DNA of 64,000 bases. Origin: Pseudomonas cannabina. Lineage in GTDB: Bacteria > Pseudomonadota > Gammaproteobacteria > Pseudomonadales > Pseudomonadaceae. The notes under the pieces were generated by a model. It saw only the letters and a program-made list of their open reading frames with translations. It was not told where the DNA came from and ran no database searches. Location of the stretch: NCBI RefSeq assembly GCF_900100365.1, contig NZ_FNKU01000001.1, positions 3,100,001 through 3,164,000 of the forward strand. Reading direction: 5' to 3'. A program made the position numbers and the translations under genes. Below are positions 1-64,000 of this stretch, in pieces. Positions within the stretch are counted from its first letter, which is position 1. Every line of letters begins with the position of its first letter.

Positions 1-351
1 GCGACCAAAGGTGGCTGGCAAATCGATACGCAATTGCCCGGCAGGCTCGGAGCGCTGCGCCGCCAATGCGGTTTCGGCGTCTTCCAGTTCGGTGAGCATC
101 CGCGTGCACACCACGTAATAGGCCGCGCCCTCTTCGGTCAGCGCCAGACTGCGGGTAGTGCGCTCGAACAGTCGCATGCCAAGGCGATTTTCCAGACGTG
201 CCACGCTTTTACTAAGGGCAGAATTGGTCAGGTTCAAGCGCTCTGCCGCTGCGGTAAAACTGCCTGCATTGGCAACGGCGACGAACGTTTCGATGCCCTT
301 GAGGCGATCTGTAGACAGCACACGAACCCCTATTATTGAATTTAAATCCAT
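1..351 (-). CDS. LysR-family transcriptional regulator (5' part, runs off window)
   Basis: The 117 codons visible on the minus strand begin with an ATG at 351 and run without a stop to base 1, so the C-terminal effector-binding part lies outside the window. The N-terminus holds a typical LysR winged helix-turn-helix: a TFVAVANAGSFTAAAERL segment, then NSALSKSVARLENRLGMRLFERTTR, about residues 20-75. It is divergent from the MFS exporter that starts 80 bp away, the usual arrangement for a LysR protein that controls its neighbour. The ligand cannot be predicted. The family call is secure; the regulatory target is inference. Confidence 0.93.
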   Translation of the reverse strand, partial: MDLNSIIGVRVLSTDRLKGIETFVAVANAGSFTAAAERLNLTNSALSKSVARLENRLGMRLFERTTRSLALTEEGAAYYVVCTRMLTELEDAETALAAQRSEPAGQLRIDLPATFGR

Positions 352-430
352 AATGTACGGAATATTTGCCAAAGATAGGAAACCATTTCTGCAATAAGCT
401 GGCTGACTTACTTTCCAATGGGTGTGTGTC

Positions 431-1633
431 ATGCCGTCGATAGAAACAACCGCCTCCCGCACTGCCAGCGAAAGCTCCAGCGGTGCAGGTTTGTCCATCG
501 CGATTCTCGCGCTGGCGGGCTTCGTGATTGTCACCACTGAATTTCTGATCATCGGTCTGTTGCCGTCACTGGCCCGCGATCTGGGAATCTCCATCTCCGC
601 TGCAGGCCTGCTCGTCACGCTGTTTGCCTTCACGGTGATGCTCTTTGGTCCGCCGCTGACCGCCATGCTTTCGCACCTGGACCGGAAACGGACGTTTATC
701 GTCATCCTGCTGATTTTCGCTGCGTCCAACGCCCTCGCGGCGGTATCGAGCAATATCTGGGTGCTGGCGCTGGCGCGATTCATCCCGGCACTGGCTTTGC
801 CGGTGTTCTGGGGCACCGCGAGCGAAACCGCCAGTCTGCTGGCCGGACCCAAACGTGCCGGCAAGGCAGTGGCGCAGGTTTACCTGGGCATCTCGGCCGC
901 CATGCTGTTCGGTATACCGCTCGGCACTGTGTTCGCTGACATGGTCGGCTGGCGGGGCGCGTTCTGGGCGCTGACCCTGTTGTCTGCCCTGATGGCCTTG
1001 TTGCTTGCGCTGTCGATGCCGCGCCTGGAACCTACCGCAAAGGTCGGTCTGGCCGAGCAGGCGAAAATTCTGCGTGATCCGCATTTTCTCGCCAATCTGC
1101 TGCTGTCCATTCTGCTGTTCACTGCGATGTTCGGCGCCTACACCTATTTGGCCGATACGCTGGAGCGCATCGCCGGTGTCGAATCGGCGCAAGTGGGCTG
1201 GTGGTTGATGGGCTTCGGCGCAGTCGGTCTGATCGGCAACGCATTGGGCGGCCGCTTCGTAGACCGCAGCCCGCTGGGTTCGACGGTCGCTTTCGCCCTG
1301 TTGCTGGCGCTGGGCATGACGGCCAGCGTTCCGGCAGCCGGTTCGCTGCCGTTGCTGGCCGTGGTGCTGGTGGTCTGGGGGATTGCACACACGGCGTTGT
1401 TCCCTATCTGTCAGATCCGGGTCATGAAAGCCGCTCCTCATGCACAAGCCCTGGCCGGGACGCTGAATGTGTCAGCAGCCAATGCCGGGATAGGTCTGGG
1501 GTCGATCATCGGAGGCCTGACGATCGAACACCTCGGGCTGAATGCAGTGGGCTACGTCGCAGCGGTGGTTGCGCTGCTGGCCATCGCAATTGCCTGGGTG
1601 ACGAAACTTCAGCAACACAGAGCATCGATGTAA
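431..1633 (+). CDS. MFS drug/metabolite efflux transporter (DHA1, AraJ-like)
   Basis: A 400-residue inner-membrane protein with about 12 hydrophobic segments after a polar N-terminus of ~20 residues. The LPSLARDLGIS stretch after TM1 and a cytoplasmic loop with DRKR between TM2 and TM3 are the usual motif-A region of the 12-TM DHA1 exporters of the AraJ/YdhP/PbuE type. A GTG nine bases upstream (422) is in frame, but the ATG at 431 gives the normal polar start. It probably exports a small organic compound by proton antiport; substrate unknown. The divergent LysR gene suggests inducible control. Confidence 0.88.
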   Translation: MPSIETTASRTASESSSGAGLSIAILALAGFVIVTTEFLIIGLLPSLARDLGISISAAGLLVTLFAFTVMLFGPPLTAMLSHLDRKRTFIVILLIFAASNALAAVSSNIWVLALARFIPALALPVFWGTASETASLLAGPKRAGKAVAQVYLGISAAMLFGIPLGTVFADMVGWRGAFWALTLLSALMALLLALSMPRLEPTAKVGLAEQAKILRDPHFLANLLLSILLFTAMFGAYTYLADTLERIAGVESAQVGWWLMGFGAVGLIGNALGGRFVDRSPLGSTVAFALLLALGMTASVPAAGSLPLLAVVLVVWGIAHTALFPICQIRVMKAAPHAQALAGTLNVSAANAGIGLGSIIGGLTIEHLGLNAVGYVAAVVALLAIAIAWVTKLQQHRASM

Positions 1634-1928
1634 CTCTTTCTCGATACTTGTACTTGCCGGACAGCGTGTTTGCTCCACCGCAGGCACACTGTCCGACTGC
1701 ACGGATGTATATCCGACTTATATACTTCGTCATAATTTTGAACCTGCTTTTACGCCTGAAATGTCAGTTATTTGACTCCCAAACAAATACCCCGCCTTAA
1801 TACGTCGATATTTGACGCTTATTCGCAAAATAATCTTCCCATGCCATTACTGAACGCTCAAACTCCAGCTTCTCGGTCGAGGGGTAAGGGTTTCTGACCG
1901 ATTCAAAAGTAATGTCCGGTAAGAAACT

Positions 1929-3005
1929 ATGAGCACATATCACCGCAGGGGACTGGCATTCGCCAAGCGGATTTATGCCCCGCGAACACTCGGTGTCAGC
2001 GTTGGCTTTATTACCGTCGCCGTGTCGTTGTACTACGTGAATGCTGCACACTGGGTCTGGCTGCTGGCAGTGTTCAATACACTGATATGGCCGCACCTGG
2101 CCTATCAACTTGCCAAACGCTCACACCAACCTTATCAGGCCGAATGGCGCAATCTGTTGCTCGACTCGTGCACGGGCGGGTTCTGGGTAGCCGCGATGGG
2201 GTTCAGTGTGCTCCCCGGCGTGACGTTGCTCGCGATGATGGCCATGCACAACATGGCCGCTGCCGGACCACGCTTGATGCTTCAGGGGCTTTGTGCCCAG
2301 GCACTGGGCGTGTTGATCGGGATGGCGCTGCTCAATCCGGTCGTCGACCCGCACAGCAACATGACGCAGATCTACGCCTGCCTCCCGGTACTGGTCGTCT
2401 ATCCGGTCTTCGTGGGCTGGCTGAGCCATCAGGTCACGCTCAAGCTCTGGGAGCACCGGAACATCCTGCGCAAACTCAGCCGCACCGACAGCCTGACCGG
2501 CCTGCTCAATCACGGCTCATGGAAAGACCTGCTCGATCTGGAGTTCGCCAAAAGCCGCAGCCTGCATCGCCAGTGCGTGATCGCCTTGATCGACATCGAT
2601 CATTTCAAGATCATCAACGACACCTACGGCCACCTTGTAGGCGACACGGTGTTGCAGAATATCAGCGAAGCGCTGGTCGAGAATCTGCGCGATACCGACC
2701 TGATCGGACGCTGTGGCGGCGACGAGTTTTGCGTCATTCTGCCGGACACCAGTTCGCGGCAGGCGGAGGAAATCCTCGAACGCCTGCGTCAGGCAATCGA
2801 CGAGTTCACCTACGCCCTGCACTGTGAACTCAGGGTCAGCCTGAGCATTGGCATCGCCGTTTATACTCCTGAACTGACCGACGCCTCGACCTGGCTGCAT
2901 GAAGCAGACAAAGCGCTGTACTTCGCCAAAAGTACCGGCCGCAACCGGGTGGTCAATGCTCAGGATGCGCCATCGGAACGACAGACGCTTGGGGCCAAGG
3001 CCTGA
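1929..3005 (+). CDS. MASE2-GGDEF diguanylate cyclase
   Basis: A 358-residue membrane enzyme predicted to make cyclic-di-GMP. Residues ~12-170 form a MASE2-type membrane sensor (YAPRTLG and WPHLAYQLA motifs, several TM helices), the architecture of AdrA/DgcC. Residues ~180-345 are the catalytic domain with an intact GGDEF motif at 263-267. An RDTD sequence at 254-257, exactly five residues before GGDEF, is a canonical inhibitory I-site, so product feedback inhibition is expected. There is no EAL domain. It stands alone, 295 bp after the MFS gene, and likely feeds into biofilm, motility or polysaccharide control; the signal is unknown. Confidence 0.94.
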   Translation: MSTYHRRGLAFAKRIYAPRTLGVSVGFITVAVSLYYVNAAHWVWLLAVFNTLIWPHLAYQLAKRSHQPYQAEWRNLLLDSCTGGFWVAAMGFSVLPGVTLLAMMAMHNMAAAGPRLMLQGLCAQALGVLIGMALLNPVVDPHSNMTQIYACLPVLVVYPVFVGWLSHQVTLKLWEHRNILRKLSRTDSLTGLLNHGSWKDLLDLEFAKSRSLHRQCVIALIDIDHFKIINDTYGHLVGDTVLQNISEALVENLRDTDLIGRCGGDEFCVILPDTSSRQAEEILERLRQAIDEFTYALHCELRVSLSIGIAVYTPELTDASTWLHEADKALYFAKSTGRNRVVNAQDAPSERQTLGAKA

Positions 3006-3009
3006 TCGT

Positions 3010-3885
3010 TCAACGCTGGCCCTTGAGCAACCTATCGAACAGGGATGAGAAACTCTTGAAGCCCATTGCCTTCAGGAAAGTTTCGCGCATGTCGGACCGC
3101 AGGCTTTCCAGGGTTAATTCCTTGGGTTTGCTGGTTTTCTTTGCCGATAGTGTTTCGCGAGTGTCACCTTCGCCGGGGGTGTATTTTTCTTTGGACAAGG
3201 TTCTGATGTAGTCGTTTTTCTGACTTTTATACGTAGCGAAATCTGCGCCCAATGGCTGATCGCGTTCCCCCGCCGTTGAAAACCTGTTGATCACTTTTTC
3301 CATGAATTCAAAATTGTTGTGGCCAAGGGATCCGTAATCCTTGTCAGTGATAAAGCGAATAAACCCCTGATCCAGACGCGTCGTTTTTAACCCCTCGCCC
3401 TCGACAATACGCTTGGCCGTGACCGCGTGCTGATCGGTAAAACTGTAGAAAACCTTGTGCCCCTCCATGTCATATACGTTGCCTTGGTTATGGCGAGACC
3501 ATATTCTTCCATCGTCTTTCTCTCTATACGACGCCAGCGCGAAAGCCAGGTCGTCGACATAGCCCAAGTCTGCGCCTTGGTCATCCGCCCACTCATAGAC
3601 GTCGCCAAGTAATCTTCGGTCATCCCGGGTTAAAAAAGAGGCTTGAGGCATGGACGTTCCGCATTCGGCTTTACCCAGAAGGGGCGCAGAAAGACCGGGG
3701 TCCGCAAGTCCGAACACTCTATGTTTGAGAAGGGCCTGACCACTGATGCTCACTGCAGAATCAGGGGGATTTGATCGGAGTAATGTGCTGGCAGACGCAG
3801 ACACAGACACATTCTTCACTGCCCTTTTATCGTCGAGTTGTTGCGCGATTATCAGTGCTTCTGCTCCAGAACTTATAGCTCGCAT
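3010..3885 (-). CDS. Hypothetical protein, 291 aa, no recognised domain
   Basis: An intact ORF whose ATG at 3885 is preceded by a good ribosome site (GGAG in CTGGCAGGAGCC). The product has no signal peptide and no clear membrane segment. The N-terminal ~70 residues are rich in Ser and Ala (SVSASASTLL), and the rest is charged and soluble, ending in a basic Lys/Ser-rich tail. I do not recognise the family. The Ser-rich, acid-poor N-terminus is vaguely like secreted effectors, but I see no hrp box in the short upstream region, so this is not proposed as an effector. It follows the split secreted-protein gene on the same strand, with a hairpin between them. Confidence 0.7.
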   Translation of the reverse strand: MRAISSGAEALIIAQQLDDKRAVKNVSVSASASTLLRSNPPDSAVSISGQALLKHRVFGLADPGLSAPLLGKAECGTSMPQASFLTRDDRRLLGDVYEWADDQGADLGYVDDLAFALASYREKDDGRIWSRHNQGNVYDMEGHKVFYSFTDQHAVTAKRIVEGEGLKTTRLDQGFIRFITDKDYGSLGHNNFEFMEKVINRFSTAGERDQPLGADFATYKSQKNDYIRTLSKEKYTPGEGDTRETLSAKKTSKPKELTLESLRSDMRETFLKAMGFKSFSSLFDRLLKGQR

Positions 3886-3909
3886 AACGTTGGCTCCTGC
3901 CAGTTAAAA

Positions 3910-3930
3910 CCCTGGCGATTATCGCCAGGG
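3910..3930 (-). terminator. Rho-independent terminator after the split secreted-protein gene
   Basis: A perfect 10-bp inverted repeat (CCCTGGCGAT / ATCGCCAGGG) with a one-base loop, followed on the minus strand by TTTT. It lies 9 bp past the reconstructed stop codon at 3939 and before the ATG of the next minus-strand gene, so it fits a terminator for the interrupted gene. Confidence 0.75.
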
Positions 3931-3977
3931 ATTAGCAATCAGTAAGACAAATGGAAGGTGACTGTTTCAGCCCCTAG

Positions 3978-4076
3978 GGAGGCGCTGATTTATTCGATTT
4001 TTCGTCCCTGCAACGCTCTGGAGGCCTTGATTTATCTGGGGGCAACAGCTGGGTTTTAGAATAAATCAGCGTCTCC
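3978..4076 (+). mobile_element. MITE copy 1 (MITEPsy1-like, 99-bp core)
   Basis: A 99-bp non-coding element with 18-bp imperfect terminal inverted repeats: left GGAGGCGCTGATTTATTC, right (read inward) GGAGACGCTGATTTATTC. CTAG stands at both sides (3974-3977 and 4077-4080). The size, ~100 bp, fits MITEPsy1 described from P. syringae pv. phaseolicola; identification is from memory and not checked by alignment. It forms the left arm of the compound insertion. Confidence 0.92.
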
Positions 4077-4080
4077 CTAG

Positions 4081-5289
4081 GGAGGCGCTGCAAAAATAGC
4101 CAACTGTCCCCACCCTTGGCACACTAAGTTCCTTCAACAGCCTCCCTCTCCGTGAGCGTTACGCGCGTGCAGAAGACCTTCTCCGAACTCGAATATACCG
4201 GCAAGAAAAAGCAGACTCGCCGAGATCGCTTCCTGGCTGACCTTGAACAGTTGGTGCCCTGGGCCCTGCTGGAGGCGCAAGTGGCGCCGTTTTATAGCAA
4301 CACCGCAGGCAAGCGCGGACGCCCTGCGATAGGGGTGTCGCGCATGTTGCGCATGTACGTCGTGCAGCAGTGTTTCGGTTTCTCCGATGAAGGTTGCGAA
4401 GATGCCGTCTACGACAGCCAGGCCATCCGCGGTTTTATGGGTATCGACCTGGGTCGCGAGTCTGCACCGGATGCCACCACCTTGCTGCGTTTTCGCCGCT
4501 TGCTGGAAGTCCATCAGCTAACCCGGCTGCTGTTTGAAACGATTAACCAGCATCTGGCCAGCCGGGGGCTGCTGCTCAAGGAAGGCACTATCGTCGACGC
4601 TACTCTGATCGCCGCGCCGCCCTCGGTCAAGAACCGAGAAGGCAAGCGTGATCCTGAGATGCATCAGGCCAGGAAAGGCAATCAATGGCACTTTGGGATG
4701 AAGGCCCACATTGGTGTAGACGCCACGTCGGGGCTGGTGCACAGCGTAGTAGGGACGGCCGCTAACGTGGCGGATGTCACCCAGGTTGGCCAGTTGCTTC
4801 ACGGTGACGAAACCTATGTTTCGGGTGACGCTGGATACACCGGTGCGGCCAAGCGACCGGAGCATGCTGAACGGGACGTTATCTGGTCGATTGCAGAACG
4901 GCCAAGCAGTTACAAGCAGCACGGCGAAGGCAGCGTGCTGTATCGGGTCAAGCGCAAAATTGAATATGCCAAGGCGCAACTGCGTGCCAAGGTCGAGCAC
5001 CCCTTCCAGGTAATCAAGGTGCGCTTCAATCATCGCAAGGTTCGCTACCGTGGGCTGGAAAAGAATACAGCGCAGTTGTTCAGTTTGTTTGGGTTGGCCA
5101 ATCTGATGCTGGCCAAGCGGTATTTACAACAGACGGCAGGATAAATCCGTCTGAAAGGCGGGACTGGCCCGCCTTTCAGCAAAATGAGGGCAGAAATCTG
5201 CTCGAGAAACGTAAAATAAGGCCGGCAGGTTGAAAAAAACCGGCTTGGAAATGGGGACGGTGCGAACGGGTTAATTGTTCAGCGTCTCC
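4081..5289 (+). mobile_element. IS5-group insertion sequence, copy 1 (1,209 bp; perhaps ISPsy19)
   Basis: Bounded by GGAGGCGCTGCAAAA at the left and, read inward, GGAGACGCTGAAC at the right, with CTAG (4077-4080) and TTAG (5290-5293) outside. It has one transposase ORF (4152-5144) and, just after the ORF, a strong hairpin (CTGAAAGGCGGG / CCCGCCTTTCAG, 5152-5180) that should stop transcription. The copy at 37332 reads the same throughout as far as I can follow. The name ISPsy19 is a guess from family resemblance. Confidence 0.93.
4152..5144 (+). CDS. IS5-family transposase (330 aa), copy 1
   Basis: A DDE transposase with a GTG start. The visible catalytic motifs are GTIVDATLI (first Asp, ~residue 148), VSGDAGYTGA (second Asp, ~225) and VEHPFQVIKVRFNHRKVRYRG (Glu in the C-terminal Y-(2)-R-(3)-E-(6)-K region, ~290). 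The N-terminus (KKKQTRRDRFLADLEQLVPW) is the standard IS5-group start domain. The length is normal for the group and the ORF is intact, so the element can be active and could also act on the MITE copies that share its ends. Confidence 0.96.
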   Translation: MSVTRVQKTFSELEYTGKKKQTRRDRFLADLEQLVPWALLEAQVAPFYSNTAGKRGRPAIGVSRMLRMYVVQQCFGFSDEGCEDAVYDSQAIRGFMGIDLGRESAPDATTLLRFRRLLEVHQLTRLLFETINQHLASRGLLLKEGTIVDATLIAAPPSVKNREGKRDPEMHQARKGNQWHFGMKAHIGVDATSGLVHSVVGTAANVADVTQVGQLLHGDETYVSGDAGYTGAAKRPEHAERDVIWSIAERPSSYKQHGEGSVLYRVKRKIEYAKAQLRAKVEHPFQVIKVRFNHRKVRYRGLEKNTAQLFSLFGLANLMLAKRYLQQTAG

Positions 5290-5293
5290 TTAG

Positions 5294-5392
5294 GGAGACG
5301 CTGATTTATTCTAAAACCCAGCTGTTGCCCCCAGATAAATCAAGGCCTCCAGAGCGTTGCAGGGACGAAAAATCGAATAAATCAGCGCCTCC
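5294..5392 (-). mobile_element. MITE copy 2, inverted (MITEPsy1-like)
   Basis: The same 99-bp element as copy 1 but in the opposite orientation, so its GGAGAC end abuts the IS. The inner flank is TTAG (5290-5293, one base off CTAG) and the outer flank CTAG (5393-5396). It forms the right arm of the MITE-IS-MITE compound. Confidence 0.92.
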
Positions 5393-6027
5393 CTAGAGGT
5401 TTACTCTTCCAAGGACCACTTTCAGCGTTGTGCGTAATCATTACATCGGACGAATAGCTGAAACCGAATTTATTGAATTTATCAGTACTACCCGCCACGC
5501 CTGGAGTGATAGGTACACAATCAGAATCATGTACACCGCCGCTTCTGAAACAAATATTTGCATGCTCACCCACGCTTTCCGGAAACGATGTCGCTGTCCA
5601 GGAAAGCTTTCGTAATCGAGATTTATTAGCCGCGCCTTGGGGATAATCAGCCAACCTCAATTGGTGCCGGGAAAAGCATTATGGTTTGGTCCATTGATCG
5701 TTATTGGCGTCCTTGTTGTAGTCACCGAATAATCGGCTGCCTGACTGGCAGCGGATACCAACAATAGAACCAAAGGCACTATATTTTTCATCATTGTTAC
5801 TCCAATAGTTAAAAACAAAATATTTTTTGACGCGTGAAGGCACTGACGCCGGCAAATTTTCGCAAAATCAGCAATGTGTTACCGAAGGGTCTAGCGCTCA
5901 TCAGCATTTGAAATTGGTTATTAAAAAATCAACATCCACTTATAAAAAATTTTGCCAGCTGACTTCTGCCAACATCAGATTGAATGACGTTCACTTCCGG
6001 CAAATATCTGACATTCCGTGTCATCAC

Positions 6028-6762
6028 CTACCCCACACGCTCCCAATCAATGGACAGCTCAAAAGAAGACAGGTTATTCAACAACCATTCAGGCGAGTGC
6101 ATATTCAGCAGTGCACTGATGGGCTGATCCAGTATCAGCTTGCCGTAAAGGGTTTCTTCATGATCAAGGTGCGCCTGCTGGACAGCCCGATAGTGGAGCG
6201 GGTAGATACTTTTTTCGATGGGCAACAGCCTGTCGAAGTGTTCCAGCAGACCATGGAAGACAATCCGGCGCTCGACGGTTTCCCGTGTGGTGGCGATCAG
6301 TTTGACGAAGTATTCGCTGTCATGCTGGCGCAGCGCTTCACGGGCGGCGTATCGTTCAACCAGTGTATGCAACGAGCGGTCGTCGAACACGATGCAGCAC
6401 AGGTCTTCTCGCAACATGCCTTTGAAGGGGTTAGCCGCTTCAGGCCGACGACAATGCTGACCCAGCGCGAACTGGACGGCACGCTCGGCCAGGCTCTGAC
6501 GTTTACGCCCGCGCAACCATTCCAGGTCTTCGAGCGAAGGTGCCTGACGTCCATACAGTCGGAGCTGACGGGAGAGTTTTACAAAAAGACCTGCGGGGCC
6601 CGACAACGCTGCCTGTTGCTCCACCAACTGAGGGACCGGGAGCGCGGATTGTCGCGTCGCCAGTTGCTGAAACTCTGTTGTCAGATTCAGGCCGGATCGG
6701 TAAGGGTCCAATCGCATTGACTGATCGGATACTGACTCGCTTTGACGCAGACAAACAGTCAT
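6028..6762 (-). CDS. Hypothetical protein, 244 aa, soluble
   Basis: An intact ORF with a textbook ribosome site (AAAGGAGT, 7 bp before the ATG at 6762). The product is soluble and helix-rich, with many Arg, Leu and Gln, without signal peptide or membrane segments. A central stretch (GMLREDLCCIVFDDRSLHTLVERYAAREAL) and a C-terminal LLNMHSPEWLLNNLSS stretch look conserved in character, but I do not recognise the family. The LuxR-type HTH gene lies 167 bp upstream on the same strand. Confidence 0.8.
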   Translation of the reverse strand: MTVCLRQSESVSDQSMRLDPYRSGLNLTTEFQQLATRQSALPVPQLVEQQAALSGPAGLFVKLSRQLRLYGRQAPSLEDLEWLRGRKRQSLAERAVQFALGQHCRRPEAANPFKGMLREDLCCIVFDDRSLHTLVERYAAREALRQHDSEYFVKLIATTRETVERRIVFHGLLEHFDRLLPIEKSIYPLHYRAVQQAHLDHEETLYGKLILDQPISALLNMHSPEWLLNNLSSFELSIDWERVG

Positions 6763-6928
6763 GAATGACTCCTTTATTATTTGGTTTTTGTACTCATCCC
6801 TTTGTACAGACAGCCAGACAGAGGGCCAACCCTGTAACCACCAGGAAGCAACATGCTTTTTATCGATGCAGTGGGCAGTGTCCGGAGATACTGAGCGCTT
6901 TAATAAGTAGCGCTTATTTCAAGACACA

Positions 6929-7213
6929 TTATGTATGAGCCCGCTCATTGCACAATCCGACAGATGTAGGGGGTGGCGTATTTTTTATCGGTATCAATAG
7001 CGATACACAGCGAGCCATAAGCTCGGCGCGGGTTCTGACCTGATTTTTTCTGAGCAGCGAAGACACGTGATCGCGTACTGTATAGCCGCTGATACTGAGC
7101 TGCCTGGCGATTTCCTTGTTCGTGAAGCCCTGCAGCAACAGGTCTAGAACCTCTTGTTCTCTCATCGTCACCCACATGATATTCCCTCTTGCCATCATTT
7201 TGCCCAAAGACAA
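6929..7213 (-). CDS. Single-domain LuxR-type (GerE) DNA-binding protein, 94 aa
   Basis: Nearly the whole protein is one LuxR C-terminal helix-turn-helix: MREQEVLDLLLQGFTNKEIARQLSISGYTVRDHVSSLLRKNQVRTRAEL. There is no receiver, autoinducer-binding or ATPase domain. Methionines at residues 1, 6, 7, 13 and 17 are all possible starts; ATG 7213 is the longest. It may act as a stand-alone regulator, or as a partner or competitor of larger LuxR proteins. The recognition-helix region shows no gaps, so DNA binding should be intact. Its target is unknown; the adjacent 244-aa gene downstream is the simplest candidate. Confidence 0.85.
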   Translation of the reverse strand: MSLGKMMARGNIMWVTMREQEVLDLLLQGFTNKEIARQLSISGYTVRDHVSSLLRKNQVRTRAELMARCVSLLIPIKNTPPPTSVGLCNERAHT

Positions 7214-7597
7214 TTTGTAAGATCAGTCCTACACTTGCAGCCCATGACTTAAAGAATAAATCGGCACAGAGTTCGTTTTATTTAGGTTTATTTCTTCCAT
7301 TATCCGTACACCTCTCCATGACGCTCTATGACGAATACCCTGATCAAAAAATTAACGTAGTCTTAAAATCTCAACATAAGGAAACTTCCTACAGAAAATA
7401 CGGAAAACCCCTATATTATTATTTCGCGATCCCCACAAAAAGGCGCAAGCTGACCCGTTTGCTATAGCACAGCTAGAGCAGACCAAGTTAAAAGCAACGC
7501 ATAGGCGGACAGCCGCAAGATAAACTTGCGCAATGAGAATTACAATCAGTTGTTACAATTACACAGAGGAACTTGCGGAACTTTTCGTTTTTCTTGA
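7214..7597. other. Intergenic stretch, AT-rich, no gene seen
   Basis: This 384-bp gap lies between the divergent start of the LuxR-type gene and the 3' end of the MHS transporter. It is clearly more AT-rich than its surroundings. Short ORFs occur, but none has a convincing ribosome site or protein-like composition. It must hold the promoter of the LuxR-type gene; I see no clear operator palindrome. Confidence 0.5.
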
Positions 7598-8890
7598 CTA
7601 CGCAGCCTTTATGTTCCGACGTCTGCCGTACACCGTAGCAGTGAGCAACCCTGTGATGCCCATGATGAAGCTGTACAACACGCAGACCCAGATATTCCAG
7701 GGCATCAGCGCGATCAGCATCAGTGGCGTTGTGCTGGCCCAGAGCGCGTAGGCGATGTTGTAGGTGAAGGAGATGCCCGAAACACGAATGCTCGCCGGGA
7801 ACAGCCCGATCATCACCGAAGGCACCACACCGACAATACCGCACGCCATCCCGGCAATCGCGTAGGCAACGCCGAGGGGCAGCCACTGCTCGATGAGGCT
7901 GGCGTACAGCACGCCGATACCCATCGGCATCAACAGGCTGTAGATCCTGGCCGCACGCCACGCACCGATTCGGTCGACCAGCCTCCCCGCCAGCACGCAG
8001 CCGATGTTGAGAAACACGATGCCGATGGCGCTCAGCGCGAAGGTGTCGCCGGCGCTGATACCGAAACGCTGTTGCATGACGGTCGGGGTAATCACCACCA
8101 GCACGACCACTGCGGAGGTAAGTACGAATGTCAGCAGTGCCGCAGGCAGCAGGGATTGCCGGTGATCACGCAGCACATGGCCCAACGGCAGCCCTGCCTG
8201 ATGTTCGCGTTGGGCGTGCATCGCGATGAATACTGGCGTTTCGTTCAGCCAGCGGCGCAGCCAGACACCCACTACACCGAACAGACCGCCGAGCAGGAAC
8301 GGTATACGCCATGCCCAGTCGAGGATCTCTGCCGGGCTGAAGACCCGTGCCAGCCAGGCGGCGGTGAGCGCGCCCAGCAGATAACCGAACGTCAGGCCCG
8401 CTTGCAACACGCCCAGTGCGTAGCCGCGACGGCCCTCGGGCGCATGCTCGGCGACGAACACCCATGCGCTTGGCACTTCACCGCCCACGGCGGCACCTTG
8501 CAGAATACGCAGCGTCAGCAGCACCAGCGGTGCCCAGTAACCGATCTGTGCGTAGGTGGGCATGACACCAATCAGCAAACAAGGCAGAGCCATCATCAGA
8601 ATACTGAGACTGAACACTCGCTTGCGTCCCAGTCGATCGGCAAAGTGCGCCATCAGTATTCCGCCCAATGGACGTGCCAGGTAGCCGGTGACAAAGATTC
8701 CGAAGCTTTGCAGCAGACGCAGCCACTCGGGCATGTCCGGTGGAAAGAACAGCTGGCTGAGGGTCAGGGCGAAGAACACGAAAATGATGAAATCGTAGAT
8801 TTCCAGCGCCCCGCCCAACGCCGCAAGGCTCAGGGTCTTGTAATCGGCTTTGCTGAAGGGCTGCGGAGTGGGCTGTACGATGACCGTCAT
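7598..8890 (-). CDS. MFS transporter, metabolite:H+ symporter (MHS) family
   Basis: A 430-residue inner-membrane protein. The N-terminus ALGGALEIYDFIIFVFFALTL and the loop DRLGRKRVFSLSI are typical of the MHS branch (ProP, ShiA, citrate and alpha-ketoglutarate carriers), as is RILQGAAVGGEVPSAWVFVAEHAPEGRRGYA. It likely imports an organic acid, osmolyte or similar metabolite with protons; the sequence does not tell which. It stands alone on the minus strand, 149 bp from the 3' end of the TonB-dependent receptor gene. Confidence 0.9.
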   Translation of the reverse strand: MTVIVQPTPQPFSKADYKTLSLAALGGALEIYDFIIFVFFALTLSQLFFPPDMPEWLRLLQSFGIFVTGYLARPLGGILMAHFADRLGRKRVFSLSILMMALPCLLIGVMPTYAQIGYWAPLVLLTLRILQGAAVGGEVPSAWVFVAEHAPEGRRGYALGVLQAGLTFGYLLGALTAAWLARVFSPAEILDWAWRIPFLLGGLFGVVGVWLRRWLNETPVFIAMHAQREHQAGLPLGHVLRDHRQSLLPAALLTFVLTSAVVVLVVITPTVMQQRFGISAGDTFALSAIGIVFLNIGCVLAGRLVDRIGAWRAARIYSLLMPMGIGVLYASLIEQWLPLGVAYAIAGMACGIVGVVPSVMIGLFPASIRVSGISFTYNIAYALWASTTPLMLIALMPWNIWVCVLYSFIMGITGLLTATVYGRRRNIKAA

Positions 8891-9039
8891 GAAGCTTCCG
8901 AAACATGGCTGAAAAGAGCGCCCGGCGCTCGCAGGGCGCGAAGAATAGCAAAGCTTGCAGGCCCACTGATACGGAACTGAGGTGTGTTCGAGGATATAGG
9001 CCGTTCAGGACGCTCCGCGTACCAGTACGGTCTATCCGC

Positions 9040-11214
9040 TCAAAAGTTGACGGTGGCCGACAGTCTGGCCGTTCTGGGTGCCCCCATGAACAGGTAGTCG
9101 TCGCCCAGGTATTCACCGGCATCGCGCCAATAGCGCTTGTCGAACAGGTTGTCCACGGTCAGGCGCAGGACGGTGTCGTAGCCGCTGATTCGGGTGCTGT
9201 AACGGCTGCCTGCGTTGAACAGCGCATAGTCATTGACCTGCACCGTTCCTGCGCGGTCGGCATATTTGCTCGCGCTGTATTGCACACCGCCAAGCAGCGC
9301 CAGACCGCGGATCGGCAGGCTGTAATCGGCTTGCACGGCGGCGCGGTATCTGGGCACGTTCAGCGCCTGATGGCCGTCATAAGCCTCGGTGCCGCTGCCT
9401 TCGACGCGTGCGCGAATGGCCGCCGCACTGGCCGAGAGTTGCAGACGTTCAGTCACCCAACCGCTGGCGCCGAGCTCCAGCCCGGTGTTCTTCTGTTCGC
9501 CCTGCTGAACATAGGTAAAGGTGCCGTCATCGTTGGGCCTGGAATACTGATACGCCTGCCGTGCCTGAAACAGCGCAGCCGTGAGGCTCAGGCGCTGCCA
9601 GTCGTATTTGATGCCCGCCTCCAGTTGCCTCGACACGGTCGGCGCGAGGATTTCGCTGGCATTGCGGGTGAACCATGCGGCAGTTCCGCCCAGTGTCAGG
9701 CCCTTGCTGTAGCTGGTGTAGAGCGAAAGGTTGTCTACCGGCTTGTAGATCAACGCCGCCTGAGGCAGGAATACCGAACGCTCGGTATACCGCGCATCAC
9801 TGCCATCCTCGGCGAACGCCTGTTCATCAAGCCGCACCTGGCGACCGCCCAGCACAGTCTGCCAGTGTTCGTTGAAGCTGATCCTGTCAGTGACGAACAC
9901 CCCGTACTGACGACTGTCCAGACGGCGTTCGGTCGACGGCAGGGCCTTGGTCGACGGTGCAACGGCTTCCGGCGACTGGTTGATGTTGCCCGAGCCAACC
10001 AACTCGTTGAACGTGCCACGCGTGTCCACCGTGCGCCGATAGGCACTGGTGCCGAACGTCAGCTCATGTTCGAGCGAAGCGGTCGTGAACGTGCCGGACA
10101 TCGCGGCCTCGACTTCGTCGTTGCGACGCGTGTCATCCGGGCTGCGAAAGTCATAGATATCGTAGCCGCCCTCGGCGCTGAAGTGATTGGGCACCGCCTC
10201 TGCCGCGCAACTGGCCGAACCGTAGCAGCCCCACGCGAAAGCGCTGTAGTCGTCGATCACCACCCGGCTGCGCGAGGCGCTGAGGCTGCCCTTCCAGGCA
10301 TCGCTGAAGCGGTATTCGAAGCGACCGTTCAGGTTCAGCGAATCGATCCCGACCGGGTTGGACCAGCGCTGATAACCCAACAGCTTGCGCGGCGACGCAT
10401 CGTGGGGCAGCGTCGTTCCACCGAGCAGTTGATAGCCCGGCACCGAACGCTGCTCTCTGGTCTGGTATTCGACGTCGAGTTGCAGCAAGGCGCGCTCGCT
10501 GATGTTCCAGTCGAACGCCAGCGACGCGAAATCGCGCTGGCCATCAGCGTGCTGCACATAAGAGCGGATGTCTTCATGGGCGAGGTTGGCGCGCAGTCCG
10601 AACTGTTGCTCGCTGCCAAACCAGCCGCCGAGGTCGGTCGCCAGATAACGCTCGCCGTGTTCGTTGGTGGACACCGTGACCGACCGCACGTCCTGCGCCC
10701 GTTTGGTCTGATAGTTGATCACGCCACCCGGCGCTGACACGCCACTCTGCACACCGGACAGGCCCTTGAGCAATTCGACCTGCTGTTTGTTTTCCAGTGC
10801 TACGTTCTGCTCACCGGTGATGCTTCGGCCATTGATGCGGTAACTATTGGCCGCGCTCAGAGCGAACCCGCGCACCACAAAATTTTCGTAGTAGCCCACC
10901 GGCGCGTAGCCGTCACCCACCGAGGCGTCGTTACGCAGTACGTCACTCAGCAGCCTGGGCTGACGATCCTTGAGCAAAGCTTCGGTAAAGACCGATACCG
11001 ACGCGGGCGTGTCCAGCAACGAGGCCTGATCAAACCCGGCAATCGTCGCCCGATTGGCTTGGTAGTCAGTGGCGCTGTCCTGATCGCTGCGCCCCGTCAC
11101 ATTGACCGCCTCCAGATTCACAGCCTCGGCCGCCAGCACTGGCGAGGCGACGGCCATGCTCAAGGGCAACAGACGCCGGGCGAATCGCAACGCTGGTCGG
11201 TAGGGCGTACTCAT
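9040..11214 (-). CDS. TonB-dependent siderophore receptor
   Basis: A 724-residue outer-membrane receptor. ATG 11214 gives a signal peptide (RRLLPLSMAVASPVLAAEA), then a plug domain (~60-165: TPASVSVFTEALLKDRQPRLLSDVLRN, YYENFVVRGF, LLKGLSGVQSGVSAPGGVINY) and a 22-strand barrel ending in the typical DNLFDKRYW...MGAPRTARLSATVNF with terminal Phe. There is no N-terminal signalling domain, so it is not a FecA/FpvA-type transducer. It should import a ferric siderophore using TonB energy. No siderophore synthesis genes adjoin it, so a xenosiderophore is possible. I could not find a convincing Fur box in the 294-bp upstream region. Confidence 0.94.
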   Translation of the reverse strand: MSTPYRPALRFARRLLPLSMAVASPVLAAEAVNLEAVNVTGRSDQDSATDYQANRATIAGFDQASLLDTPASVSVFTEALLKDRQPRLLSDVLRNDASVGDGYAPVGYYENFVVRGFALSAANSYRINGRSITGEQNVALENKQQVELLKGLSGVQSGVSAPGGVINYQTKRAQDVRSVTVSTNEHGERYLATDLGGWFGSEQQFGLRANLAHEDIRSYVQHADGQRDFASLAFDWNISERALLQLDVEYQTREQRSVPGYQLLGGTTLPHDASPRKLLGYQRWSNPVGIDSLNLNGRFEYRFSDAWKGSLSASRSRVVIDDYSAFAWGCYGSASCAAEAVPNHFSAEGGYDIYDFRSPDDTRRNDEVEAAMSGTFTTASLEHELTFGTSAYRRTVDTRGTFNELVGSGNINQSPEAVAPSTKALPSTERRLDSRQYGVFVTDRISFNEHWQTVLGGRQVRLDEQAFAEDGSDARYTERSVFLPQAALIYKPVDNLSLYTSYSKGLTLGGTAAWFTRNASEILAPTVSRQLEAGIKYDWQRLSLTAALFQARQAYQYSRPNDDGTFTYVQQGEQKNTGLELGASGWVTERLQLSASAAAIRARVEGSGTEAYDGHQALNVPRYRAAVQADYSLPIRGLALLGGVQYSASKYADRAGTVQVNDYALFNAGSRYSTRISGYDTVLRLTVDNLFDKRYWRDAGEYLGDDYLFMGAPRTARLSATVNF

Positions 11215-11508
11215 GGGGATGACTCCGAAGGGGCTGGCCTGGACAGCCGCGAGGCACCTTCCGGCAGGGGGCCACCTTTTACGTTCAACGGTGGTTTTTT
11301 TCAAGCCTGACGTGCCAAGCTGGCAGCAAGCATTGCGCTGGAAAATTATACTTACGAAGCAGGCGACAGGCTCATGGACAAAAAGAAAGGCGCACACGGA
11401 TAATTAAGGGTGGATTAAGTCTGCATGGTTAATCTGGCTTCAACAAGAAAGCGGACCCCATCAACGCATCACATATCCATTAAAACAGATCAACCCGAAG
11501 GAAATGTC

Positions 11509-11820
11509 ATGAAACTTATCTCTGCCCTCTTCGCTGCCGCTACTCTAACCGCTGCTGCCGGAGTTGCCCAAGCCGATATCGGCCCTGATGAAGTCGTTCG
11601 CCTGCACAAGGCTGGCACTGTCGGCGATTTCGAACAGTTAAACAAGCAGGCACTGGCCAAGCACCCAGGATTCACCATCCACGACACAGAACTGGACAAA
11701 GACCGCGCCGGTCGTCTCGTTTATCAGATCGAATTGAAAAACACCAAAGACAGAACCGAGTGGAACTACGACGTTGACGCCAAGACCGGTGAAGTTGTGC
11801 GTGACGCCAAGGACAATTGA
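11509..11820 (+). CDS. PepSY-domain periplasmic protein
   Basis: A 103-residue exported protein. The ATG at 11509 follows GAAGGAA and opens a signal peptide (MKLISALFAAATLTAAAGVAQA). The mature part (IGPDEVVRLHKAGTVGDFEQLNKQAL...GRLVYQIELKN...WNYDVDAKTGEVVRDAKDN) ends with the YDVDAKTGEV pattern of PepSY domains. Such domains are thought to modulate proteases or sensors in the envelope; a specific role is not known here. An in-frame upstream extension exists, but it lacks a signal peptide and is not chosen. The gene is divergent from the TonB receptor. Confidence 0.9.
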   Translation: MKLISALFAAATLTAAAGVAQADIGPDEVVRLHKAGTVGDFEQLNKQALAKHPGFTIHDTELDKDRAGRLVYQIELKNTKDRTEWNYDVDAKTGEVVRDAKDN

Positions 11821-11850
11821 TCCTGTCACCCAACTCGTCAACGATATAAA

Positions 11851-11885
11851 GAAAATTCCCACACTCTTGTGGGAATTTTCTTTTT
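11851..11885. terminator. Bidirectional terminator
   Basis: A perfect inverted repeat GAAAATTCCCACA / TGTGGGAATTTTC with a short loop, followed by a T-run on the plus strand and preceded by an A-run (serving the minus strand). It sits between the convergent PepSY gene and the sugar dehydrogenase gene. Confidence 0.9.
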
Positions 11886-11903
11886 CTTACGATTGAAACT
11901 TGG

Positions 11904-13067
11904 TTATTTAGCCAAACCCACTTTCAACACACTTCCATTGTCATCATCGGTCAGCAAGTACAGATACCCGTCAGGCCCCTGACGCACATCGCGTATGCGC
12001 TGCTTCATGTCTTTGAGCATACGTTCTTCATGGACGATCTTGTCGCCATCGAACTGCAAGCGAATCAACTCTTCAGTCGCCAGCGCGCCAATGAACAGGC
12101 TGTGATCCCACGCCTTGAACTGGTTGTGGTCATAAAACGCCATACCGCTCACCCCCGGCGATTGCTCCCAGACCTGAAACGGTACCTTGGTGCCTTCTAC
12201 AAACTTGCCTTTGGCCTCGGAAATCGGCACGCCCGAGTAATCAATGCCGTGCGTGGCAAGCGGCCAGCCGTAGTTTTGCCCACGCTCGACGATATTCACC
12301 TCATCGCCGCCTTTGGGGCCGTGCTCGTCCAGCCACAACGTACCCGTCCACGGGTTGAGGGTCGCACCTTGCGGGTTACGGTGGCCATAGGACCAGATTT
12401 CCGGACGTACATTTTTCTGCCCAACGAACGGGTTGTCTTTCGGTACACCGCCGTCCGCATTGAGGCGCACGACCTTTCCTTGCAGTTTGTCGAGGTCCTG
12501 GGCCGTCGGGCGATTATTGTTCTCGCCCAGTGCGATGAACAGGTAACCGTCCCGGTCAAAGACCAGCCGCGCGCCGAAGTGGTTGCCGACCGACAGTTTT
12601 GGTTCCTGGGTGAAGATCTTTTCAAATCCTTCCAGCCTGGTCATGTCAGCGGACAGGCGGCCTCGTCCTGCGGCTGTGCCGGCTTTGTCGCCCTCGGCAG
12701 CGGTTTTGCCGTTGCCTTCGGAATACGTCAGGTAAACCATCCGGTCTTTGGCGAAGTCCGGAGACAGCACCACGTCGAGCAAACCGCCCTGCTTCTGCGC
12801 CCACACTTCCGGCACGCCTGAGAGAGGTGCCGACAACTTGCCGTCGGCCGTCACCAGCCGCAGATTGCCGGAACGCTCGGTGACCAGCATGCCTTTCTTA
12901 TCGGGCAGGAAGGCCACGGCCCATGGATGATTCAAGCCGCCAGCCACTTGGCTGACAGTGACGGTGCCCAGCTCGCTTTTGTAGTTCTCTGTAGCGGCGC
13001 CGGCAGTCAGTGGCAGGCTCAATATGGCCGCCGTACACAGTGTCGCGATCAGGGTTTTTCTCAACAT
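11904..13067 (-). CDS. PQQ-dependent aldose sugar dehydrogenase (YliI-like)
   Basis: A 387-residue periplasmic protein with a signal peptide after ATG 13067 (MLRKTLIATLCTAAILSLPLTAGAA). Family motifs of the soluble glucose dehydrogenase/YliI beta-propeller are present: LNHPWAVAFLPDKKGMLVTER, GGLLDVVLSPDF, YGHRNPQGATLNPWTGTLWLDEHGPKGGDEVN (calcium and PQQ region) and RDVRQGPDGYLYLLTDD near the end. It should oxidise aldoses in the periplasm and pass electrons toward the respiratory chain. It stands alone. Confidence 0.93.
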   Translation of the reverse strand: MLRKTLIATLCTAAILSLPLTAGAATENYKSELGTVTVSQVAGGLNHPWAVAFLPDKKGMLVTERSGNLRLVTADGKLSAPLSGVPEVWAQKQGGLLDVVLSPDFAKDRMVYLTYSEGNGKTAAEGDKAGTAAGRGRLSADMTRLEGFEKIFTQEPKLSVGNHFGARLVFDRDGYLFIALGENNNRPTAQDLDKLQGKVVRLNADGGVPKDNPFVGQKNVRPEIWSYGHRNPQGATLNPWTGTLWLDEHGPKGGDEVNIVERGQNYGWPLATHGIDYSGVPISEAKGKFVEGTKVPFQVWEQSPGVSGMAFYDHNQFKAWDHSLFIGALATEELIRLQFDGDKIVHEERMLKDMKQRIRDVRQGPDGYLYLLTDDDNGSVLKVGLAK

Positions 13068-13129
13068 GGGCGATTCCTTATGCATTGAGTGGGCGCGCCG
13101 CCTGACAAGGGGCACGCGGTTTTGATGAT

Positions 13130-13465
13130 TCAGTTGTCGCGCTGAAGTGAAGGTGGAGGTGAAATCGAAGGCGTGGCAGGACGCGGTGTCGTCTGGCGGG
13201 ATGGCTGACCATTGCCGATACCGCCGTTTTCCAGCGTCGGCCTGCGCACCGGCGGCGCAATGTTCGGCGCGCGGCCGGGCGGTGTACTCGATTCGGTCCC
13301 CTGACGGCTGTTGGGGTTGGCCCGACGGATCGGACCGTCAGTGGAGTTGCTGCTGGCACCGTTGTTCAGCGTGCTGTTCGGCAGGGTTTGTGCCTGGGCG
13401 ACACTGACACTCGCTGACACGCCGAGCACGATCCAGACGATATTGCGCGCAAAACTGTTCATCAT
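13130..13465 (-). CDS. Hypothetical secreted Pro/Ser/Asn-rich protein
   Basis: The 111-residue product from the ATG ATG pair at 13465 (AGAGGTC upstream) has a signal peptide (FARNIVWIVLGVSASVSVAQA). A low-complexity mature region follows, rich in Pro, Ser, Asn and Thr (SNSTDGPIRRANPNSRQG, TTPRPATPSISPPPSLQ). It has no recognisable fold and is probably disordered. It follows no clear operon partner: the dehydrogenase starts 62 bp downstream on the same strand, and co-transcription is possible. Function unknown. Confidence 0.7.
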   Translation of the reverse strand: MMNSFARNIVWIVLGVSASVSVAQAQTLPNSTLNNGASSNSTDGPIRRANPNSRQGTESSTPPGRAPNIAPPVRRPTLENGGIGNGQPSRQTTPRPATPSISPPPSLQRDN

Positions 13466-13680
13466 GACCTCTGCGAAACGGTGAAGACTCGGGTGTTGGA
13501 TGACAGATGAGCCGTCAGGTTCGACCGGGCGATCCCGATGAGCAAGCAAAGCGGTGCGAGAGTTTGTAACAAGAATGGTCGGCTTCTGCCAACGCCCATC
13601 AGTGCAGAGCCAGGCAGAAGGCGGATTCGGAGCGGTTTGACGTGCAGAACGTCAGGGGCTGCGAGCAATGATCGGTCAGT

Positions 13681-14877
13681 TCAGAAAGCTGTTTTCGCTG
13701 AATTGAGCGGCATGCTGAATGTAAAAATCGTGCCCTGCTCACGGGTTGAGCACACGCTCAGCGTGCCCCCATGAGCCAGGGCAATCTCGCTGGCGATGTA
13801 CAGCCCCAGACCCAGCCCGGCCTGAGGCGCGTCCGTCACCGGCCGCGAGTAAGGCTGGAACAGTCGCGAGCGAACACATTCGGGGATTGGCTCACCCTGA
13901 TTGGTCACTCTGAGCAGAAACAGCTCACCTTGCACCTCTGCTGCGACCTGCACCGGGCTGTCGGCATCGCCATGGGTGATCGCATTGGAGACCAGATTCG
14001 AGAGCAGTTGCGCGATCCGCTCGTGGTCGCAACGAATGCGCTCCAGCCTGCCAATGCCGGACTCGATCAATCGCGACGGATAGACCCGCTGTATCTCCGA
14101 CACCACGTGCTCAAGCGTGTTGTCCAGGCCTTCGGCATCGTGAATGCTCAGCGGGATGCCGTGCCCCATTCGGCCACGGGCAAAATCGAGCACGTCATCC
14201 ACCAACTGGGATGCGCGCTTGCCTGACGTAAGGATGTGCCGGGCGATCTGCAGGGTTTTTTCGTCCGGCGTATGGCGCTGCAACAGCTCGGCGCTGGCCG
14301 TGATGGCAAACAACGGATTGCGCAGGTCATGACCGAGAACGGCAATGAACTGCTCGCGCAGCTCGGCCACTTCGCGCTCTGCCAGCAAGTCGGCCTGCAC
14401 CTGCTGCATGCTTTCCTGAGCCTCGATCTGCAAGGCCAGCAGACGCGCGAACGACACCATCATGGCCTGAATGGGCGTACCGTTGAGTTTCGCGGGCTTG
14501 GGGTCCAGCGCGCAGATCGTGCCGAAGAAGCTGCCATCGGTAAGAAACACCGGCACCGAAATATAGCTTTGAAAGTTGTACAGCCGTGGAGTGTGATGCT
14601 CGCAGAACAGCGCATCCTGAGCCACATGATCAATCACCACCGGCTGATGAGAACTGCGTATCTCGTGACAAATGGTGCTGGTCAGCTCCAGCTCGCCGCC
14701 GGGCTCCAGACCAAAATTGAGGTTGTCCCGTACGGCGCAGGCGGTCCACGAACTTTCCGTGACGCGCGCGATAGCAGCGAAACCCAGGCCAGTGGATTCA
14801 GTGATGACCTGCAAAATGGCCGGCACAGCACTGATTCGGCTGATGGTGGCGATATCGTTTGCAACGGAGTGCCGCAT
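13681..14877 (-). CDS. GAF-domain sensor histidine kinase (soluble)
   Basis: A 398-residue cytoplasmic kinase. Residues ~20-160 form a GAF domain (STICHEIRSSHQPVVIDHVAQDALFCEHHTPRLYNFQSYISVPVFLTDGSFFGTICALDP, with the Cys/His pairing seen in many GAF kinases). A short coiled coil follows, then a HisKA domain with phospho-acceptor His in VLGHDLRNPLFAI, and an HATPase domain with N-box (LLSNLVSNAITHG) and G-boxes (GLGLGLYIASEIALAHGG). No receiver or HTH protein is encoded nearby, so its partner is elsewhere. It resembles the next kinase upstream in its kinase core, suggesting related signalling. Confidence 0.92.
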   Translation of the reverse strand: MRHSVANDIATISRISAVPAILQVITESTGLGFAAIARVTESSWTACAVRDNLNFGLEPGGELELTSTICHEIRSSHQPVVIDHVAQDALFCEHHTPRLYNFQSYISVPVFLTDGSFFGTICALDPKPAKLNGTPIQAMMVSFARLLALQIEAQESMQQVQADLLAEREVAELREQFIAVLGHDLRNPLFAITASAELLQRHTPDEKTLQIARHILTSGKRASQLVDDVLDFARGRMGHGIPLSIHDAEGLDNTLEHVVSEIQRVYPSRLIESGIGRLERIRCDHERIAQLLSNLVSNAITHGDADSPVQVAAEVQGELFLLRVTNQGEPIPECVRSRLFQPYSRPVTDAPQAGLGLGLYIASEIALAHGGTLSVCSTREQGTIFTFSMPLNSAKTAF

Positions 14878-15063
14878 TTAGGACCTGTCAGCAAGCTTGC
14901 GGGGGAATAAAGCCCGCCATGGTAAGGCCGTCGCGGCTTTTGTGCACCAGAGAAGTTAAAGCCCCCGGATGACCGGCTCACCTGCGCAGAAACCGTCCGA
15001 AATACCTTGGGACACACGGACCTGTTACCTCTGAGCCCGAGTGTCAATCCGGGGCAGCAGGCG

Positions 15064-16239
15064 TCAGGCTGCCGGGCGGGGGAAAGTCGCCGTGAAGGTG
15101 GTGCCTTCCTCTGCCGAGGAACGCACCGTCACCTCGCCCAGATGCGCCCGGGCGATTTCGCGGACAATGAACAGCCCAAGCCCGACCGTACGGGTTTCGT
15201 CACTGTCGCTGACCACGCGCACTACCGGCTCATACAGGTCATCGACTTTCTCCATGGGTATCGGCTCACCGAAGTTGTGCACGGACAGCCTGATCACATG
15301 CCTGTCGAATGACGAGACGATCAAGATGTCGCTGCCCTGAGCACCGTAGGCAACGGCGTTGCTCACCAGGTTGCCCAGCAGTTGCAGCAATCGGTCCGGG
15401 TCGGCCGTGCAGGCGCCCTCGCCTTCGCTGCGATGAATCAGGACCCGCTCGGGGAACGCCTGACGCAATTCTTCGACGCCACGGGCGATAACAGCGTGCA
15501 GGTCGATTGGCTGCAAGGCAACGGTAATGCCGCTGCCGACGCGCGCGTGGGTGAAATCCAGCAGGTCGACGATCATGCGGTCGGCACGGTCAGTCGAATG
15601 GTGGATGTGGCCCAGAATCCGTTCTTGCCGCGATTCCAGTTGCGTACGCTCCAGCAGGCCAGCCGCCATTTTTATCGCCGCCAGAGGGTTGCGCAGGTCA
15701 TGGCTGACAATGCCGATCATCTGTTCGGCAAAAATCGCCCGGATCTCGGCTTCGGCGTGGGCCAGACGCAGACGATTGCGGGCAGACGTCAGCTCTGTCT
15801 GAACGGTCATCTGGTGCTGCAGCAGTTCCTCGGCCAGCCGGTGTGCCGCGAGCAGTTCGCGCTCGTATTTATTGCGCTCTTCGGCGAGGAACACCGCCAC
15901 TTCATGCAGAAAACCGGACGGGTACTCACGGCGCACGGCGTTGAGCATCATCGGCACCGAATGACCGTCGGCGTGGATCAACTCGACTTTGACTTCAGCG
16001 ATAGACCCCTGAGTCTGCAGCATCGGAGCCCAGTGCGTCTGCAGAAAGACTTTGCCTGCCATGTTCAGCAAGTCCTGAAAACGACGACCCAAGACCGCCT
16101 CGCGCTCCAGGCCCAGCCAGCGGCAAAAGGTCAGGTTGGCACGCTCGATGGTGCCATTGGGCAATGTAACCAGCAGTCCGCAGGCGGCGTGCTCGTACAG
16201 CACTTCTGTCCCCGGCAGACTCACCTGTTCAACCGCCAT
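15064..16239 (-). CDS. PAS-domain sensor histidine kinase, coupled to RsbQ-like hydrolase
   Basis: A 391-residue soluble kinase. A PAS domain occupies ~10-125 (LYEHAACGLLVTLPNGTIERANLTFCRWLGLEREAVLGRRF), followed by a coiled coil, then HisKA with His in GIVSHDLRNPLAAIK and HATPase motifs (LLGNLVSNAVAYG, VGLGLFIVREIARAH). I chose ATG 16239 because GGGAG lies about 8 bp before it; an in-frame ATG at 16260 gives seven more residues. The start overlaps the end of the hydrolase gene by 11 bp, so the two are translationally coupled. Pairing of a PAS protein with an RsbQ-type hydrolase parallels Bacillus RsbQ-RsbP, where the hydrolase is needed for PAS sensing. Confidence 0.92.
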   Translation of the reverse strand: MAVEQVSLPGTEVLYEHAACGLLVTLPNGTIERANLTFCRWLGLEREAVLGRRFQDLLNMAGKVFLQTHWAPMLQTQGSIAEVKVELIHADGHSVPMMLNAVRREYPSGFLHEVAVFLAEERNKYERELLAAHRLAEELLQHQMTVQTELTSARNRLRLAHAEAEIRAIFAEQMIGIVSHDLRNPLAAIKMAAGLLERTQLESRQERILGHIHHSTDRADRMIVDLLDFTHARVGSGITVALQPIDLHAVIARGVEELRQAFPERVLIHRSEGEGACTADPDRLLQLLGNLVSNAVAYGAQGSDILIVSSFDRHVIRLSVHNFGEPIPMEKVDDLYEPVVRVVSDSDETRTVGLGLFIVREIARAHLGEVTVRSSAEEGTTFTATFPRPAA

Positions 16240-17050
16240 GCTCGACGCTCCCGTCAGCATCCAGAAACAGCTTCATGGCTGTGATGCAAGCCTCCGGCGC
16301 GCTCATGTGCGGGTAGTGCCCGACGTTGTCGATCATGTACAGCGCGCTGCCTGGAATGACCCGATGCATGTACTCGCCCACCTGAACGGGCACCACCAGA
16401 TCATCACTGCTTTGCAGGATCAACGTTTTGCTCTGGAGTTTTTCGACATCGGCGCGGTGATCGGACAGAAAGGTCACGCGGGCAAACTGCTTGGCGATCT
16501 CGGCGTTGGTGCGGCACAGACTGCCTGCAAGTTCCTCGCCCAACTCAGGACGGTCGGAAGCACCCATCAGGGTCGGCGCCATAGTGCTCGACCAGCCCAG
16601 ATAATTGCTTTCGAGGGTTTCCAGCAGCGAGTCGATGTCGGCACGGGTGAATCCACCCACGTAATCGCCGTCATTAAGATAATGAGGCGACGGGCCGATC
16701 ATGATATGGCCGGCAAACCGGCCCGGCGACTGGAGTTCGGCAAGCACGGCGATCATACAACTGACCGAGTGCCCGACATGAATGACCGGCCCGCTTCCGG
16801 CAAACTCGTCGACCAGTTCCAGCAGATCAGTTGCGTAGCCTTTGAGCGACGCATATTTGTGCGGGTACCAGGCCGAAACGTCGGAATTGCCGCTGCCCAC
16901 CAAGTCAAACAGCACGACCTTGAAACGCTCGGCAAAGTGCGGAGCCATGAACCGCCACATGTGCTGATCGCAGCCAAAGCCGTGGGCAAAAATCAGGGTG
17001 GCCGGTCCGTCGCCCATGATTTTCACGTTGTTGCGCTGTAGGACCGACAT
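16229..17050 (-). CDS. RsbQ/KAI2-like alpha/beta hydrolase
   Basis: A 273-residue alpha/beta hydrolase of the RsbQ-D14-KAI2 branch. The N-terminal MGDGPATLIFAHGFGCDQHMW and VVLFDLVGSGNSD stretches are the family signature. The catalytic triad is visible: Ser95 in GHSVS, Asp217 in SSDDLVVP and His245 in NVGHYPHMS, close to the numbering of RsbQ and D14. It is cytoplasmic with no signal peptide. In Bacillus, RsbQ activates the PAS phosphatase RsbP under energy stress, probably by making or handling a small ligand; here the coupled partner is a PAS histidine kinase. Ligand unknown. Confidence 0.93.
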   Translation of the reverse strand: MSVLQRNNVKIMGDGPATLIFAHGFGCDQHMWRFMAPHFAERFKVVLFDLVGSGNSDVSAWYPHKYASLKGYATDLLELVDEFAGSGPVIHVGHSVSCMIAVLAELQSPGRFAGHIMIGPSPHYLNDGDYVGGFTRADIDSLLETLESNYLGWSSTMAPTLMGASDRPELGEELAGSLCRTNAEIAKQFARVTFLSDHRADVEKLQSKTLILQSSDDLVVPVQVGEYMHRVIPGSALYMIDNVGHYPHMSAPEACITAMKLFLDADGSVEHGG

Positions 17051-17275
17051 GTCGGGCTCCAAAAAAGATAGCCACGCAACCGCCACGGTGCATGCATTTA
17101 ATGAGGGTTAGAAGAGACTACCATCGTTAAAGGCACACTAGTGGCACAAACGGAATTTTAACGGTGCCGTTTAATGCGATTGCATTACCGTTTTTATCCT
17201 GCGCCCGACGCCCCCATCCAACTGACACTTGCGCCCATGCTCCGCGCAGGTAACGGAGCATCAGGTTTTTACGCC

Positions 17276-17713
17276 TCACTCACCGATGTCTTCGTTCCAC
17301 AGTTCAGGCTTGCTTGTAATGAAGCCCTGCATCATGTGCCTGCACTCGGCGTTATCCAGCACCTCGATGCTCACGCCGCGGGAGCGCAACAGCTCTTCTT
17401 CGCCCATGAACGACTGGTTCTCACCCACGATCACGGTGCGGATGCCGTAGAGCAGGATCGCGCCGCTGCACATGGCGCAGGGTGACAGCGTTGTGTAGAG
17501 CACCGCGTCACGGTAGACGCTGGCCGGTTGGCGACCGGCGTTTTCCAGCGCATCCATTTCGCCATGCCGGGTCGGACTGCCTTCCTGAACGCGACGGTTG
17601 TGGCCGCGGCCAATGATCTTGCCGTCATGCACGATAACCGAGCCGATGGGAATGCCACCCTCATCAAGCCCGAGTCGTGCTTCATCAATTGCAGCTTGCA
17701 TGAATGCGTCCAT
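17276..17713 (-). CDS. Cytosine deaminase of the yeast Fcy1 type
   Basis: A 145-residue zinc deaminase. The metal and catalytic residues are His50 and Glu52 (RHGEMDALENAGR) with Cys79 and Cys82 (TTLSPCAMCSGAILLYGI). The spacing matches yeast cytosine deaminase (His62, Glu64, Cys91, Cys94). The C-terminus LWNEDIGE also mirrors the yeast WFEDIGE tail, which closes the active site. Most bacteria use the unrelated amidohydrolase CodA for this reaction, so the Fcy1-type assignment is notable. It would turn cytosine into uracil for pyrimidine salvage. No cytosine permease gene is nearby. Guanine or another nucleobase as substrate cannot be excluded. Confidence 0.88.
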   Translation of the reverse strand: MDAFMQAAIDEARLGLDEGGIPIGSVIVHDGKIIGRGHNRRVQEGSPTRHGEMDALENAGRQPASVYRDAVLYTTLSPCAMCSGAILLYGIRTVIVGENQSFMGEEELLRSRGVSIEVLDNAECRHMMQGFITSKPELWNEDIGE

Positions 17714-17837
17714 GATCTTGCTCCGTGTCGTTGACTGTCAGTGTTGCAGCGCCGTGTCGGCCGCTCACTTTCACCATACCGGCAAAAGCGGCGGCGCGCG
17801 AGGTCGCTCGATCACCCGGCCAGCCGTCTGGCCAGGC

Positions 17838-18852
17838 TCACAGACCGGCACTGACCTTGTTCGCGACATCGACAGGCAGCCAGGCTTTCCAGATCTCCGG
17901 ATGCTGTTTCAGGAAGTCTTGAGCCACGACTTTAGGGTCCCGATGTTTTGCGCTCATTTCGCCCAGTGTCGTGTTGAGCAAATCAATCGGCAGATCGACT
18001 TTTTCGAAGACGCTCACCAATTCCGGGTACTGCTTCTTGAACTCGGCAGAAACACCGACAGACAGATTGGCAGGCAGAGACGCACTGCCACGCGGAGCAG
18101 GATTGCTGGGCATCGGTCAGGGTTTTCCAGGCGTCGGCGACAAAAGGCGGTTCTTCCAGCTTGATCAGCTTGTAGCTGCCCAGTAGTGGCGTTGGCGACC
18201 AATAGTAGAACAGCACCGGCTTGCCGCGACGAATGGAGGATGCGATTTCCGCGTCGAGCGCTGCGCCCGAGCCGGTGCGGAAGTTGACGAAGCTGTCATT
18301 CAACCCGTAAGCCTTGAGCTTCTGGGTGTTGACGATCTCCGAGGTCCAGCCGCTCGGGCTGTTGAGAAATCGCCCCTTGTCCGGCGATTCCGGATCTTTG
18401 AAGACATCCTTGTAACGCGCCAGATCGGTCACCGACTTCAAGTCAGGCGCCATGGGTTTGATGCCCTTGGCCGCGTCACCTTTGATCACGTATTCCGGCA
18501 CCCACCAGCCCTCGGTCGCGCCTTTGACGATATCGCCCACGCCGAAAACCTTGCCTTCGGCTTCAGCCTTGATCCATACCGGACTGCGCCCCGTCCACTC
18601 CTCGGCGATCACTTGAATGTCGTTTTTCGCCAGCGCGGTCTCCAGGCTCACGGTGCTGCCGGGCAAGGTATCGGTCGGGTAGCCGTAACCTTTTTCAACA
18701 AGGGTGCGCAGCACTTCGGTGATCAGGCTGCCACTTTCCCAGGTCAACGCGCCAAAGCGGATCGGCGCAGCGTTGTCAGCCGCAGATACTGACTGACCCA
18801 GTAGCCCCAGCGCCAGCAGTGAACAGCCTAGCAGTCGTGTCAGGAGTCTCAT
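17838..18852 (-). pseudogene. Glycine betaine/choline ABC substrate-binding protein, frameshifted
   Basis: From ATG 18852 (GAGGTG upstream) the gene encodes a signal peptide (MRLLTRLLGCSLLALGLLGQSVSA) and an OpuAC-type binding protein: RFGALTWESGSLITEVLRTLVEKGYGY, IQVIAEEWTGRSPVW, GWWVPEYVIKGD, GRFLNSPSGWTSEIVN, GKPVLFYYWSPTPLLGSYKL. After KTLTDA the frame is lost at a GGG run (18108-18110 on the plus strand). One base fewer would continue as SNPAPRGSASLPANLSVGVS to EIWKAWLPVDVANKVSAGL and a stop at 17838. As written the protein loses its last ~90 residues and gains a wrong tail. No permease or ATPase genes adjoin it, so it is an orphan receptor that would share a transporter. Confidence 0.88.
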
Positions 18853-18980
18853 GTACACCTCGGATGGCATGGCAGGATCGGATTAGCTTGGGAAGCCTGA
18901 AAGTATCGACATCGGCACGGCACCATTAGTTGTCGCGGTATGATGCTAGCCCTTCATTCCGAGCTGTCGAGCCGCCCGCG

Positions 18981-19385
18981 ATGTCCGACATCACCTTTTG
19001 TACGCTGCCTGACGATTGCCGCCCCTTGCTGGGCAAGTTCTATCGCGAGCATCAGTCATTGATGCGCGCCGCCAGCAAGGGCGAGGTGTGGGTGGCCAGA
19101 CAACCGGACATTATCGGCGCGTTGAGCCTCAGCCCGGTGGCGGACGGTCATTGGCTGACCGCTCTGTTCGTGGCGCCTTCGATGCGCGGCAAGCACGTGG
19201 CACACGGCCTGATCGGCGCTGCAACCCGCTCGCGGGAAGGCCCCGTCTGGTTGTTTTGCCATCCTGATCTGCTGGCGTTTTATCAACGTATGGGTTTTGA
19301 CGTTGCCCAGCGTTTGCCACAGACCCTGGGCGAGCGATTGATGCGCTACAGCCGCAGCAAGCCGCTGATTGCACTGTGTCGATAG
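18981..19385 (+). CDS. GNAT-family N-acetyltransferase
   Basis: A 134-residue protein from ATG 18981. The core is GNAT-like: GALSLSPVADGHWLTALFVAPSMRGKHVAHGLIGAA holds strand beta-4 and the acetyl-CoA loop (motif A, here MRGKHVAHGL), and LLAFYQRMGFDV is the usual motif B. An in-frame extension to 18930 lacks a better ribosome site. The substrate cannot be predicted. It is divergent from the betaine-binding protein gene and convergent with the deformylase gene. Confidence 0.87.
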   Translation: MSDITFCTLPDDCRPLLGKFYREHQSLMRAASKGEVWVARQPDIIGALSLSPVADGHWLTALFVAPSMRGKHVAHGLIGAATRSREGPVWLFCHPDLLAFYQRMGFDVAQRLPQTLGERLMRYSRSKPLIALCR

Positions 19386-19415
19386 AGATGTGGAGAAGCC
19401 TGAGTTGCTGGCCGA

Positions 19416-19955
19416 TCATTCGTCAGCGTTGGGGTCCATGTCCGGAAACATGACGTCCATGAAACCGAACTTGCTGAAGTCGGTGATGCGCGACGGGTAC
19501 AGACGGCCGATCAGGTGATCGCATTCATGCTGAACAACCCGCGCGTGAAAACCGTGGGCGATGCGCTCGATCGGCTTGCCTTCGGGATCGAAACCCTCGT
19601 AACGGATGCTCTGGTAGCGGTCGACCATGCCGCGCAGGCCGGGCACCGACAGGCATCCTTCCCAACCCTCTTCAAGCTCTGGGCTAAGGGGCGTAATGAC
19701 CGGGTTGAGCAGGATGGTCTGGGGAACCGCTTCGGCCTGCGGATAACGCTCGTTGCGTTCGAAGCCGAAGATGACCAGTTGCAGGTCGACACCGATCTGC
19801 GGTGCGGCCAGCCCCACGCCACTGACGCTGTGCATGGTTTCAAACATGTCGGCAATCAGCGTATTCAGCTCGCTGCTGCCGAACATTTCCGTGGGCACTG
19901 GAGGGGCAATACGCAGCAGACGCTCATCGCCCATCTTCAGAATGTTACGGATCAT
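19416..19955 (-). CDS. def: Peptide deformylase
   Basis: A 179-residue metalloenzyme that removes the formyl group from new polypeptides. The three signature motifs are intact: [10 protein letters not shown] (~45-54), EGCLSVP (~97-103) and [16 protein letters not shown] (~139-154), giving the Cys-His-His metal site and the catalytic Glu. ATG 19955 follows AGGTGG; a GTG two codons earlier is possible. The gene is alone, not beside fmt, so it is probably an additional def paralogue, which pseudomonads often have. Confidence 0.95.
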
Positions 19956-20001
19956 TGCCACCTGCCCTTTATGTAAAAAGCGATCTTGCCACAGTTACCG
20001 A

Positions 20002-20973
20002 TCAGGTTTCATCAGGCTTGGCCAGCGGTACGGAGTGATCGCGCCCCAGACCGGACACATGCTGTTTACCGCCGTCCTCGTTCTGCTCGTCGCCAAGACC
20101 ATCGCCCGGCTCTTTTTCGCCGGCTTCCTTGCCTTCGGCCGACATGTGCTCGATCACCGCATTCATTTCCGCACCCAGCAGCAGCACGGCAGCCGAAATA
20201 TAGAAGTACAACAGCAACACAATGATCGCGCCGATACTGCCGTACATGGCGTTGTAGTCGGCGAAAGTCTTGACGTAGAAACCGAACGCCAGCGAGGCCA
20301 CGATCCACACCACAACCGCCAAAACCGAACCCGGCGTGATGAAGCGGAATTCCTGTTTGACGTCAGGCATCACGTAGTAGATCAGCGCGACAGCGATCAT
20401 CAGCAGCAAAATGATGGCCGGCCAGCGCAGGATGGTCCACAGCGTGACGATGAACTCTTCCATGCCGACCTGGGCAGCGATCCAGTTCATGACCTGCGGC
20501 CCGAGCACCATGAAAGCCGCCGCTGCCAGCAACATGCCGGCAATCCCTATGGTGTACAGAATCGACAGAGGAAAACGCTTCCAGATCGGCCGGCCTTCGA
20601 CCACATCGTAAGCGGCGTTCATGGCGCTCATCATCAGGCGCACGCCAGCAGAAGCGGTCCACAGTGCGATCACAATACCGATCGACAGCAGCCCCCCCTT
20701 CGATTGCTGCAACTGATCGATGACCGGGTTGACCTGTTCAAGGGCCTGAGGTGGCAACAGGAACTCGGATTGCAGCCGCAGCCAGGAGAAAAAGTCCGGC
20801 AAATGCAAAAAGCCGATCAATGCGATCAGGAACAGCAGGAACGGGAACAACGAAAACAGCATCTGGTAAGCCAGTGCCGAGGCATAGGTGGACATCTCGT
20901 CATCGAGAAATTCGTTAACGGTGCGCACCAGCACTTTACTGACTCGCAAATGACGCAAATGGGGGAAAATCAT
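20002..20973 (-). CDS. YihY/BrkB family inner-membrane protein
   Basis: A 323-residue protein with six hydrophobic segments and the family patterns FLDDEMSTYASALAYQMLFSLFPFLLFLIALIGFL, GSVLAVVVWIVASLAFGFYVKTFADYNAMYGSIGAIIVLLLYFYISAAVLLLGAEMNA. The C-terminus is hydrophilic and charged (EGKEAGEKEPGDGLGDEQNEDGG). The family includes the misnamed RNase BN and BrkB; its true function is not settled. GAGAGGAAG precedes the ATG at 20973. Confidence 0.92.
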   Translation of the reverse strand: MIFPHLRHLRVSKVLVRTVNEFLDDEMSTYASALAYQMLFSLFPFLLFLIALIGFLHLPDFFSWLRLQSEFLLPPQALEQVNPVIDQLQQSKGGLLSIGIVIALWTASAGVRLMMSAMNAAYDVVEGRPIWKRFPLSILYTIGIAGMLLAAAAFMVLGPQVMNWIAAQVGMEEFIVTLWTILRWPAIILLLMIAVALIYYVMPDVKQEFRFITPGSVLAVVVWIVASLAFGFYVKTFADYNAMYGSIGAIIVLLLYFYISAAVLLLGAEMNAVIEHMSAEGKEAGEKEPGDGLGDEQNEDGGKQHVSGLGRDHSVPLAKPDET

Positions 20974-21129
20974 GGCGCTTCCTCTCGCTCCCTACTGGAA
21001 TACCTAACATCCTGAAGACCGGAATTTGCTGCATCGGCCGGTACTTCCAATGGAACGGTCCTGCGATTACCGATGGCACATTGACTGGACAGGTCATGAA
21101 AGGTTTCACTTCCCCGGAGCAGAAAGCAT

Positions 21130-21153
21130 AACGGCCATCCGCAGATGGCCGTT
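21130..21153 (-). terminator. Hairpin after the CsbD gene
   Basis: A perfect 10-bp stem AACGGCCATC / GATGGCCGTT with a 4-base loop, 46 bp past the CsbD stop on the minus strand. The T-run after it is poor, so it may act with Rho or mainly as an RNA-stabilising stem. Confidence 0.6.
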
Positions 21154-21198
21154 AGCAGTGTCGCCTGTTCCGGTGTTCAAACGCCGGAAACGGTCAGC

Positions 21199-21390
21199 TT
21201 ACACCTTGTCGATGCCTTTCTTGACAGCATCTTTCACTTCGCCTTTCGCCTGCTGGCCTTCGCCTTTCAGCTCCTGCGCCTTGCCTTCACCCTGCAGTTT
21301 AGTATTGTCGGTAGCCTTGCCAACAGCCTGCTCGACGTTACCAACTGCTTCGTTGGCCATGCCTTTGATTTTATCGCTGGTGCTGCTCAT
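21199..21390 (-). CDS. CsbD-like stress-response protein
   Basis: A 63-residue, highly charged, Cys-free protein: SSTSDKIKGMANEAVGNVEQAVGKATDN followed by KLQGEGKAQELKGEGQQAKGEVKDAVKKG. This matches the CsbD family of small general-stress proteins, known from Bacillus and E. coli (YjbJ). The start at 21390 is preceded by CAGGAGATTTTCG. Probably stationary-phase induced; molecular role unknown. Confidence 0.93.
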   Translation of the reverse strand: MSSTSDKIKGMANEAVGNVEQAVGKATDNTKLQGEGKAQELKGEGQQAKGEVKDAVKKGIDKV

Positions 21391-21636
21391 CGAAAATCTC
21401 CTGGGTCTGCTGAAGACCGCACTGTAATCGGATGTCGTACTCGACATAACGATTGACCCGCGCCCCTCGCCAAGAGTTGCAAGAATATTTCGGCGCGTTT
21501 GTACCGCTCGTCTGCTGCCGTGCGTGCCTGCATTTCATGCGTTCACGGCGAGTTGCGGCGAACTTTGTGCGAGAATGCGCGGCACCGTTGTGCCGGCAAG
21601 GCCGACAGGCTGAACAATCCGATTGGCAGGAACATT

Positions 21637-22017
21637 ATGAAACTCGATAAAAAGCTGGCCATTGCGCGCAGAAACCAGGATCTGGGCGGCGCAGTGCTTG
21701 GCGTCAACAACACCCACTTTGCCGTGCTCGACCCCAAGCGCAATATCTGGTGGTTCGACCTGCCGGTCCCGCGCCTGCAAGTTGGTCAGTACGAGTGGCT
21801 GCACCTGCTGATGCATACGCCTGAGACCGATCAACTGCTGCATCTGAAAGTGACCACAGTCTTCATGCGCGATCACATGGAAGGTCTTGAGGTGCGCAAT
21901 GCCGACAAGCGCAAGCCCACCGTCAGCCTGGAGTTGAGCGCCGACAAGGACTCGTTCCTCAAAGACATGCGCCCCAAGGGCAGCAACCTGAGCTTTGCCG
22001 GCTTTCTGCAAAAGTAA
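21637..22017 (+). CDS. Conserved hypothetical protein, 126 aa
   Basis: From ATG 21637 (GGCAGGAAC upstream) a soluble protein without signal peptide: KLDKKLAIARRNQDLGGAVLGVNNTHFAVLDPKRNIWWFDLPVPRL, then VGQYEWLHLLMHTPETDQL and a C-terminus SFLKDMRPKGSNLSFAGFLQK. The composition and the good start make it a real gene. I recognise no domain. It is convergent with the DUF2177 gene. Confidence 0.8.
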   Translation: MKLDKKLAIARRNQDLGGAVLGVNNTHFAVLDPKRNIWWFDLPVPRLQVGQYEWLHLLMHTPETDQLLHLKVTTVFMRDHMEGLEVRNADKRKPTVSLELSADKDSFLKDMRPKGSNLSFAGFLQK

Positions 22018-22110
22018 GCATGCTGTTGCGCTGCATGAAAGTCGCCTGATTGCGACTTTCCAGGCTGTCGGCAGGGTTGCTGTCAGCCGACAACATCAAG
22101 TGAAGCGATA

Positions 22111-22512
22111 TCAAGCAAAGCGGCGTACCGCCAGATACCCCGCCGTCCCGGCCAGCGCCGAAACTACCGTACCCCAAGCCAGATCCACCAGCGCCAGTTG
22201 CGCGGGCCAGCCCTGCAGCGTCGCCCAGTTGGTCAAATCATACGTGCCGTAAGCGACCAGCCCGAGCAGACCGCTGTACAGCGTCGCCCGCCCCAAACGT
22301 TGTTCGCGGACCGCAGGCATCACGCCGAACACCACGACGCCCACCCCGTAAAGCAGATAGAACGCTACAGCTGGCCCGATCACCGGCGTGGGCAGCATCA
22401 GTGGTCCCAGCCATTCGCGGTAAGTCGGCCCCATGAAAACCCCCAGCCAAAGGCCATCAAGGATCAGAAACGCCAGCAGTGTGGCGAAGTAAGCCGCGAG
22501 ATATTTTTTCAT
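22111..22512 (-). CDS. DUF2177 family membrane protein
   Basis: A 133-residue protein with four hydrophobic segments. Family patterns are visible: LLAFLILDGLWLGVFMGPTYREWLGPLM at the start, and GLLGLVAYGTYDLTNWATLQGWPAQLALVDLAWGTVVSALAG near the end, where the YDLTNWATL and DLAWG motifs typify DUF2177. No function is established for the family. Confidence 0.9.
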   Translation of the reverse strand: MKKYLAAYFATLLAFLILDGLWLGVFMGPTYREWLGPLMLPTPVIGPAVAFYLLYGVGVVVFGVMPAVREQRLGRATLYSGLLGLVAYGTYDLTNWATLQGWPAQLALVDLAWGTVVSALAGTAGYLAVRRFA

Positions 22513-22605
22513 GGAATTCCTTGGTCAAGATATTGCAGTCTGGGCCTGATTCGCCTGTTTTCGCCTTGTCTAACCTTCGCTCGTGACGTTTTTACACACT
22601 CTGAG

Positions 22606-23442
22606 TCAGACCAGATCGATACGATCGGCGTGAATCACGATTTGTCCCTGCTTGTATAACGCACCAATGGCCTTTTTGAAGTTGCCCTTGCTGACGCCGA
22701 ACAGACCGCTGATGACCTGCGGATCGCTCTTGTCGCTGACCGGCAGCGTGCCGTTGTTTTCGCGCAGTTTGGAAAGAATCTTCGAATTCAGGCTGCTGGC
22801 CGCTTCTGCGCCAACCGGTTGCAGGCTCAGGCTGATGTTGCCATCGGCGCGAATTTCCTTGATGAAGCCTTTTTCCTGCTTGCCGGCACGCATGAACTTG
22901 AACACTTCGTTCTTGTGAATCAGGCCCCAGTGCTTGTTGTTGATAATGGCCTTGAAGCCCATGTCGGTCGCCTCAGCCACCAGCAGGTCAACTTCCTGCC
23001 CGACGCTGTAGTTGGCCGGGGTCTTGTCCAGATAGCGGTCAAGACGCGCAGTGGCGGTGATGCGCCGGGTGTGCTTGTCGAGATAGACGTGCACCACGCA
23101 ATATTCGCCGGCCTGCAAGGTGCGCTTCTCTTCGGAATACGGCAGCAGCAGATCCTTGGGCAGACCCCAGTCGAGGAACACCCCGATACTGTTGACTTCG
23201 ACCACCTTGAGGCTGGCAAACTCCCCCACTTGAACCTTGGGTTTTTCAGTGGTGGCGATCAGCTTGTCTTCGCTGTCCAGATAAACGAAGACGTTGAGCC
23301 AGTCTTCATCTTCGGTCGGCACATCCTTGGGGATGTAGCGATTGGGCAGCAGAATTTCGCCGTCCTGCGCGCCGTCCAGATACAGACCGAAGTGAGTGTG
23401 CTTGACGATTTGCAAGCTGTTGTAGCGCCCGATTAAAGCCAT
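22606..23442 (-). CDS. cvfB: CvfB-like S1 RNA-binding protein
   Basis: A 278-residue protein with tandem S1-like beta-barrels (~3-60, ~70-130 and ~145-210; for example FGLYLDGAQDGEILLPNRYIP and GVFLDWGLPKDLLLPYSEE) and a C-terminal winged helix (~225-278, ISGLFGVSKGNFKKAIGALYKQGQIVIHADRIDLV). This is the CvfB/YitL layout, known in Staphylococcus and Streptococcus to bind RNA and affect virulence gene expression. It is cytoplasmic and monocistronic. The name is by family. Confidence 0.93.
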   Translation of the reverse strand: MALIGRYNSLQIVKHTHFGLYLDGAQDGEILLPNRYIPKDVPTEDEDWLNVFVYLDSEDKLIATTEKPKVQVGEFASLKVVEVNSIGVFLDWGLPKDLLLPYSEEKRTLQAGEYCVVHVYLDKHTRRITATARLDRYLDKTPANYSVGQEVDLLVAEATDMGFKAIINNKHWGLIHKNEVFKFMRAGKQEKGFIKEIRADGNISLSLQPVGAEAASSLNSKILSKLRENNGTLPVSDKSDPQVISGLFGVSKGNFKKAIGALYKQGQIVIHADRIDLV

Positions 23443-23747
23443 TTCCAGATACCCTCATTACGTGGGCGGCATTCTACCCGACTTTGTGTCCGGGTTCGCG
23501 CTGCGTAGTCCAGGAGCAAACGCGTCATCCGCTCGTCAGTTGCCCTGACAGGCTCACGTCAGCCTGGCGCGCCTGCCGCGCGCAGTTACCCGCGTTCTTT
23601 TCATTAAAAACAGTTATTTACGCTGGCCAAGGAGCATTTCTACGGCGGATGCCGTCTTTATATGTCACCTGACAGCTGCCATATTTGCCAAGCAGGATTC
23701 CGGCATTTCCTGTATTCTGGCTGGCCGTATTACGTTTATGAAGGTAA
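23443..23747. other. Intergenic stretch without a recognised feature
   Basis: This 305-bp gap lies between the divergent cvfB and the small gene at 23748. It must hold both promoters. I see no strong palindrome, terminator or credible ORF in it. Confidence 0.5.
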
Positions 23748-23936
23748 ATGGCAGCCATGCGTATCAAAGCATCCCACTCGAAAGCCAAACCCGCCCCAGC
23801 CGTTGAAACGAGCGACTCGATCAATGCGCAAATCGCGGCTTTCCTGAAATCCGGCGGCGAAATCCAGCAAATTGCCAAAGGCGTGAGTGGCCAGACTTTC
23901 GCACCGTCCAAACAGATCAATCTGGGTAAAAAGTAA
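23748..23936 (+). CDS. Small conserved-looking basic protein, 62 aa
   Basis: MAAMRIKASHSKAKPAPAVE then TSDSINAQIAAFLKSGGEIQQIAKGVSGQTF and a basic tail. The composition (a short flexible lead, then a helix-plus-turn rich in Gln and Gly) suggests a small RNA- or nucleoid-associated protein, but I do not know its function. Two ATGs compete: AAGG lies only three bases before the first (23748) and twelve before the second (23757), so the start is uncertain by three codons. Confidence 0.75.
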   Translation: MAAMRIKASHSKAKPAPAVETSDSINAQIAAFLKSGGEIQQIAKGVSGQTFAPSKQINLGKK

Positions 23937-24101
23937 CACTGCCTGCGCCAGTCGATCTCTACGCGTCTTGCCGCCAAGGCGCTAGATTGACGATCCTTCG
24001 CTGGATATTCTTCCGGTCTCGCTGCTACTCTCTTCTCTGATATCACTATGGCCACGAGCTGGATCACGCTCTGGACGCTGTCTCATTTGCGGAATGCTCG
24101 A

Positions 24102-24617
24102 ATGAAGAACTGGATGCTTTTCGGCGCACTTGTCTATCTCGGTGGCTGCGCGTCGCACCACTGCGAAAATGGCCCCAATGACAGTCAGCTTACCGACAGC
24201 CCTTGCCGGGCAGAGCATCTGCTGTATCAGAACGACATGCTCCAGGCCAAACTGTTGATCAGCGAAGACAATCGCGAAAATTACGAACTGGCAGAAGCTA
24301 TCCTGCGCCGTGCCGGCATCGATGATGCGTCGGGCGAAGCAGAGTTCTATCAGGCAGTATTGCTGATCCGCCAGCAGGCCGATCAGAAGCAGATCGTCGA
24401 CCTGTTGCAAACCGCTGCAAAACACAAGCACCCGCTGGCCATCGCCCTGCTCTCCCAGCAACTGAGCATCAGCGACCCGACATTGTCCGAGCACTATCGC
24501 TCCGAGTACGCCGAACTGGACGTCGCCAAGAGCGGTTATCCATCCTTTGAGCAGGCCCTGGTGGTCATCCGCGGGCTGGTCATTCCGTCCGCCAACGTGG
24601 CAACAGTCGACCGATAG
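24102..24617 (+). CDS. Hypothetical lipoprotein, 171 aa
   Basis: ATG 24102 gives MKNWMLFGALVYLGGCASHH, a lipoprotein signal with lipobox LGGC (mature Cys at residue 16). The mature protein is helix-rich with Sel1/TPR-like character (YELAEAILRRAGIDDASGEAEFYQAVLLIRQQ, HPLAIALLSQQLSISDPT), so it may be a helical-repeat lipoprotein. An upstream in-frame start at 24048 would bury the signal and is rejected. Function unknown. Confidence 0.8.
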   Translation: MKNWMLFGALVYLGGCASHHCENGPNDSQLTDSPCRAEHLLYQNDMLQAKLLISEDNRENYELAEAILRRAGIDDASGEAEFYQAVLLIRQQADQKQIVDLLQTAAKHKHPLAIALLSQQLSISDPTLSEHYRSEYAELDVAKSGYPSFEQALVVIRGLVIPSANVATVDR

Positions 24618-24760
24618 ACCGGCGGATCGACGAACGGTCATTCCGGGCGGTATTTCAACGGTATCCTTACAGCGCTCTAGCACGCGGCTTGTGTCGGCTC
24701 CCCAGCCATTTTTCGATACGCCATTTCTGACCACACTCCTCGCAGATCAAGGAGTGAGCC

Positions 24761-25489
24761 ATGCTCAGCCATCGCTTACATGTGCTGTCTTTCAGCGCTC
24801 TGATTTTCTGTCATACCGTTTCTGCCCAGGTTCTGGAGCGGGACCTGGGTCAATTCGACCTGAAACTTGCCACCACCCCCACACGCAGCATGGCGCAAGG
24901 GCTGGTAACGCCCAGTGGCAGTTCGGACTCGTTTCATGGCGGGCTGGACCTGACCCTTCAGAGCGGCTTCTACTTCGGCCAGTGGACCCCCAACATGGGC
25001 TTCGCCTCCGACTCGGGGATGGAGCTTGACTCGTACATGGGCTTCAAAAAACCCTTCGATAACACGCTGGGCTACGAGTTGGGAATGATCCGCTACAGCT
25101 ACCCGGATACCGATCAGGTCGACAGCCACGAGTTTTACGCCGGGCTGCGCATGCTCAACAGCCGGGTAGGCGCAGCATTCAGTAACGATGTCGGCAGCCG
25201 CGACAGCACCGTGTTCGTCGACCTCGGGGCTATCGAACGATTGGGCGTGGGCGTGCGCATGCAGTACGCCAATCATCAATTCGACATTCCGCAGGCGTCT
25301 ACCGATGGCAGCCTGATCAGCGGTTTTAACGACTGGTCACTGAACTTGTCACGCCCCTGGCTGGGCATCGACATGAACCTGATCTACAGCGGCTCCAGCC
25401 TGAGCGGCGGTGACTGCAGCGTTTACAGCGGCCACAATGCGCGGTGCGACGGCACATTTACGCTAAAAGCCGTGCGAGCGTTTTTTTAA
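24761..25489 (+). CDS. TorF-type putative porin
   Basis: A 242-residue outer-membrane protein with a signal peptide (HVLSFSALIFCHTVSAQ), followed by amphipathic beta-strands and a terminal Phe-Phe. The strand patterns DSFHGGLDLTLQSGFYFGQWTPNMGF, LDSYMGFKKPFDNTLGYELGMIRYSYP and YAGLRMLNSRVGAAFSNDVG are typical of the TorF family (conserved in gamma-proteobacteria). Substrate unknown. Confidence 0.85.
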   Translation: MLSHRLHVLSFSALIFCHTVSAQVLERDLGQFDLKLATTPTRSMAQGLVTPSGSSDSFHGGLDLTLQSGFYFGQWTPNMGFASDSGMELDSYMGFKKPFDNTLGYELGMIRYSYPDTDQVDSHEFYAGLRMLNSRVGAAFSNDVGSRDSTVFVDLGAIERLGVGVRMQYANHQFDIPQASTDGSLISGFNDWSLNLSRPWLGIDMNLIYSGSSLSGGDCSVYSGHNARCDGTFTLKAVRAFF

Positions 25490-25558
25490 CTCACCCGCCG
25501 GGTTGAACTGCCAGCCACTACACTCCTCTACTGCAGGTCAGTACGCCAAGGAGTTGTC

Positions 25559-26422
25559 ATGCCGTCTCTTTTCAAAGGCTTCATTACGCTGTTGATGACC
25601 GTCTCACTGCTTGCCGGATGCAATCAGGTGGGCTTGGCGTATCGCAATCTCGACGTGATCATTCCGTGGACGCTCAGCGACTATCTGGACATGAACTCGG
25701 AACAGAAAGGCTGGCTGGATACGCGCCTCAAAGAGCATCTGAGCTGGCATTGCAGCACCCAGTTGCCGAGCTATCTGGCCTGGCTGGACAAGCTGGAGGA
25801 CATGGTCAAGAACGATCAGGTGACCTACGAGGGTCTTGAGGCCCGCACCCGTGAGGCCAAAGAGGCGATATCTAAGATTTCCCGAGAAATCACGCCGTCT
25901 GCCGTCGAACTGCTGTCGCGCTTTGATGACAAGCAGGTGCAGGAGATGCAGGAGTCGTTTGCCAAGGATCAACGCAAACGCGAGAACAAATACCTCGACC
26001 AGCCGCTTGAGCGCCAGATCGCCGAGCGCGCCGACCGTATGCAAAAACGCCTGACGCCGTGGATCGGCAAGCTGAATCAGGCACAGAAAGATCGCATCCA
26101 GAGCTGGTCCGCCTCACTCGGCGAACAGAACAAGGCCTGGATCGACAACCGCACGCGTTGGCAAAACCTGTTCCTTGCCACCGTGCAGCAGCGCCAGTCC
26201 AACGACTTCCCGCAGCGCATCGCCGCCCTGCTGCAAGATCGCGAGACATTCTGGACACCGGAATACCGCAAAGCCTACGACCAGACCGAAAAGGCTGCAA
26301 TCTCCCTGATCGTCGACATCACCGCCATGAGCACCCCGGAACAACGCACCCGCTTGCTGAGCCGGATAGCCGACATGCGTAAGGATTTCACTGATCTGGA
26401 TTGCCTGAAGTCGCAGCAGTAA
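25559..26422 (+). CDS. DUF6279 lipoprotein
   Basis: A 287-residue lipoprotein: MPSLFKGFITLLMTVSLLAGC ends in lipobox LAGC at residue 21. The mature start NQVGLAYRNLDVIIPWTLSDYLDMNSEQKGWLDTRLKEHLSWHC is characteristic of DUF6279, and the remainder is a long helical region (RQIAERADRMQKRLTPWIGKLNQAQKDRIQSW). It sits in the outer membrane or periplasm; role unknown. It is followed by a REP cluster. Confidence 0.88.
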   Translation: MPSLFKGFITLLMTVSLLAGCNQVGLAYRNLDVIIPWTLSDYLDMNSEQKGWLDTRLKEHLSWHCSTQLPSYLAWLDKLEDMVKNDQVTYEGLEARTREAKEAISKISREITPSAVELLSRFDDKQVQEMQESFAKDQRKRENKYLDQPLERQIAERADRMQKRLTPWIGKLNQAQKDRIQSWSASLGEQNKAWIDNRTRWQNLFLATVQQRQSNDFPQRIAALLQDRETFWTPEYRKAYDQTEKAAISLIVDITAMSTPEQRTRLLSRIADMRKDFTDLDCLKSQQ

Positions 26423-26499
26423 GCGCTAGACAGAGGTCCCTGGATGCTCGCAGAGCAGGCTCGTGTGGAGACCAGGGGATGCTTCGCTTGTGTAGAAGC

Positions 26500-26815
26500 G
26501 GATTGGGCGACGCTTCGCTTGAGTGGGATCGGACCGGGCGACGCTTCGCTTGTCCGCGAACTGCCAGGAACCGGCAGCAAAACCAGTACACAAGGTACAT
26601 CAGAGGTAACCGATTCAGGGCCGCTTCGCAGCCCATCGCAGCCGTCGTAACCTCCTGAATCTCCCACGCCCTCCGGGCAGAAGCAGCTCTGGAAGCCTCT
26701 TCGCGGACAAGTCCGCTCCCACAAAGTCCGTGCTACACCTCGTGGGAGCGGACCGGGCGACGCTTCGCTCGTCCGCGAACTGCAGGGAACTGCCGGGAAC
26801 CGGCAGTGCAACGCT
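26500..26815. repeat. REP-type palindromic repeat cluster
   Basis: Several partial copies of a P. syringae-type REP sequence: GGACCGGGCGACGCTTCGCTTGTCCGCG at about 26528-26557 and a near copy at about 26751-26778, the inverted form TTCGCGGACAAGTCCGCTCC at about 26699-26720, and two CCGGGAACCGGCAG-like stems. They fill the 400-bp gap between the DUF6279 lipoprotein gene and the convergent DUF2513-like gene. REPs act as transcript stabilisers, gyrase sites or IS targets. Confidence 0.8.
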
Positions 26816-26825
26816 GAACAAGGCC

Positions 26826-27128
26826 TTAGGCAATCTGTGGCTTGGAGGCGATGACGTCGAACGTCGCCGGGTCGAGCGGATCGTCGTGCTCATTCAAGAC
26901 CTGTAGCGGGTGAGCATTGTCAGGGATGGCACTGTCGATAAGTGCCAGCAGGCTGGCGCCGCGCTTGGTCAGAATATAACTCGAGCCATTCCCGCCCTCT
27001 TCGAAGGGACGCGGCTCGATAAACCCGCGATTAAGCAGCGTTTCAAAAAGCTCATCAGATGTCGATTGAGTACCGTCGTTCTGAACTTCGTGCAGCAGAC
27101 GCTCGATAAGGTCCCAGTTGTAAGTCAT
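26826..27128 (-). CDS. DUF2513-like winged-helix protein, 100 aa
   Basis: From ATG 27128: MTYNWDLIERLLHEVQNDG, then SDELFETLLNRGFIEPRPFEEGGNGSSYILTKRGASLLALIDS. The start WDLIERLL and the helix-then-wing LTKRGASLL resemble the DUF2513 family and MarR-like winged helices. The acidic C-terminus (NEHDDPLDPATFDVIASK) is unstructured. A phage-derived regulator is possible. The long in-frame extension upstream has no good start. Confidence 0.72.
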   Translation of the reverse strand: MTYNWDLIERLLHEVQNDGTQSTSDELFETLLNRGFIEPRPFEEGGNGSSYILTKRGASLLALIDSAIPDNAHPLQVLNEHDDPLDPATFDVIASKPQIA

Positions 27129-27274
27129 TTTTCTAAACCTCCGTCCAGCATGGATTGATTGCCCATGACATCCAGCCACAGGCATACGACTCAGAAAATG
27201 TGACCTGCGGTTTTTTTGACGGTTCAGAGAAGTTGCTGGAAGGTATGACAGGCGGCGGTCTGCGCATAAGGCAA

Positions 27275-27318
27275 ACAGGGAAGAAGTTGACCGCTCCCGC
27301 CTGCGCGGGAACGGTCAC
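27275..27318 (-). terminator. Hairpin after the DEAD-box helicase gene
   Basis: An imperfect stem GACCGCTCCCGC / GCGGGAACGGTC lies about 10-40 bp past the helicase stop (27324, minus strand). It likely ends the helicase transcript. Confidence 0.6.
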
Positions 27319-27323
27319 GGCCA

Positions 27324-28661
27324 TCACTCAGCGGCAGGTGCCGGAGTGCTGCGTTTCTTCAGCGGCGCCATGCCGTCCTGGCTGACCAGGTCAGACTTGG
27401 GCCGGTTGGCGGTCTTGCGTTTGGTCGGACCTTTGGCAGCGACTTTTTTCTTGTCGCCTTTCACGTCGGTCTTTTTCTTCTTGACGCCAACTGCCTTGCC
27501 CGACGCCTTGACCTTTTTAGGGCCGCCATAAGTGCCTTTGACTTCCTTGATGACGCGGCGCTCGAAGCTCTGCTTGAGGTAGCGCTCGACGCTCGACATC
27601 AGGTTCCAGTCGCCATGACAGATCAGCGAAATCGCCAGACCGTCACTGCCGGCACGACCGGTTCGGCCGACGCGGTGCACGTAATCGTCGCCGCTGCGCG
27701 GCATGTCGAAGTTGATCACCATGTCCAGGCCTTCAACATCAAGACCGCGTGCCGCTACGTCGGTCGCGACCATGATCTTCGCGCCGCCCTGCTTCAGACG
27801 GTCGATGGCCGCCTTGCGGTCCTTCTGATCCTTGTCGCCGTGCAGCACGAACGCCTTGTATTCCAGCGCCACCAGACGACCGTACAAACGATCCGCCATC
27901 GCCTTGGTATTGGTGAAGATAATGGCTTTCTGATAGGTCTCGTTGGCCAGCAGCCAGTTCAGCACCTGCTCTTTATGAACATTGTGGTCGGCCGTAATGA
28001 TCTGGTGACGCGTGCCGGAAGCCAGCTCGCTGACGTTGTTGACTTGCAGATGCTGTGGATCCTTGAGCACCTTGCCGATCATTTCACGCAGACCGGCGCC
28101 GCCAGTCGTTGCCGAGAACAGCATGGTCTGCTCACGGCCGGCGCACTCGCCCGCCAGACGCTCGACGTCTTCGGAGAAGCCCATGTCCAGCATGCGGTCG
28201 GCTTCGTCGAGCACCAGCACTTCGACGTGCTTGAGGTCCAGATTGCCCGCGTTGAGCTGCTCCAGCAGACGACCCGGCGTGCCGATCAGGATGTCCGGCA
28301 CCTTGCGCAGCATGGCCGCCTGGACCTTGAAGTCCTCGCCGCCGGTAATCAGACCCGCCTTGACGAAGGTGAACTGGGAAAACCGCTCGACTTCCTTGAG
28401 CGTCTGTTGCGCCAGCTCGCGGGTCGGCAGCAGGATCACTGCGCGGATATCGACGCGAACCTTGGCCGGGCCGATCAGACGGTTAAGGATCGGCAGTACG
28501 AACGCCGCTGTCTTGCCGCTACCGGTTTGCGCAGTCACCCGCAGGTCGCGCCCTTGCAAAGCCAACGGGATGGCGGCCGACTGCACAGGCGTAGGCTCGA
28601 CAAATTTAAGCTCGGCCACAGCTTTAAGCAGGCGTTCGTGCAGGGCGAATTCGGAAAACAC
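27324..28661 (-). CDS. DEAD-box ATP-dependent RNA helicase
   Basis: A 445-residue helicase with GTG start at 28661 (GAGGTAGC upstream). Motifs in order: Q motif FVEPTPVQSAAIP, motif I AQTGSGKTAA, Ia PTRELAQQ, Ib TPGRLLE, II VLDEADRML, III FSATT, IV IIFTNTK, V TDVAARGLDVEG and VI HRVGRTGRAG. The C-terminus is a long Lys-rich basic tail (KKVKASGKAVGVKKKK...) that should bind RNA. It likely works in ribosome assembly or RNA turnover; the class is RhlE/SrmB-like, but the exact orthologue is uncertain. Confidence 0.95.
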   Translation of the reverse strand: MFSEFALHERLLKAVAELKFVEPTPVQSAAIPLALQGRDLRVTAQTGSGKTAAFVLPILNRLIGPAKVRVDIRAVILLPTRELAQQTLKEVERFSQFTFVKAGLITGGEDFKVQAAMLRKVPDILIGTPGRLLEQLNAGNLDLKHVEVLVLDEADRMLDMGFSEDVERLAGECAGREQTMLFSATTGGAGLREMIGKVLKDPQHLQVNNVSELASGTRHQIITADHNVHKEQVLNWLLANETYQKAIIFTNTKAMADRLYGRLVALEYKAFVLHGDKDQKDRKAAIDRLKQGGAKIMVATDVAARGLDVEGLDMVINFDMPRSGDDYVHRVGRTGRAGSDGLAISLICHGDWNLMSSVERYLKQSFERRVIKEVKGTYGGPKKVKASGKAVGVKKKKTDVKGDKKKVAAKGPTKRKTANRPKSDLVSQDGMAPLKKRSTPAPAAE

Positions 28662-29003
28662 GGGTGCTACCTCGACGAAAAACAAAAATACAGCTGCATA
28701 GCGTAACGGTTTCGAGCGCCGGGGCCGAGTTTCTTTACCACCAATGGCCGAATTTGTTTGCCGATACGCCGATCCAGAGGGTCGGACAGGCCCTGCGGCG
28801 GCGCGAAATCGCTCTGATCCAGACGCCATTAAACACCGCGAACGGCCGCAAACTTTTTCCCGGCTGCAGATTCGCTCGAAACCTGCTCGCTGCCTCTCGC
28901 CGTCGTGCAGATCGAAAACATCCGGGTGGACCGCGACCTGCGCAAGCATCTACCCTTGATCCGTCACCTGAGCACACCCACTGCGGAAGAGAAACCTGCC
29001 CCC

Positions 29004-29645
29004 ATGAAAACAATCGCGTTCCTCGTCATGAGCCTGATCAGCCTGCCGCTATGGGCACTGGATGCACCCGACCAGCAACGTCTGGCGGGCATTCAGAAGG
29101 AATGGGCACACATTCAATACGGGCTGCCGGAAGCGCAGCATGTCGATGCATTCGAAAAACTGGCCAGCAAGGCGTCGGCATTCACTCGGGAACGCCCGAC
29201 GGCCGCAGAAGCCTGGATCTGGTCAGGCATCGTCACCAGCAGTTGGGCCGGCGCGAAAGGCGGTCCCGGTGCGCTGGACGAGGCCAAGCAAGCGAAAGCG
29301 GATCTGGAAAAGGCGCTGAGCCTGGACCCCAACGCCTTGCAGGGTTCGGCGTACACCCATCTCGCCGCGCTGTACGACAACGTCCCCGGCTGGCCGATGG
29401 CATTTGGTGACACCACCAAGGCCGGGCAATTGCTGGAGCAGGCGCTGAAGATCGACCCGAACGGCATGGACCCGCTGTTTTTCTGGGCCAAGCATCAGTT
29501 CGATCAAAGCAACTATGCCCAGGCACGGGATGCGCTGAACAAGGCCCTGCAAGCGCCGCCACGTCCGGGCCGCGAAGAAGCAGACGCAGGTCGTAAGAAA
29601 GACATCCAGTTGCTGCTGGCGAAGGTCAACAAGAAACTCGACTGA
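29004..29645 (+). CDS. TPR-repeat periplasmic protein
   Basis: A 213-residue protein from ATG 29004 with a signal peptide (TIAFLVMSLISLPLWALDA). Tetratricopeptide-like helices follow, for example AKADLEKALSLDPNALQGSAYTHLAALYDN, AGQLLEQALKIDPNGMDPLFFWAKHQFDQSNYAQARDALNKAL. Probably a scaffold in the periplasm. It is convergent with the two-component kinase gene. Confidence 0.85.
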   Translation: MKTIAFLVMSLISLPLWALDAPDQQRLAGIQKEWAHIQYGLPEAQHVDAFEKLASKASAFTRERPTAAEAWIWSGIVTSSWAGAKGGPGALDEAKQAKADLEKALSLDPNALQGSAYTHLAALYDNVPGWPMAFGDTTKAGQLLEQALKIDPNGMDPLFFWAKHQFDQSNYAQARDALNKALQAPPRPGREEADAGRKKDIQLLLAKVNKKLD

Positions 29646-29693
29646 GGAATCAGCCTGCTTCGGCTGTTTATCGAACCCGGTCGCGGCCGGCGC

Positions 29694-30947
29694 TCACGCC
29701 ATTGGCAACAACATGTCGACCACCAGCCCCCCGCCCGGCCGGTTGCGTGCGGCGATCTGCCCGCCGTGCATTTCCAGTGCCCGAAGCGCAATCGCCAGGC
29801 CCAGGCCGAAGCCCTGCGAGGTATTGTCAGCTCCACGCTCGAACGGCTGGAACATGCGTTGCAGACACTGCGCGCCCACGCCCGGCCCGTGATCGATAAC
29901 ATTGACGACCAGGCTGGGCGGATGGGCCTGCACGCTGGCAACCACGATGACATCGGTGCCGATAGCGGTATGGCGCACCGCATTGCGGATCACGTTTTCA
30001 AACGCCCGGTACAGCAATTCACTGTCGACCTGCGCCATGAACGGTGTCGGGGCCTGCAGCCTGACCCTGCACTGTTTGAGCCCGGCCTCGAACTCGGCAT
30101 CTTCGACGATGGCTGCCAACAGGCTGATGACATCGACCGTCTCACGCGACAGGCTCTCGGGATGACTCTGCAAACGCGCCAGGGTCAGCAGTTCCTCAAT
30201 GAGCGCGTCCATGCGTTCCGATTCGCGCTCGACCCGTTCCAGCATGCCCAACTGGCTTGGCGCCTGACGCAGCAACCCGATCGCAGCATTCATGCGCGTC
30301 AGTGGCGAGCGCAATTCATGGGAAACGTCGTGCAATAACTGTTGCTGGGAATCGGCCATGACTTTCAACTGATTGGCCATACGGTCGCAGTCTTCAGCCA
30401 GATCGACGATTTCATCGCGCCGCCGCCCCATGTCGGGCTTCACACGCGTATCGAAACGACCTCTGGCCACTTTGCCCATGGCTTCACGCAGCTTGATCAA
30501 CGGCGCAACCAGATAGCTGCTGAGAAACCAGCTGAACAACGCGCTCATGAAGGTGCCGGTAATCAGCGGATTGAGATGCGACGGCCGTGCGTCTTCAGCG
30601 TCGGGCCGAAGCGTGGACCTGATGTGGACGGTCGCGCCTTCACGGGTATGAACGGCCAGCTCGAAATTCGCAGCCTCCACCGCCTTGCCCGCCAGCAACC
30701 GGCCCTGATCATCGTAAAGCCCTACCCGGTCCTGCCGATCAGGCTGCCAGACATTGAGCAGCGCCTGCCCAGCGGGAATCCCGGACTGCTGCAAGATGCG
30801 GATTTCGTTGTCGAGCACGGTACGCAAGGAAGGATCGCCGGGGCCGGAGCGGGTAAACATGAACAGCCCCGCACCCACCAGAAAGGTCAGGCTGGTCGCC
30901 AGCCAGAACGCCAGAAACAGCTTCCAGAACAACCGGCTCGGCCTCAT
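29694..30947 (-). CDS. Membrane sensor histidine kinase, CpxA-like
   Basis: A 417-residue inner-membrane kinase. TM1 is ~8-30 (LFLAFWLATSLTFLVGAGLFMF), a short periplasmic domain ~31-125 follows, then TM2 ~130-150 and a HAMP domain (LVAPLIKLREAMGKVARGRFDTRVKP). The HisKA His is in LLHDVSHELRSPLTRM, with N-box (AFENVIRNAVRH) and G-boxes (DHGPGVG, GFGLGLAIALRALEMHGG). It overlaps the response-regulator gene by 4 bp, so they form a pair. The ligand is not evident; the adjacent BamA-like gene suggests an envelope theme. Confidence 0.94.
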   Translation of the reverse strand: MRPSRLFWKLFLAFWLATSLTFLVGAGLFMFTRSGPGDPSLRTVLDNEIRILQQSGIPAGQALLNVWQPDRQDRVGLYDDQGRLLAGKAVEAANFELAVHTREGATVHIRSTLRPDAEDARPSHLNPLITGTFMSALFSWFLSSYLVAPLIKLREAMGKVARGRFDTRVKPDMGRRRDEIVDLAEDCDRMANQLKVMADSQQQLLHDVSHELRSPLTRMNAAIGLLRQAPSQLGMLERVERESERMDALIEELLTLARLQSHPESLSRETVDVISLLAAIVEDAEFEAGLKQCRVRLQAPTPFMAQVDSELLYRAFENVIRNAVRHTAIGTDVIVVASVQAHPPSLVVNVIDHGPGVGAQCLQRMFQPFERGADNTSQGFGLGLAIALRALEMHGGQIAARNRPGGGLVVDMLLPMA

Positions 30948-31633
30948 GGCGTGATCAACATGTAGCCCAGATTGCGGACACTCTGTATCCAGCTCCGGTC
31001 ATCGTTGCGCGGGCCAAGCTTGTGGCGAATGCTGCTGATGTGCACGTCGATGCTGCGGTCGTAACGAGCCAGCGGTCGGCCCAGCGCGTTCATCGACAGG
31101 TTCTGCTTGCTGACCAGTTGCCCCGCATGCCGCGCCAGCTCTTCCAGCAGGCAGAACTCGTTACCGGTCAATTCCAGCACCTGGCCCTGCCAGCGCGCCT
31201 CACGCTTGCCCGGCCAGAGTATCAATTCACCGGCATGAATCATGTCCCTGACCGCCTCGTTCAACGGCACCGAGCGTACCCGGCGCATGATCGCCCGCAA
31301 GCGCGCCACCAGTTCGCCCGGCGAGCTGGGCTTGGGCACGTAATCGTCAGCGCCCAGTTCCAGCCCGGAGATCCGGTCGATGTTGTCGCCTCGGGCGGTC
31401 AGCAGAATCACCGGCACCTGGCTTTGCGCACGGATGCGCCGCAGCACTTCGATCCCGGAGATGCGCGGCATCATGATGTCGAGCACCACGATGTCGTGAC
31501 GACCGGACAAGGCTTCGACCTCGCCCTCTTCAGCGCTGTTGGTGCAGGTCACGTTGAAGCGTTCACGGGTCAGGTACTGGCTGAGCATGTCCGTCAGTTC
31601 CCGATCATCGTCGACAAGCAATACGGAAGTCAT
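30944..31633 (-). CDS. OmpR-family response regulator
   Basis: A 229-residue regulator. Receiver domain ~1-115: acidic pair DDD at 8-10, phosphorylated Asp in IVVLDIMMPR, switch Thr in VILLTARGD and Lys in DDYVPKPSSPGEL. The C-terminal OmpR-type winged helix (~130-228) contains LTGNEFCLLEELARHAGQLVSKQNL and RSIDVHISSIRHKLG. It is the first gene of the RR-HK operon. The BamA-like gene is divergent 212 bp away and could be a target. Confidence 0.95.
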   Translation of the reverse strand: MTSVLLVDDDRELTDMLSQYLTRERFNVTCTNSAEEGEVEALSGRHDIVVLDIMMPRISGIEVLRRIRAQSQVPVILLTARGDNIDRISGLELGADDYVPKPSSPGELVARLRAIMRRVRSVPLNEAVRDMIHAGELILWPGKREARWQGQVLELTGNEFCLLEELARHAGQLVSKQNLSMNALGRPLARYDRSIDVHISSIRHKLGPRNDDRSWIQSVRNLGYMLITP

Positions 31634-31845
31634 GGCAGGCCCTTGATTGGTGGTGGCCGATTATCCCGGCACGGCTGCGGCGTGTCAGCCGGGGCGGATG
31701 ATCTTTACCTAACCTTACACCGCGTTAACCGTCCCCAACATGCCCTCCCCCTATGCTGCGCAGCCAACAGCCGGACCGGCCCTTTCTGGCGTGTCATCGG
31801 CAGCGCTCAAGCGCCTTTGTTCGCAGCTTTTCTGGAAAGGGTTTG

Positions 31846-34218
31846 ATGATTTATTCGCGCCTGCTTGTATCGCTTTGTCTGTTATTCAGCGTCCCGCTGG
31901 TTCACGCCGACACATTTGCCATCTCCGAAATTCGCGTCAACGGCCTGCAACGCGTGTCCGCTGGCAGCGTTTTCGCGGCGCTGCCGCTCAACGTCGGTGA
32001 GCAGGCGGATGAACAACGGTTGGCCGACTCGGCACGTTCATTGTTCAAGACCGGCTTCTTTCAAGACATCGATGTGGCGCGCGACGGCGCTGTGCTGGTC
32101 ATCAATGTCGTCGAGCGGCCGTCCATTGCCAGCATCGAGATCGAGGGCAACAAGGCGATCAGCACTGAAGACCTAATGAAGGGGCTGAAGCAGTCGGGGC
32201 TCAGCGAAGGCGAGATTTTCCAGCGCGCCACGCTGGAGGGCGTGCGCAACGAATTGCAACGGCAATATGTATCCCAAGGGCGCTACAGCGCCTCGGTCGA
32301 TGCGCAGGCCGTGCCTGCACCGCGCAACCGTATCGCCCTGAAAATCATCATTGACGAAGGTACGGTCGCGTCCATTCAGCACATCAACGTGGTCGGCAAC
32401 ACGGTGTTTTCCGATGAGGAACTGGCTGACCAGTTTCAACTGAAGACGTCCAACTGGCTGTCGTTTTTCAAGAACGACGACAAGTACGCTCGCGAAAAAC
32501 TTTCCGGCGATCTTGAGCGTCTGCGCTCTTGGTACCTGGACCGCGGTTACATCAACATGGACATCAATTCGACTCAGGTATCGCTGACGCCCGACAAGAA
32601 GGGCGTGTTCATCACCGTCAACATTACCGAAGGCGCGAGATACACGGTGGGCAGCGTGAAACTGGGCGGCGACCTGAAAGTGCCGCAGGATCAGCTCGAA
32701 CAGTTGATTCTGGTCAAACCGGGCCAAGTGTTTTCGCGCAAAGTGATGACCGACACCACCAACCTGATCACCCGTCGCTTGGGCAACGATGGCTACACCT
32801 TCGCCAACGTGAACGGCGTGCCGAAACCCGACGATGCCGATCACACCGTCGACATCAGCTGCGTGGTCGACCCCGGCAAACGTGCTTACGCCAACCGCAT
32901 CAACTTCCGGGGCAACACCAAGACCGCCGATGAAGTGCTGCGTCGCGAGATGCGCCAGATGGAGGGCGGCTGGGCGTCGACCTACTTGATCGACCAGTCG
33001 AAAGTACGTCTGGAGCGGCTGGGTTTCTTCAAGGAAGTGAACGTCGAAACCCCGGCAGTGCCCGGCACCGATGATCAGGTTGACGTCAATTACGCCGTCG
33101 AGGAACAGGCATCGGGCAACATCACCGCCAGCGTCGGCTTTTCGCAAAGTGCCGGGTTGATCCTCGGCGGCTCCATTTCGCAGAACAACATCCTCGGCAC
33201 CGGTAACTTCGCCAGCCTCGGCATGACCCGCTCCGAGTACCAGACCAAGTACAACTTCGCGTTCACCAACCCCTACTTCACCCCGGATGGCGTGAGCCTG
33301 GGCTACAACGTTTTCTACAACGCGACCGATTACAGCAAGTATTACGACGATGACGACGAGGTTTCCTATTACTCGCTGAACAGCGTGGGCGCCGGGGTCA
33401 ACCTTGGCTATCCGATCAGCGAAACGTCGCGTTTGACCTACGGGCTGTCGATTCAGCATGACACCCTTGACCCGGGCAGTTACAGCGCTGACGAAATTTA
33501 CGATTTCATCCAGCGTGAGGGGGATGCGTTCACTAACCTCAAAGCCAGCGTCGGCTGGTCGGAATCGACGCTCAACAAAGGCGTGCTCGCCACCCGCGGT
33601 CACTCGCAAAACCTGACCCTGACCACCACCGTGCCGGGCAGCGACTTGCAGTTCTACAAGATCGACTACAGCGGCCAGACCTTTGTGCCACTCAGCAGCG
33701 CCACGTCGCTGCGCCTGCACACCAAACTGGGCTACGGCAACGGTTATGGCGACACCGATGGTCTGCCTTTCTATGAAAATTACAGTGCGGGCGGCCAGTC
33801 CTCGGTGCGCGGCTTCAAAGACGGCACGCTGGGGCCCCGCAACACCCCGGCCACTGGCACCTACGCCAGTCAGGGGCAGATTTACTATTCAGACCGCGAC
33901 ACCGAAGCGCTGGGCGCCAATATTCTGATCACCGGCGGCATGGAATACCTGTTTCCGATGCCGTTCGTCAAAGACCAGAAATCCCTGCGCACCTCGCTGT
34001 TCTGGGACTTCGGCACGGTGTACGCCGACAAGTGCTACCTGAGCACCACGCAGAACTGCGGCGAACTCAACATTGATCAGATGGCCAGCTCGGTAGGCGT
34101 CGGAGTGACCTGGTATTCCGCCCTCGGCCCGCTGTCGTTCAACCTCGCCGTGCCGATCAAAAAGCCCGAGGACGCCGAAACCCAGGTCTTCCAGTTCTCG
34201 CTGGGCCAGACCTTTTGA
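31846..34218 (+). CDS. BamA/Omp85-family outer-membrane assembly protein (paralogue)
   Basis: A 790-residue protein from ATG 31846 (AAGGG upstream). Signal peptide [23 protein letters not shown] domains ~23-420 ([86 protein letters not shown]); barrel ~430-790 with the conserved lid motif [12 protein letters not shown] and a terminal Phe. The N-terminal 20 codons are within a well-formed start. The usual bamA neighbours (rseP, skp, lpxD) are absent here, so this is probably a second Omp85 copy that assembles particular outer-membrane proteins. It diverges from the CpxAR-like pair. Confidence 0.92.
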
Positions 34219-34324
34219 ACCGTCAGCCAGGCGCTCTTTACCCAGCATTACCTGGCCCGGACCGCGCTTTACGTTCAGCCATTGAATACTGCCTGGCATC
34301 ACGATTCAGGTCAGGAGCCGCCAC

Positions 34325-34738
34325 ATGAGCCGCACAGTCAGACAAATTACCCCCGACGTGCAGGACATCATCCAGCACACCTTGAGTTCACTGCTAGGCA
34401 AAGGTTTTGTGGTCGCACTGTTCGGCAGCGAAGAGCCGACCGGCACCATGCACTACCACCTGCGCATCGATCACGACGCCACTGGCCTCGGCATCGAACA
34501 TCACGACACCATCGCAGACGGCTTCATCGACGATATCTTCGTGCTCGCCACGCGGATGAAAGCGATGCTCAAGCAACGCGAAACCCTGAGCCGCATGAGC
34601 GGCGGCAGTCAGGCCACGGGCGAGGTTCGTCTGCTGACCTGGATGACCGAGGACAATAGCCAGGCAGTGATGCAGGCGGCGCGGAAAGCCGGGCGCGAGT
34701 GTCTGAATGCATTGCGCGAGCGGCGAATGCAGGCGTGA
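34325..34738 (+). CDS. Conserved hypothetical protein, 137 aa
   Basis: From ATG 34325: MSRTVRQITPDVQDIIQHTL...VVALFGSEEPTGTMHYHLRIDHDATGLGIEHHDTIADGF, a His- and Asp-rich soluble protein with a basic, helical C-terminus (RKAGRECLNALRERRMQA). It has no signal peptide and I recognise no domain. It follows the BamA-like gene by 106 bp on the same strand. Confidence 0.75.
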   Translation: MSRTVRQITPDVQDIIQHTLSSLLGKGFVVALFGSEEPTGTMHYHLRIDHDATGLGIEHHDTIADGFIDDIFVLATRMKAMLKQRETLSRMSGGSQATGEVRLLTWMTEDNSQAVMQAARKAGRECLNALRERRMQA

Positions 34739-34998
34739 GCCAGAAATACTGTGCTTAACCGGGCCGTTAAGTTTTTCCAGCTCGCCCTGCAGTTTTACCC
34801 ACAGTCAGAATCTACGTCTGGGTCCACTTGAAAACTCATCTTTTGCGGGAATCACCCTCGTAGTCGCGTTTTTTGAAAAGTGCTTGGTAACAAACATTGC
34901 CGTGTATTTAACAGGCCTTGTAGGATCTTGAGGTGCTCCGGTTGACGGGCAACTGAGCGCTTATTCATAGACCGACCTACAAGATCAAGGAAGATTAA

Positions 34999-36047
34999 GT
35001 GCATCATGATACTGCTGAAACCCTTTGGCATAGCCTCGACACACAAGGCCGTTTCTATCCAAAAACGCACGACAAAAAATTCTTTGAGGTACTGCGCCAG
35101 TCACTGGGCGTCCCGGCCGGTGGAGACATATCAACCTATTTGAAAAACACTAACCTCGACGCGACACGACTGGTCGTTGCGCTGTTGACTGCGCTGCAAC
35201 CATTCAGCCAGATGCTCAATGACGTTTATGAGATGTTGATTGACGGGAACATCACCCAGAGCAATGAGCAGGTACTGGTAACGTTCGATTTCGGTGAATC
35301 GGGAAAGCTGGATTTTGATGCAGAGTCCTTTCGTACTGCGAATGGGATTCTTACGTCTGTCGCCGCTGGCATATTGAGCCCTGCGGTAAGCCCTGAAGGT
35401 ATGAATATAGTTGCGCAAAGCATTTATCAAGCGCTGTCCAAGGCTTATAAACGAACCACTGGCAAGATCGCCTCGCCCAACAGTTTTTTCATCGGTGAGC
35501 GTGATGCAGGACCCGTTAAACGAACGGCTACCGTCTCAGACAGCCGCGTCTTGGGCTGGCTAAAACCTGACTGGCCTTATGCTAATTCAGTCCCGATGCC
35601 AACATTGGCCGCTGCAGATCCGCTTGGCAGGGTGCTAAGGCCTTACATCAATGCAGTGAGTCAGCTATCCCGTCGTGCCGGGCGCTATACCGATCAGGCT
35701 CACTTGAGAACCGCTTTTGGCGAACCAGTGAAATCCCGCAATACGCGCGCTCCAGTTTTGTTGTGGGACGAAAATGTGTTCTCGCAAGTCATCGATGATC
35801 ACCCTGTTCGGTTTCTCTGGCTGCCCGCCATTTGGCACTGTTACGAGTTCGCCCCCAAAAGTGCGTTCGACCGGAAAGCGTTGTCGGATGAAGTCGCCAA
35901 GGCTATACAGGATAATTTCGATATCCCGCCTCCTCGCCCGGTTGCCCAAAGCCTGAACGATTTGCTCGACCTTCCTCTGTGGAAAGAGCGCTCTCAGATT
36001 TATGCCATCTGGCTGATCACACTCTTGAGAAAAGAAGTCATTGCTAA
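34999..36047 (+). pseudogene. Unknown gene, 5' fragment, cut by MITE copy 3
   Basis: GTG 34999 with GGAAG upstream opens 348 native codons (up to RKEVIA at 36045), after which the reading frame runs through the MITE to a stop at 36129. There is no signal peptide, and the composition is soluble and mixed. Recognisable features are few: FEVLRQSLGVP near the N-terminus, FDFGESGKLDFD in the middle and LPLWKERSQIYAIWLITLLRKEV at the cut, a W-Y-W pattern I have seen at the end of several nuclease-like proteins but cannot assign. The rest of the gene may be the fragments at 38541-39118 and 39222-39288. Confidence 0.6.
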
Positions 36048-36146
36048 GGAGGCGCTGATTTATTCGATTTTTCGTCCCTGCAACGCTCTGGAGGCCTTGA
36101 TTTATCTGGGGGCAACAGCTGGGTTTTAGAATAAATCAGCGTCTCC
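36048..36146 (+). mobile_element. MITE copy 3 (MITEPsy1-like)
   Basis: The 99-bp core begins GGAGGCGCTGATT and ends with GTCTCC. The left flank is CTAA (36044-36047) and the right flank CTAG (36147-36150), so the target copies differ by one base. The right flank has since been used as the target of the 367-aa-transposase IS. Confidence 0.92.
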
Positions 36147-36150
36147 CTAG

Positions 36151-37327
36151 AGGGTGTAGACAAAATAAATTAAACTTTCACTCCCTTGTCTGAATAGCCC
36201 TCAAGCCATGCCTAAAACCGGACGTCCTCGCTCGATTGCCGCCGAGCACTATCCCGTGCTGGTGAAACTCGCTCATGCACAGCCCTATTCCAGCCAGGCC
36301 GAATTGGCGCTCGTATTCTTCGCCGAAACCGGTATCACTGCGCATCCCGACACCTTTGCAAAAGCGTTGAAAATGGCAGGGATTACGCGTGTAAAGCAGC
36401 GGGCCAAGGGAAGTTTTCAGTCACCTGAACCTAATAAAGCCTATGGCTACAATGAAACCCACCGCCGCCAACTGCCGGAGCAGCTATATCCGAGTTGCTT
36501 GACAGATACCGAGTGGGCACTGGTCGCCGACCTGTTTGAAAGCCAGGGCGGACGAGGAGTGCCACCGCTTCACTCTCGGCGCACGTTGCTGGAAGCCTGT
36601 TGCTATGTCGTACGCACGGGGTGCTCATGGCGAATGCTACCCCGCGATTTTCCTCATTGGGACAATGTCTACAAAACGTTCCGCCGGTGGAGCGCTCAAG
36701 GCAAGTTCGAGCAAATGCATGATCGCTTGCGAGCTCAATGGCGTGAGCGGGAAGAACGCGCTGACAGCCCGTCAGCAGCGATCCTGGATTCACAGTCGAC
36801 CCGCAGTTCTCCTCAAGGCGGTGACAGCGGCTACGACGCAGGCAAAAAAGTGAAGGGGCGTAAACGAAGTCTGATTGTCGATACATTGGGCCTGCTGCTG
36901 GCTGTCAGTATCAGTGCTGCAAGCGTGCAGGATCGTGACGCGGCGGATGATGCGGTGGCGTACTCGAAGGAAAAATATCCGTCACTGAGCACGCTTTTTG
37001 TTGATAGTGCGTACGCAGGAAAATGGGCACAGCGCACCCATCAACTGCACGCTATCGATGTTCAAGTGATCCGTGGCCCGAATAACAGAAGAACAGGGCA
37101 ATGGCACTCTGAACAAGGCGATCTATTTTCCGTGGAGCCTGTTCAGACTGGATTTGTGGTCATGCCCAAGCGATGGGTAGTGGAGCGAACTCATGCCTGG
37201 AATGAGAGAGCTCGGCGACTGATCATGCATCATGATCGCCTTTTTGCGGTAAGCGAGGCATGGGTTTGGTTGGCCGAGGCTCGAATACTCGCGCGCCGAC
37301 TCACTACATGATTTTGTCTACACCCTC
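36151..37327 (+). mobile_element. IS5-family element with 367-aa transposase, copy A (1,177 bp)
   Basis: Ends are AGGGTGTAGACAAAAT at the left and, read inward, GAGGGTGTAGACAAAAT at the right. CTAG flanks both sides (36147-36150 and 37328-37331), a clean 4-bp target duplication lying on the border of MITE copy 3. The right CTAG is in turn the target of the next IS. Confidence 0.92.
36208..37311 (+). CDS. IS5-family transposase with N-terminal extension (367 aa), copy A
   Basis: DDE transposase. Catalytic regions: first Asp in AAILDSQSTRSSPQ (~190), second in STLFVDSAYAGKW (~265), Glu in RWVVERTHAWNERARRL (~330). The core starts at YPSCLTDTEWALVADLF (~93). The ~90 residues before it (GRPRSIAAEHYPVLVKLAHAQP...TPDTFAKALKMAG-like helices) form an extra helix-turn-helix-like head that typical IS1031/IS427 transposases lack. 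All three copies in this window encode the same protein and look intact. Confidence 0.95.
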   Translation: MPKTGRPRSIAAEHYPVLVKLAHAQPYSSQAELALVFFAETGITAHPDTFAKALKMAGITRVKQRAKGSFQSPEPNKAYGYNETHRRQLPEQLYPSCLTDTEWALVADLFESQGGRGVPPLHSRRTLLEACCYVVRTGCSWRMLPRDFPHWDNVYKTFRRWSAQGKFEQMHDRLRAQWREREERADSPSAAILDSQSTRSSPQGGDSGYDAGKKVKGRKRSLIVDTLGLLLAVSISAASVQDRDAADDAVAYSKEKYPSLSTLFVDSAYAGKWAQRTHQLHAIDVQVIRGPNNRRTGQWHSEQGDLFSVEPVQTGFVVMPKRWVVERTHAWNERARRLIMHHDRLFAVSEAWVWLAEARILARRLTT

Positions 37328-37331
37328 CTAG

Positions 37332-38540
37332 GGAGGCGCTGCAAAAATAGCCAACTGTCCCCACCCTTGGCACACTAAGTTCCTTCAACAGCCTCCCTCT
37401 CCGTGAGCGTTACGCGCGTGCAGAAGACCTTCTCCGAACTCGAATATACCGGCAAGAAAAAGCAGACTCGCCGAGATCGCTTCCTGGCTGACCTTGAACA
37501 GTTGGTGCCCTGGGCCCTGCTGGAGGCGCAAGTGGCGCCGTTTTATAGCAACACCGCAGGCAAGCGCGGACGCCCTGCGATAGGGGTGTCGCGCATGTTG
37601 CGCATGTACGTCGTGCAGCAGTGTTTCGGTTTCTCCGATGAAGGTTGCGAAGATGCCGTCTACGACAGCCAGGCCATCCGCGGTTTTATGGGTATCGACC
37701 TGGGTCGCGAGTCTGCACCGGATGCCACCACCTTGCTGCGTTTTCGCCGCTTGCTGGAAGTCCATCAGCTAACCCGGCTGCTGTTTGAAACGATTAACCA
37801 GCATCTGGCCAGCCGGGGGCTGCTGCTCAAGGAAGGCACTATCGTCGACGCTACTCTGATCGCCGCGCCGCCCTCGGTCAAGAACCGAGAAGGCAAGCGT
37901 GATCCTGAGATGCATCAGGCCAGGAAAGGCAATCAATGGCACTTTGGGATGAAGGCCCACATTGGTGTAGACGCCACGTCGGGGCTGGTGCACAGCGTAG
38001 TAGGGACGGCCGCTAACGTGGCGGATGTCACCCAGGTTGGCCAGTTGCTTCACGGTGACGAAACCTATGTTTCGGGTGACGCTGGATACACCGGTGCGGC
38101 CAAGCGACCGGAGCATGCTGAACGGGACGTTATCTGGTCGATTGCAGAACGGCCAAGCAGTTACAAGCAGCACGGCGAAGGCAGCGTGCTGTATCGGGTC
38201 AAGCGCAAAATTGAATATGCCAAGGCGCAACTGCGTGCCAAGGTCGAGCACCCCTTCCAGGTAATCAAGGTGCGCTTCAATCATCGCAAGGTTCGCTACC
38301 GTGGGCTGGAAAAGAATACAGCGCAGTTGTTCAGTTTGTTTGGGTTGGCCAATCTGATGCTGGCCAAGCGGTATTTACAACAGACGGCAGGATAAATCCG
38401 TCTGAAAGGCGGGACTGGCCCGCCTTTCAGCAAAATGAGGGCAGAAATCTGCTCGAGAAACGTAAAATAAGGCCGGCAGGTTGAAAAAAACCGGCTTGGA
38501 AATGGGGACGGTGCGAACGGGTTAATTGTTCAGCGTCTCC
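37332..38540 (+). mobile_element. IS5-group insertion sequence, copy 2 (1,209 bp)
   Basis: The same element as at 4081, in the same orientation, with perfect CTAG flanks (37328-37331 and 38541-38544). It follows copy A of the other IS5-family element with only the shared CTAG between them. Confidence 0.94.
37403..38395 (+). CDS. IS5-family transposase (330 aa), copy 2
   Basis: Identical in protein sequence to the transposase at 4152-5144, with the same GTG start and intact DDE residues. The identity of the two copies, 33 kb apart, points to recent movement. Confidence 0.96.
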   Translation: MSVTRVQKTFSELEYTGKKKQTRRDRFLADLEQLVPWALLEAQVAPFYSNTAGKRGRPAIGVSRMLRMYVVQQCFGFSDEGCEDAVYDSQAIRGFMGIDLGRESAPDATTLLRFRRLLEVHQLTRLLFETINQHLASRGLLLKEGTIVDATLIAAPPSVKNREGKRDPEMHQARKGNQWHFGMKAHIGVDATSGLVHSVVGTAANVADVTQVGQLLHGDETYVSGDAGYTGAAKRPEHAERDVIWSIAERPSSYKQHGEGSVLYRVKRKIEYAKAQLRAKVEHPFQVIKVRFNHRKVRYRGLEKNTAQLFSLFGLANLMLAKRYLQQTAG

Positions 38541-39288
38541 CTAGTGGCACTTGCCAACCATGGCACCATACCCGACAGCCAACGCACAAAACTCACCAAA
38601 CTCTGCGCGGCCCAGTCAGACAGTAACGTCAGTGAACGCTGCGAAGCTTTCGCAGAGGTTACGCCATTAAATCCTGCCGAATCAAAGCGACTACGTGCAC
38701 ATTTCCGCAAGGCTTTAGAGTTCGCCGTATCTGACCCACCACGACTCATCATTGACACCTCCCTGTCGATGCATGTTTTTTCCAAGCCTGAACTGGAAGA
38801 AAAGTGGGCCTGTGTAGCGGAAACCATTGCAGACTTCGGAATGAAGATCCTGTTTTGCTCCCCACGCCAAAGTCCAACCTCCTTCGATCCCGGAGAAGCC
38901 TGCAAACAAGCAATGATGTCGCTCTTTGAGCGCGCTCCCAACGGTCCCCATGACCTCTACAATATGCTTGGCTACGAACACCAGAAACCAATGTGGTTCA
39001 CCGATGCTGACGGACTCAGGGAAACCGAAAGCTACAAACATCTGCTTGCAGGCAGTATCGTTTTGAACAATGACTTCACTATAGATTTGTATATACACAA
39101 GGACTTCGAGATCCCTATGGAGGCGCTGATTTATTCGATTTTTCGTCCCTGCAACGCTCTGGAGGCCTTGATTTATCTGGGGGCAACAGCTGGGTTTTAG
39201 AATAAATCAGCGTCTCCCTATCAATACGTGGCTTCCCAAGTTGATCCATGCTGCTTCAAAAGTGGAAATATACGACGCCCCCGCCTGA
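38541..39288 (+). pseudogene. Unknown gene, 3' fragment, interrupted by MITE copy 4
   Basis: From the CTAG after IS copy 2 the frame reads LVALANHGTIPDSQRTKL... to ...IHKDFEIP, is broken by MITE copy 4 at CTAT 39115-39118, and resumes after it as INTWLPKLIHAASKVEIYDAPA with TGA at 39286-39288. Removal of the 99-bp MITE plus one CTAT restores the frame exactly. The fragment has no start codon of its own. It could be the C-terminal half of the gene beginning at 34999: the frames differ by one base, and loss of one A in AAAA at 36030-36033 would align them, giving ~562 residues. The family is not recognised. Confidence 0.65.
39119..39217 (+). mobile_element. MITE copy 4 (MITEPsy1-like)
   Basis: The 99-bp core is flanked by CTAT on both sides (39115-39118 and 39218-39221), a clean 4-bp target duplication. 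This shows the target is CTAN-like rather than strictly CTAG. It sits inside the 3' fragment of the unknown gene. Confidence 0.93.
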
Positions 39289-39410
39289 ACCTTTCAAGCG
39301 CAGCACCGACATTCATGAGCAGCGCTCATCTCGGCATGTACTCCCACGCAGACAAGAAACAGCCGCGCACCCGGTATGCTTCTTTCACGAGATTCACGGG
39401 GTACAACGCC

Positions 39411-39926
39411 ATGCCAGACGCACGATTGCGACATTCGAAAACAGAGCTATTCGCAGGCCTGACGTTATCGGCCTGTCTGGGGATGAGCCTTTTGATGCCG
39501 ATTATTCCAGCGACAGCTTTCGCACAACAATCCAGTCCCTCATCGTCGAGCCAGAACGTTCAGGAGCGCGGTATGAACATCAGAATGTATGCCGGTGACA
39601 AGGTGGTCATGTTTCATCTGCAAGACAGCGCAACAACCAGAGACTTCGTCTCGCTGCTGCCGCTTGAACTGACGCTGGAAGACTACGCCGCCACCGAGAA
39701 AATCAGCACGCTCCCGCGCAAGCTCGACGTGACCGGTGCAGCGGCAGGCAACACGCCGGTCGAGGGGGATATCGCCTATTACGCGCCGTGGGGCAATCTG
39801 GCGATTTACCACAAAGGCTTCAACTACTCGCCTGGTCTGGTCAGGCTGGGGCGGGTTGAATCCGGTATCGAAATCATCCGGCAGCCGGGCACTGTCGCCG
39901 TCCGGTTTGAAGTCGCCAAAGACTGA
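39411..39926 (+). CDS. Secreted cyclophilin-like-fold protein
   Basis: A 171-residue product from ATG 39411 with a signal peptide (LFAGLTLSACLGMSLLMPIIPATAFAQ). The mature domain NIRMYAGDKVVMFHLQDSATTRDFVSLLPLELTLEDYA...PVEGDIAYYAPWGNLAIYHKGFNYSPGLVRLGRVESGIE matches the Cyclophil_like family (DUF/TM1367-like), often linked to flavin or redox genes. The adjacent alpha/beta hydrolase and MFS genes on the other strand are common companions. Confidence 0.85.
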   Translation: MPDARLRHSKTELFAGLTLSACLGMSLLMPIIPATAFAQQSSPSSSSQNVQERGMNIRMYAGDKVVMFHLQDSATTRDFVSLLPLELTLEDYAATEKISTLPRKLDVTGAAAGNTPVEGDIAYYAPWGNLAIYHKGFNYSPGLVRLGRVESGIEIIRQPGTVAVRFEVAKD

Positions 39927-39931
39927 TACGC

Positions 39932-39958
39932 AAAAGGCCCTGCACGTGCAGGGCCTCC
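39932..39958. terminator. Bidirectional terminator
   Basis: Stem AGGCCCTGCA / TGCAGGGCCT, preceded by AAAA on the plus strand, between the convergent cyclophilin-like and alpha/beta-hydrolase genes. Confidence 0.8.
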
Positions 39959-39982
39959 TGGCGGGTAGTGATGTTCGGCGGC

Positions 39983-41011
39983 TTACTTCAGGTTTTTCTT
40001 GAAGAACTCACCCAGTTTGTCGAACGGGATAAGGTCGACCCGATCATACAGATCCACATGACCGGCACCCGGTACGATGATCAACTGCTTGGGCTGGCCG
40101 GCCAATTTATAGGCCTCTTCGCTGAACTCCAGAGAGTGCGCTTCTGAACCTGCGATGAACAGCATCGGGCGTGGCGAGATCGTTGCTATGTCATTGAACG
40201 GGTAGAAGTTCATGAACTTGATGTTGCTGGTCAGCGTCGGGTGAGTGGTCAGTTCAGGTGACTGGCCTTCAGGCGTGAACTCGCCCCGTGGCGTGCGATA
40301 GAAGTCATAGAACTCGCGCTCGATCGGGCCGGACTTTTCCGTCAGCTTGTGCACGGTGCCGCTGGTGTATGCGGTGTCGCCGCCGCTGAATTCCACGTCA
40401 CGCTGACGTGCCGCCTGCTCGATGACTTTCTTGCGCTGTTCCAGGCTCTGCGAATGCTTCAGACCGTTACGATTGGCGGCGCCCATGTCATACATGCTGA
40501 CCGTGGCGATGGCTTTCATGCGCGGGTCGATCTTTGCCGCACTGATAACGAAACTGCCGCTGCCGCAGATACCCAGAACACCGATGCGGTTCTTGTCGAC
40601 GAACGTCTGGGTGCCCAGAAAGTCCACCGCAGCGCTGAAGTCTTCAGCATAGATATCGGGCGAAACAGCGTTGCGTGGCACGCCTTCACTTGCGCCCCAG
40701 AACGACAGATCCAGCGACAGCGTGACGAAGCCCTGCTCGGCCAGTTTCTGCGCATAGAGGTTGGCACTTTGCTCTTTCACTGCACCCATCGGGTGACCCA
40801 CGATGATTGCCGGCGCTTTGACGTTCGGGTTCGAGCCCTTGGGTATAAAGAGATTGCCCGCCACTTTCATCTTGTAGTGGTTGTTGAACAGCACTTTTTG
40901 CGCAGTGACTTTGTCGCTCGTGTAGAAATTATCGGCACCGTGAGACATGTCTGCTCCTATCGCAGAATATGAGCTTATTAAAAGCCCAAGCATCAAAAGA
41001 AACTTTTTCAT
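39983..41011 (-). CDS. Secreted alpha/beta hydrolase (dienelactone-hydrolase-like)
   Basis: A 342-residue protein from ATG 41011: signal peptide KKFLLMLGLLISSYSAIGA, then a hydrolase core VKAPAIIVGHPMGAVKEQSANLYAQKLAEQGFVTLSLDLSFWGASEG. The nucleophile elbow here reads GICGSGSF (~187), with Ser after Gly, and the late His is in PGAGHVDLYD. The nearest relatives are COG1073-type hydrolases found beside cyclophilin-like proteins and quinone reductases. Likely periplasmic; substrate unknown. It may be co-transcribed with the MFS gene 41 bp upstream. Confidence 0.87.
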   Translation of the reverse strand: MKKFLLMLGLLISSYSAIGADMSHGADNFYTSDKVTAQKVLFNNHYKMKVAGNLFIPKGSNPNVKAPAIIVGHPMGAVKEQSANLYAQKLAEQGFVTLSLDLSFWGASEGVPRNAVSPDIYAEDFSAAVDFLGTQTFVDKNRIGVLGICGSGSFVISAAKIDPRMKAIATVSMYDMGAANRNGLKHSQSLEQRKKVIEQAARQRDVEFSGGDTAYTSGTVHKLTEKSGPIEREFYDFYRTPRGEFTPEGQSPELTTHPTLTSNIKFMNFYPFNDIATISPRPMLFIAGSEAHSLEFSEEAYKLAGQPKQLIIVPGAGHVDLYDRVDLIPFDKLGEFFKKNLK

Positions 41012-41052
41012 GGAGCTTTCCCTCGTTGAATGTTTGACCAGCGTTATGTTGT

Positions 41053-42273
41053 TCAGCGATGCCGTAGCACTTCGTCGAGCGAGGGCTGAGCGTTGCGTCG
41101 GGCGGCGCTGGCGAGTGCGGCGGAACCGGCCAGCACCACGCCACCGAACACGAACGGGCTCCACCAGCCGAGGTTGTCGAACAGCGCGCCGCCGATGCCG
41201 GCGCCGGCGGTGATCGCCAATTGAATGGTCGCCACCATCAGCCCGCCACCAGCTTCCGCGTCGTCGGGCAGCGTCGTGCTCAGCCACAAACCCCAGGCGA
41301 CCGGCGCTGGCGTGGCAATCAGCCCCCAGGCGGCAAGGACAATGGCAACGGCCTGAGGCGAATGGCCCAGACCAGTGAGCGCAACCGCCAGCACCGCCAT
41401 CAGCAACGGAATGGCGATCAGGCAGGCGTACAGGCGGTTGTGCAGCAGCCCGCCAATCAGGTACGTCCCGACCAGCCCGCTGGCACCCAGCATCAGCAGC
41501 ATCAGCGACAAGGCACTGACGCTCACGCCGGTGATTTCTTCCAGAAACGGACGCAGATAGGTGAAGACCGCGAACTGGCCCATGAACAGCAGCAGGATGG
41601 CGGTCATGCCAATGGCCACTTGCGGGTTGCGCAGCAGTCGGAAGGGGTTACGTGCCCGGCTGTTCGGCGTGCTGCTCATCGCCGGCAGGCTCAGCCATTG
41701 CCAGACGAACGCCAGCGCGGCGAGCGGGATCACCAGAAAAAACGCCCCACGCCAGCCGATGTATTGCCCCATGAAGCTGCCCAGCGGCGCCGCCACGGTG
41801 GCCGCGAGCGCGTTACCGCCATTGATCAGCGCCAGGCCCTTGGCCACTGAATCTTTGGGCACGAGCCTCATCACGGTCGCCGTCGACATCGACCAGAAAC
41901 CGCCGATGGCGATGCCCAACAGCGCGCGACCGGCCATGAATACCCAGCCATTCGGCGCCAGCGTGACGGTCACTCCGGACACCAGTAACAGCAGGCTGAA
42001 GCCGAGCAAAACCTTTTTGCGGTCAAGATGGCCGGTCAGTGGCGTATTGAGCACGCTCGCCAGTACCGCGAAAAACCCGGAAACCGAAATCGCCTGCCCA
42101 GCTTGCCCCTGGCTGATGCCGAGATCCTGCGCGACGGGTGTCAGCAGGCTGACCGGCATGAACTCCGAAGCAATCAGCACCACCACGCACAGCGCCATTG
42201 AAAACACTGCGCCCCATGCAGGCGGGCGTGAGGCTGTCGTCGGCTTGTCCGGGGTTGATTCGAATGCACTCAT
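41053..42273 (-). CDS. MFS efflux transporter, NepI/SotB-like
   Basis: A 406-residue 12-TM protein of the DHA1 type. Motif A is GHLDRKKVLLGF after TM2, and RALLGIAIGGFWSMSTATVMRLVP is the typical TM4-5 region shared with NepI/YdhP (purine ribonucleoside or sugar efflux). Likely proton-driven export. It is divergent from the LysR gene 107 bp away, which probably regulates it, and upstream of the hydrolase. Confidence 0.9.
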   Translation of the reverse strand: MSAFESTPDKPTTASRPPAWGAVFSMALCVVVLIASEFMPVSLLTPVAQDLGISQGQAGQAISVSGFFAVLASVLNTPLTGHLDRKKVLLGFSLLLLVSGVTVTLAPNGWVFMAGRALLGIAIGGFWSMSTATVMRLVPKDSVAKGLALINGGNALAATVAAPLGSFMGQYIGWRGAFFLVIPLAALAFVWQWLSLPAMSSTPNSRARNPFRLLRNPQVAIGMTAILLLFMGQFAVFTYLRPFLEEITGVSVSALSLMLLMLGASGLVGTYLIGGLLHNRLYACLIAIPLLMAVLAVALTGLGHSPQAVAIVLAAWGLIATPAPVAWGLWLSTTLPDDAEAGGGLMVATIQLAITAGAGIGGALFDNLGWWSPFVFGGVVLAGSAALASAARRNAQPSLDEVLRHR

Positions 42274-42380
42274 GCGTCACTGACCTGCCGGTTATCAAAA
42301 ATAGTCGGCACAGGTTAGGGCAAAGGCATTAGGATGATTAGACGTCGCAATTTCCACGCGCTTGTGAGAGAGACTCAGTA

Positions 42381-43274
42381 ATGAGCACGCCTAAACTTAA
42401 CGACCTGCAAGCTTTTCTGATGGTGGCCCGGGAGCAGAGCTTTACCAAGGCAGCCACCAAACTGGGCGTCACGCCTTCGGCCCTGAGCCACACCCTGAGA
42501 GCGCTGGAGGAGCGCATGGGCCTGCGCCTGCTGGCGAGGACCACACGCAACGTGGCTCCGACCGAAGCGGGCGAGCGGCTGATGCGCTCGATCGGGCCAC
42601 TGCTGGATCAGATCAGCGCAGAAGTCGAAGTACTGGGCGAGTTGCGCGACAAGCCCGCCGGGACGATCCGCATTACCTGCTCCGACGACGCCGCAGAAGG
42701 CATCATTCGGCCGATGCTTGCCGGGTTTCTGGCGCAATACCCGGACATTCAGATCGAAGTCTGCATCGACTACGGCTTTACCAATATTGTCAGCGAACGT
42801 TTCGACGCCGGCATCCGTCTGGGCGAATCCATCAGCAAAGACATGATCGCCGTGCGCCTCGGCCCGGACTGGCGCTTGTCAGTGGTGGGTTCTCCCGCTT
42901 ACTTCGAGAAACATCCCGTCCCGCTGCAACCCCAGGACCTGACCCAACACACCTGCATCAACATCCGCCACTCCCCGAACGGTAGTTGCTATGCCTGGGA
43001 GTTCGAAAAGGACAGCCGCAAACTGAACATCCGGGTCAACGGGCAATTCACCTCCAACAGCATGATTCACGTCCTCAACGCCGCGCTGGACGGCGTCGGC
43101 CTCGCTTACGTGCCCGATTCGATGGCCCAGCCGCTCATCGCCAGCGGCCGTCTGAAAGAAGTGCTGGTCGACTGGAGCCCATACTTTGAAGGCTTTCACT
43201 TGTACTACCCGAACCGGCGACAGGCGTCGCCGGCGTTCAGTGCATTTGTCGACGCGGTGAGGTATCGGGGCTAG
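42381..43274 (+). CDS. LysR-family transcriptional regulator
   Basis: A 297-residue regulator. HTH at ~5-65: LNDLQAFLMVAREQSFTKAATKLGVTPSALSHTLRALEERMGLRLLARTTRNVAPTEAG. The C-terminal effector domain (~90-290) is complete: FDAGIRLGESISKDMIAVRLGPDWRLSVVGSPAYF. Divergent from the NepI-like exporter gene, so likely its regulator. The type is that of the LTTRs controlling MFS and hydrolase genes (YafC-like). Confidence 0.94.
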   Translation: MSTPKLNDLQAFLMVAREQSFTKAATKLGVTPSALSHTLRALEERMGLRLLARTTRNVAPTEAGERLMRSIGPLLDQISAEVEVLGELRDKPAGTIRITCSDDAAEGIIRPMLAGFLAQYPDIQIEVCIDYGFTNIVSERFDAGIRLGESISKDMIAVRLGPDWRLSVVGSPAYFEKHPVPLQPQDLTQHTCINIRHSPNGSCYAWEFEKDSRKLNIRVNGQFTSNSMIHVLNAALDGVGLAYVPDSMAQPLIASGRLKEVLVDWSPYFEGFHLYYPNRRQASPAFSAFVDAVRYRG

Positions 43275-43287
43275 CCCCGATACCTGA

Positions 43288-44331
43288 TTACTGCGCGGCT
43301 TTCAGCGCCTCCGCGACCTTGTTCAGCGAACCCTGGGCAGGCTCGGCAAGCAGTTTCAATTCGGTGGTTTTGCCCCGCGCCACCACCTGCATGGCTGTGG
43401 GTGCGCCCTTTGCGTCACACACGATCCGGTAAGCGGTGTCGCCACGCATGAAGCTCACGACGTGACTGGCGTCGTCGTACTTCAGTTGCTCACCTTTCGC
43501 CTGAGGAAACAGCAGCTCGACCTGATTCTTGCTGTCCACCGCCGCGTAGAAGACCGGGCTTGCGGCCCCTGAGCGGAACAGCACGATGCGCTTGCCGGAC
43601 GGCGCGAGCCTGAACGACAGGAGAATCTCACGCTGCTCGTCTTCCTCCCAGACAACGCGGGTGGTGTGCGTCATCTTGCCATTCTGATTGCGACTTACTG
43701 TTTCAGTCGGCAGTCCCGAGCCACCGGTGTGGTCGAGAACCGTCTGCGTTTCCAACACCGGCTCACCGTTGCGAACGGTGTAAGTGGACGTCTGATGCCA
43801 GCAACAACCGTCTTTGGTCATGGTCTCGATCTTGCGGGTTTTCTCATCCACGCTGAACAGGCCGCAGTTGTTTTGCGCCAGTCTGGTAAACGAATCGCTG
43901 TGCCGGAAACCATCGGCCGTGCCGAGAAAGACCTGATACGAAGGGCCGTGATAGCAGCTGTTCTGACCGTCCATCAACGCCAGGTCCTTGATGCCATCGA
44001 AGTTGAAATCCTGATAGATCAGTACGCTCTGTTCGCCGTAGGGCAACTCGTGCACATTGGTTTTAACCTTGCCTGTTTTCGAGTCGGTGCCGAGCACCAG
44101 CTCATCCGACTGCACGCGGATCAACTGAGCCCCGTCAGCCTTGTTGTAGACGCTGATCACGCCGGGACGAAACGTCTCGTCACTGGCTGAAATATCCAGC
44201 GTCGCCCGGTAACGATCGGAGAAGTCCTGTACGGTGTAGGTTGTCCGTGGCGATTTTTCGAAGGCCGCCACATCCATCTCGCCATAGGTCGTCAGCGCAG
44301 CTGCGAAGCTGGTCAGCGTCGCCAGCATCAT
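43288..44331 (-). CDS. XAC2610-type (FG-GAP/VCBS-like) secreted protein
   Basis: A 347-residue product. The segment SVLIYQDFNFDGIKDLALMDGQNSCYHGPSYQVFLGTADGF is the signature of XAC2610-related proteins (DFNFDG calcium-type loop). The N-terminus is short: MMLATLTSFAAAL. In-frame codons upstream (WRWSRAVIAGAG) would make a better signal peptide, but they are cut off by a TAG and hold no usual start, so the start may be damaged or unusual. The family includes an inner-membrane-anchored inhibitor of T4SS toxins, but no such link is seen here. Function unknown. Confidence 0.75.
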   Translation of the reverse strand: MMLATLTSFAAALTTYGEMDVAAFEKSPRTTYTVQDFSDRYRATLDISASDETFRPGVISVYNKADGAQLIRVQSDELVLGTDSKTGKVKTNVHELPYGEQSVLIYQDFNFDGIKDLALMDGQNSCYHGPSYQVFLGTADGFRHSDSFTRLAQNNCGLFSVDEKTRKIETMTKDGCCWHQTSTYTVRNGEPVLETQTVLDHTGGSGLPTETVSRNQNGKMTHTTRVVWEEDEQREILLSFRLAPSGKRIVLFRSGAASPVFYAAVDSKNQVELLFPQAKGEQLKYDDASHVVSFMRGDTAYRIVCDAKGAPTAMQVVARGKTTELKLLAEPAQGSLNKVAEALKAAQ

Positions 44332-44591
44332 CCCTGCCCCGGCAATTACCGCTCGTGACCAGCGCCACTAACTGCCGTCCTGAATGATTGAAATCTGCAC
44401 ACTGCCACTCCTGCTCTGGATAATGATGGGGCTCAAGAATGTAACCACACTCAGCGTCATGCCCGGACGTTATGCTGCGCTACGCGTGTTCGTCAGCCTT
44501 TCGCAAAACAATTTTGCCAGCCATTGCCTGACAGAACATCGTTAATGTTTTTTAATCGTGCCCCCTCATCCCCCAGGAGAACCTCGTTTTA

Positions 44592-45869
44592 ATGGATATT
44601 CACGCGCTTTGGCTCAAGACCCAGGAACTCTGGGACATGCTCGATCAGCACACGTGGGTACGCACCGGGCTGGCACTGATCCTGTTGCTGACCACCGCCC
44701 TGGTGCTGGGCCGCGTCGCGCGTTTTCTGGTGCTGCATGCGGTCAGAATGCTCGGCCGCCAGCCGTCCCTGCACTGGGTCAACGACTTCCGCCATAACAA
44801 GGTTTTCCACCGACTGGCGCAGATGGTGCCGTCGCTGGTCATCCAGTTCGGCCTGACATTGGTGCCCGGCCTGAGCACCGCAGGCAGAAACGTGATCGGC
44901 AACATTGCCATGGCCTTCACCATTCTGTTCATGACCCTGGCCATCGGCGCACTGCTCAACGCCCTGCTGGACATCTACGCGCGCACCGAACACGCCCGCA
45001 CGCGCTCGATCAAAGGCTACGTGCAGCTGTCGAAAATGATTCTGTATGTGTTCGCCGCGATCATCATCGTCGCCACCTTGATCGACCGATCGCCGCTGTT
45101 GTTGCTGTCCGGCCTTGGCGCCATGTCGGCAGTCATTTTGTTGGTCTACAAAGACACCCTGCTGTCATTCGTCGCCAGCGTACAGCTGACCAGCAACGAC
45201 ATGCTGCGCGTCGGCGACTGGATCGAAATGCCGCAAGTGGGCGCCGATGGCGACGTGGTGGATATCACCCTGCATACCGTGAAGGTGCAGAACTTCGACA
45301 AAACCATCGTCTCCATCCCGACCTGGCGCCTGATGTCCGAGTCATTCCGCAACTGGCGCGGCATGCAGCAATCCGGCGGACGCCGCATCAAACGCAGCCT
45401 GTTCATCGACGCCAGCGGCGTGCGCTTCGTGCGTGACGACGAAGAACAACAACTCATGCAAATCCACCTGCTCACCGACTACATCGGCCGCAAGCAGGCA
45501 GAACTCCGGGCCTGGAACAAGGCACAAGGCAACGTCGCAGAAATGTCCGCCAACCGCCGGCGCGTGACCAACATCGGCACCTTCCGCGCCTACGCCCTGG
45601 CGTACCTGAAAAGCCACGCAGAAATAAACCCCGGCATGACCTGCATGGTTCGCCAGCTGGAACCCACTTCACAGGGTATTCCACTGGAGATCTACTGCTT
45701 TACTCGCACGACCGTATGGGTGGATTACGAGCGGATACAGGGGGATATTTTTGACTATTTGATTACCGTGATGCCGGAGTTCGGGCTGGGGTTGTATCAG
45801 CAGCCGAGTGGGGCGGATATGCGGGTGGGGTTGGGGGCGGAAGCTTTAGGCCAGGCTACCGCTGATTAG
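44592..45869 (+). CDS. MscS-family mechanosensitive channel, YbdG-like
   Basis: A 425-residue inner-membrane protein with five predicted TM helices and an MscS core: TM3-like pore region LLLSGLGAMSAVILLVYKDTLLSFVASVQLTSNDMLRVGDWIEMP, then the beta domain ADGDVVDITLHTVKVQNFDKTIVSIPTWRLMSESFRNW. The FRNWRGMQQSGGRRIKRSLFID stretch is specific to the YbdG subgroup (miniconductance-type channel). It should help release solutes on hypo-osmotic shock. Confidence 0.93.
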   Translation: MDIHALWLKTQELWDMLDQHTWVRTGLALILLLTTALVLGRVARFLVLHAVRMLGRQPSLHWVNDFRHNKVFHRLAQMVPSLVIQFGLTLVPGLSTAGRNVIGNIAMAFTILFMTLAIGALLNALLDIYARTEHARTRSIKGYVQLSKMILYVFAAIIIVATLIDRSPLLLLSGLGAMSAVILLVYKDTLLSFVASVQLTSNDMLRVGDWIEMPQVGADGDVVDITLHTVKVQNFDKTIVSIPTWRLMSESFRNWRGMQQSGGRRIKRSLFIDASGVRFVRDDEEQQLMQIHLLTDYIGRKQAELRAWNKAQGNVAEMSANRRRVTNIGTFRAYALAYLKSHAEINPGMTCMVRQLEPTSQGIPLEIYCFTRTTVWVDYERIQGDIFDYLITVMPEFGLGLYQQPSGADMRVGLGAEALGQATAD

Positions 45870-46105
45870 GGGCGGTAGCGCCAAGGTTGAGATTTGAAAG
45901 TGTTTGGAACGGTGCAGTGGTTCCATTGCTCCCAGCTATCGTGATTTGGGAATATGGAACCACCGAAGAGTTTTAGCCACTCAGTAGCTTTCTTTTTTTG
46001 AGCTACACGCATGCGAGTATCAAACTGTTCAACACCTGTGATCAAACATGCCATTCCACATGTGCCGCCTACTCGACCTTGAGTAGTGTCGCCTTCAAAC
46101 TTCAA
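45866..46105 (-). CDS. Possible small ORF (79 aa), uncertain
   Basis: Opens with TTG at 46105 and reads MKFEGDTTQGRVGGTCGMACLITGVEQ...SIFPNHDSWEQWNHC, ending at 45866 four bases into the MscS gene's end. The composition is protein-like, but it has no ATG and no clear ribosome site, and the hrp box of hopAF1 lies inside it on the other strand. It may be a remnant of an older gene displaced by the effector locus. Included so that the region is not read as empty. Confidence 0.25.
   Translation of the reverse strand: MKFEGDTTQGRVGGTCGMACLITGVEQFDTRMRVAQKKKATEWLKLFGGSIFPNHDSWEQWNHCTVPNTFKSQPWRYRP
45956..45983 (+). promoter_or_regulatory. Candidate hrp box (HrpL-dependent promoter) for hopAF1
   Basis: GGAACC (45956-45961), a 15-bp spacer, then CCACTCA (45977-45983). 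This fits the hrp consensus GGAACC-N15/16-CCACNNA with no mismatch. The nearest downstream plus-strand gene is hopAF1, 258 bp away, a rather long leader. HrpL is the ECF sigma factor that turns on type III genes in planta. Confidence 0.85.
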
Positions 46106-46241
46106 GTATCACATCACAAACGGAAAGCAAACTAGCGAACCCTATACATTAGCCATATGAGGCGTGGTAACGACCACACTAAGTTTTCGGCTATGCCGCT
46201 ACAATCCTAAAGTTTAATCCTGCATTAAAGAGAGAACCGTC

Positions 46242-47096
46242 ATGGGGCTATGTATTTCAAAAAACTCTGGTAGCGGTTACAGCTACAGTGATAGCGACCG
46301 TTGGGAAGTGCCTGCAGGCCCTCCAAACGCCAGGTCTGTCTCCAGTCATCAAACGGCATCTGCGAGAGATATAGCATCAGACGAGGTGGATGAACGTCCT
46401 GCAACGTTTTCTCATTTTCAACTCGCGCGGTGCGGTGGAGATTATACGCTTAGCATGGTTTCTTCAGCGGCTTATCAAGCAGAAAGACGGCATCGCGGTA
46501 ACTCAATAAAAGATCGTAGTCAATCCATACTCCCATGGGTCCAGGTATATCATTCTAAAAAAGGTTTGGATTACAGCTTCCAGATCGACAGAACCACGAC
46601 TGTTAAAGTGGCTGGATTCAACTGCTCTGTCCCCAATGATAGAGGGACTCGGCATTTATACAGCGCTGGTACAAGTCAGATAAACATGCCTGTCATCGCA
46701 GACAACATGAGTGCGTGCATTGCTGTCGCGTGTGCGGCAGAAAATGTGGATGCTGCCACCGGTGAACGTGTACCGGGGGCGAAAGTCCGCGTGTTCCATC
46801 TGCTCCCTTTTCGCCGCGAAGATCTTGTGCCAAAAGAAGTTCTAGCTTCTGTACGTGACTATTTGCGAACCACCAAAGAACAGGGGCTAACACTGCGCGT
46901 AGCCATGCATGGAGGGAATACAGAGGGTGATTTCTCAGTCAGCACTGCGCAGGCTTTGAAAAGCCTGTTTGCAGATGAAGGGATCCCGCTTGAGTTTGAC
47001 GAGACCTGTGCAAACCGAACGTCTGAAACACTGCTTGGCGCCGTTATCTTAGATGACAACTCGACTCATTTCATAAAACACTTGGTTGCTTCATAA
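46242..47096 (+). CDS. hopAF1: Type III effector HopAF1
   Basis: A 284-residue effector, full length and intact. The N-terminus MGLCIS has Gly2 and Cys4 in place for host myristoylation and palmitoylation, fitting the plasma-membrane location reported for HopAF1; the first 50 residues are Ser-rich, as in a type III secretion signal. The C-terminal half carries the deamidase-like core with Cys159 (DNMSACIAVAC) and His186 (VRVFHLLPF), the residues I recall as catalytic. HopAF1 is reported to deamidate plant methylthioadenosine nucleosidases in the Yang cycle and so lower ethylene induction. It has an upstream hrp box and IS1182 downstream. Confidence 0.96.
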   Translation: MGLCISKNSGSGYSYSDSDRWEVPAGPPNARSVSSHQTASARDIASDEVDERPATFSHFQLARCGGDYTLSMVSSAAYQAERRHRGNSIKDRSQSILPWVQVYHSKKGLDYSFQIDRTTTVKVAGFNCSVPNDRGTRHLYSAGTSQINMPVIADNMSACIAVACAAENVDAATGERVPGAKVRVFHLLPFRREDLVPKEVLASVRDYLRTTKEQGLTLRVAMHGGNTEGDFSVSTAQALKSLFADEGIPLEFDETCANRTSETLLGAVILDDNSTHFIKHLVAS

Positions 47097-47188
47097 TTTA
47101 ATAAAACGCTACTTGTAATGACCTCAAATAAGAACTACCAACCGATAATCGAAAAGGGTCAAGTGTAGGTATTTCAGATGCAACAAAA

Positions 47189-47215
47189 AAGGCCCTAATC
47201 AGACTGTGTGAAAAC
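47189..47215. terminator. Left half of a terminator split by the IS1182-family element
   Basis: AAAAAAGGCCC at 47185-47195 and GGGCCTTTTCTT at 48910-48921 form one stem around a TAAT loop once the IS is removed. The rebuilt hairpin with flanking A and T runs would stop transcription from both hopAF1 and the convergent LysR gene. The IS used the TAAT loop as its 4-bp target. Confidence 0.75.
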
Positions 47216-47219
47216 CTAG

Positions 47220-47318
47220 GGAGGCGCTGATTTATTCGATTTTTCGTCCCTGCAACGCTCTGGAGGCCTTGATTTATCTGGGGGCAACAGCTGGGTTTTA
47301 GAATAAATCAGCGTCTCC
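47220..47318 (+). mobile_element. MITE copy 5 (MITEPsy1-like), inside IS1182
   Basis: The 99-bp core is flanked by CTAG on both sides (47216-47219 and 47319-47322). It inserted into the IS1182-family element between its left inverted repeat and the transposase gene, so it arrived later than that IS. Confidence 0.93.
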
Positions 47319-47382
47319 CTAGCAATCTGCGCAGCGCTCAAAGAAAATGCTCCGTATCGAAAGATACAGAGCATTTTTCGTT

Positions 47383-48807
47383 ATGGCCTACATCCAAGGT
47401 GAGTCCCGCAGCCAGACCAGCCTATTCCCGGTCTCGCTGGAAGAGTTGATCCCCGAGGATCACCTCGTTCGTGTCATTGACCTGTACGTTGCCAGGCTCG
47501 ATCTGGTGCAACTGGGCTTCGATAAAGCGATTCCAAAAAGCACGGGGCGCCCTGCTTATGATCCCGCCGATCAGCTAAAACTCTACCTCTACGGCTATTT
47601 TCAGCGGATTCGCTCATCGCGACGTCTTGAAGCCGAGTGTCAGCGCAACATCGAAGTGATGTGGCTGATCAACCGGCTCAAGCCCGACTTCAAGACCATC
47701 GCCGATTTTCGCAAGAACAATAAACCCGCCTTCATCGCGACCTGCCGTGCTTTCGTTCGGTTTTGTCGCACGGCAGGCTTGATCGCCGGTGAGTTGGTGG
47801 CCATCGACGGCAGCAAGTTTCAGGCGGTCGCATCCTCACGGCGTCATGTGAATTTGAAGCAGCTCAAGCGCCAGGAAGAAAAACTGGATAAGCGCATCGC
47901 TCAGTATCTGGCCGAGCTGGATGAGGCCGACAAGGCTGAAACCACAGATTCAATTGATCGCAGCGCAATCAAGGTAGCCCTGGCACAGCTTGAGGCTCGA
48001 CAACAGGATAATCAGAGTTGCCAGGCACTGATGCGTTCGATGGGCATCGAGCAGTTCAACACCCATGAAAGCGATGCCCGAATGATGCGCACGGCCAAAG
48101 GGCCACGTGTGGCCTACAACGTGCAAACCGTCGTGGACGCCGAGCATTGCCTGATTTTGCATCATGAGGTCACCCAAGATGGCGATGACCGAAAGCAACT
48201 GGAGCCGATGGCCAAGGCCGCCAAAGCAGAGTTACAGCAAGATGATCTGACGGTCACTGCCGATGCCGGCTACTCCAATGGCAAGCAGTTTCAGGCCTGC
48301 GAGGATGCTTCGATTACGGCCTATGTACCGCCCAATCGTTCGAAAAACCCTGGCAGTCAGGAAGAGCAGCTCTTTGAGCGAAAAGACTTTATCTATGAGA
48401 CCGGACACGATCGTTTCCAGTGTCCGGCAGGCAAATGGTTAACGCTAAAACAGCACAACAAAGGTGATCGGATCTATCAGGCTGAGGTCGATGACTGCGC
48501 CAACTGCGCGCTGAAAACGCAATGCACTCGAGCCCGGCGCCGTTATGTCTCACGACATGCCCATGAAGAGGCTTTCGAGCGGATGGAGCAAAGAATGCAG
48601 GCGCATCCTGAGATGATGGCCAACCGAAGATCCATCGTTGAGCACCCCTTCGGCAACCTCAAGCAATGGCTATTTGGTAATGGCCGTTTCTTGCTGCGAC
48701 AACTGGAGGGTACAAAAGCTGAAATGGCCTTGGCGGTGAATGCCTATAACCTGAAACGAGCGATTAAAGTGCTCGGTGTGCGCCATCTGATGGCTTTGAT
48801 GGGCTGA
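47383..48807 (+). CDS. IS1182-family transposase
   Basis: ATG 47383 gives a 474-residue DDE transposase. The N-terminal domain (YIQGESRSQTSLFPVSLEELIPEDHLVRVIDLYVA) is typical of IS1182. The first Asp is in GELVAIDGSKFQAVAS, the second in LTVTADAGYSNGKQF and the Glu in RRSIVEHPFGNLKQWLFG. Four cysteines cluster before it (CPAG, CANCALKTQC), as in other members. It is intact, so mobility is plausible even with the MITE in its end. Confidence 0.95.
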   Translation: MAYIQGESRSQTSLFPVSLEELIPEDHLVRVIDLYVARLDLVQLGFDKAIPKSTGRPAYDPADQLKLYLYGYFQRIRSSRRLEAECQRNIEVMWLINRLKPDFKTIADFRKNNKPAFIATCRAFVRFCRTAGLIAGELVAIDGSKFQAVASSRRHVNLKQLKRQEEKLDKRIAQYLAELDEADKAETTDSIDRSAIKVALAQLEARQQDNQSCQALMRSMGIEQFNTHESDARMMRTAKGPRVAYNVQTVVDAEHCLILHHEVTQDGDDRKQLEPMAKAAKAELQQDDLTVTADAGYSNGKQFQACEDASITAYVPPNRSKNPGSQEEQLFERKDFIYETGHDRFQCPAGKWLTLKQHNKGDRIYQAEVDDCANCALKTQCTRARRRYVSRHAHEEAFERMEQRMQAHPEMMANRRSIVEHPFGNLKQWLFGNGRFLLRQLEGTKAEMALAVNAYNLKRAIKVLGVRHLMALMG

Positions 48808-49810
48808 GCGGACATTTTTTTCGTCTGCTGCCAATACAAAAAAAACGCCCCGAACAAGTCGGGGCGTTTGCTTGGGCCTTCATCAGTGTGTTTTCACACA
48901 GTCTGTAATGGGCCTTTTCTTGCACTTTTAACAGATCACACCCCGCCCTCCCCCAGAACGCTTCCGCTGACTGGCTAAGAATTGCCTTCGGCCTGGTCAA
49001 ATGAATCTCCAACGGTATATCCCAGCTCTCATCAAGCGCCCTGACCAAACGCCCGTCCAGCACCTCCTGTTCGGTGAGGCTCTTGGGCAGCCACGCCACT
49101 CCTTTGCTTTCCAATGCCATGGACATGAGCACTGCCGCGAGGTGGCTGCTAAACAGCGGTTTGAGGTGCAGGTAATCTTCCTTGCCGCGCAGTCGGTGGG
49201 CGACGATGCGTCCCAGTCCGGATTCGTGGGTGTACGCGAGGTAGGGTAGCGCTGCGGGTGAGGTGCCGACGTTGGCGGAGGCGCTGGCAAGCGGAACGAG
49301 AACGTCCTCGCCCACTTTCTTGCTAACGAACTGATCGGGTGCCAGCAACGGTGGGACGTCGGGGTGGCGGTGGCAGAGGAGGAACTGCACTTGGCCATGG
49401 ATCAGCATCTGCTCGCAGACCGCCATGCTGTCCGAATGCAGTTGCACTGCCTCGATCGGCGCACCGTTGCCGGCGCTTCTGAGCCACTTGGGGAAAAACG
49501 TGAACGACAGGGAGTGCGTTGCGGCGAACTGCAGTGACCTGGCGGCTACTCCGGCCACCTCTTGGGCCTCGCTGCGCATTCGGTACAAATGTCGGGCAGC
49601 TTCTTGGGCGCTGGGCAAAATCTGCCGGCCGGCCTCGGTAAGGGTTGCGCCTTGTGGCGTGCGCACAAACAGCTGAACCCCCATCCAGTTTTCCAGGGAC
49701 CGAACTCTGCGGCTGAAAGCTGGCTGGGTGACATGCCGTGCTTCAGCGGCGCGCACGAAACTGCCGTACTCCGCGAGCGCTGAAAGATCTTCGAGCCAAA
49801 CCAGTTCCAC
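48764..49810 (-). CDS. LysR-family regulator of the tartrate genes, 3' end altered by IS1182
   Basis: GTG 49810 (AGAAGG upstream) starts ELVWLEDLSALAEYGSFVRAAEARHVTQPAFSRRVRSLENWMGVQLFVRTPQGATLTEAG, a standard HTH. The effector domain follows to KVQEKAH at 48908. The native protein would be 301 residues, ending in CAT TAG. The IS1182 insertion at TAAT destroys that TAG; translation now runs into the IS and adds about 47 residues (YRLCENTLMKAQANAP...). It is divergent from the tartrate dehydratase gene, so it probably activates it in response to tartrate. Whether the tail harms activity is unknown. Confidence 0.9.
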   Translation of the reverse strand: MELVWLEDLSALAEYGSFVRAAEARHVTQPAFSRRVRSLENWMGVQLFVRTPQGATLTEAGRQILPSAQEAARHLYRMRSEAQEVAGVAARSLQFAATHSLSFTFFPKWLRSAGNGAPIEAVQLHSDSMAVCEQMLIHGQVQFLLCHRHPDVPPLLAPDQFVSKKVGEDVLVPLASASANVGTSPAALPYLAYTHESGLGRIVAHRLRGKEDYLHLKPLFSSHLAAVLMSMALESKGVAWLPKSLTEQEVLDGRLVRALDESWDIPLEIHLTRPKAILSQSAEAFWGRAGCDLLKVQEKAHYRLCENTLMKAQANAPTCSGRFFCIGSRRKKCPLSPSKPSDGAHRAL

Positions 49811-49909
49811 GGGCCATGCCTTCTGTGCATAGGGTGCGGCATTAATAGCATTGGGCGGGTGGTGTCGCAACGCATAACGTGACTCCACGAACAACAAGAG
49901 GAGCCCGTC

Positions 49910-51080
49910 ATGCGCATCGTAGACATTCGTGAAAAAACCGTTTCCATTGCCTCGCCCAATGCCAATGCCTATATCGATTTCTCGAAAATGACCTGCTCGG
50001 TCGTGGCGGTCATCACTGATGTGATTCGCGACGGCAAACCTGTTATCGGCTACGGCTTCAACTCCAATGGCCGCTACGGTCAAGGCGCGTTGATGCGTGA
50101 TCGCTTTCTGGCGCGGATTACCGAAGCTGATCCGGACACCCTCGTCGACCCTGAAAACGAAAACCTGGACCCGTTCGCCATCTGGAAAGCGCTGATGACC
50201 AACGAGAAGCCGGGCGGCCACGGCGAGCGCTCGGTCGCGGTGGGCACCATCGACATGGCGGTATGGGATGCCGTGGCCAAGATTGAAGGCAAACCGCTCT
50301 ATCGCCTGCTGGCTGACCGCTATCGCGACGGCGTGGCGGATGACAAGGTCTGGGTCTATGCGGCCGGTGGCTATTACTACCCCCGGCAAAGACCAGACCA
50401 AGCTCAAGGCAGAAATGCAGAGCTATCTGGATCGTGGCTACGACGTCGTCAAGATGAAGATCGGTGCGGTGCCACTGGACGAAGATATCCGTCGCATCGA
50501 AGCGGTGCTTGAAGTGGTCGGGGACGGTCGTCGACTGGCGGTCGATGCCAACGGTCGCTTCGATCTTCAGACCGGCATCGCTTATGCCGAAGCCATCAAA
50601 AAGTACAACCTCTTCTGGTACGAAGAAGTCGGCGATCCGCTGGACTACGCGTTGCAGGCCGAGCTGGCCAATCACTATGAACTGCCTATGGTGACCGGGG
50701 AAAACCTGTTCTCTCATCAGGATGCCCGCAACCTTCTGCGCCACGGCGGCATGCGTCCTGATCGCGATTTTCTGCAGTTCGATTGCGCTTTGTCCTACGG
50801 GCTTGTGGAGTACATGCGCACCCTCACGGTGATGGAAGAAATGGGCTGGTCTTCGCGCCGCGTGGTTCCGCATGGCGGCCATCAGATGTCCCTGAACATC
50901 GCCGCCGGCTTGCACTTGGGCGGCAACGAGTCCTACCCGGACGTGTTTCAGCCTTTCGGCGGTTTCGCAGACGGGATCAAGGTAGAAAACGGCTATGTCG
51001 GCCTGCCGGATATGCCGGGGGTTGGTTTCGAAGCCAAGTCCGCCTTGTACGCCGTCATGCGCGAGCTGGGCGAAGGCTGA
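49910..51080 (+). pseudogene. tarD: D(-)-tartrate dehydratase (enolase superfamily), frameshifted
   Basis: Two overlapping frames encode one enzyme, joined at a run of five C (50380-50384); four C would keep the frame (GGYYYPGKDQTKLK). The rebuilt 389-residue protein has all residues of Bradyrhizobium TarD shifted by one: Lys183 in KMKIG (184 there), metal ligands Asp212, Glu238 and Glu264, and His321 in VPHGG. It would dehydrate D(-)-tartrate to oxaloacetate in the cytoplasm. As written the protein ends at ~200 residues without the active site. DctA follows, and a LysR gene diverges, making a complete uptake-and-use module. Confidence 0.9.
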
Positions 51081-51183
51081 TCAACCTTGCTCTGCGGCCC
51101 CTTTCGCCAGCGGCCGCAGACGCAGGCTTTACCTACTGACACCAGGCCACATGCCCATCACAACAATAAAATGAGGTGCTTCC

Positions 51184-52515
51184 GTGGAAATCTCCAAATC
51201 CCGCTGGTATGGCCAGCTGTATGTGCAAGTGCTGATCGGCATCGTGGTAGGTGCCGCCATCGGTTATTTCATGCCCGATATCGGCGCCAGGCTCCAACCC
51301 TTTGCCGATGGCTTTATCAAACTGATCAAGATGCTCTTGGCACCCATTATTTTCCGCACGGTCGTTGTCGGTATTGCGAAGATGGGCAGTATCAAAGAAG
51401 TCGGGCGGATCGGCGTAAAAGCGCTGATCTACTTCGAGATTCTTTCCACCATTGCACTGGTCATCGGCCTTGTTGTGGTCAACATCGTCAAGCCGGGCGT
51501 CGGGATGAACATCAACGTCGGCGCGCTCGATGGAAGTGCAATCAGCAAGTACAGCCAAGCGGCCAGTGAACAAGGCGGTACTGTTGATTTCTTTCTCAAC
51601 ATCATCCCGCACACCTTCATGGGCGCATTCTCGAATGGCGTCATGCTGCAAGTTATTTTGCTGTCGGTATTGATGGGCGTTGCTCTGGTTCAAATGGGCG
51701 AAACCAGCAAACCGCTGATCAATACCATCGATCTGTTCCTGCAAGGTCTGTTCAGGATTGTCGCGATGGTCATGCGCCTCGCCCCATTGGGTGCAGGTGC
51801 GGGTATGGCGTTCACGATCGGCAAGTACGGGATTGGTACGTTGCTGTCACTCGGTCAGTTGCTGGTCGCGCTCTACATCACCACGTTAATATTTATCGTG
51901 GTTGTGCTGGGTACGGTTGCCAGATGGTCCGGCATGCCGCTCATGCAGTTTCTTCGGTATTTCAAGGATGAAATTCTCATCACGCTGGGCACCTGTTCAA
52001 CCGAAGCGGTACTGCCGCGCATGATGGTCAAGCTTGAAAAACTGGGCTGCAAAAAATCGGTTGTGGGCATGGTGTTGCCTACCGGGTACACCTTCAATGC
52101 GGACGGCACCTGCATCTATCTCACCATGGCCGCCATCTTCATCGCTCAGGCCACCAACACGCCTCTGACCTTTGTGGATCAGATGATTCTGCTCGGTGTA
52201 TTCCTGCTGACGTCCAAAGGCTCGGCGGGCGTGGCCGGTGCGGGATTCGTGACGCTGGCTGCGACATTGACCACCATCCACTCCATTCCGCTGGTAGGGC
52301 TGGTTTTGCTGTTGGGCATTGACCGGTTCCTGAACGAAGCCCGGGCCGTGACCAACCTGATTGGCAACGGTATCGGCACCCTCGCGATCGCGAAGTGGGA
52401 CAACTCGTTCGACGCCGAGACCTGCGCGCGTGAAATCGCCGCCATGAACAATGAAAAAGCGGCGAGAAAGGCAGTGCTGACGCATATCCCGACTGCCCAG
52501 GAAACTCGTAAATAG
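51184..52515 (+). CDS. dctA: C4-dicarboxylate transporter DctA
   Basis: A 443-residue DAACS-family symporter. Motifs: MLLAPIIFRTVVVGIAKMG, SFVA-like GTCSTEAVLPRMM (re-entrant loop, serine-rich motif variant), PTGYTFNADGTCIYLTMAAIFIAQ and SKGSAGVAGAGFVTLAATL (substrate-binding loop). It carries succinate, malate and fumarate, and related DctA proteins also take up tartrate. Placed 103 bp after the tartrate dehydratase, it is probably the tartrate importer of this module. Intact. Confidence 0.95.
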   Translation: MEISKSRWYGQLYVQVLIGIVVGAAIGYFMPDIGARLQPFADGFIKLIKMLLAPIIFRTVVVGIAKMGSIKEVGRIGVKALIYFEILSTIALVIGLVVVNIVKPGVGMNINVGALDGSAISKYSQAASEQGGTVDFFLNIIPHTFMGAFSNGVMLQVILLSVLMGVALVQMGETSKPLINTIDLFLQGLFRIVAMVMRLAPLGAGAGMAFTIGKYGIGTLLSLGQLLVALYITTLIFIVVVLGTVARWSGMPLMQFLRYFKDEILITLGTCSTEAVLPRMMVKLEKLGCKKSVVGMVLPTGYTFNADGTCIYLTMAAIFIAQATNTPLTFVDQMILLGVFLLTSKGSAGVAGAGFVTLAATLTTIHSIPLVGLVLLLGIDRFLNEARAVTNLIGNGIGTLAIAKWDNSFDAETCAREIAAMNNEKAARKAVLTHIPTAQETRK

Positions 52516-52698
52516 ATGCGGCCTCTCGTATCGCGGTGGCGCTCGTTTCTGGACGAAATCTTCGACCTGCTCAACACCTCCCCACCCCCACAAGAACGGG
52601 TCGTCGAACGCGCCAAGCCGTTGCGGTTTGCTGAAGCAAGCGGTTCACATGGCGAAGTCTTGAAAATGCTGACGGGACACAAACCAACGACAGATTGA
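52516..52698 (+). CDS. Possible microprotein coupled to dctA (60 aa)
   Basis: Its ATG follows the dctA TAG directly (TAGATG), and its TGA stops just before the terminator stem at 52700, so it fills the space from dctA to the terminator. The sequence (RPLVSRWRSFLDEIFDLLNTSPPPQERVVERAKPLRF) is basic and partly helical. This placement argues that it is translated, but there is no recognised family and no independent ribosome site, so chance is possible. Confidence 0.35.
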   Translation: MRPLVSRWRSFLDEIFDLLNTSPPPQERVVERAKPLRFAEASGSHGEVLKMLTGHKPTTD

Positions 52699-52699
52699 T

Positions 52700-52717
52700 G
52701 CTGCCCCCGTGGGCAGC
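52700..52717 (+). terminator. Hairpin after dctA
   Basis: Stem GCTGCCC / GGGCAGC with a 4-base loop just past the possible microprotein gene. The T-run is poor. It directly abuts the first 38-bp repeat. Confidence 0.55.
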
Positions 52718-52753
52718 AACTGATGCCATCGTGGTGAACAGATGGCATCACCG
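52716..52753. repeat. 38-bp repeat with inner palindrome, copy 1
   Basis: GCAACTGATGCCATCG ... CAGATGGCATCACCG; the GATGCCATC / GATGGCATC arms form a 9-bp stem. A second copy lies at 54582-54619, differing only in the loop. It lies 25 bp past the stop of the quinone reductase gene on the minus strand and may end that transcript. Confidence 0.75.
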
Positions 52754-52778
52754 TCGCGATCAAATCATCCGCGTGCGG

Positions 52779-53555
52779 TTATCTGCTATGGATGCCCAAG
52801 TCGTGACGCCCGGGTGCAAGATGCGGCTTGAGCGTCAACGCCGGAATGTCATAATCCCCGCCATTCTGGCGACGGAACGGCAAGGGCTGATCACTGAACA
52901 GGTTATCCAGCCGAGCGGCATAGGCTGCGCATAACTGTTCGAACCGGGCAGCGTCCATTTTGCCGGTTTTATAGATCGGAAACGGCGGCATGACCGTAAA
53001 ACCCGGATAGAACAGCACCCCATGCTGGATCGGGAACAGCAGGTCATCCAGCGCACCGTTCACCCCTCGGCCACTGTAATGGGACTCCCATCCGCCCATG
53101 GTCACCACCAACATTGCACGCTTTCCTGACAGGTTCCCTTCGCCGTAGCGGTCACCCCAATGGTTTTCGCTGTGTTCGCCGACGCCATAAGCAAATCCAC
53201 AGGCGTAGACCCGCTCGACCCAGCCCTTGAGGATCGCTGGCATCGAGAACCACCAAAGGGGAAATTGAAAGATGACGGCGTCTGCCCATAGCAGTTTGGC
53301 TTGCTCTTCCTCAATGTCTGCCGGTTGCGCGCCGGCGGCAAATACACGCTGCGATTCAATGGCCGGGTTGAACGGGTTTTCATCGTCGTAGCCTGGGGCG
53401 TCGTCCGGGTCGATGGGTGCTTTCCAGCGCATGGCATACAGGTCTGAGACCTTGACTTCGTGACCTGTGGTTTTCAGGTGAGCAATCGCGAAGTCCCTGA
53501 GCGAGCCATTAAGCGAACGGGGTTCAGGGTGGGCGTAAACCAGCAGAATTTTCAT
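52779..53555 (-). CDS. NAD(P)H:quinone oxidoreductase (flavodoxin-2 fold)
   Basis: A 258-residue flavoprotein like NQO1/MdaB. The N-terminal FMN or FAD-binding strand is MKILLVYAHPEPRSLNGSLRDF; the family motif is AVIFQFPLWWFSMPAILKGWVERV, and a C-terminal GVLFYPGFTVMPPFPIY stretch follows. It should reduce quinones with two electrons in the cytoplasm. The divergent LysR gene (53640) is its likely regulator, a typical quinone- or electrophile-sensing pair. Confidence 0.92.
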   Translation of the reverse strand: MKILLVYAHPEPRSLNGSLRDFAIAHLKTTGHEVKVSDLYAMRWKAPIDPDDAPGYDDENPFNPAIESQRVFAAGAQPADIEEEQAKLLWADAVIFQFPLWWFSMPAILKGWVERVYACGFAYGVGEHSENHWGDRYGEGNLSGKRAMLVVTMGGWESHYSGRGVNGALDDLLFPIQHGVLFYPGFTVMPPFPIYKTGKMDAARFEQLCAAYAARLDNLFSDQPLPFRRQNGGDYDIPALTLKPHLAPGRHDLGIHSR

Positions 53556-53639
53556 GAGGGGCTCCAGGTGGATGTGTTCCTCACCGTAACGACGAATCCG
53601 CTATGCTAGAAATGAATTTCCGAAACATCTGGTATTTCC

Positions 53640-54560
53640 ATGCACAATACCTTACGTCGTCTGGATCTTAATTTGCTGATGACGCTGGATGCGCTGTTAG
53701 CCGAGCAGAACGTTACACGGGCGGCGCGCTTGCTCAATCTCGCCCAGCCGACCGTCAGCCTGCAACTGGGTCGATTGAGAGAACTTCTGGACGATCCATT
53801 GCTGCTGCCCGGCCCCCGAGGGATGTCGCCTACCGAGCGTGCTCGTGAGTTGCGCGGGCCACTGCGTGAAGCGCTGGCTGCTCTGGAGGGCGCATTGAGC
53901 CCTGTTGCCACTTTCGAGCCAGCGCTGTCGGAACAGACATGGAGGGTCGCTGCCAGTGATTACGCAACTACAGCTTTAGTCTGGCCATCGCTGGCACTGC
54001 TCAGGCGCTTGGCCCCAAAAACCCGTTTGGCGCTGTTGAACAAACATCCCGTCGGCCTTGCCAATGACCTGGAAAACGGCCAGCTCGATCTGGCGTTGCA
54101 CACTCGCGACGAAGCGCCGCCAAAACTGCGCCAGCGGTCTTTGCTTCACGAACGCTATGTGCTGGCAGGGCGGCGCGGTCATCCCGCTTTGGCAACCAAG
54201 CTATCGCTCAAAGCGTTCTGCGGCCTTGAACATGCCGTTATGTCACCGAATGGCGGTGGGTTCGTCGGGAGTACTGACCAGGCGCTGGCAGCTAAAGGTC
54301 TGGAACGACGAGTCGTATTATCAGTGTCTAATTTCAACTCGCTCATCTCGGCATTGGCGCACAGCGACCTGGTTGCGGTGGTCCCGGAAAGGCTGGTGCG
54401 AGATGAGCCCACACTTCATGTCCAGGCGCCTCCACTCGTCATTCCGGGTTTTGAAATGCTCATGTTATGGCCCGAACGACTGCACCGGGATCCCGCCCAT
54501 AGGTGGCTACGCGAACTCATCGCCTCGACGCTGGAAACAGCTTCCCACGCTGAGATTTGA
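53640..54560 (+). CDS. LysR-family regulator (NodD/MexT-type HTH)
   Basis: A 306-residue regulator. The N-terminus LRRLDLNLLMTLDALLAEQNVTRAARLLNLAQPTVSLQLGRLRELLDDPLLLPGPRGMSPTERA is of the type seen in NahR/LinR/MexT-like LTTRs (LDLNLL... DPLL). The effector domain is complete. It is divergent from the quinone reductase gene 84 bp away. Likely responds to an aromatic or quinone-type compound. Confidence 0.94.
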   Translation: MHNTLRRLDLNLLMTLDALLAEQNVTRAARLLNLAQPTVSLQLGRLRELLDDPLLLPGPRGMSPTERARELRGPLREALAALEGALSPVATFEPALSEQTWRVAASDYATTALVWPSLALLRRLAPKTRLALLNKHPVGLANDLENGQLDLALHTRDEAPPKLRQRSLLHERYVLAGRRGHPALATKLSLKAFCGLEHAVMSPNGGGFVGSTDQALAAKGLERRVVLSVSNFNSLISALAHSDLVAVVPERLVRDEPTLHVQAPPLVIPGFEMLMLWPERLHRDPAHRWLRELIASTLETASHAEI

Positions 54561-54581
54561 TTGATATTAATCCCGCCGTTA

Positions 54582-54619
54582 GCAACTGATGCCATCGCTG
54601 CCAGCAGATGGCATCACCG
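54582..54619. repeat. 38-bp repeat with inner palindrome, copy 2
   Basis: GCAACTGATGCCATCG ... CAGATGGCATCACCG as at 52716, with a different loop. Here it lies 11 bp past the stop of the YciI gene (minus strand) and 21 bp past that of the LysR gene, so it can act as a shared terminator. Confidence 0.75.
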
Positions 54620-54630
54620 CCACGGCAAGG

Positions 54631-54927
54631 TCACCCGCGCGCTTTCAAATGAAGCATTGCGTAGTGTTCGTAGTGCCCGCATCCATTCTTCACGATAGGG
54701 TCTTGCGATGTCAGCGCCGCGATGTCCTGATCATCTTCAATCTGGTACAGCGAAACACCGTAGCTTCCGGCCGGGTCGATCACCGGGCCGTGGGCCACGA
54801 TCAAGCCCTGCTCCAGCAACTCATTCAGATAATTACCGTGTTGACTCATCCACTGACGCTCGTCAGACGTCATGGTTGTCAGGAAATCTGCGCGGGGCGG
54901 GATGTACTTGCAAAGGTAAGCGTTCAT
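54631..54927 (-). CDS. YciI-family protein
   Basis: A 98-residue protein with the YCII dimeric alpha/beta-barrel features: MNAYLCKYIPPRADFLTTMTSDERQWMSQHGNYLNELLEQGLIVAHGPVIDPAGSYGVSLYQI and the end IVKNGCGHYEHYAMLHLKARG. The conserved His (QHGNYL) and Asp (DPAGSYG) that line the pocket are present. Enzymatic role unknown; a ferredoxin-like small-molecule enzyme is likely. Confidence 0.88.
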   Translation of the reverse strand: MNAYLCKYIPPRADFLTTMTSDERQWMSQHGNYLNELLEQGLIVAHGPVIDPAGSYGVSLYQIEDDQDIAALTSQDPIVKNGCGHYEHYAMLHLKARG

Positions 54928-54984
54928 GGGTCAAGTCTCGCTGGTTGAATGCTCAGGAATCAAAAATAGAGGGCTATGGGTGCT

Positions 54985-55797
54985 CTAAAGCTTTTTGCCT
55001 GAGGCAATGCTTTTGAATATCGCTTTCTCGAACACGCTCGGCAGATAGCGCTGAAGGAACAGGATCATTCCGGCCATCTTTGCGACTGGGTGGCTAAACG
55101 GAGGATTTTTTGTCGCGATGACGTCGACGATGGCGTTCACGACGGCCTTCGGTGATTCAGCCTCGTCGATACCTTTTTGCGTAACTATGTCTACTTTTTC
55201 ACGGTAACGATCGTAGTCGGCGATCTTGTGGTCCGCGACCGAAATGGCGTTGTCCCCCAGATTAGTCTTGAACCAGCCTGGTTCAATGACACTGACACTG
55301 ATATTGAACGGGTTCAATTCAAAGCGCAAAGACTTGAAGTAGCCCTCTACAGCATGTTTGGAGGCCGAGTAGTAAGACAAGTTAGGCGGCCCTATCAACC
55401 CGACCATAGAACTGATGGTGATAATCTGCCCGGCTTTTTGTCGCCGCAGGTATGGCAAAACCGCATTCGTGACTTTGACTGTGCCCCAGAAATTAGTCTC
55501 GAACTGCTGACGACCTGTTTCTATCGGTGTCTCCTCGGCAAGGCCGGTGACCATATAGCCCGCGTTGTTCACCAGAACGTCCAGTCGAGTGATATGTTTA
55601 AAAAGCTCGTCAGTAAACGACTGGACAGAGCTATCGTCATTGATGTCCAGACGCAACAGCTTGAACGGAACGCTGCCCGCGTATTTGTGAGGATAACGAC
55701 TCGTGCCCACGACGTTGAAGCCTTGTCGATCCAAATGAGTGGCAAGCATCAACCCGAAGCCCGATGAGGCACCTGTAATTAAAACTGTCTTTTTCAT
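54985..55797 (-). CDS. Short-chain dehydrogenase/reductase
   Basis: A 270-residue classical SDR. Cofactor motif TGASSGFGLMLA (~8-19), structural NNAGY, active site Ser in ISSMVG and Tyr-Lys in YYSASKHAVEG; the pattern favours NADP(H) (ATHLDRQGFNVVGTSR). The substrate is unknown. An AraC-type regulator gene starts divergently 257 bp away but is disrupted in this strain, so expression may be altered. Confidence 0.92.
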   Translation of the reverse strand: MKKTVLITGASSGFGLMLATHLDRQGFNVVGTSRYPHKYAGSVPFKLLRLDINDDSSVQSFTDELFKHITRLDVLVNNAGYMVTGLAEETPIETGRQQFETNFWGTVKVTNAVLPYLRRQKAGQIITISSMVGLIGPPNLSYYSASKHAVEGYFKSLRFELNPFNISVSVIEPGWFKTNLGDNAISVADHKIADYDRYREKVDIVTQKGIDEAESPKAVVNAIVDVIATKNPPFSHPVAKMAGMILFLQRYLPSVFEKAIFKSIASGKKL

Positions 55798-56064
55798 ATA
55801 ACTACCTTGAGTGGGAGGAGAGGCAAAAAACCTGTCTCGTTCTCGAAAGTGCTTTGGCCATTCAGCACCTCAGACAGTGCCTACAGTGCCCGCTCAGCGA
55901 ATGGTTGGCACTCGCCTAACGCGCCAACCTGACCTCGAAACGCGCCAATTGTGTTCTGGCGTATCTGGCGTCATCCGCCGTTGTGGTGGCGTGATCGGCG
56001 ACCTAAACTGGGCCCGTGGTGACTGAACCCGAATCTTTACTTGAGTGAAATGAATGTTCCCTAA

Positions 56065-56163
56065 GGAGCCGCTGATTTATTCGATTTTTCGTCCCTGCAA
56101 CGCTCTGGAGGCCTTGATTTATCAGGGGGCAACAGCTGTGCTTTAGAATAAATCAGCGTCTCC
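56065..56163 (+). mobile_element. MITE copy 6 (diverged)
   Basis: A 99-bp core with CTAA on both sides (56061-56064, 56164-56167). It differs from the other copies at a few bases (GGAGCCGCTG at the left end, ATCAGGGGG and CTGTGCTTTAG inside), so it is probably an older insertion. Confidence 0.9.
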
Positions 56164-56167
56164 CTAA

Positions 56168-57345
56168 GAGGGTGTAGACAAAATAAATTAAACTTTCACT
56201 CCCTTGTCTGAATAGCCCTCAAGCCATGCCTAAAACCGGACGTCCTCGCTCGATTGCCGCCGAGCACTATCCCGTGCTGGTGAAACTCGCTCATGCACAG
56301 CCCTATTCCAGCCAGGCCGAATTGGCGCTCGTATTCTTCGCCGAAACCGGTATCACTGCGCATCCCGACACCTTTGCAAAAGCGTTGAAAATGGCAGGGA
56401 TTACGCGTGTAAAGCAGCGGGCCAAGGGAAGTTTTCAGTCACCTGAACCTAATAAAGCCTATGGCTACAATGAAACCCACCGCCGCCAACTGCCGGAGCA
56501 GCTATATCCGAGTTGCTTGACAGATACCGAGTGGGCACTGGTCGCCGACCTGTTTGAAAGCCAGGGCGGACGAGGAGTGCCACCGCTTCACTCTCGGCGC
56601 ACGTTGCTGGAAGCCTGTTGCTATGTCGTACGCACGGGGTGCTCATGGCGAATGCTACCCCGCGATTTTCCTCATTGGGACAATGTCTACAAAACGTTCC
56701 GCCGGTGGAGCGCTCAAGGCAAGTTCGAGCAAATGCATGATCGCTTGCGAGCTCAATGGCGTGAGCGGGAAGAACGCGCTGACAGCCCGTCAGCAGCGAT
56801 CCTGGATTCACAGTCGACCCGCAGTTCTCCTCAAGGCGGTGACAGCGGCTACGACGCAGGCAAAAAAGTGAAGGGGCGTAAACGAAGTCTGATTGTCGAT
56901 ACATTGGGCCTGCTGCTGGCTGTCAGTATCAGTGCTGCAAGCGTGCAGGATCGTGACGCGGCGGATGATGCGGTGGCGTACTCGAAGGAAAAATATCCGT
57001 CACTGAGCACGCTTTTTGTTGATAGTGCGTACGCAGGAAAATGGGCACAGCGCACCCATCAACTGCACGCTATCGATGTTCAAGTGATCCGTGGCCCGAA
57101 TAACAGAAGAACAGGGCAATGGCACTCTGAACAAGGCGATCTATTTTCCGTGGAGCCTGTTCAGACTGGATTTGTGGTCATGCCCAAGCGATGGGTAGTG
57201 GAGCGAACTCATGCCTGGAATGAGAGAGCTCGGCGACTGATCATGCATCATGATCGCCTTTTTGCGGTAAGCGAGGCATGGGTTTGGTTGGCCGAGGCTC
57301 GAATACTCGCGCGCCGACTCACTACATGATTTTGTCTACACCCTC
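56168..57345 (+). mobile_element. IS5-family element with 367-aa transposase, copy B
   Basis: The same ends as copy A. The right flank is CTAA (57346-57349); the left flank is CTAA (56164-56167), with one extra G compared with copies A and C between flank and AGGGTG. It has used the right border of MITE copy 6 as target. Confidence 0.92.
56226..57329 (+). CDS. IS5-family transposase (367 aa), copy B
   Basis: Protein identical to copy A (36208-37311), intact, with the same ATG start and DDE residues. Confidence 0.95.
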   Translation: MPKTGRPRSIAAEHYPVLVKLAHAQPYSSQAELALVFFAETGITAHPDTFAKALKMAGITRVKQRAKGSFQSPEPNKAYGYNETHRRQLPEQLYPSCLTDTEWALVADLFESQGGRGVPPLHSRRTLLEACCYVVRTGCSWRMLPRDFPHWDNVYKTFRRWSAQGKFEQMHDRLRAQWREREERADSPSAAILDSQSTRSSPQGGDSGYDAGKKVKGRKRSLIVDTLGLLLAVSISAASVQDRDAADDAVAYSKEKYPSLSTLFVDSAYAGKWAQRTHQLHAIDVQVIRGPNNRRTGQWHSEQGDLFSVEPVQTGFVVMPKRWVVERTHAWNERARRLIMHHDRLFAVSEAWVWLAEARILARRLTT

Positions 57346-58487
57346 CTAACGGTAAGCGCAGTTCAGCTCTGGACTACTCGGTCTGGCCCGGATGGCGGGT
57401 ATTGATGCAGGATGCCGGACTGGCAACGGCCCCGGTATTGCGGCGCGCGCAGTTGCCAGGCGATTTGTTCACTCGACAGAATGTTCGTCTGGACTCGGCA
57501 CACTTCTTCAAACTTTGGGAAGCCATTGAAGCCGAAGCCGCCTCCATCAATGCAGAATTGCCGGCACCTCTGCAAATTGCCCGGGTCATGTCGTCGGACT
57601 GGTTTGATCCAGAGCTTTTCGCCGCGCTGTGCAGTGCCAACCTGGGCGACGCCCTCGACCGGATTGCCAAGTATGTGAGGTTGATCGCGCCCATGGTCAT
57701 TCGGGTTACGCCGACTAGAGCGCACACCACCGTCACCATGGACTTTCTGGATGCCTGCGAACCGCCCACCGTATTTCTGGCGTTCAAGCTTGTGTTCTTT
57801 GTGCAACTGGCACGACTGGCGACACGCAGCCCTGTGCAACCGTTGCAAGTGAACTGGCCATCGCCATCAACGCTCGGCCCGGACTTGCTGGCCTATCAAG
57901 CCTACTTTGGCATTCCCGTGACTCACGCGCCACAGGCCAGTGTGGTATTTGCCGCGGCGGACGTCGACCGCCCTTTTCTGACGGAAAACCACAAGATGTG
58001 GTTGTTCTTCGAGCCCGGTCTGCGACAACGGTTGTCTGACCTGGACCGTACATCCGGAATGATCGAACGGGTCCGCAGTGCGTTGCTTGAGTCTTTACCG
58101 GCGGGCGCGGTATCGATGCAGCAGGTCAGTCGAAAACTGGGGGTCAGTACTCGCACGTTGCAGCGCAGGCTGCAGGATGAAGGCACGACGTTTCAGAAAA
58201 CACTCGATACATTGCGCGACTCCCTCGCACGCCATTACCTGCGCACGACGGCGATGTCGAGTGCAGAGATATCGTTTCTTCTGGGGTTCGAGGACTCCAA
58301 CTCTTTTGCCCGCGCGTTTCAATCATGGGCAGGCAGTACGCCATTCAAAGTAAGGGCTCAAATGAATGGCTCGCCTGCGACTGATAATTCAGCAGAACAA
58401 GGGCAGAGTTCTAGTGCCTGAGCGACCAGGCCAGTAGAGAAACGACCTGCACTTGTGCATCGCACAGAAAGTCTCGCCTTTTCCTAA

Positions 58488-59664
58488 GAGGGTGTAGACA
58501 AAATCATGTAGTGAGTCGGCGCGCGAGTATTCGAGCCTCGGCCAACCAAACCCATGCCTCGCTTACCGCAAAAAGGCGATCATGATGCATGATCAGTCGC
58601 CGAGCTCTCTCATTCCAGGCATGAGTTCGCTCCACTACCCATCGCTTGGGCATGACCACAAATCCAGTCTGAACAGGCTCCACGGAAAATAGATCGCCTT
58701 GTTCAGAGTGCCATTGCCCTGTTCTTCTGTTATTCGGGCCACGGATCACTTGAACATCGATAGCGTGCAGTTGATGGGTGCGCTGTGCCCATTTTCCTGC
58801 GTACGCACTATCAACAAAAAGCGTGCTCAGTGACGGATATTTTTCCTTCGAGTACGCCACCGCATCATCCGCCGCGTCACGATCCTGCACGCTTGCAGCA
58901 CTGATACTGACAGCCAGCAGCAGGCCCAATGTATCGACAATCAGACTTCGTTTACGCCCCTTCACTTTTTTGCCTGCGTCGTAGCCGCTGTCACCGCCTT
59001 GAGGAGAACTGCGGGTCGACTGTGAATCCAGGATCGCTGCTGACGGGCTGTCAGCGCGTTCTTCCCGCTCACGCCATTGAGCTCGCAAGCGATCATGCAT
59101 TTGCTCGAACTTGCCTTGAGCGCTCCACCGGCGGAACGTTTTGTAGACATTGTCCCAATGAGGAAAATCGCGGGGTAGCATTCGCCATGAGCACCCCGTG
59201 CGTACGACATAGCAACAGGCTTCCAGCAACGTGCGCCGAGAGTGAAGCGGTGGCACTCCTCGTCCGCCCTGGCTTTCAAACAGGTCGGCGACCAGTGCCC
59301 ACTCGGTATCTGTCAAGCAACTCGGATATAGCTGCTCCGGCAGTTGGCGGCGGTGGGTTTCATTGTAGCCATAGGCTTTATTAGGTTCAGGTGACTGAAA
59401 ACTTCCCTTGGCCCGCTGCTTTACACGCGTAATCCCTGCCATTTTCAACGCTTTTGCAAAGGTGTCGGGATGCGCAGTGATACCGGTTTCGGCGAAGAAT
59501 ACGAGCGCCAATTCGGCCTGGCTGGAATAGGGCTGTGCATGAGCGAGTTTCACCAGCACGGGATAGTGCTCGGCGGCAATCGAGCGAGGACGTCCGGTTT
59601 TAGGCATGGCTTGAGGGCTATTCAGACAAGGGAGTGAAAGTTTAATTTATTTTGTCTACACCCT
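58488..59664 (-). mobile_element. IS5-family element with 367-aa transposase, copy C (inverted)
   Basis: Opposite orientation to copy B. Flanks are CTAA on both sides (58484-58487 and 59665-59668), a clean duplication. Together with copy B it brackets the AraC fragment as an inverted pair. Confidence 0.93.
58504..59607 (-). CDS. IS5-family transposase (367 aa), copy C
   Basis: Protein identical to copies A and B, intact, transcribed on the minus strand toward the AraC gene. Confidence 0.95.
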   Translation of the reverse strand: MPKTGRPRSIAAEHYPVLVKLAHAQPYSSQAELALVFFAETGITAHPDTFAKALKMAGITRVKQRAKGSFQSPEPNKAYGYNETHRRQLPEQLYPSCLTDTEWALVADLFESQGGRGVPPLHSRRTLLEACCYVVRTGCSWRMLPRDFPHWDNVYKTFRRWSAQGKFEQMHDRLRAQWREREERADSPSAAILDSQSTRSSPQGGDSGYDAGKKVKGRKRSLIVDTLGLLLAVSISAASVQDRDAADDAVAYSKEKYPSLSTLFVDSAYAGKWAQRTHQLHAIDVQVIRGPNNRRTGQWHSEQGDLFSVEPVQTGFVVMPKRWVVERTHAWNERARRLIMHHDRLFAVSEAWVWLAEARILARRLTT

Positions 59665-59674
59665 CTAAGTATCC

Positions 59675-59762
59675 TCTGAAAAAGCCCATTTTTTTGGAGA
59701 GGAACCGGGCTGGAGCGCCTGTATTTACTGGCTTCGACTTTTGAAGAAAAGGCTTTTTCAGA
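59675..59762. mobile_element. Possible second MITE or IS remnant (88 bp)
   Basis: TCTGAAAAAGCC at 59675-59686 is repeated inverted as GGCTTTTTCAGA at 59751-59762, a perfect 12-bp terminal repeat around a 64-bp centre with no ORF. No clear target duplication is seen. It begins 6 bp from the CTAA of IS copy C. It could be the fused ends of a deleted IS or a distinct miniature element. Confidence 0.5.
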
Positions 59763-60043
59763 CCTTCCCTAAAAACACTCACGACTGGAAGGCGCAGACA
59801 ACATGCGACCGGCCACCTAAGATGAACCCGTCTACATCATCAAGCGGTCACCTCATCATTTAAAACTCGTATTTTAAAACCCGAACCAGATGTTGATCGA
59901 GTGGTTGCCGATAGCATGAATCCACAGGTCAGCAAACTCGTGTTGCCAATCTATATAACCTGAAAAAAAGCTGCACCTAATCTCTCCACATATAAAGCAC
60001 TTGAATAATAGATAAAGGCCAGGGCGGCCGTGAAGCAGTCGAC
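59763..60043. other. Intergenic stretch, AT-rich, no gene seen
   Basis: This stretch between the 12-bp-repeat element and the small ORF at 60044 is AT-rich compared with its surroundings and holds no credible ORF, terminator or promoter motif that I can name. It may be decayed horizontally acquired DNA. Confidence 0.45.
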
Positions 60044-60193
60044 ATGCGCTTTATTGCACACGTGGGTAAACCTGTCACTGTAAAAACCGAAGGCAACGCC
60101 TGGAAAAAGGAAGAAGGTCCATTTGGTCTTATTTACAACGTGTGTGAAGAGACCTCGCCTGAAAACTGTACGTTCACCCTCCTCACCCGGTAA
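60044..60193 (+). CDS. Small ORF or gene remnant (49 aa)
   Basis: ATG 60044 to TAA 60193 encodes RFIAHVGKPVTVKTEGNAWKKEEGPFGLIYNVCEETSPENCTF..., which looks like the C-terminal end of a globular or secreted protein (two Cys, mixed strands). The frame extends open 13 codons upstream without a start, so this may be the remnant of a longer gene. I see no convincing ribosome site. Unrecognised. Confidence 0.35.
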   Translation: MRFIAHVGKPVTVKTEGNAWKKEEGPFGLIYNVCEETSPENCTFTLLTR

Positions 60194-60248
60194 TCGCACG
60201 ATGCGTAATACTCTTCAACTGGCTTGTGCAAGCCGGTTGAAGCGCCAC

Positions 60249-60824
60249 TCACGTCAGGTCATGCAGGTCCTTGCCCAGCGCAGGCATCACTTCGAAATGA
60301 GAAAACATCACTTCAAGCCCTCCCCGCTCCGGGCTGCAGCACATCGGCCCGACGGTATAACCCTCGCTCAGCGGGAACGGCGCGAGACGCAGCAATGGCC
60401 AGCGCAGCCCGTCACTGGAATGCTGAATGCGCATCACGCCTTTGGCGACAGTCACTCGCAGCCACAGCCCTGATGAGGAGTCATCGTATGCGCCCGTGGC
60501 CCAATCCGACTGCCCGCAGGTCAAAACACTGCCCAGCATCAGGGCACCATCGCTGACCTCGACGCCGGTTTTCACCCAGTTGCGCTCATCGACTCGCACC
60601 ATCAGGCCCGCCTGGTCATACAGCGTCTTGAAATCACCCTGCACGTGCACTTGCGCGGTGAAATCACCCGTCACTGAAACACCCAGAAAATGCCCGGTGT
60701 CGCGACAGAAGCCATAGTGGGTTTGCTGCCAGAAATCGGTTTCGGGGTCTGTGATGACAGTCAGGCGCTGATCCGTCACGCTCCACTGCCTGGGTTCGTT
60801 TAGCCAGATACCGTTGTCGAACAT
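60249..60824 (-). CDS. DUF1349 family protein
   Basis: A 191-residue cytosolic protein starting at ATG 60824 after a perfect AGGAGGT. The concanavalin-like DUF1349 fold is indicated by ETDFWQQTHYGFCRDTGHFLGVSVTGDFTAQVHVQGDFKTLYDQAGLMVRVDERNWVKTGVEV and WLRVTVAKGVMRIQHSSDG. Members are linked to carbohydrate recognition or 'regulation of enolase' by old annotation; function is unproven. Divergent from the SDR gene 163 bp away. Confidence 0.9.
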   Translation of the reverse strand: MFDNGIWLNEPRQWSVTDQRLTVITDPETDFWQQTHYGFCRDTGHFLGVSVTGDFTAQVHVQGDFKTLYDQAGLMVRVDERNWVKTGVEVSDGALMLGSVLTCGQSDWATGAYDDSSSGLWLRVTVAKGVMRIQHSSDGLRWPLLRLAPFPLSEGYTVGPMCCSPERGGLEVMFSHFEVMPALGKDLHDLT

Positions 60825-60987
60825 GCTACCTCCTGTGTTGAGTTGATGCTGAGGGTAGGTTATTGACCGGCAAACACAATATCTCTGGTCGTTCGATAAG
60901 ACACGCAACCCTGTCACTGCGCCGTTATTGACACCCCGCCCACCAAAAAACATCATGCATCCAACCTCACAAAACCGGAACGCACTC

Positions 60988-61722
60988 ATGGGCGACAAGA
61001 AGAAGCTGTTGCTGACAGGCGCAAGCCGTGGGATTGGTCACGCCACGGTAAAGCATTTCAATGCTGCGGGCTGGGAAGTGTTCACCGCCTCCAGGCAGAA
61101 CTGGGTCGATGACTGTCCGTGGGCAGAAGGGCTGCTCAATCATATCCATCTGGACCTGGAAGACATCGACAGCGTCAGCGCAAGCATGACGGCGATCAAG
61201 GACAAGCTCGGCGGGCGCCTGGATGCGCTGGTGAACAATGCGGGCGTGTCACCGAAGACCGAGGAAGGCGGCCGGATGGGCGTGCTGGAGTCGGATTACA
61301 GCACCTGGATCAAGGTCTTCAACGTCAACCTGTTTTCCACTGCACTGCTGGCACGCGGGCTGTTCGATGAGTTGAAAGCGGCCAAGGGTAGCATCATCAA
61401 TGTCACCTCGATTGCGGGCTCCAAAGTGCACCCTTTTGCCGGAGTCGCCTACGCCACGTCGAAAGCGGCGCTGTCGGCACTGACCCGCGAGATGGCCTTC
61501 GATTTCGGCCCGCATGGAGTCCGAGTCAACGCCATCGCGCCGGGCGAGATCGACACCTCGATCCTGTCGCCCGGCACGGCAGAGATTGTCGAGCGACTGG
61601 TGCCGATGCACAGGCTGGGCAAGCCCGAGGAAGTCGCCTCGCTGATCTACTTTCTGTGCACCGCCGGGGCTTCTTATGTAAATGGCGCAAAAATTCACGT
61701 CAACGGCGGTCAGCACGTCTGA
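60988..61722 (+). CDS. Short-chain dehydrogenase/reductase
   Basis: A 244-residue classical SDR: cofactor motif TGASRGIGHATV, VNNAGVSP, active-site Ser in VTSIAGSKVH, Tyr-Lys in YATSKAALSAL, and the late PG motif IAPGEIDTSIL. This resembles FabG-like or sugar-alcohol SDRs. An in-frame ATG at 60955 would add 11 residues; 60988 has GGAA at a better distance. It ends one base before the convergent EamA gene. Confidence 0.92.
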   Translation: MGDKKKLLLTGASRGIGHATVKHFNAAGWEVFTASRQNWVDDCPWAEGLLNHIHLDLEDIDSVSASMTAIKDKLGGRLDALVNNAGVSPKTEEGGRMGVLESDYSTWIKVFNVNLFSTALLARGLFDELKAAKGSIINVTSIAGSKVHPFAGVAYATSKAALSALTREMAFDFGPHGVRVNAIAPGEIDTSILSPGTAEIVERLVPMHRLGKPEEVASLIYFLCTAGASYVNGAKIHVNGGQHV

Positions 61723-61723
61723 T

Positions 61724-62601
61724 TCAACGGGTGCCGGGAATGCCTTCCAGCACTCGCCGCACGCCAAACCGGCTGATCCACACTGACGCCACAATCACCC
61801 CACCGCCAATCAGCAGACGGATGAAGTCCTCATGCTGGTCCAGATCAGCAGATTGATCAGCAGCCCGAGCGGCACATGCAGGTTGTTCATCACCGCCAGC
61901 GTGCCGCCGTTGACCATGCACGCGCCTTTATTCCACCAGTACATGCCCAGCGCCGTCGAACACAAGCCGAGGAACAGCAGCACGACCCATTGGGTTGGCG
62001 CATCGGGCAGGTGTTGCGGGTTACCGAACATCAGGAACGCAGGCAACACCACCGCCAGCGCGCCCAGGTAGAAATAGCCGAAACGTCGATAGTGCGGCAA
62101 GTCGCTGGGATGCCGTGCAACCAGATGTTTGTACAGCACCTGGCCGGCGGCGTAAGTGAAGTTGGCCAGTTGCAGCAGCAGGAAACCGCCGAGGAAATCG
62201 CCGTCCAGGCCGTCGTAACGAATCACCCCCGCCCCCAGTACGGCAACCATTGCCGCCAGCAGCGCCCAAGGGTTGAAGCGCCGGTTGAGTGCGTCTTCGA
62301 TCAGGGTCACGTGCAACGGCGTGAGAATGGTGAAGAGCAGCACTTCGGGCACCGTCAGCACCCTGAAGCTCAGGTACAGGCAGACGTAGGTAACGCCGAA
62401 TTGCAGCGCGCCGATCAGCAGCATGCCACGCATGAAGCGCGGCTCGACCTGACGCCAGCGCGTCAGCGGAATGAACACCAGCCCGGCCAGCACCACGCGG
62501 ACCAGTACCGCAAAGTAGCTGTCGACGTGCCCCGCCAGATAGACACCGATCAGGCTGAACGAAAACGCCTGAATCAGTGTGACAAACAGTAGATAACCCA
62601 T
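61724..62601 (-). pseudogene. EamA/DMT-family transporter, frameshifted near the C-terminus
   Basis: From ATG 62601 ten TM helices of a drug/metabolite transporter can be followed (MGYLLFVTLIQAFSFSLIGVYLAG, LFTILTPLHVTLIEDALNRRFNPW, FLGLCSTALGMYWWNKGACMVNGGTLAVMNNLHVPLGLLINLLIW). Then one base is missing near 61840: GGTCC where GGTTCC would be expected. With it, the frame continues NQHEDFIRLLIGGGVIVASVWISRFGVRRVLEG to a stop at 61724 (292 residues). As written, the protein ends after TSMRTSSVC, losing the last TM helix. Substrate unknown. Confidence 0.88.
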
Positions 62602-62866
62602 GCCGCCCCCGATTTTGAAGGGCGCGACCATAGCGGTTTGCAGGCGCAACTGTCCACCCGCCACCCCTCTATTTCTGACGTCAGCCGGACGGCGCAATAC
62701 ATTTCGACCGCCATAAATACGACAGCCATAAGATTGACGATTATAGCTACCCGTTCGACGAAAATATAAACCATATCGCGCAACTTTTCCTGTGCGAAAG
62801 GTCTTATCCTTCGGCGATGCAATATTGACTTCCCCACCTGAAACCTTCGCCGCCTGGAGCAACCCC

Positions 62867-64000
62867 ATGATATTCAACACAAAAGACTTCGGAGCGCTGG
62901 GCGACGGTATCACCGACGATACGGCCGCCATACAGGCCACGATCGATGCGGCGGCGGCAGCAGGGGGCGGCGAAGTCGTTCTGGGGGCTGGTACTTACAT
63001 CGTGTCCGGCGGCGAAGAGCCGTCCGACGGCTGCATGATGCTCAAGAGCAACGTCACCCTGTCGGGCGCGGGGATGGGTGAAACGATCATCAAGCTCGCT
63101 GACGGCTCGGACACCAAGGTGACCGGCATCGTGCGCTCGGCCTACGGCGAAGAAACGCATGACTTCGGCATGAAGAATCTGACCCTGGACGGCAACCGGG
63201 ACGCCACCACTGGCAAAGTGGACGGCTGGTTCAACGGCTACATTCCGGGCTCCGACGGCAAGGACTCGAACGTCACCCTCGACAGCGTCGAAATCAAGGA
63301 CTGCTCGGGCTACGGCTTCGACCCGCACGAGCAGACCGTCAACATGGTGATCAAGAACAGCGTGTCGCATGGCAACGGCCTGGACGGCTTCGTGGCCGAC
63401 TACCTGAGCGACAGCGTGTTCGAAAACAACGTGGCGTATGACAACGATCGCCACGGTTTCAACGTGGTCACCAGCACCCACGACTTCACCCTGAGCAACA
63501 ACGTCGCCTACGGCAATGGCAGCACCGGCATTGTGGTGCAGCGCGGCAGCGAGAATATTCCGTCGCCCGCCAACATCACCATCACCGGCGGCGCGGTGTA
63601 CGGCAACGGTGCCGAGGGCGTGCTGATCAAGCTGTCCAGCCAAGTGTCGGTCAGCGGCATGGACATCCATGACAACGGCAGCGCGGGCGTGCGCATTTAC
63701 GGCAGCACCGGGGTGGATGTTTTCGACAACACGCTGAGCAACAACTCCCTCGGTGCTCCGGTGCCAGAAATCATCATCCAGTCGTACGATGACACTTCGG
63801 GCGTTTCCGGCAAGTTCTTCAGCGGCAGCGACAACCTGATCCGCGGCAACGTAATCACCGGCAGCCACAACTCCACTTATGGCGTTGCCGAGCGTAACGA
63901 AGACGGTACCGACCGCAACAGTATCGTGGGCAATACCATCAGCCACACCAGCAAGGGTCTGACCCTGGTCTACGGCGACGGCAGCTTTGCCGGCGACGCG
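62867..64000 (+). CDS. psmE: Mannuronan C5-epimerase, A-module (psmE-like), runs off window
   Basis: ATG 62867 (GGAG upstream) opens 378 codons without stop to the window end. The sequence is a right-handed beta-helix A-module of the AlgE/PsmE type. Active-site residues fall at the same numbers as in Azotobacter AlgE4: Lys117, Tyr149, Asp152, His154 (DPHEQ motif at 152-156) and Arg195. It should convert mannuronate to guluronate in secreted alginate outside the cell; in PsmE, RTX-like R-modules and a deacetylase domain follow, outside this window. Secretion would be by type I export, as there is no signal peptide. Confidence 0.95.
   Translation, partial: MIFNTKDFGALGDGITDDTAAIQATIDAAAAAGGGEVVLGAGTYIVSGGEEPSDGCMMLKSNVTLSGAGMGETIIKLADGSDTKVTGIVRSAYGEETHDFGMKNLTLDGNRDATTGKVDGWFNGYIPGSDGKDSNVTLDSVEIKDCSGYGFDPHEQTVNMVIKNSVSHGNGLDGFVADYLSDSVFENNVAYDNDRHGFNVVTSTHDFTLSNNVAYGNGSTGIVVQRGSENIPSPANITITGGAVYGNGAEGVLIKLSSQVSVSGMDIHDNGSAGVRIYGSTGVDVFDNTLSNNSLGAPVPEIIIQSYDDTSGVSGKFFSGSDNLIRGNVITGSHNSTYGVAERNEDGTDRNSIVGNTISHTSKGLTLVYGDGSFAGDA

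Follow-up and report, generated by a model that had tools for sequence, protein, structure and literature searches.

Which transposase moves the 99-bp MITE that is scattered through the genome of Pseudomonas cannabina, and is it the one encoded by the insertion sequence (IS) that lies between two of its copies? The window, by which we mean the whole stretch of 64,000 nucleotides that was analysed (contig NZ_FNKU01000001.1, positions 3,100,001 to 3,164,000 of the forward strand), contains five identical 99-bp MITEs and two identical copies of a 1,209-bp IS. Three of these seven elements form a block at 3978-5392, in which a MITE (3978..4076, + strand, CTAG on both flanks) is followed by the IS (4081..5289, + strand, flanked by CTAG and TTAG) and then by an identical but inverted MITE (5294..5392, − strand), which closes the block. 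Its four 4-bp junctions read, in order, CTAG, CTAG, TTAG and CTAG, an arrangement that would be explained by serial insertion into one CTAG together with a single C-to-T change. The start of a 291-aa open reading frame (3010-3885, − strand), which has no Pfam or NCBIfam match, lies ~90 bp from the block. The remaining identical MITEs are at 36048..36146 (+ strand; the right flank continues into an element with ISPsy19 ends), 39119..39217 (+ strand, CTAT/CTAT) and 47220..47318 (+ strand, CTAG/CTAG), and the second IS copy is at 37332..38540 (+ strand, CTAG on both flanks). A variant MITE (L200; 56065..56163, + strand, CTAA/CTAA) differs in its left tip, which reads GGAGCC (C-type; right GGAGAC) instead of the GGAGGC of the abundant form (form A; right GGAGAC).

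The 99-nt element, with ends GGAGGCGCTGATTTATTC and GGAGACGCTGATTTATTC, has the features of its class: it carries no transposase gene, has 18-bp inverted ends with one mismatch, occurs in dispersed copies (189 exact ones in the genome) and is flanked by a target-site duplication in 108 of the 129 copies read. When folded, its strand forms an 18-bp stem (z −4.25), as expected of such an inverted repeat. As a separate observation, bases 43-60 of the MITE (in 3978-4076) are an internal near-copy of its left end, agreeing at 14 of 18 bases.

The 1,209-bp element, with ends GGAGGCGCTG and GGAGACGCTG, was placed in the IS5 group by the sequence-only reading, and this placement is borne out by its 330-aa transposase (4152..5144, + strand), an IS5-type DDE enzyme with DDE_Tnp_1 and DUF772 domains (PF01609 and PF05598) that scores 335.6 bits against NCBIfam NF033581 (cut-off 140). 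A 4-bp YTAR duplication is the target pattern of the IS5 group, and 36 of the 47 IS copies read in this genome have identical 4-bp flanks, all 36 of them YTAR. Plasmid records of the P. syringae group, among those listed, call the gene "IS5 family transposase" and give no element name.

The case for a partnership begins with the ends. As that reading had observed, the ten terminal bases of MITE and IS are identical at both ends in all five MITEs and both IS copies of the window (left GGAGGCGCTG, right, read inward, GGAGACGCTG), and within these ten bases the two ends of each element differ only at base 5, which is G on the left and A on the right. The window contains 17 copies of the motif GGAGRCGCTG, where 0.50 would be expected (100 shuffles, largest 2). 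Aligned by blastn, the two elements match end to end over 10 bp on the left and 11 bp on the right, and all else is weak (E 0.16 or more); as far as blastn shows, their interiors thus appear unrelated, as had been claimed. Beyond base 10, however, the agreement drops to 2/8 bases on the left and 4/8 on the right, and over 18 bases the MITE end matches the local IS at 12/18 and 14/18.

The targets agree as well. In the own-genome flank counts, which form an uneven sample because most loci were fetched for matching, 103 of the 108 MITEs with identical 4-bp flanks have YTAR, as do all such IS copies. Sorted by the base at left position 5 in that same sample, identical flanks surround 76/90 G5 MITEs, 32/37 C5 MITEs, 0/2 T5 MITEs, 35/46 G5 IS copies and the one A5 IS copy (1/1). 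The CTAR/CTAT target proposed earlier therefore stands as to its 4-bp duplication and broadens to YTAR as to its sequence; a computed preference in the flanking bases beyond YTAR gave nothing clear. Another element adjoins 11/21 MITEs and 9/11 IS copies with unequal flanks, and 44/108 MITEs and 24/36 IS copies with equal ones. A YTAR-like target fails to single out the local IS, since MITEPsy1 has a similar one (CTAG or YTAA; PMC3189936).

This brings us to the name. The MITE had been called MITEPsy1, and that identification is corrected here. In the published description, MITEPsy1 is 100 nt long and has GGAAGGTCTGAAAAAGCC and GTATCCTCTGAAAAAGCC as its ends; its insertions follow CTAG or YTAA, strain 1448A of P. 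syringae pv. phaseolicola holds six copies, and the element was trapped moving; ISPsy2 was proposed as its source and mobiliser, although ISPsy2 itself was not seen moving (PMC3189936). The present MITE has different ends and 99 rather than 100 nt, and it is a separate element, at 59669..59768 (− strand, CTAA on both flanks), whose ends and length (100 nt) are those published for MITEPsy1. The two systems are nevertheless alike in several respects: a gene-less element of ~100 nt with 18-nt ends and unequal outer bases, an IS5-family transposase proposed as mover, a related target (CTAG/YTAA in MITEPsy1) and, in 1448A, three ISPsy19 copies beside MITEPsy1 (PMC3189936). They are unlike in their ends and in their abundance, with six copies in 1448A (PMC3189936) versus ~254 MITEs here. 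The pairing of a MITE with an IS is thus of a kind already known. Neither published IS fits the ends of the MITE: the ISPsy2-type ends compared agree with its tips at 7/10 and 6/10 bases, and ISPsy19, an element of 1,178 nt with 17-nt ends, has unrelated ends and makes a 3-nt duplication (PMC3189936).

How far have the two elements multiplied? Exact matches to GGARNCGCTGATTTATTC in the genome (6.39 Mb, 9 contigs) number 255 in forward and 254 in reverse orientation, 509 in total and therefore ~254 MITEs. The genome holds 92 IS left ends with G at base 5 and one with another base; an IS search of the genome, in which 40 of 143 candidates were scored, gave the top score to 41 of the 44 matches listed. 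An even sample of 40 stretches of 20 kb plus the window (864 kb) contains 12 IS left ends and 31 MITEs, of which 24 are G5 (23 of them exact copies) and seven are C5. The single exception among the IS left ends is a 1,209-bp copy (L245, C1:5814518, CTAG/CTAG) whose sole difference from the window's IS is an A at left base 5, the base found at its own right end.

The variation at base 5 bears directly on the argument from asymmetry. GGAGCC ends number 40 in the genome, 39 of which were read with a second end, the remaining one being without a right end; among the 39, one is the right end of an oppositely lying copy and two fall in what is apparently a single duplicated stretch, and altogether ~38 MITE copies carry C at left base 5. 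Intact duplications surround 33 of the 39 copies. Six of the 39 are the abundant MITE but for C at base 5 (five of the six in intact duplications), and eleven identical copies of one type, with C5 and three interior differences, all lie in intact duplications (11/11). Hence C5 MITEs have moved too, and a match to the IS at base 5 is unnecessary for movement. The left/right asymmetry noticed in the window, G against A at base 5, is real there, but it is not universal, and these ~38 copies, mostly in intact duplications, weaken the argument once built on it. Because several P. syringae-group strains have plasmids that carry C5 as well, we take it as the older state. The sequences form a ladder in which the abundant G5 form is one base from the six-copy form, the changed base being the one that matches the IS left end, and G5 and C5 are each found with two interior types, T60 and A60. 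The one-base change that matched the IS left end would then have come before the main expansion; from one genome, cause and chance would look alike.

A distinct MITE lineage has the right tip GTAGCC in place of GGAGNC (L185, L202, L205, L210, L235, L237 and L240; also L341 and L342). Intact duplications surround six of its seven own-genome copies, so that the altered second base is compatible with movement. The GTA tip is also that of MITEPsy1.

Where, then, does the rest of the MITE end come from? A sister IS5 subgroup, here called ISX, provides a longer match. Its representative in one genus genome (G169) has a transposase 63% identical in amino acids to the local one and a left end GGAAACGCTGATTTATTC. 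Named genomes were also scanned with four aligned transposases as the query, and the best 80 loci were kept; ends were examined in 27 of these with a pattern that required YTAR and a GG start. Of the 27, 18 have a left end of the ISX type (A at base 4 in 16 and C in two) and three one of the IS type (GGAG), five gave none, and L301 represents a further type. Adding the G169 and Aromatoleum EbN1 elements (A) and that of Aminobacter SR38 (G) to the 18 gives 21 ISX-type left ends read, of which 20 carry A or C as tip base 4, unlike the MITE, which has G. Most ISX left ends (those of L180, L243, L244 and the 18/27 loci) contain a CGCTGATTTATTC core, as the MITE does. Bases 11-18 of the MITE end are ATTTATTC, as in ISX left ends; the best of these match the MITE end at 17/18 bases and several at 8/8 beyond base 10; in a Thiobacillus element, ATTTATTC is present on the left and on the right. 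The MITE has composite ends, with inner bases of the ISX left-end type and a tip of the local IS type. An IS with a longer match, which the sequence-only reading had named as evidence against the local IS, thus exists in other bacteria (up to 17/18); in the own genome, an ISX query returned only 69-74% matches, which we read as IS copies (40 of 136 candidates scored). In passing, a different element of ~99 bp in another genome (L125/L183, G060:C12:62288; CTAG/CTAG), with ends GGAAGCGCTGATTTATTC and GGAAACGCTGAAGTATTC, is another MITE with ISX-like ends.

The local IS belongs to a group of IS5-family elements. With L078-L082, L107, L275, L276 and L303, whose left ends are ~GGAGNCGCTGCANAAATAG and right ends ~GGAGACGCTGAACAATT, it has in common the transposase family (L107 at 80% nucleotide identity), a similar length and the YTAR target; it stands apart from these nine by its G at left base 5, which in them is A or C. 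Base 4 of the tip is G in all 13 left ends read in this subgroup, including one own copy and two copies at 98-100%, and it is G in the MITE. The left ends of five relatives at 89-95% amino acid identity read GGAGAC, and a relative in P. aeruginosa RW109 (80% at the nucleotide level) reads GGAGCC on the left and GGAGGC on the right.

Does the MITE follow this IS from genome to genome? We searched 398 genomes of the genus, the own genome included and one per species, and found a transposase match (E<=1e-20) in 152; among the matches listed, nine genomes including the own one reach at least 84% amino acid identity, in one case with a match that covers part of the length. The MITE has a match in five of the 398, again including the own genome, with two candidates scored per genome, and the own genome is the only one in both sets. 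Correspondingly, none of the eight other genomes with IS relatives at 84-95% has a MITE match (two MITE candidates scored per genome), and genus genomes with elements close to the nine IS5-family ones above likewise showed none. The other four MITE-bearing species (G326, G037, G288 and G191), in assemblies of ~40 to 100 contigs, have 4, 4 (two in ISX pieces), 0 and 0 exact 18-base MITE ends, against 509 in the own genome, and no close IS was seen in them, the best transposase matches being E 5.8e-51, E 1.2e-78, 59% and 58% in amino acids, respectively. G037 has MITE tips GGAAAC and GGAACC together with ISX pieces, which is consistent with tips that follow the local IS; the comparison comprises two genomes, and it does not simply fit G326, whose MITE is 96% identical and has GGAG tips with no close IS seen in an assembly of ~100 contigs.

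On named plasmids, the G5 MITE occurs together with a listed IS in aesculi 2250, morsprunorum R15244, tomato B13-200, lachrymans M301315 and CFBP3840, and with none among the 60 matches listed in ficuserectae ZJDX-003, helianthi LMG 5067 and strain 35-1; the C5 MITE occurs with a listed IS in avii CFBP3846. The idea that the G5 form is confined to plasmids with the IS is not borne out by this listing, which covers plasmids and 60 matches, with 4,940 further records beyond it, and which speaks neither for nor against the IS as mover. Two plasmids (L344, NZ_CP026557; L346, NZ_LT963411) carry an identical MITE that extends over the end of a gene annotated as a CesT-type chaperone, beside a HopA1-family gene; the MITE flanks in L344 are CTCA/CTCA.

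Taken together, the sequences make it probable that the MITE, a non-autonomous element, is moved in trans by the enzyme that the 1,209-bp IS encodes, while its ancestry would be ISX-type, so that parent and driver would differ. The local transposase would recognise the shared 10-bp tip, GGAGNCGCTG, and, on inserting the MITE, duplicate a 4-bp YTAR target. An ISX-type parent would have supplied the inner end bases, with tip base 4 (G) as in the local IS subgroup, and a C-to-G change at left base 5, preceding the main expansion, would have made the abundant MITE match the IS left end and may have helped it. The local IS is the most likely present mover, since MITE and IS have each multiplied here with few differences between copies and a query of the genome for the type with the longer match (40/136 candidates scored) did not find it. 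The partnership first proposed keeps its shared tips, its YTAR target, the amplification of both elements and the lack of an ISX here among the candidates scored; it loses the MITEPsy1 name, its argument from asymmetry is weakened, and a longer end match exists in other bacteria.

A more specific version, which we regard as unlikely, is that a MITE born from ISX was taken over by the transposase of another IS5 subgroup through changes in the five outermost bases of the MITE, first A4 to G and later C5 to G on the left only, and that the last match turned a minor lineage into 189 copies; if so, the shared asymmetry would imply a transposase that distinguishes left from right ends. Slightly easier to credit, though still doubtful, is that base 5 is uninformative, the asymmetry having arisen by sequence conversion or chance and the MITE number by a founder effect, which is compatible with the IS as driver. 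MITE and IS often adjoin at 4 bp, giving chances of conversion, the interior types T60 and A60 each occur with G5 and C5, and the IS copy with A5 differs from the window's by its own right-end base alone; yet the contrast of 189 to six copies between otherwise identical MITEs is large, and it leaves chance possible because a single expansion is one event. The driver itself may also be another. An ISX-type transposase with matching 18-bp ends could have amplified the MITE and since been lost, or reside in related strains, the local IS merely sharing a family-wide tip. The match of up to 17/18, the Thiobacillus element with ATTTATTC at both ends and the co-occurrence of a GGAA-tipped MITE and ISX pieces in G037 are in its favour, but no ISX match above 74% was found in the own genome (40/136 candidates scored), 189 exactly identical copies point to a recent driver, and the MITE tip has G at base 4, where all but one of the 21 ISX-type left ends read have A or C; we consider it improbable. 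Least plausible is another resident IS5-group transposase, such as that of ISPsy2, acting on a shared YTAR target: ISPsy2/MITEPsy1-type ends do lie 4 bp from some copies (7/180 G-type and 6/74 C-type flanks), and the MITEPsy1 target, CTAG or YTAA (PMC3189936), is similar, but only 7/10 and 6/10 tip bases are shared between the MITE and the ISPsy2-type ends compared, and ISPsy19 as mover is opposed by its unrelated ends and 3-nt duplication (PMC3189936).

Matching ends are the usual basis for pairing a MITE with an IS; in this case the tip fits one IS subgroup and the inner part another. Since natural variants that differ by one base are available in this genome for MITE and IS alike, the terminal bases that permit use by a foreign transposase are directly testable.

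Finally, the elements crowd together. Exactly 4 bp off, another element's end adjoins 32/46 G5 IS copies, 39/90 G5 MITEs and 15/37 C5 MITEs, the flanks of the G5 IS copies comprising 22 MITE, 13 ISPsy19, four IS and two ISPsy2/MITEPsy1-type ends. YTAR itself occurs 1,839 times in the 864 kb sampled, or ~13,600 times per genome. Such chains would be expected if flanking YTAR sites were used one after another; we claim no targeting mechanism, because selection against gene insertion would concentrate elements too. The window also contains three elements with the 17-nt ends and 1,178-nt length of ISPsy19 (36150-37327, 56168-57345 and 58488-59665; compared with PMC3189936), two of which adjoin MITE copies and the third the MITEPsy1-like element. 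The 3-nt duplication of ISPsy19 (PMC3189936) may explain some of the unequal 4-bp flanks beside it.
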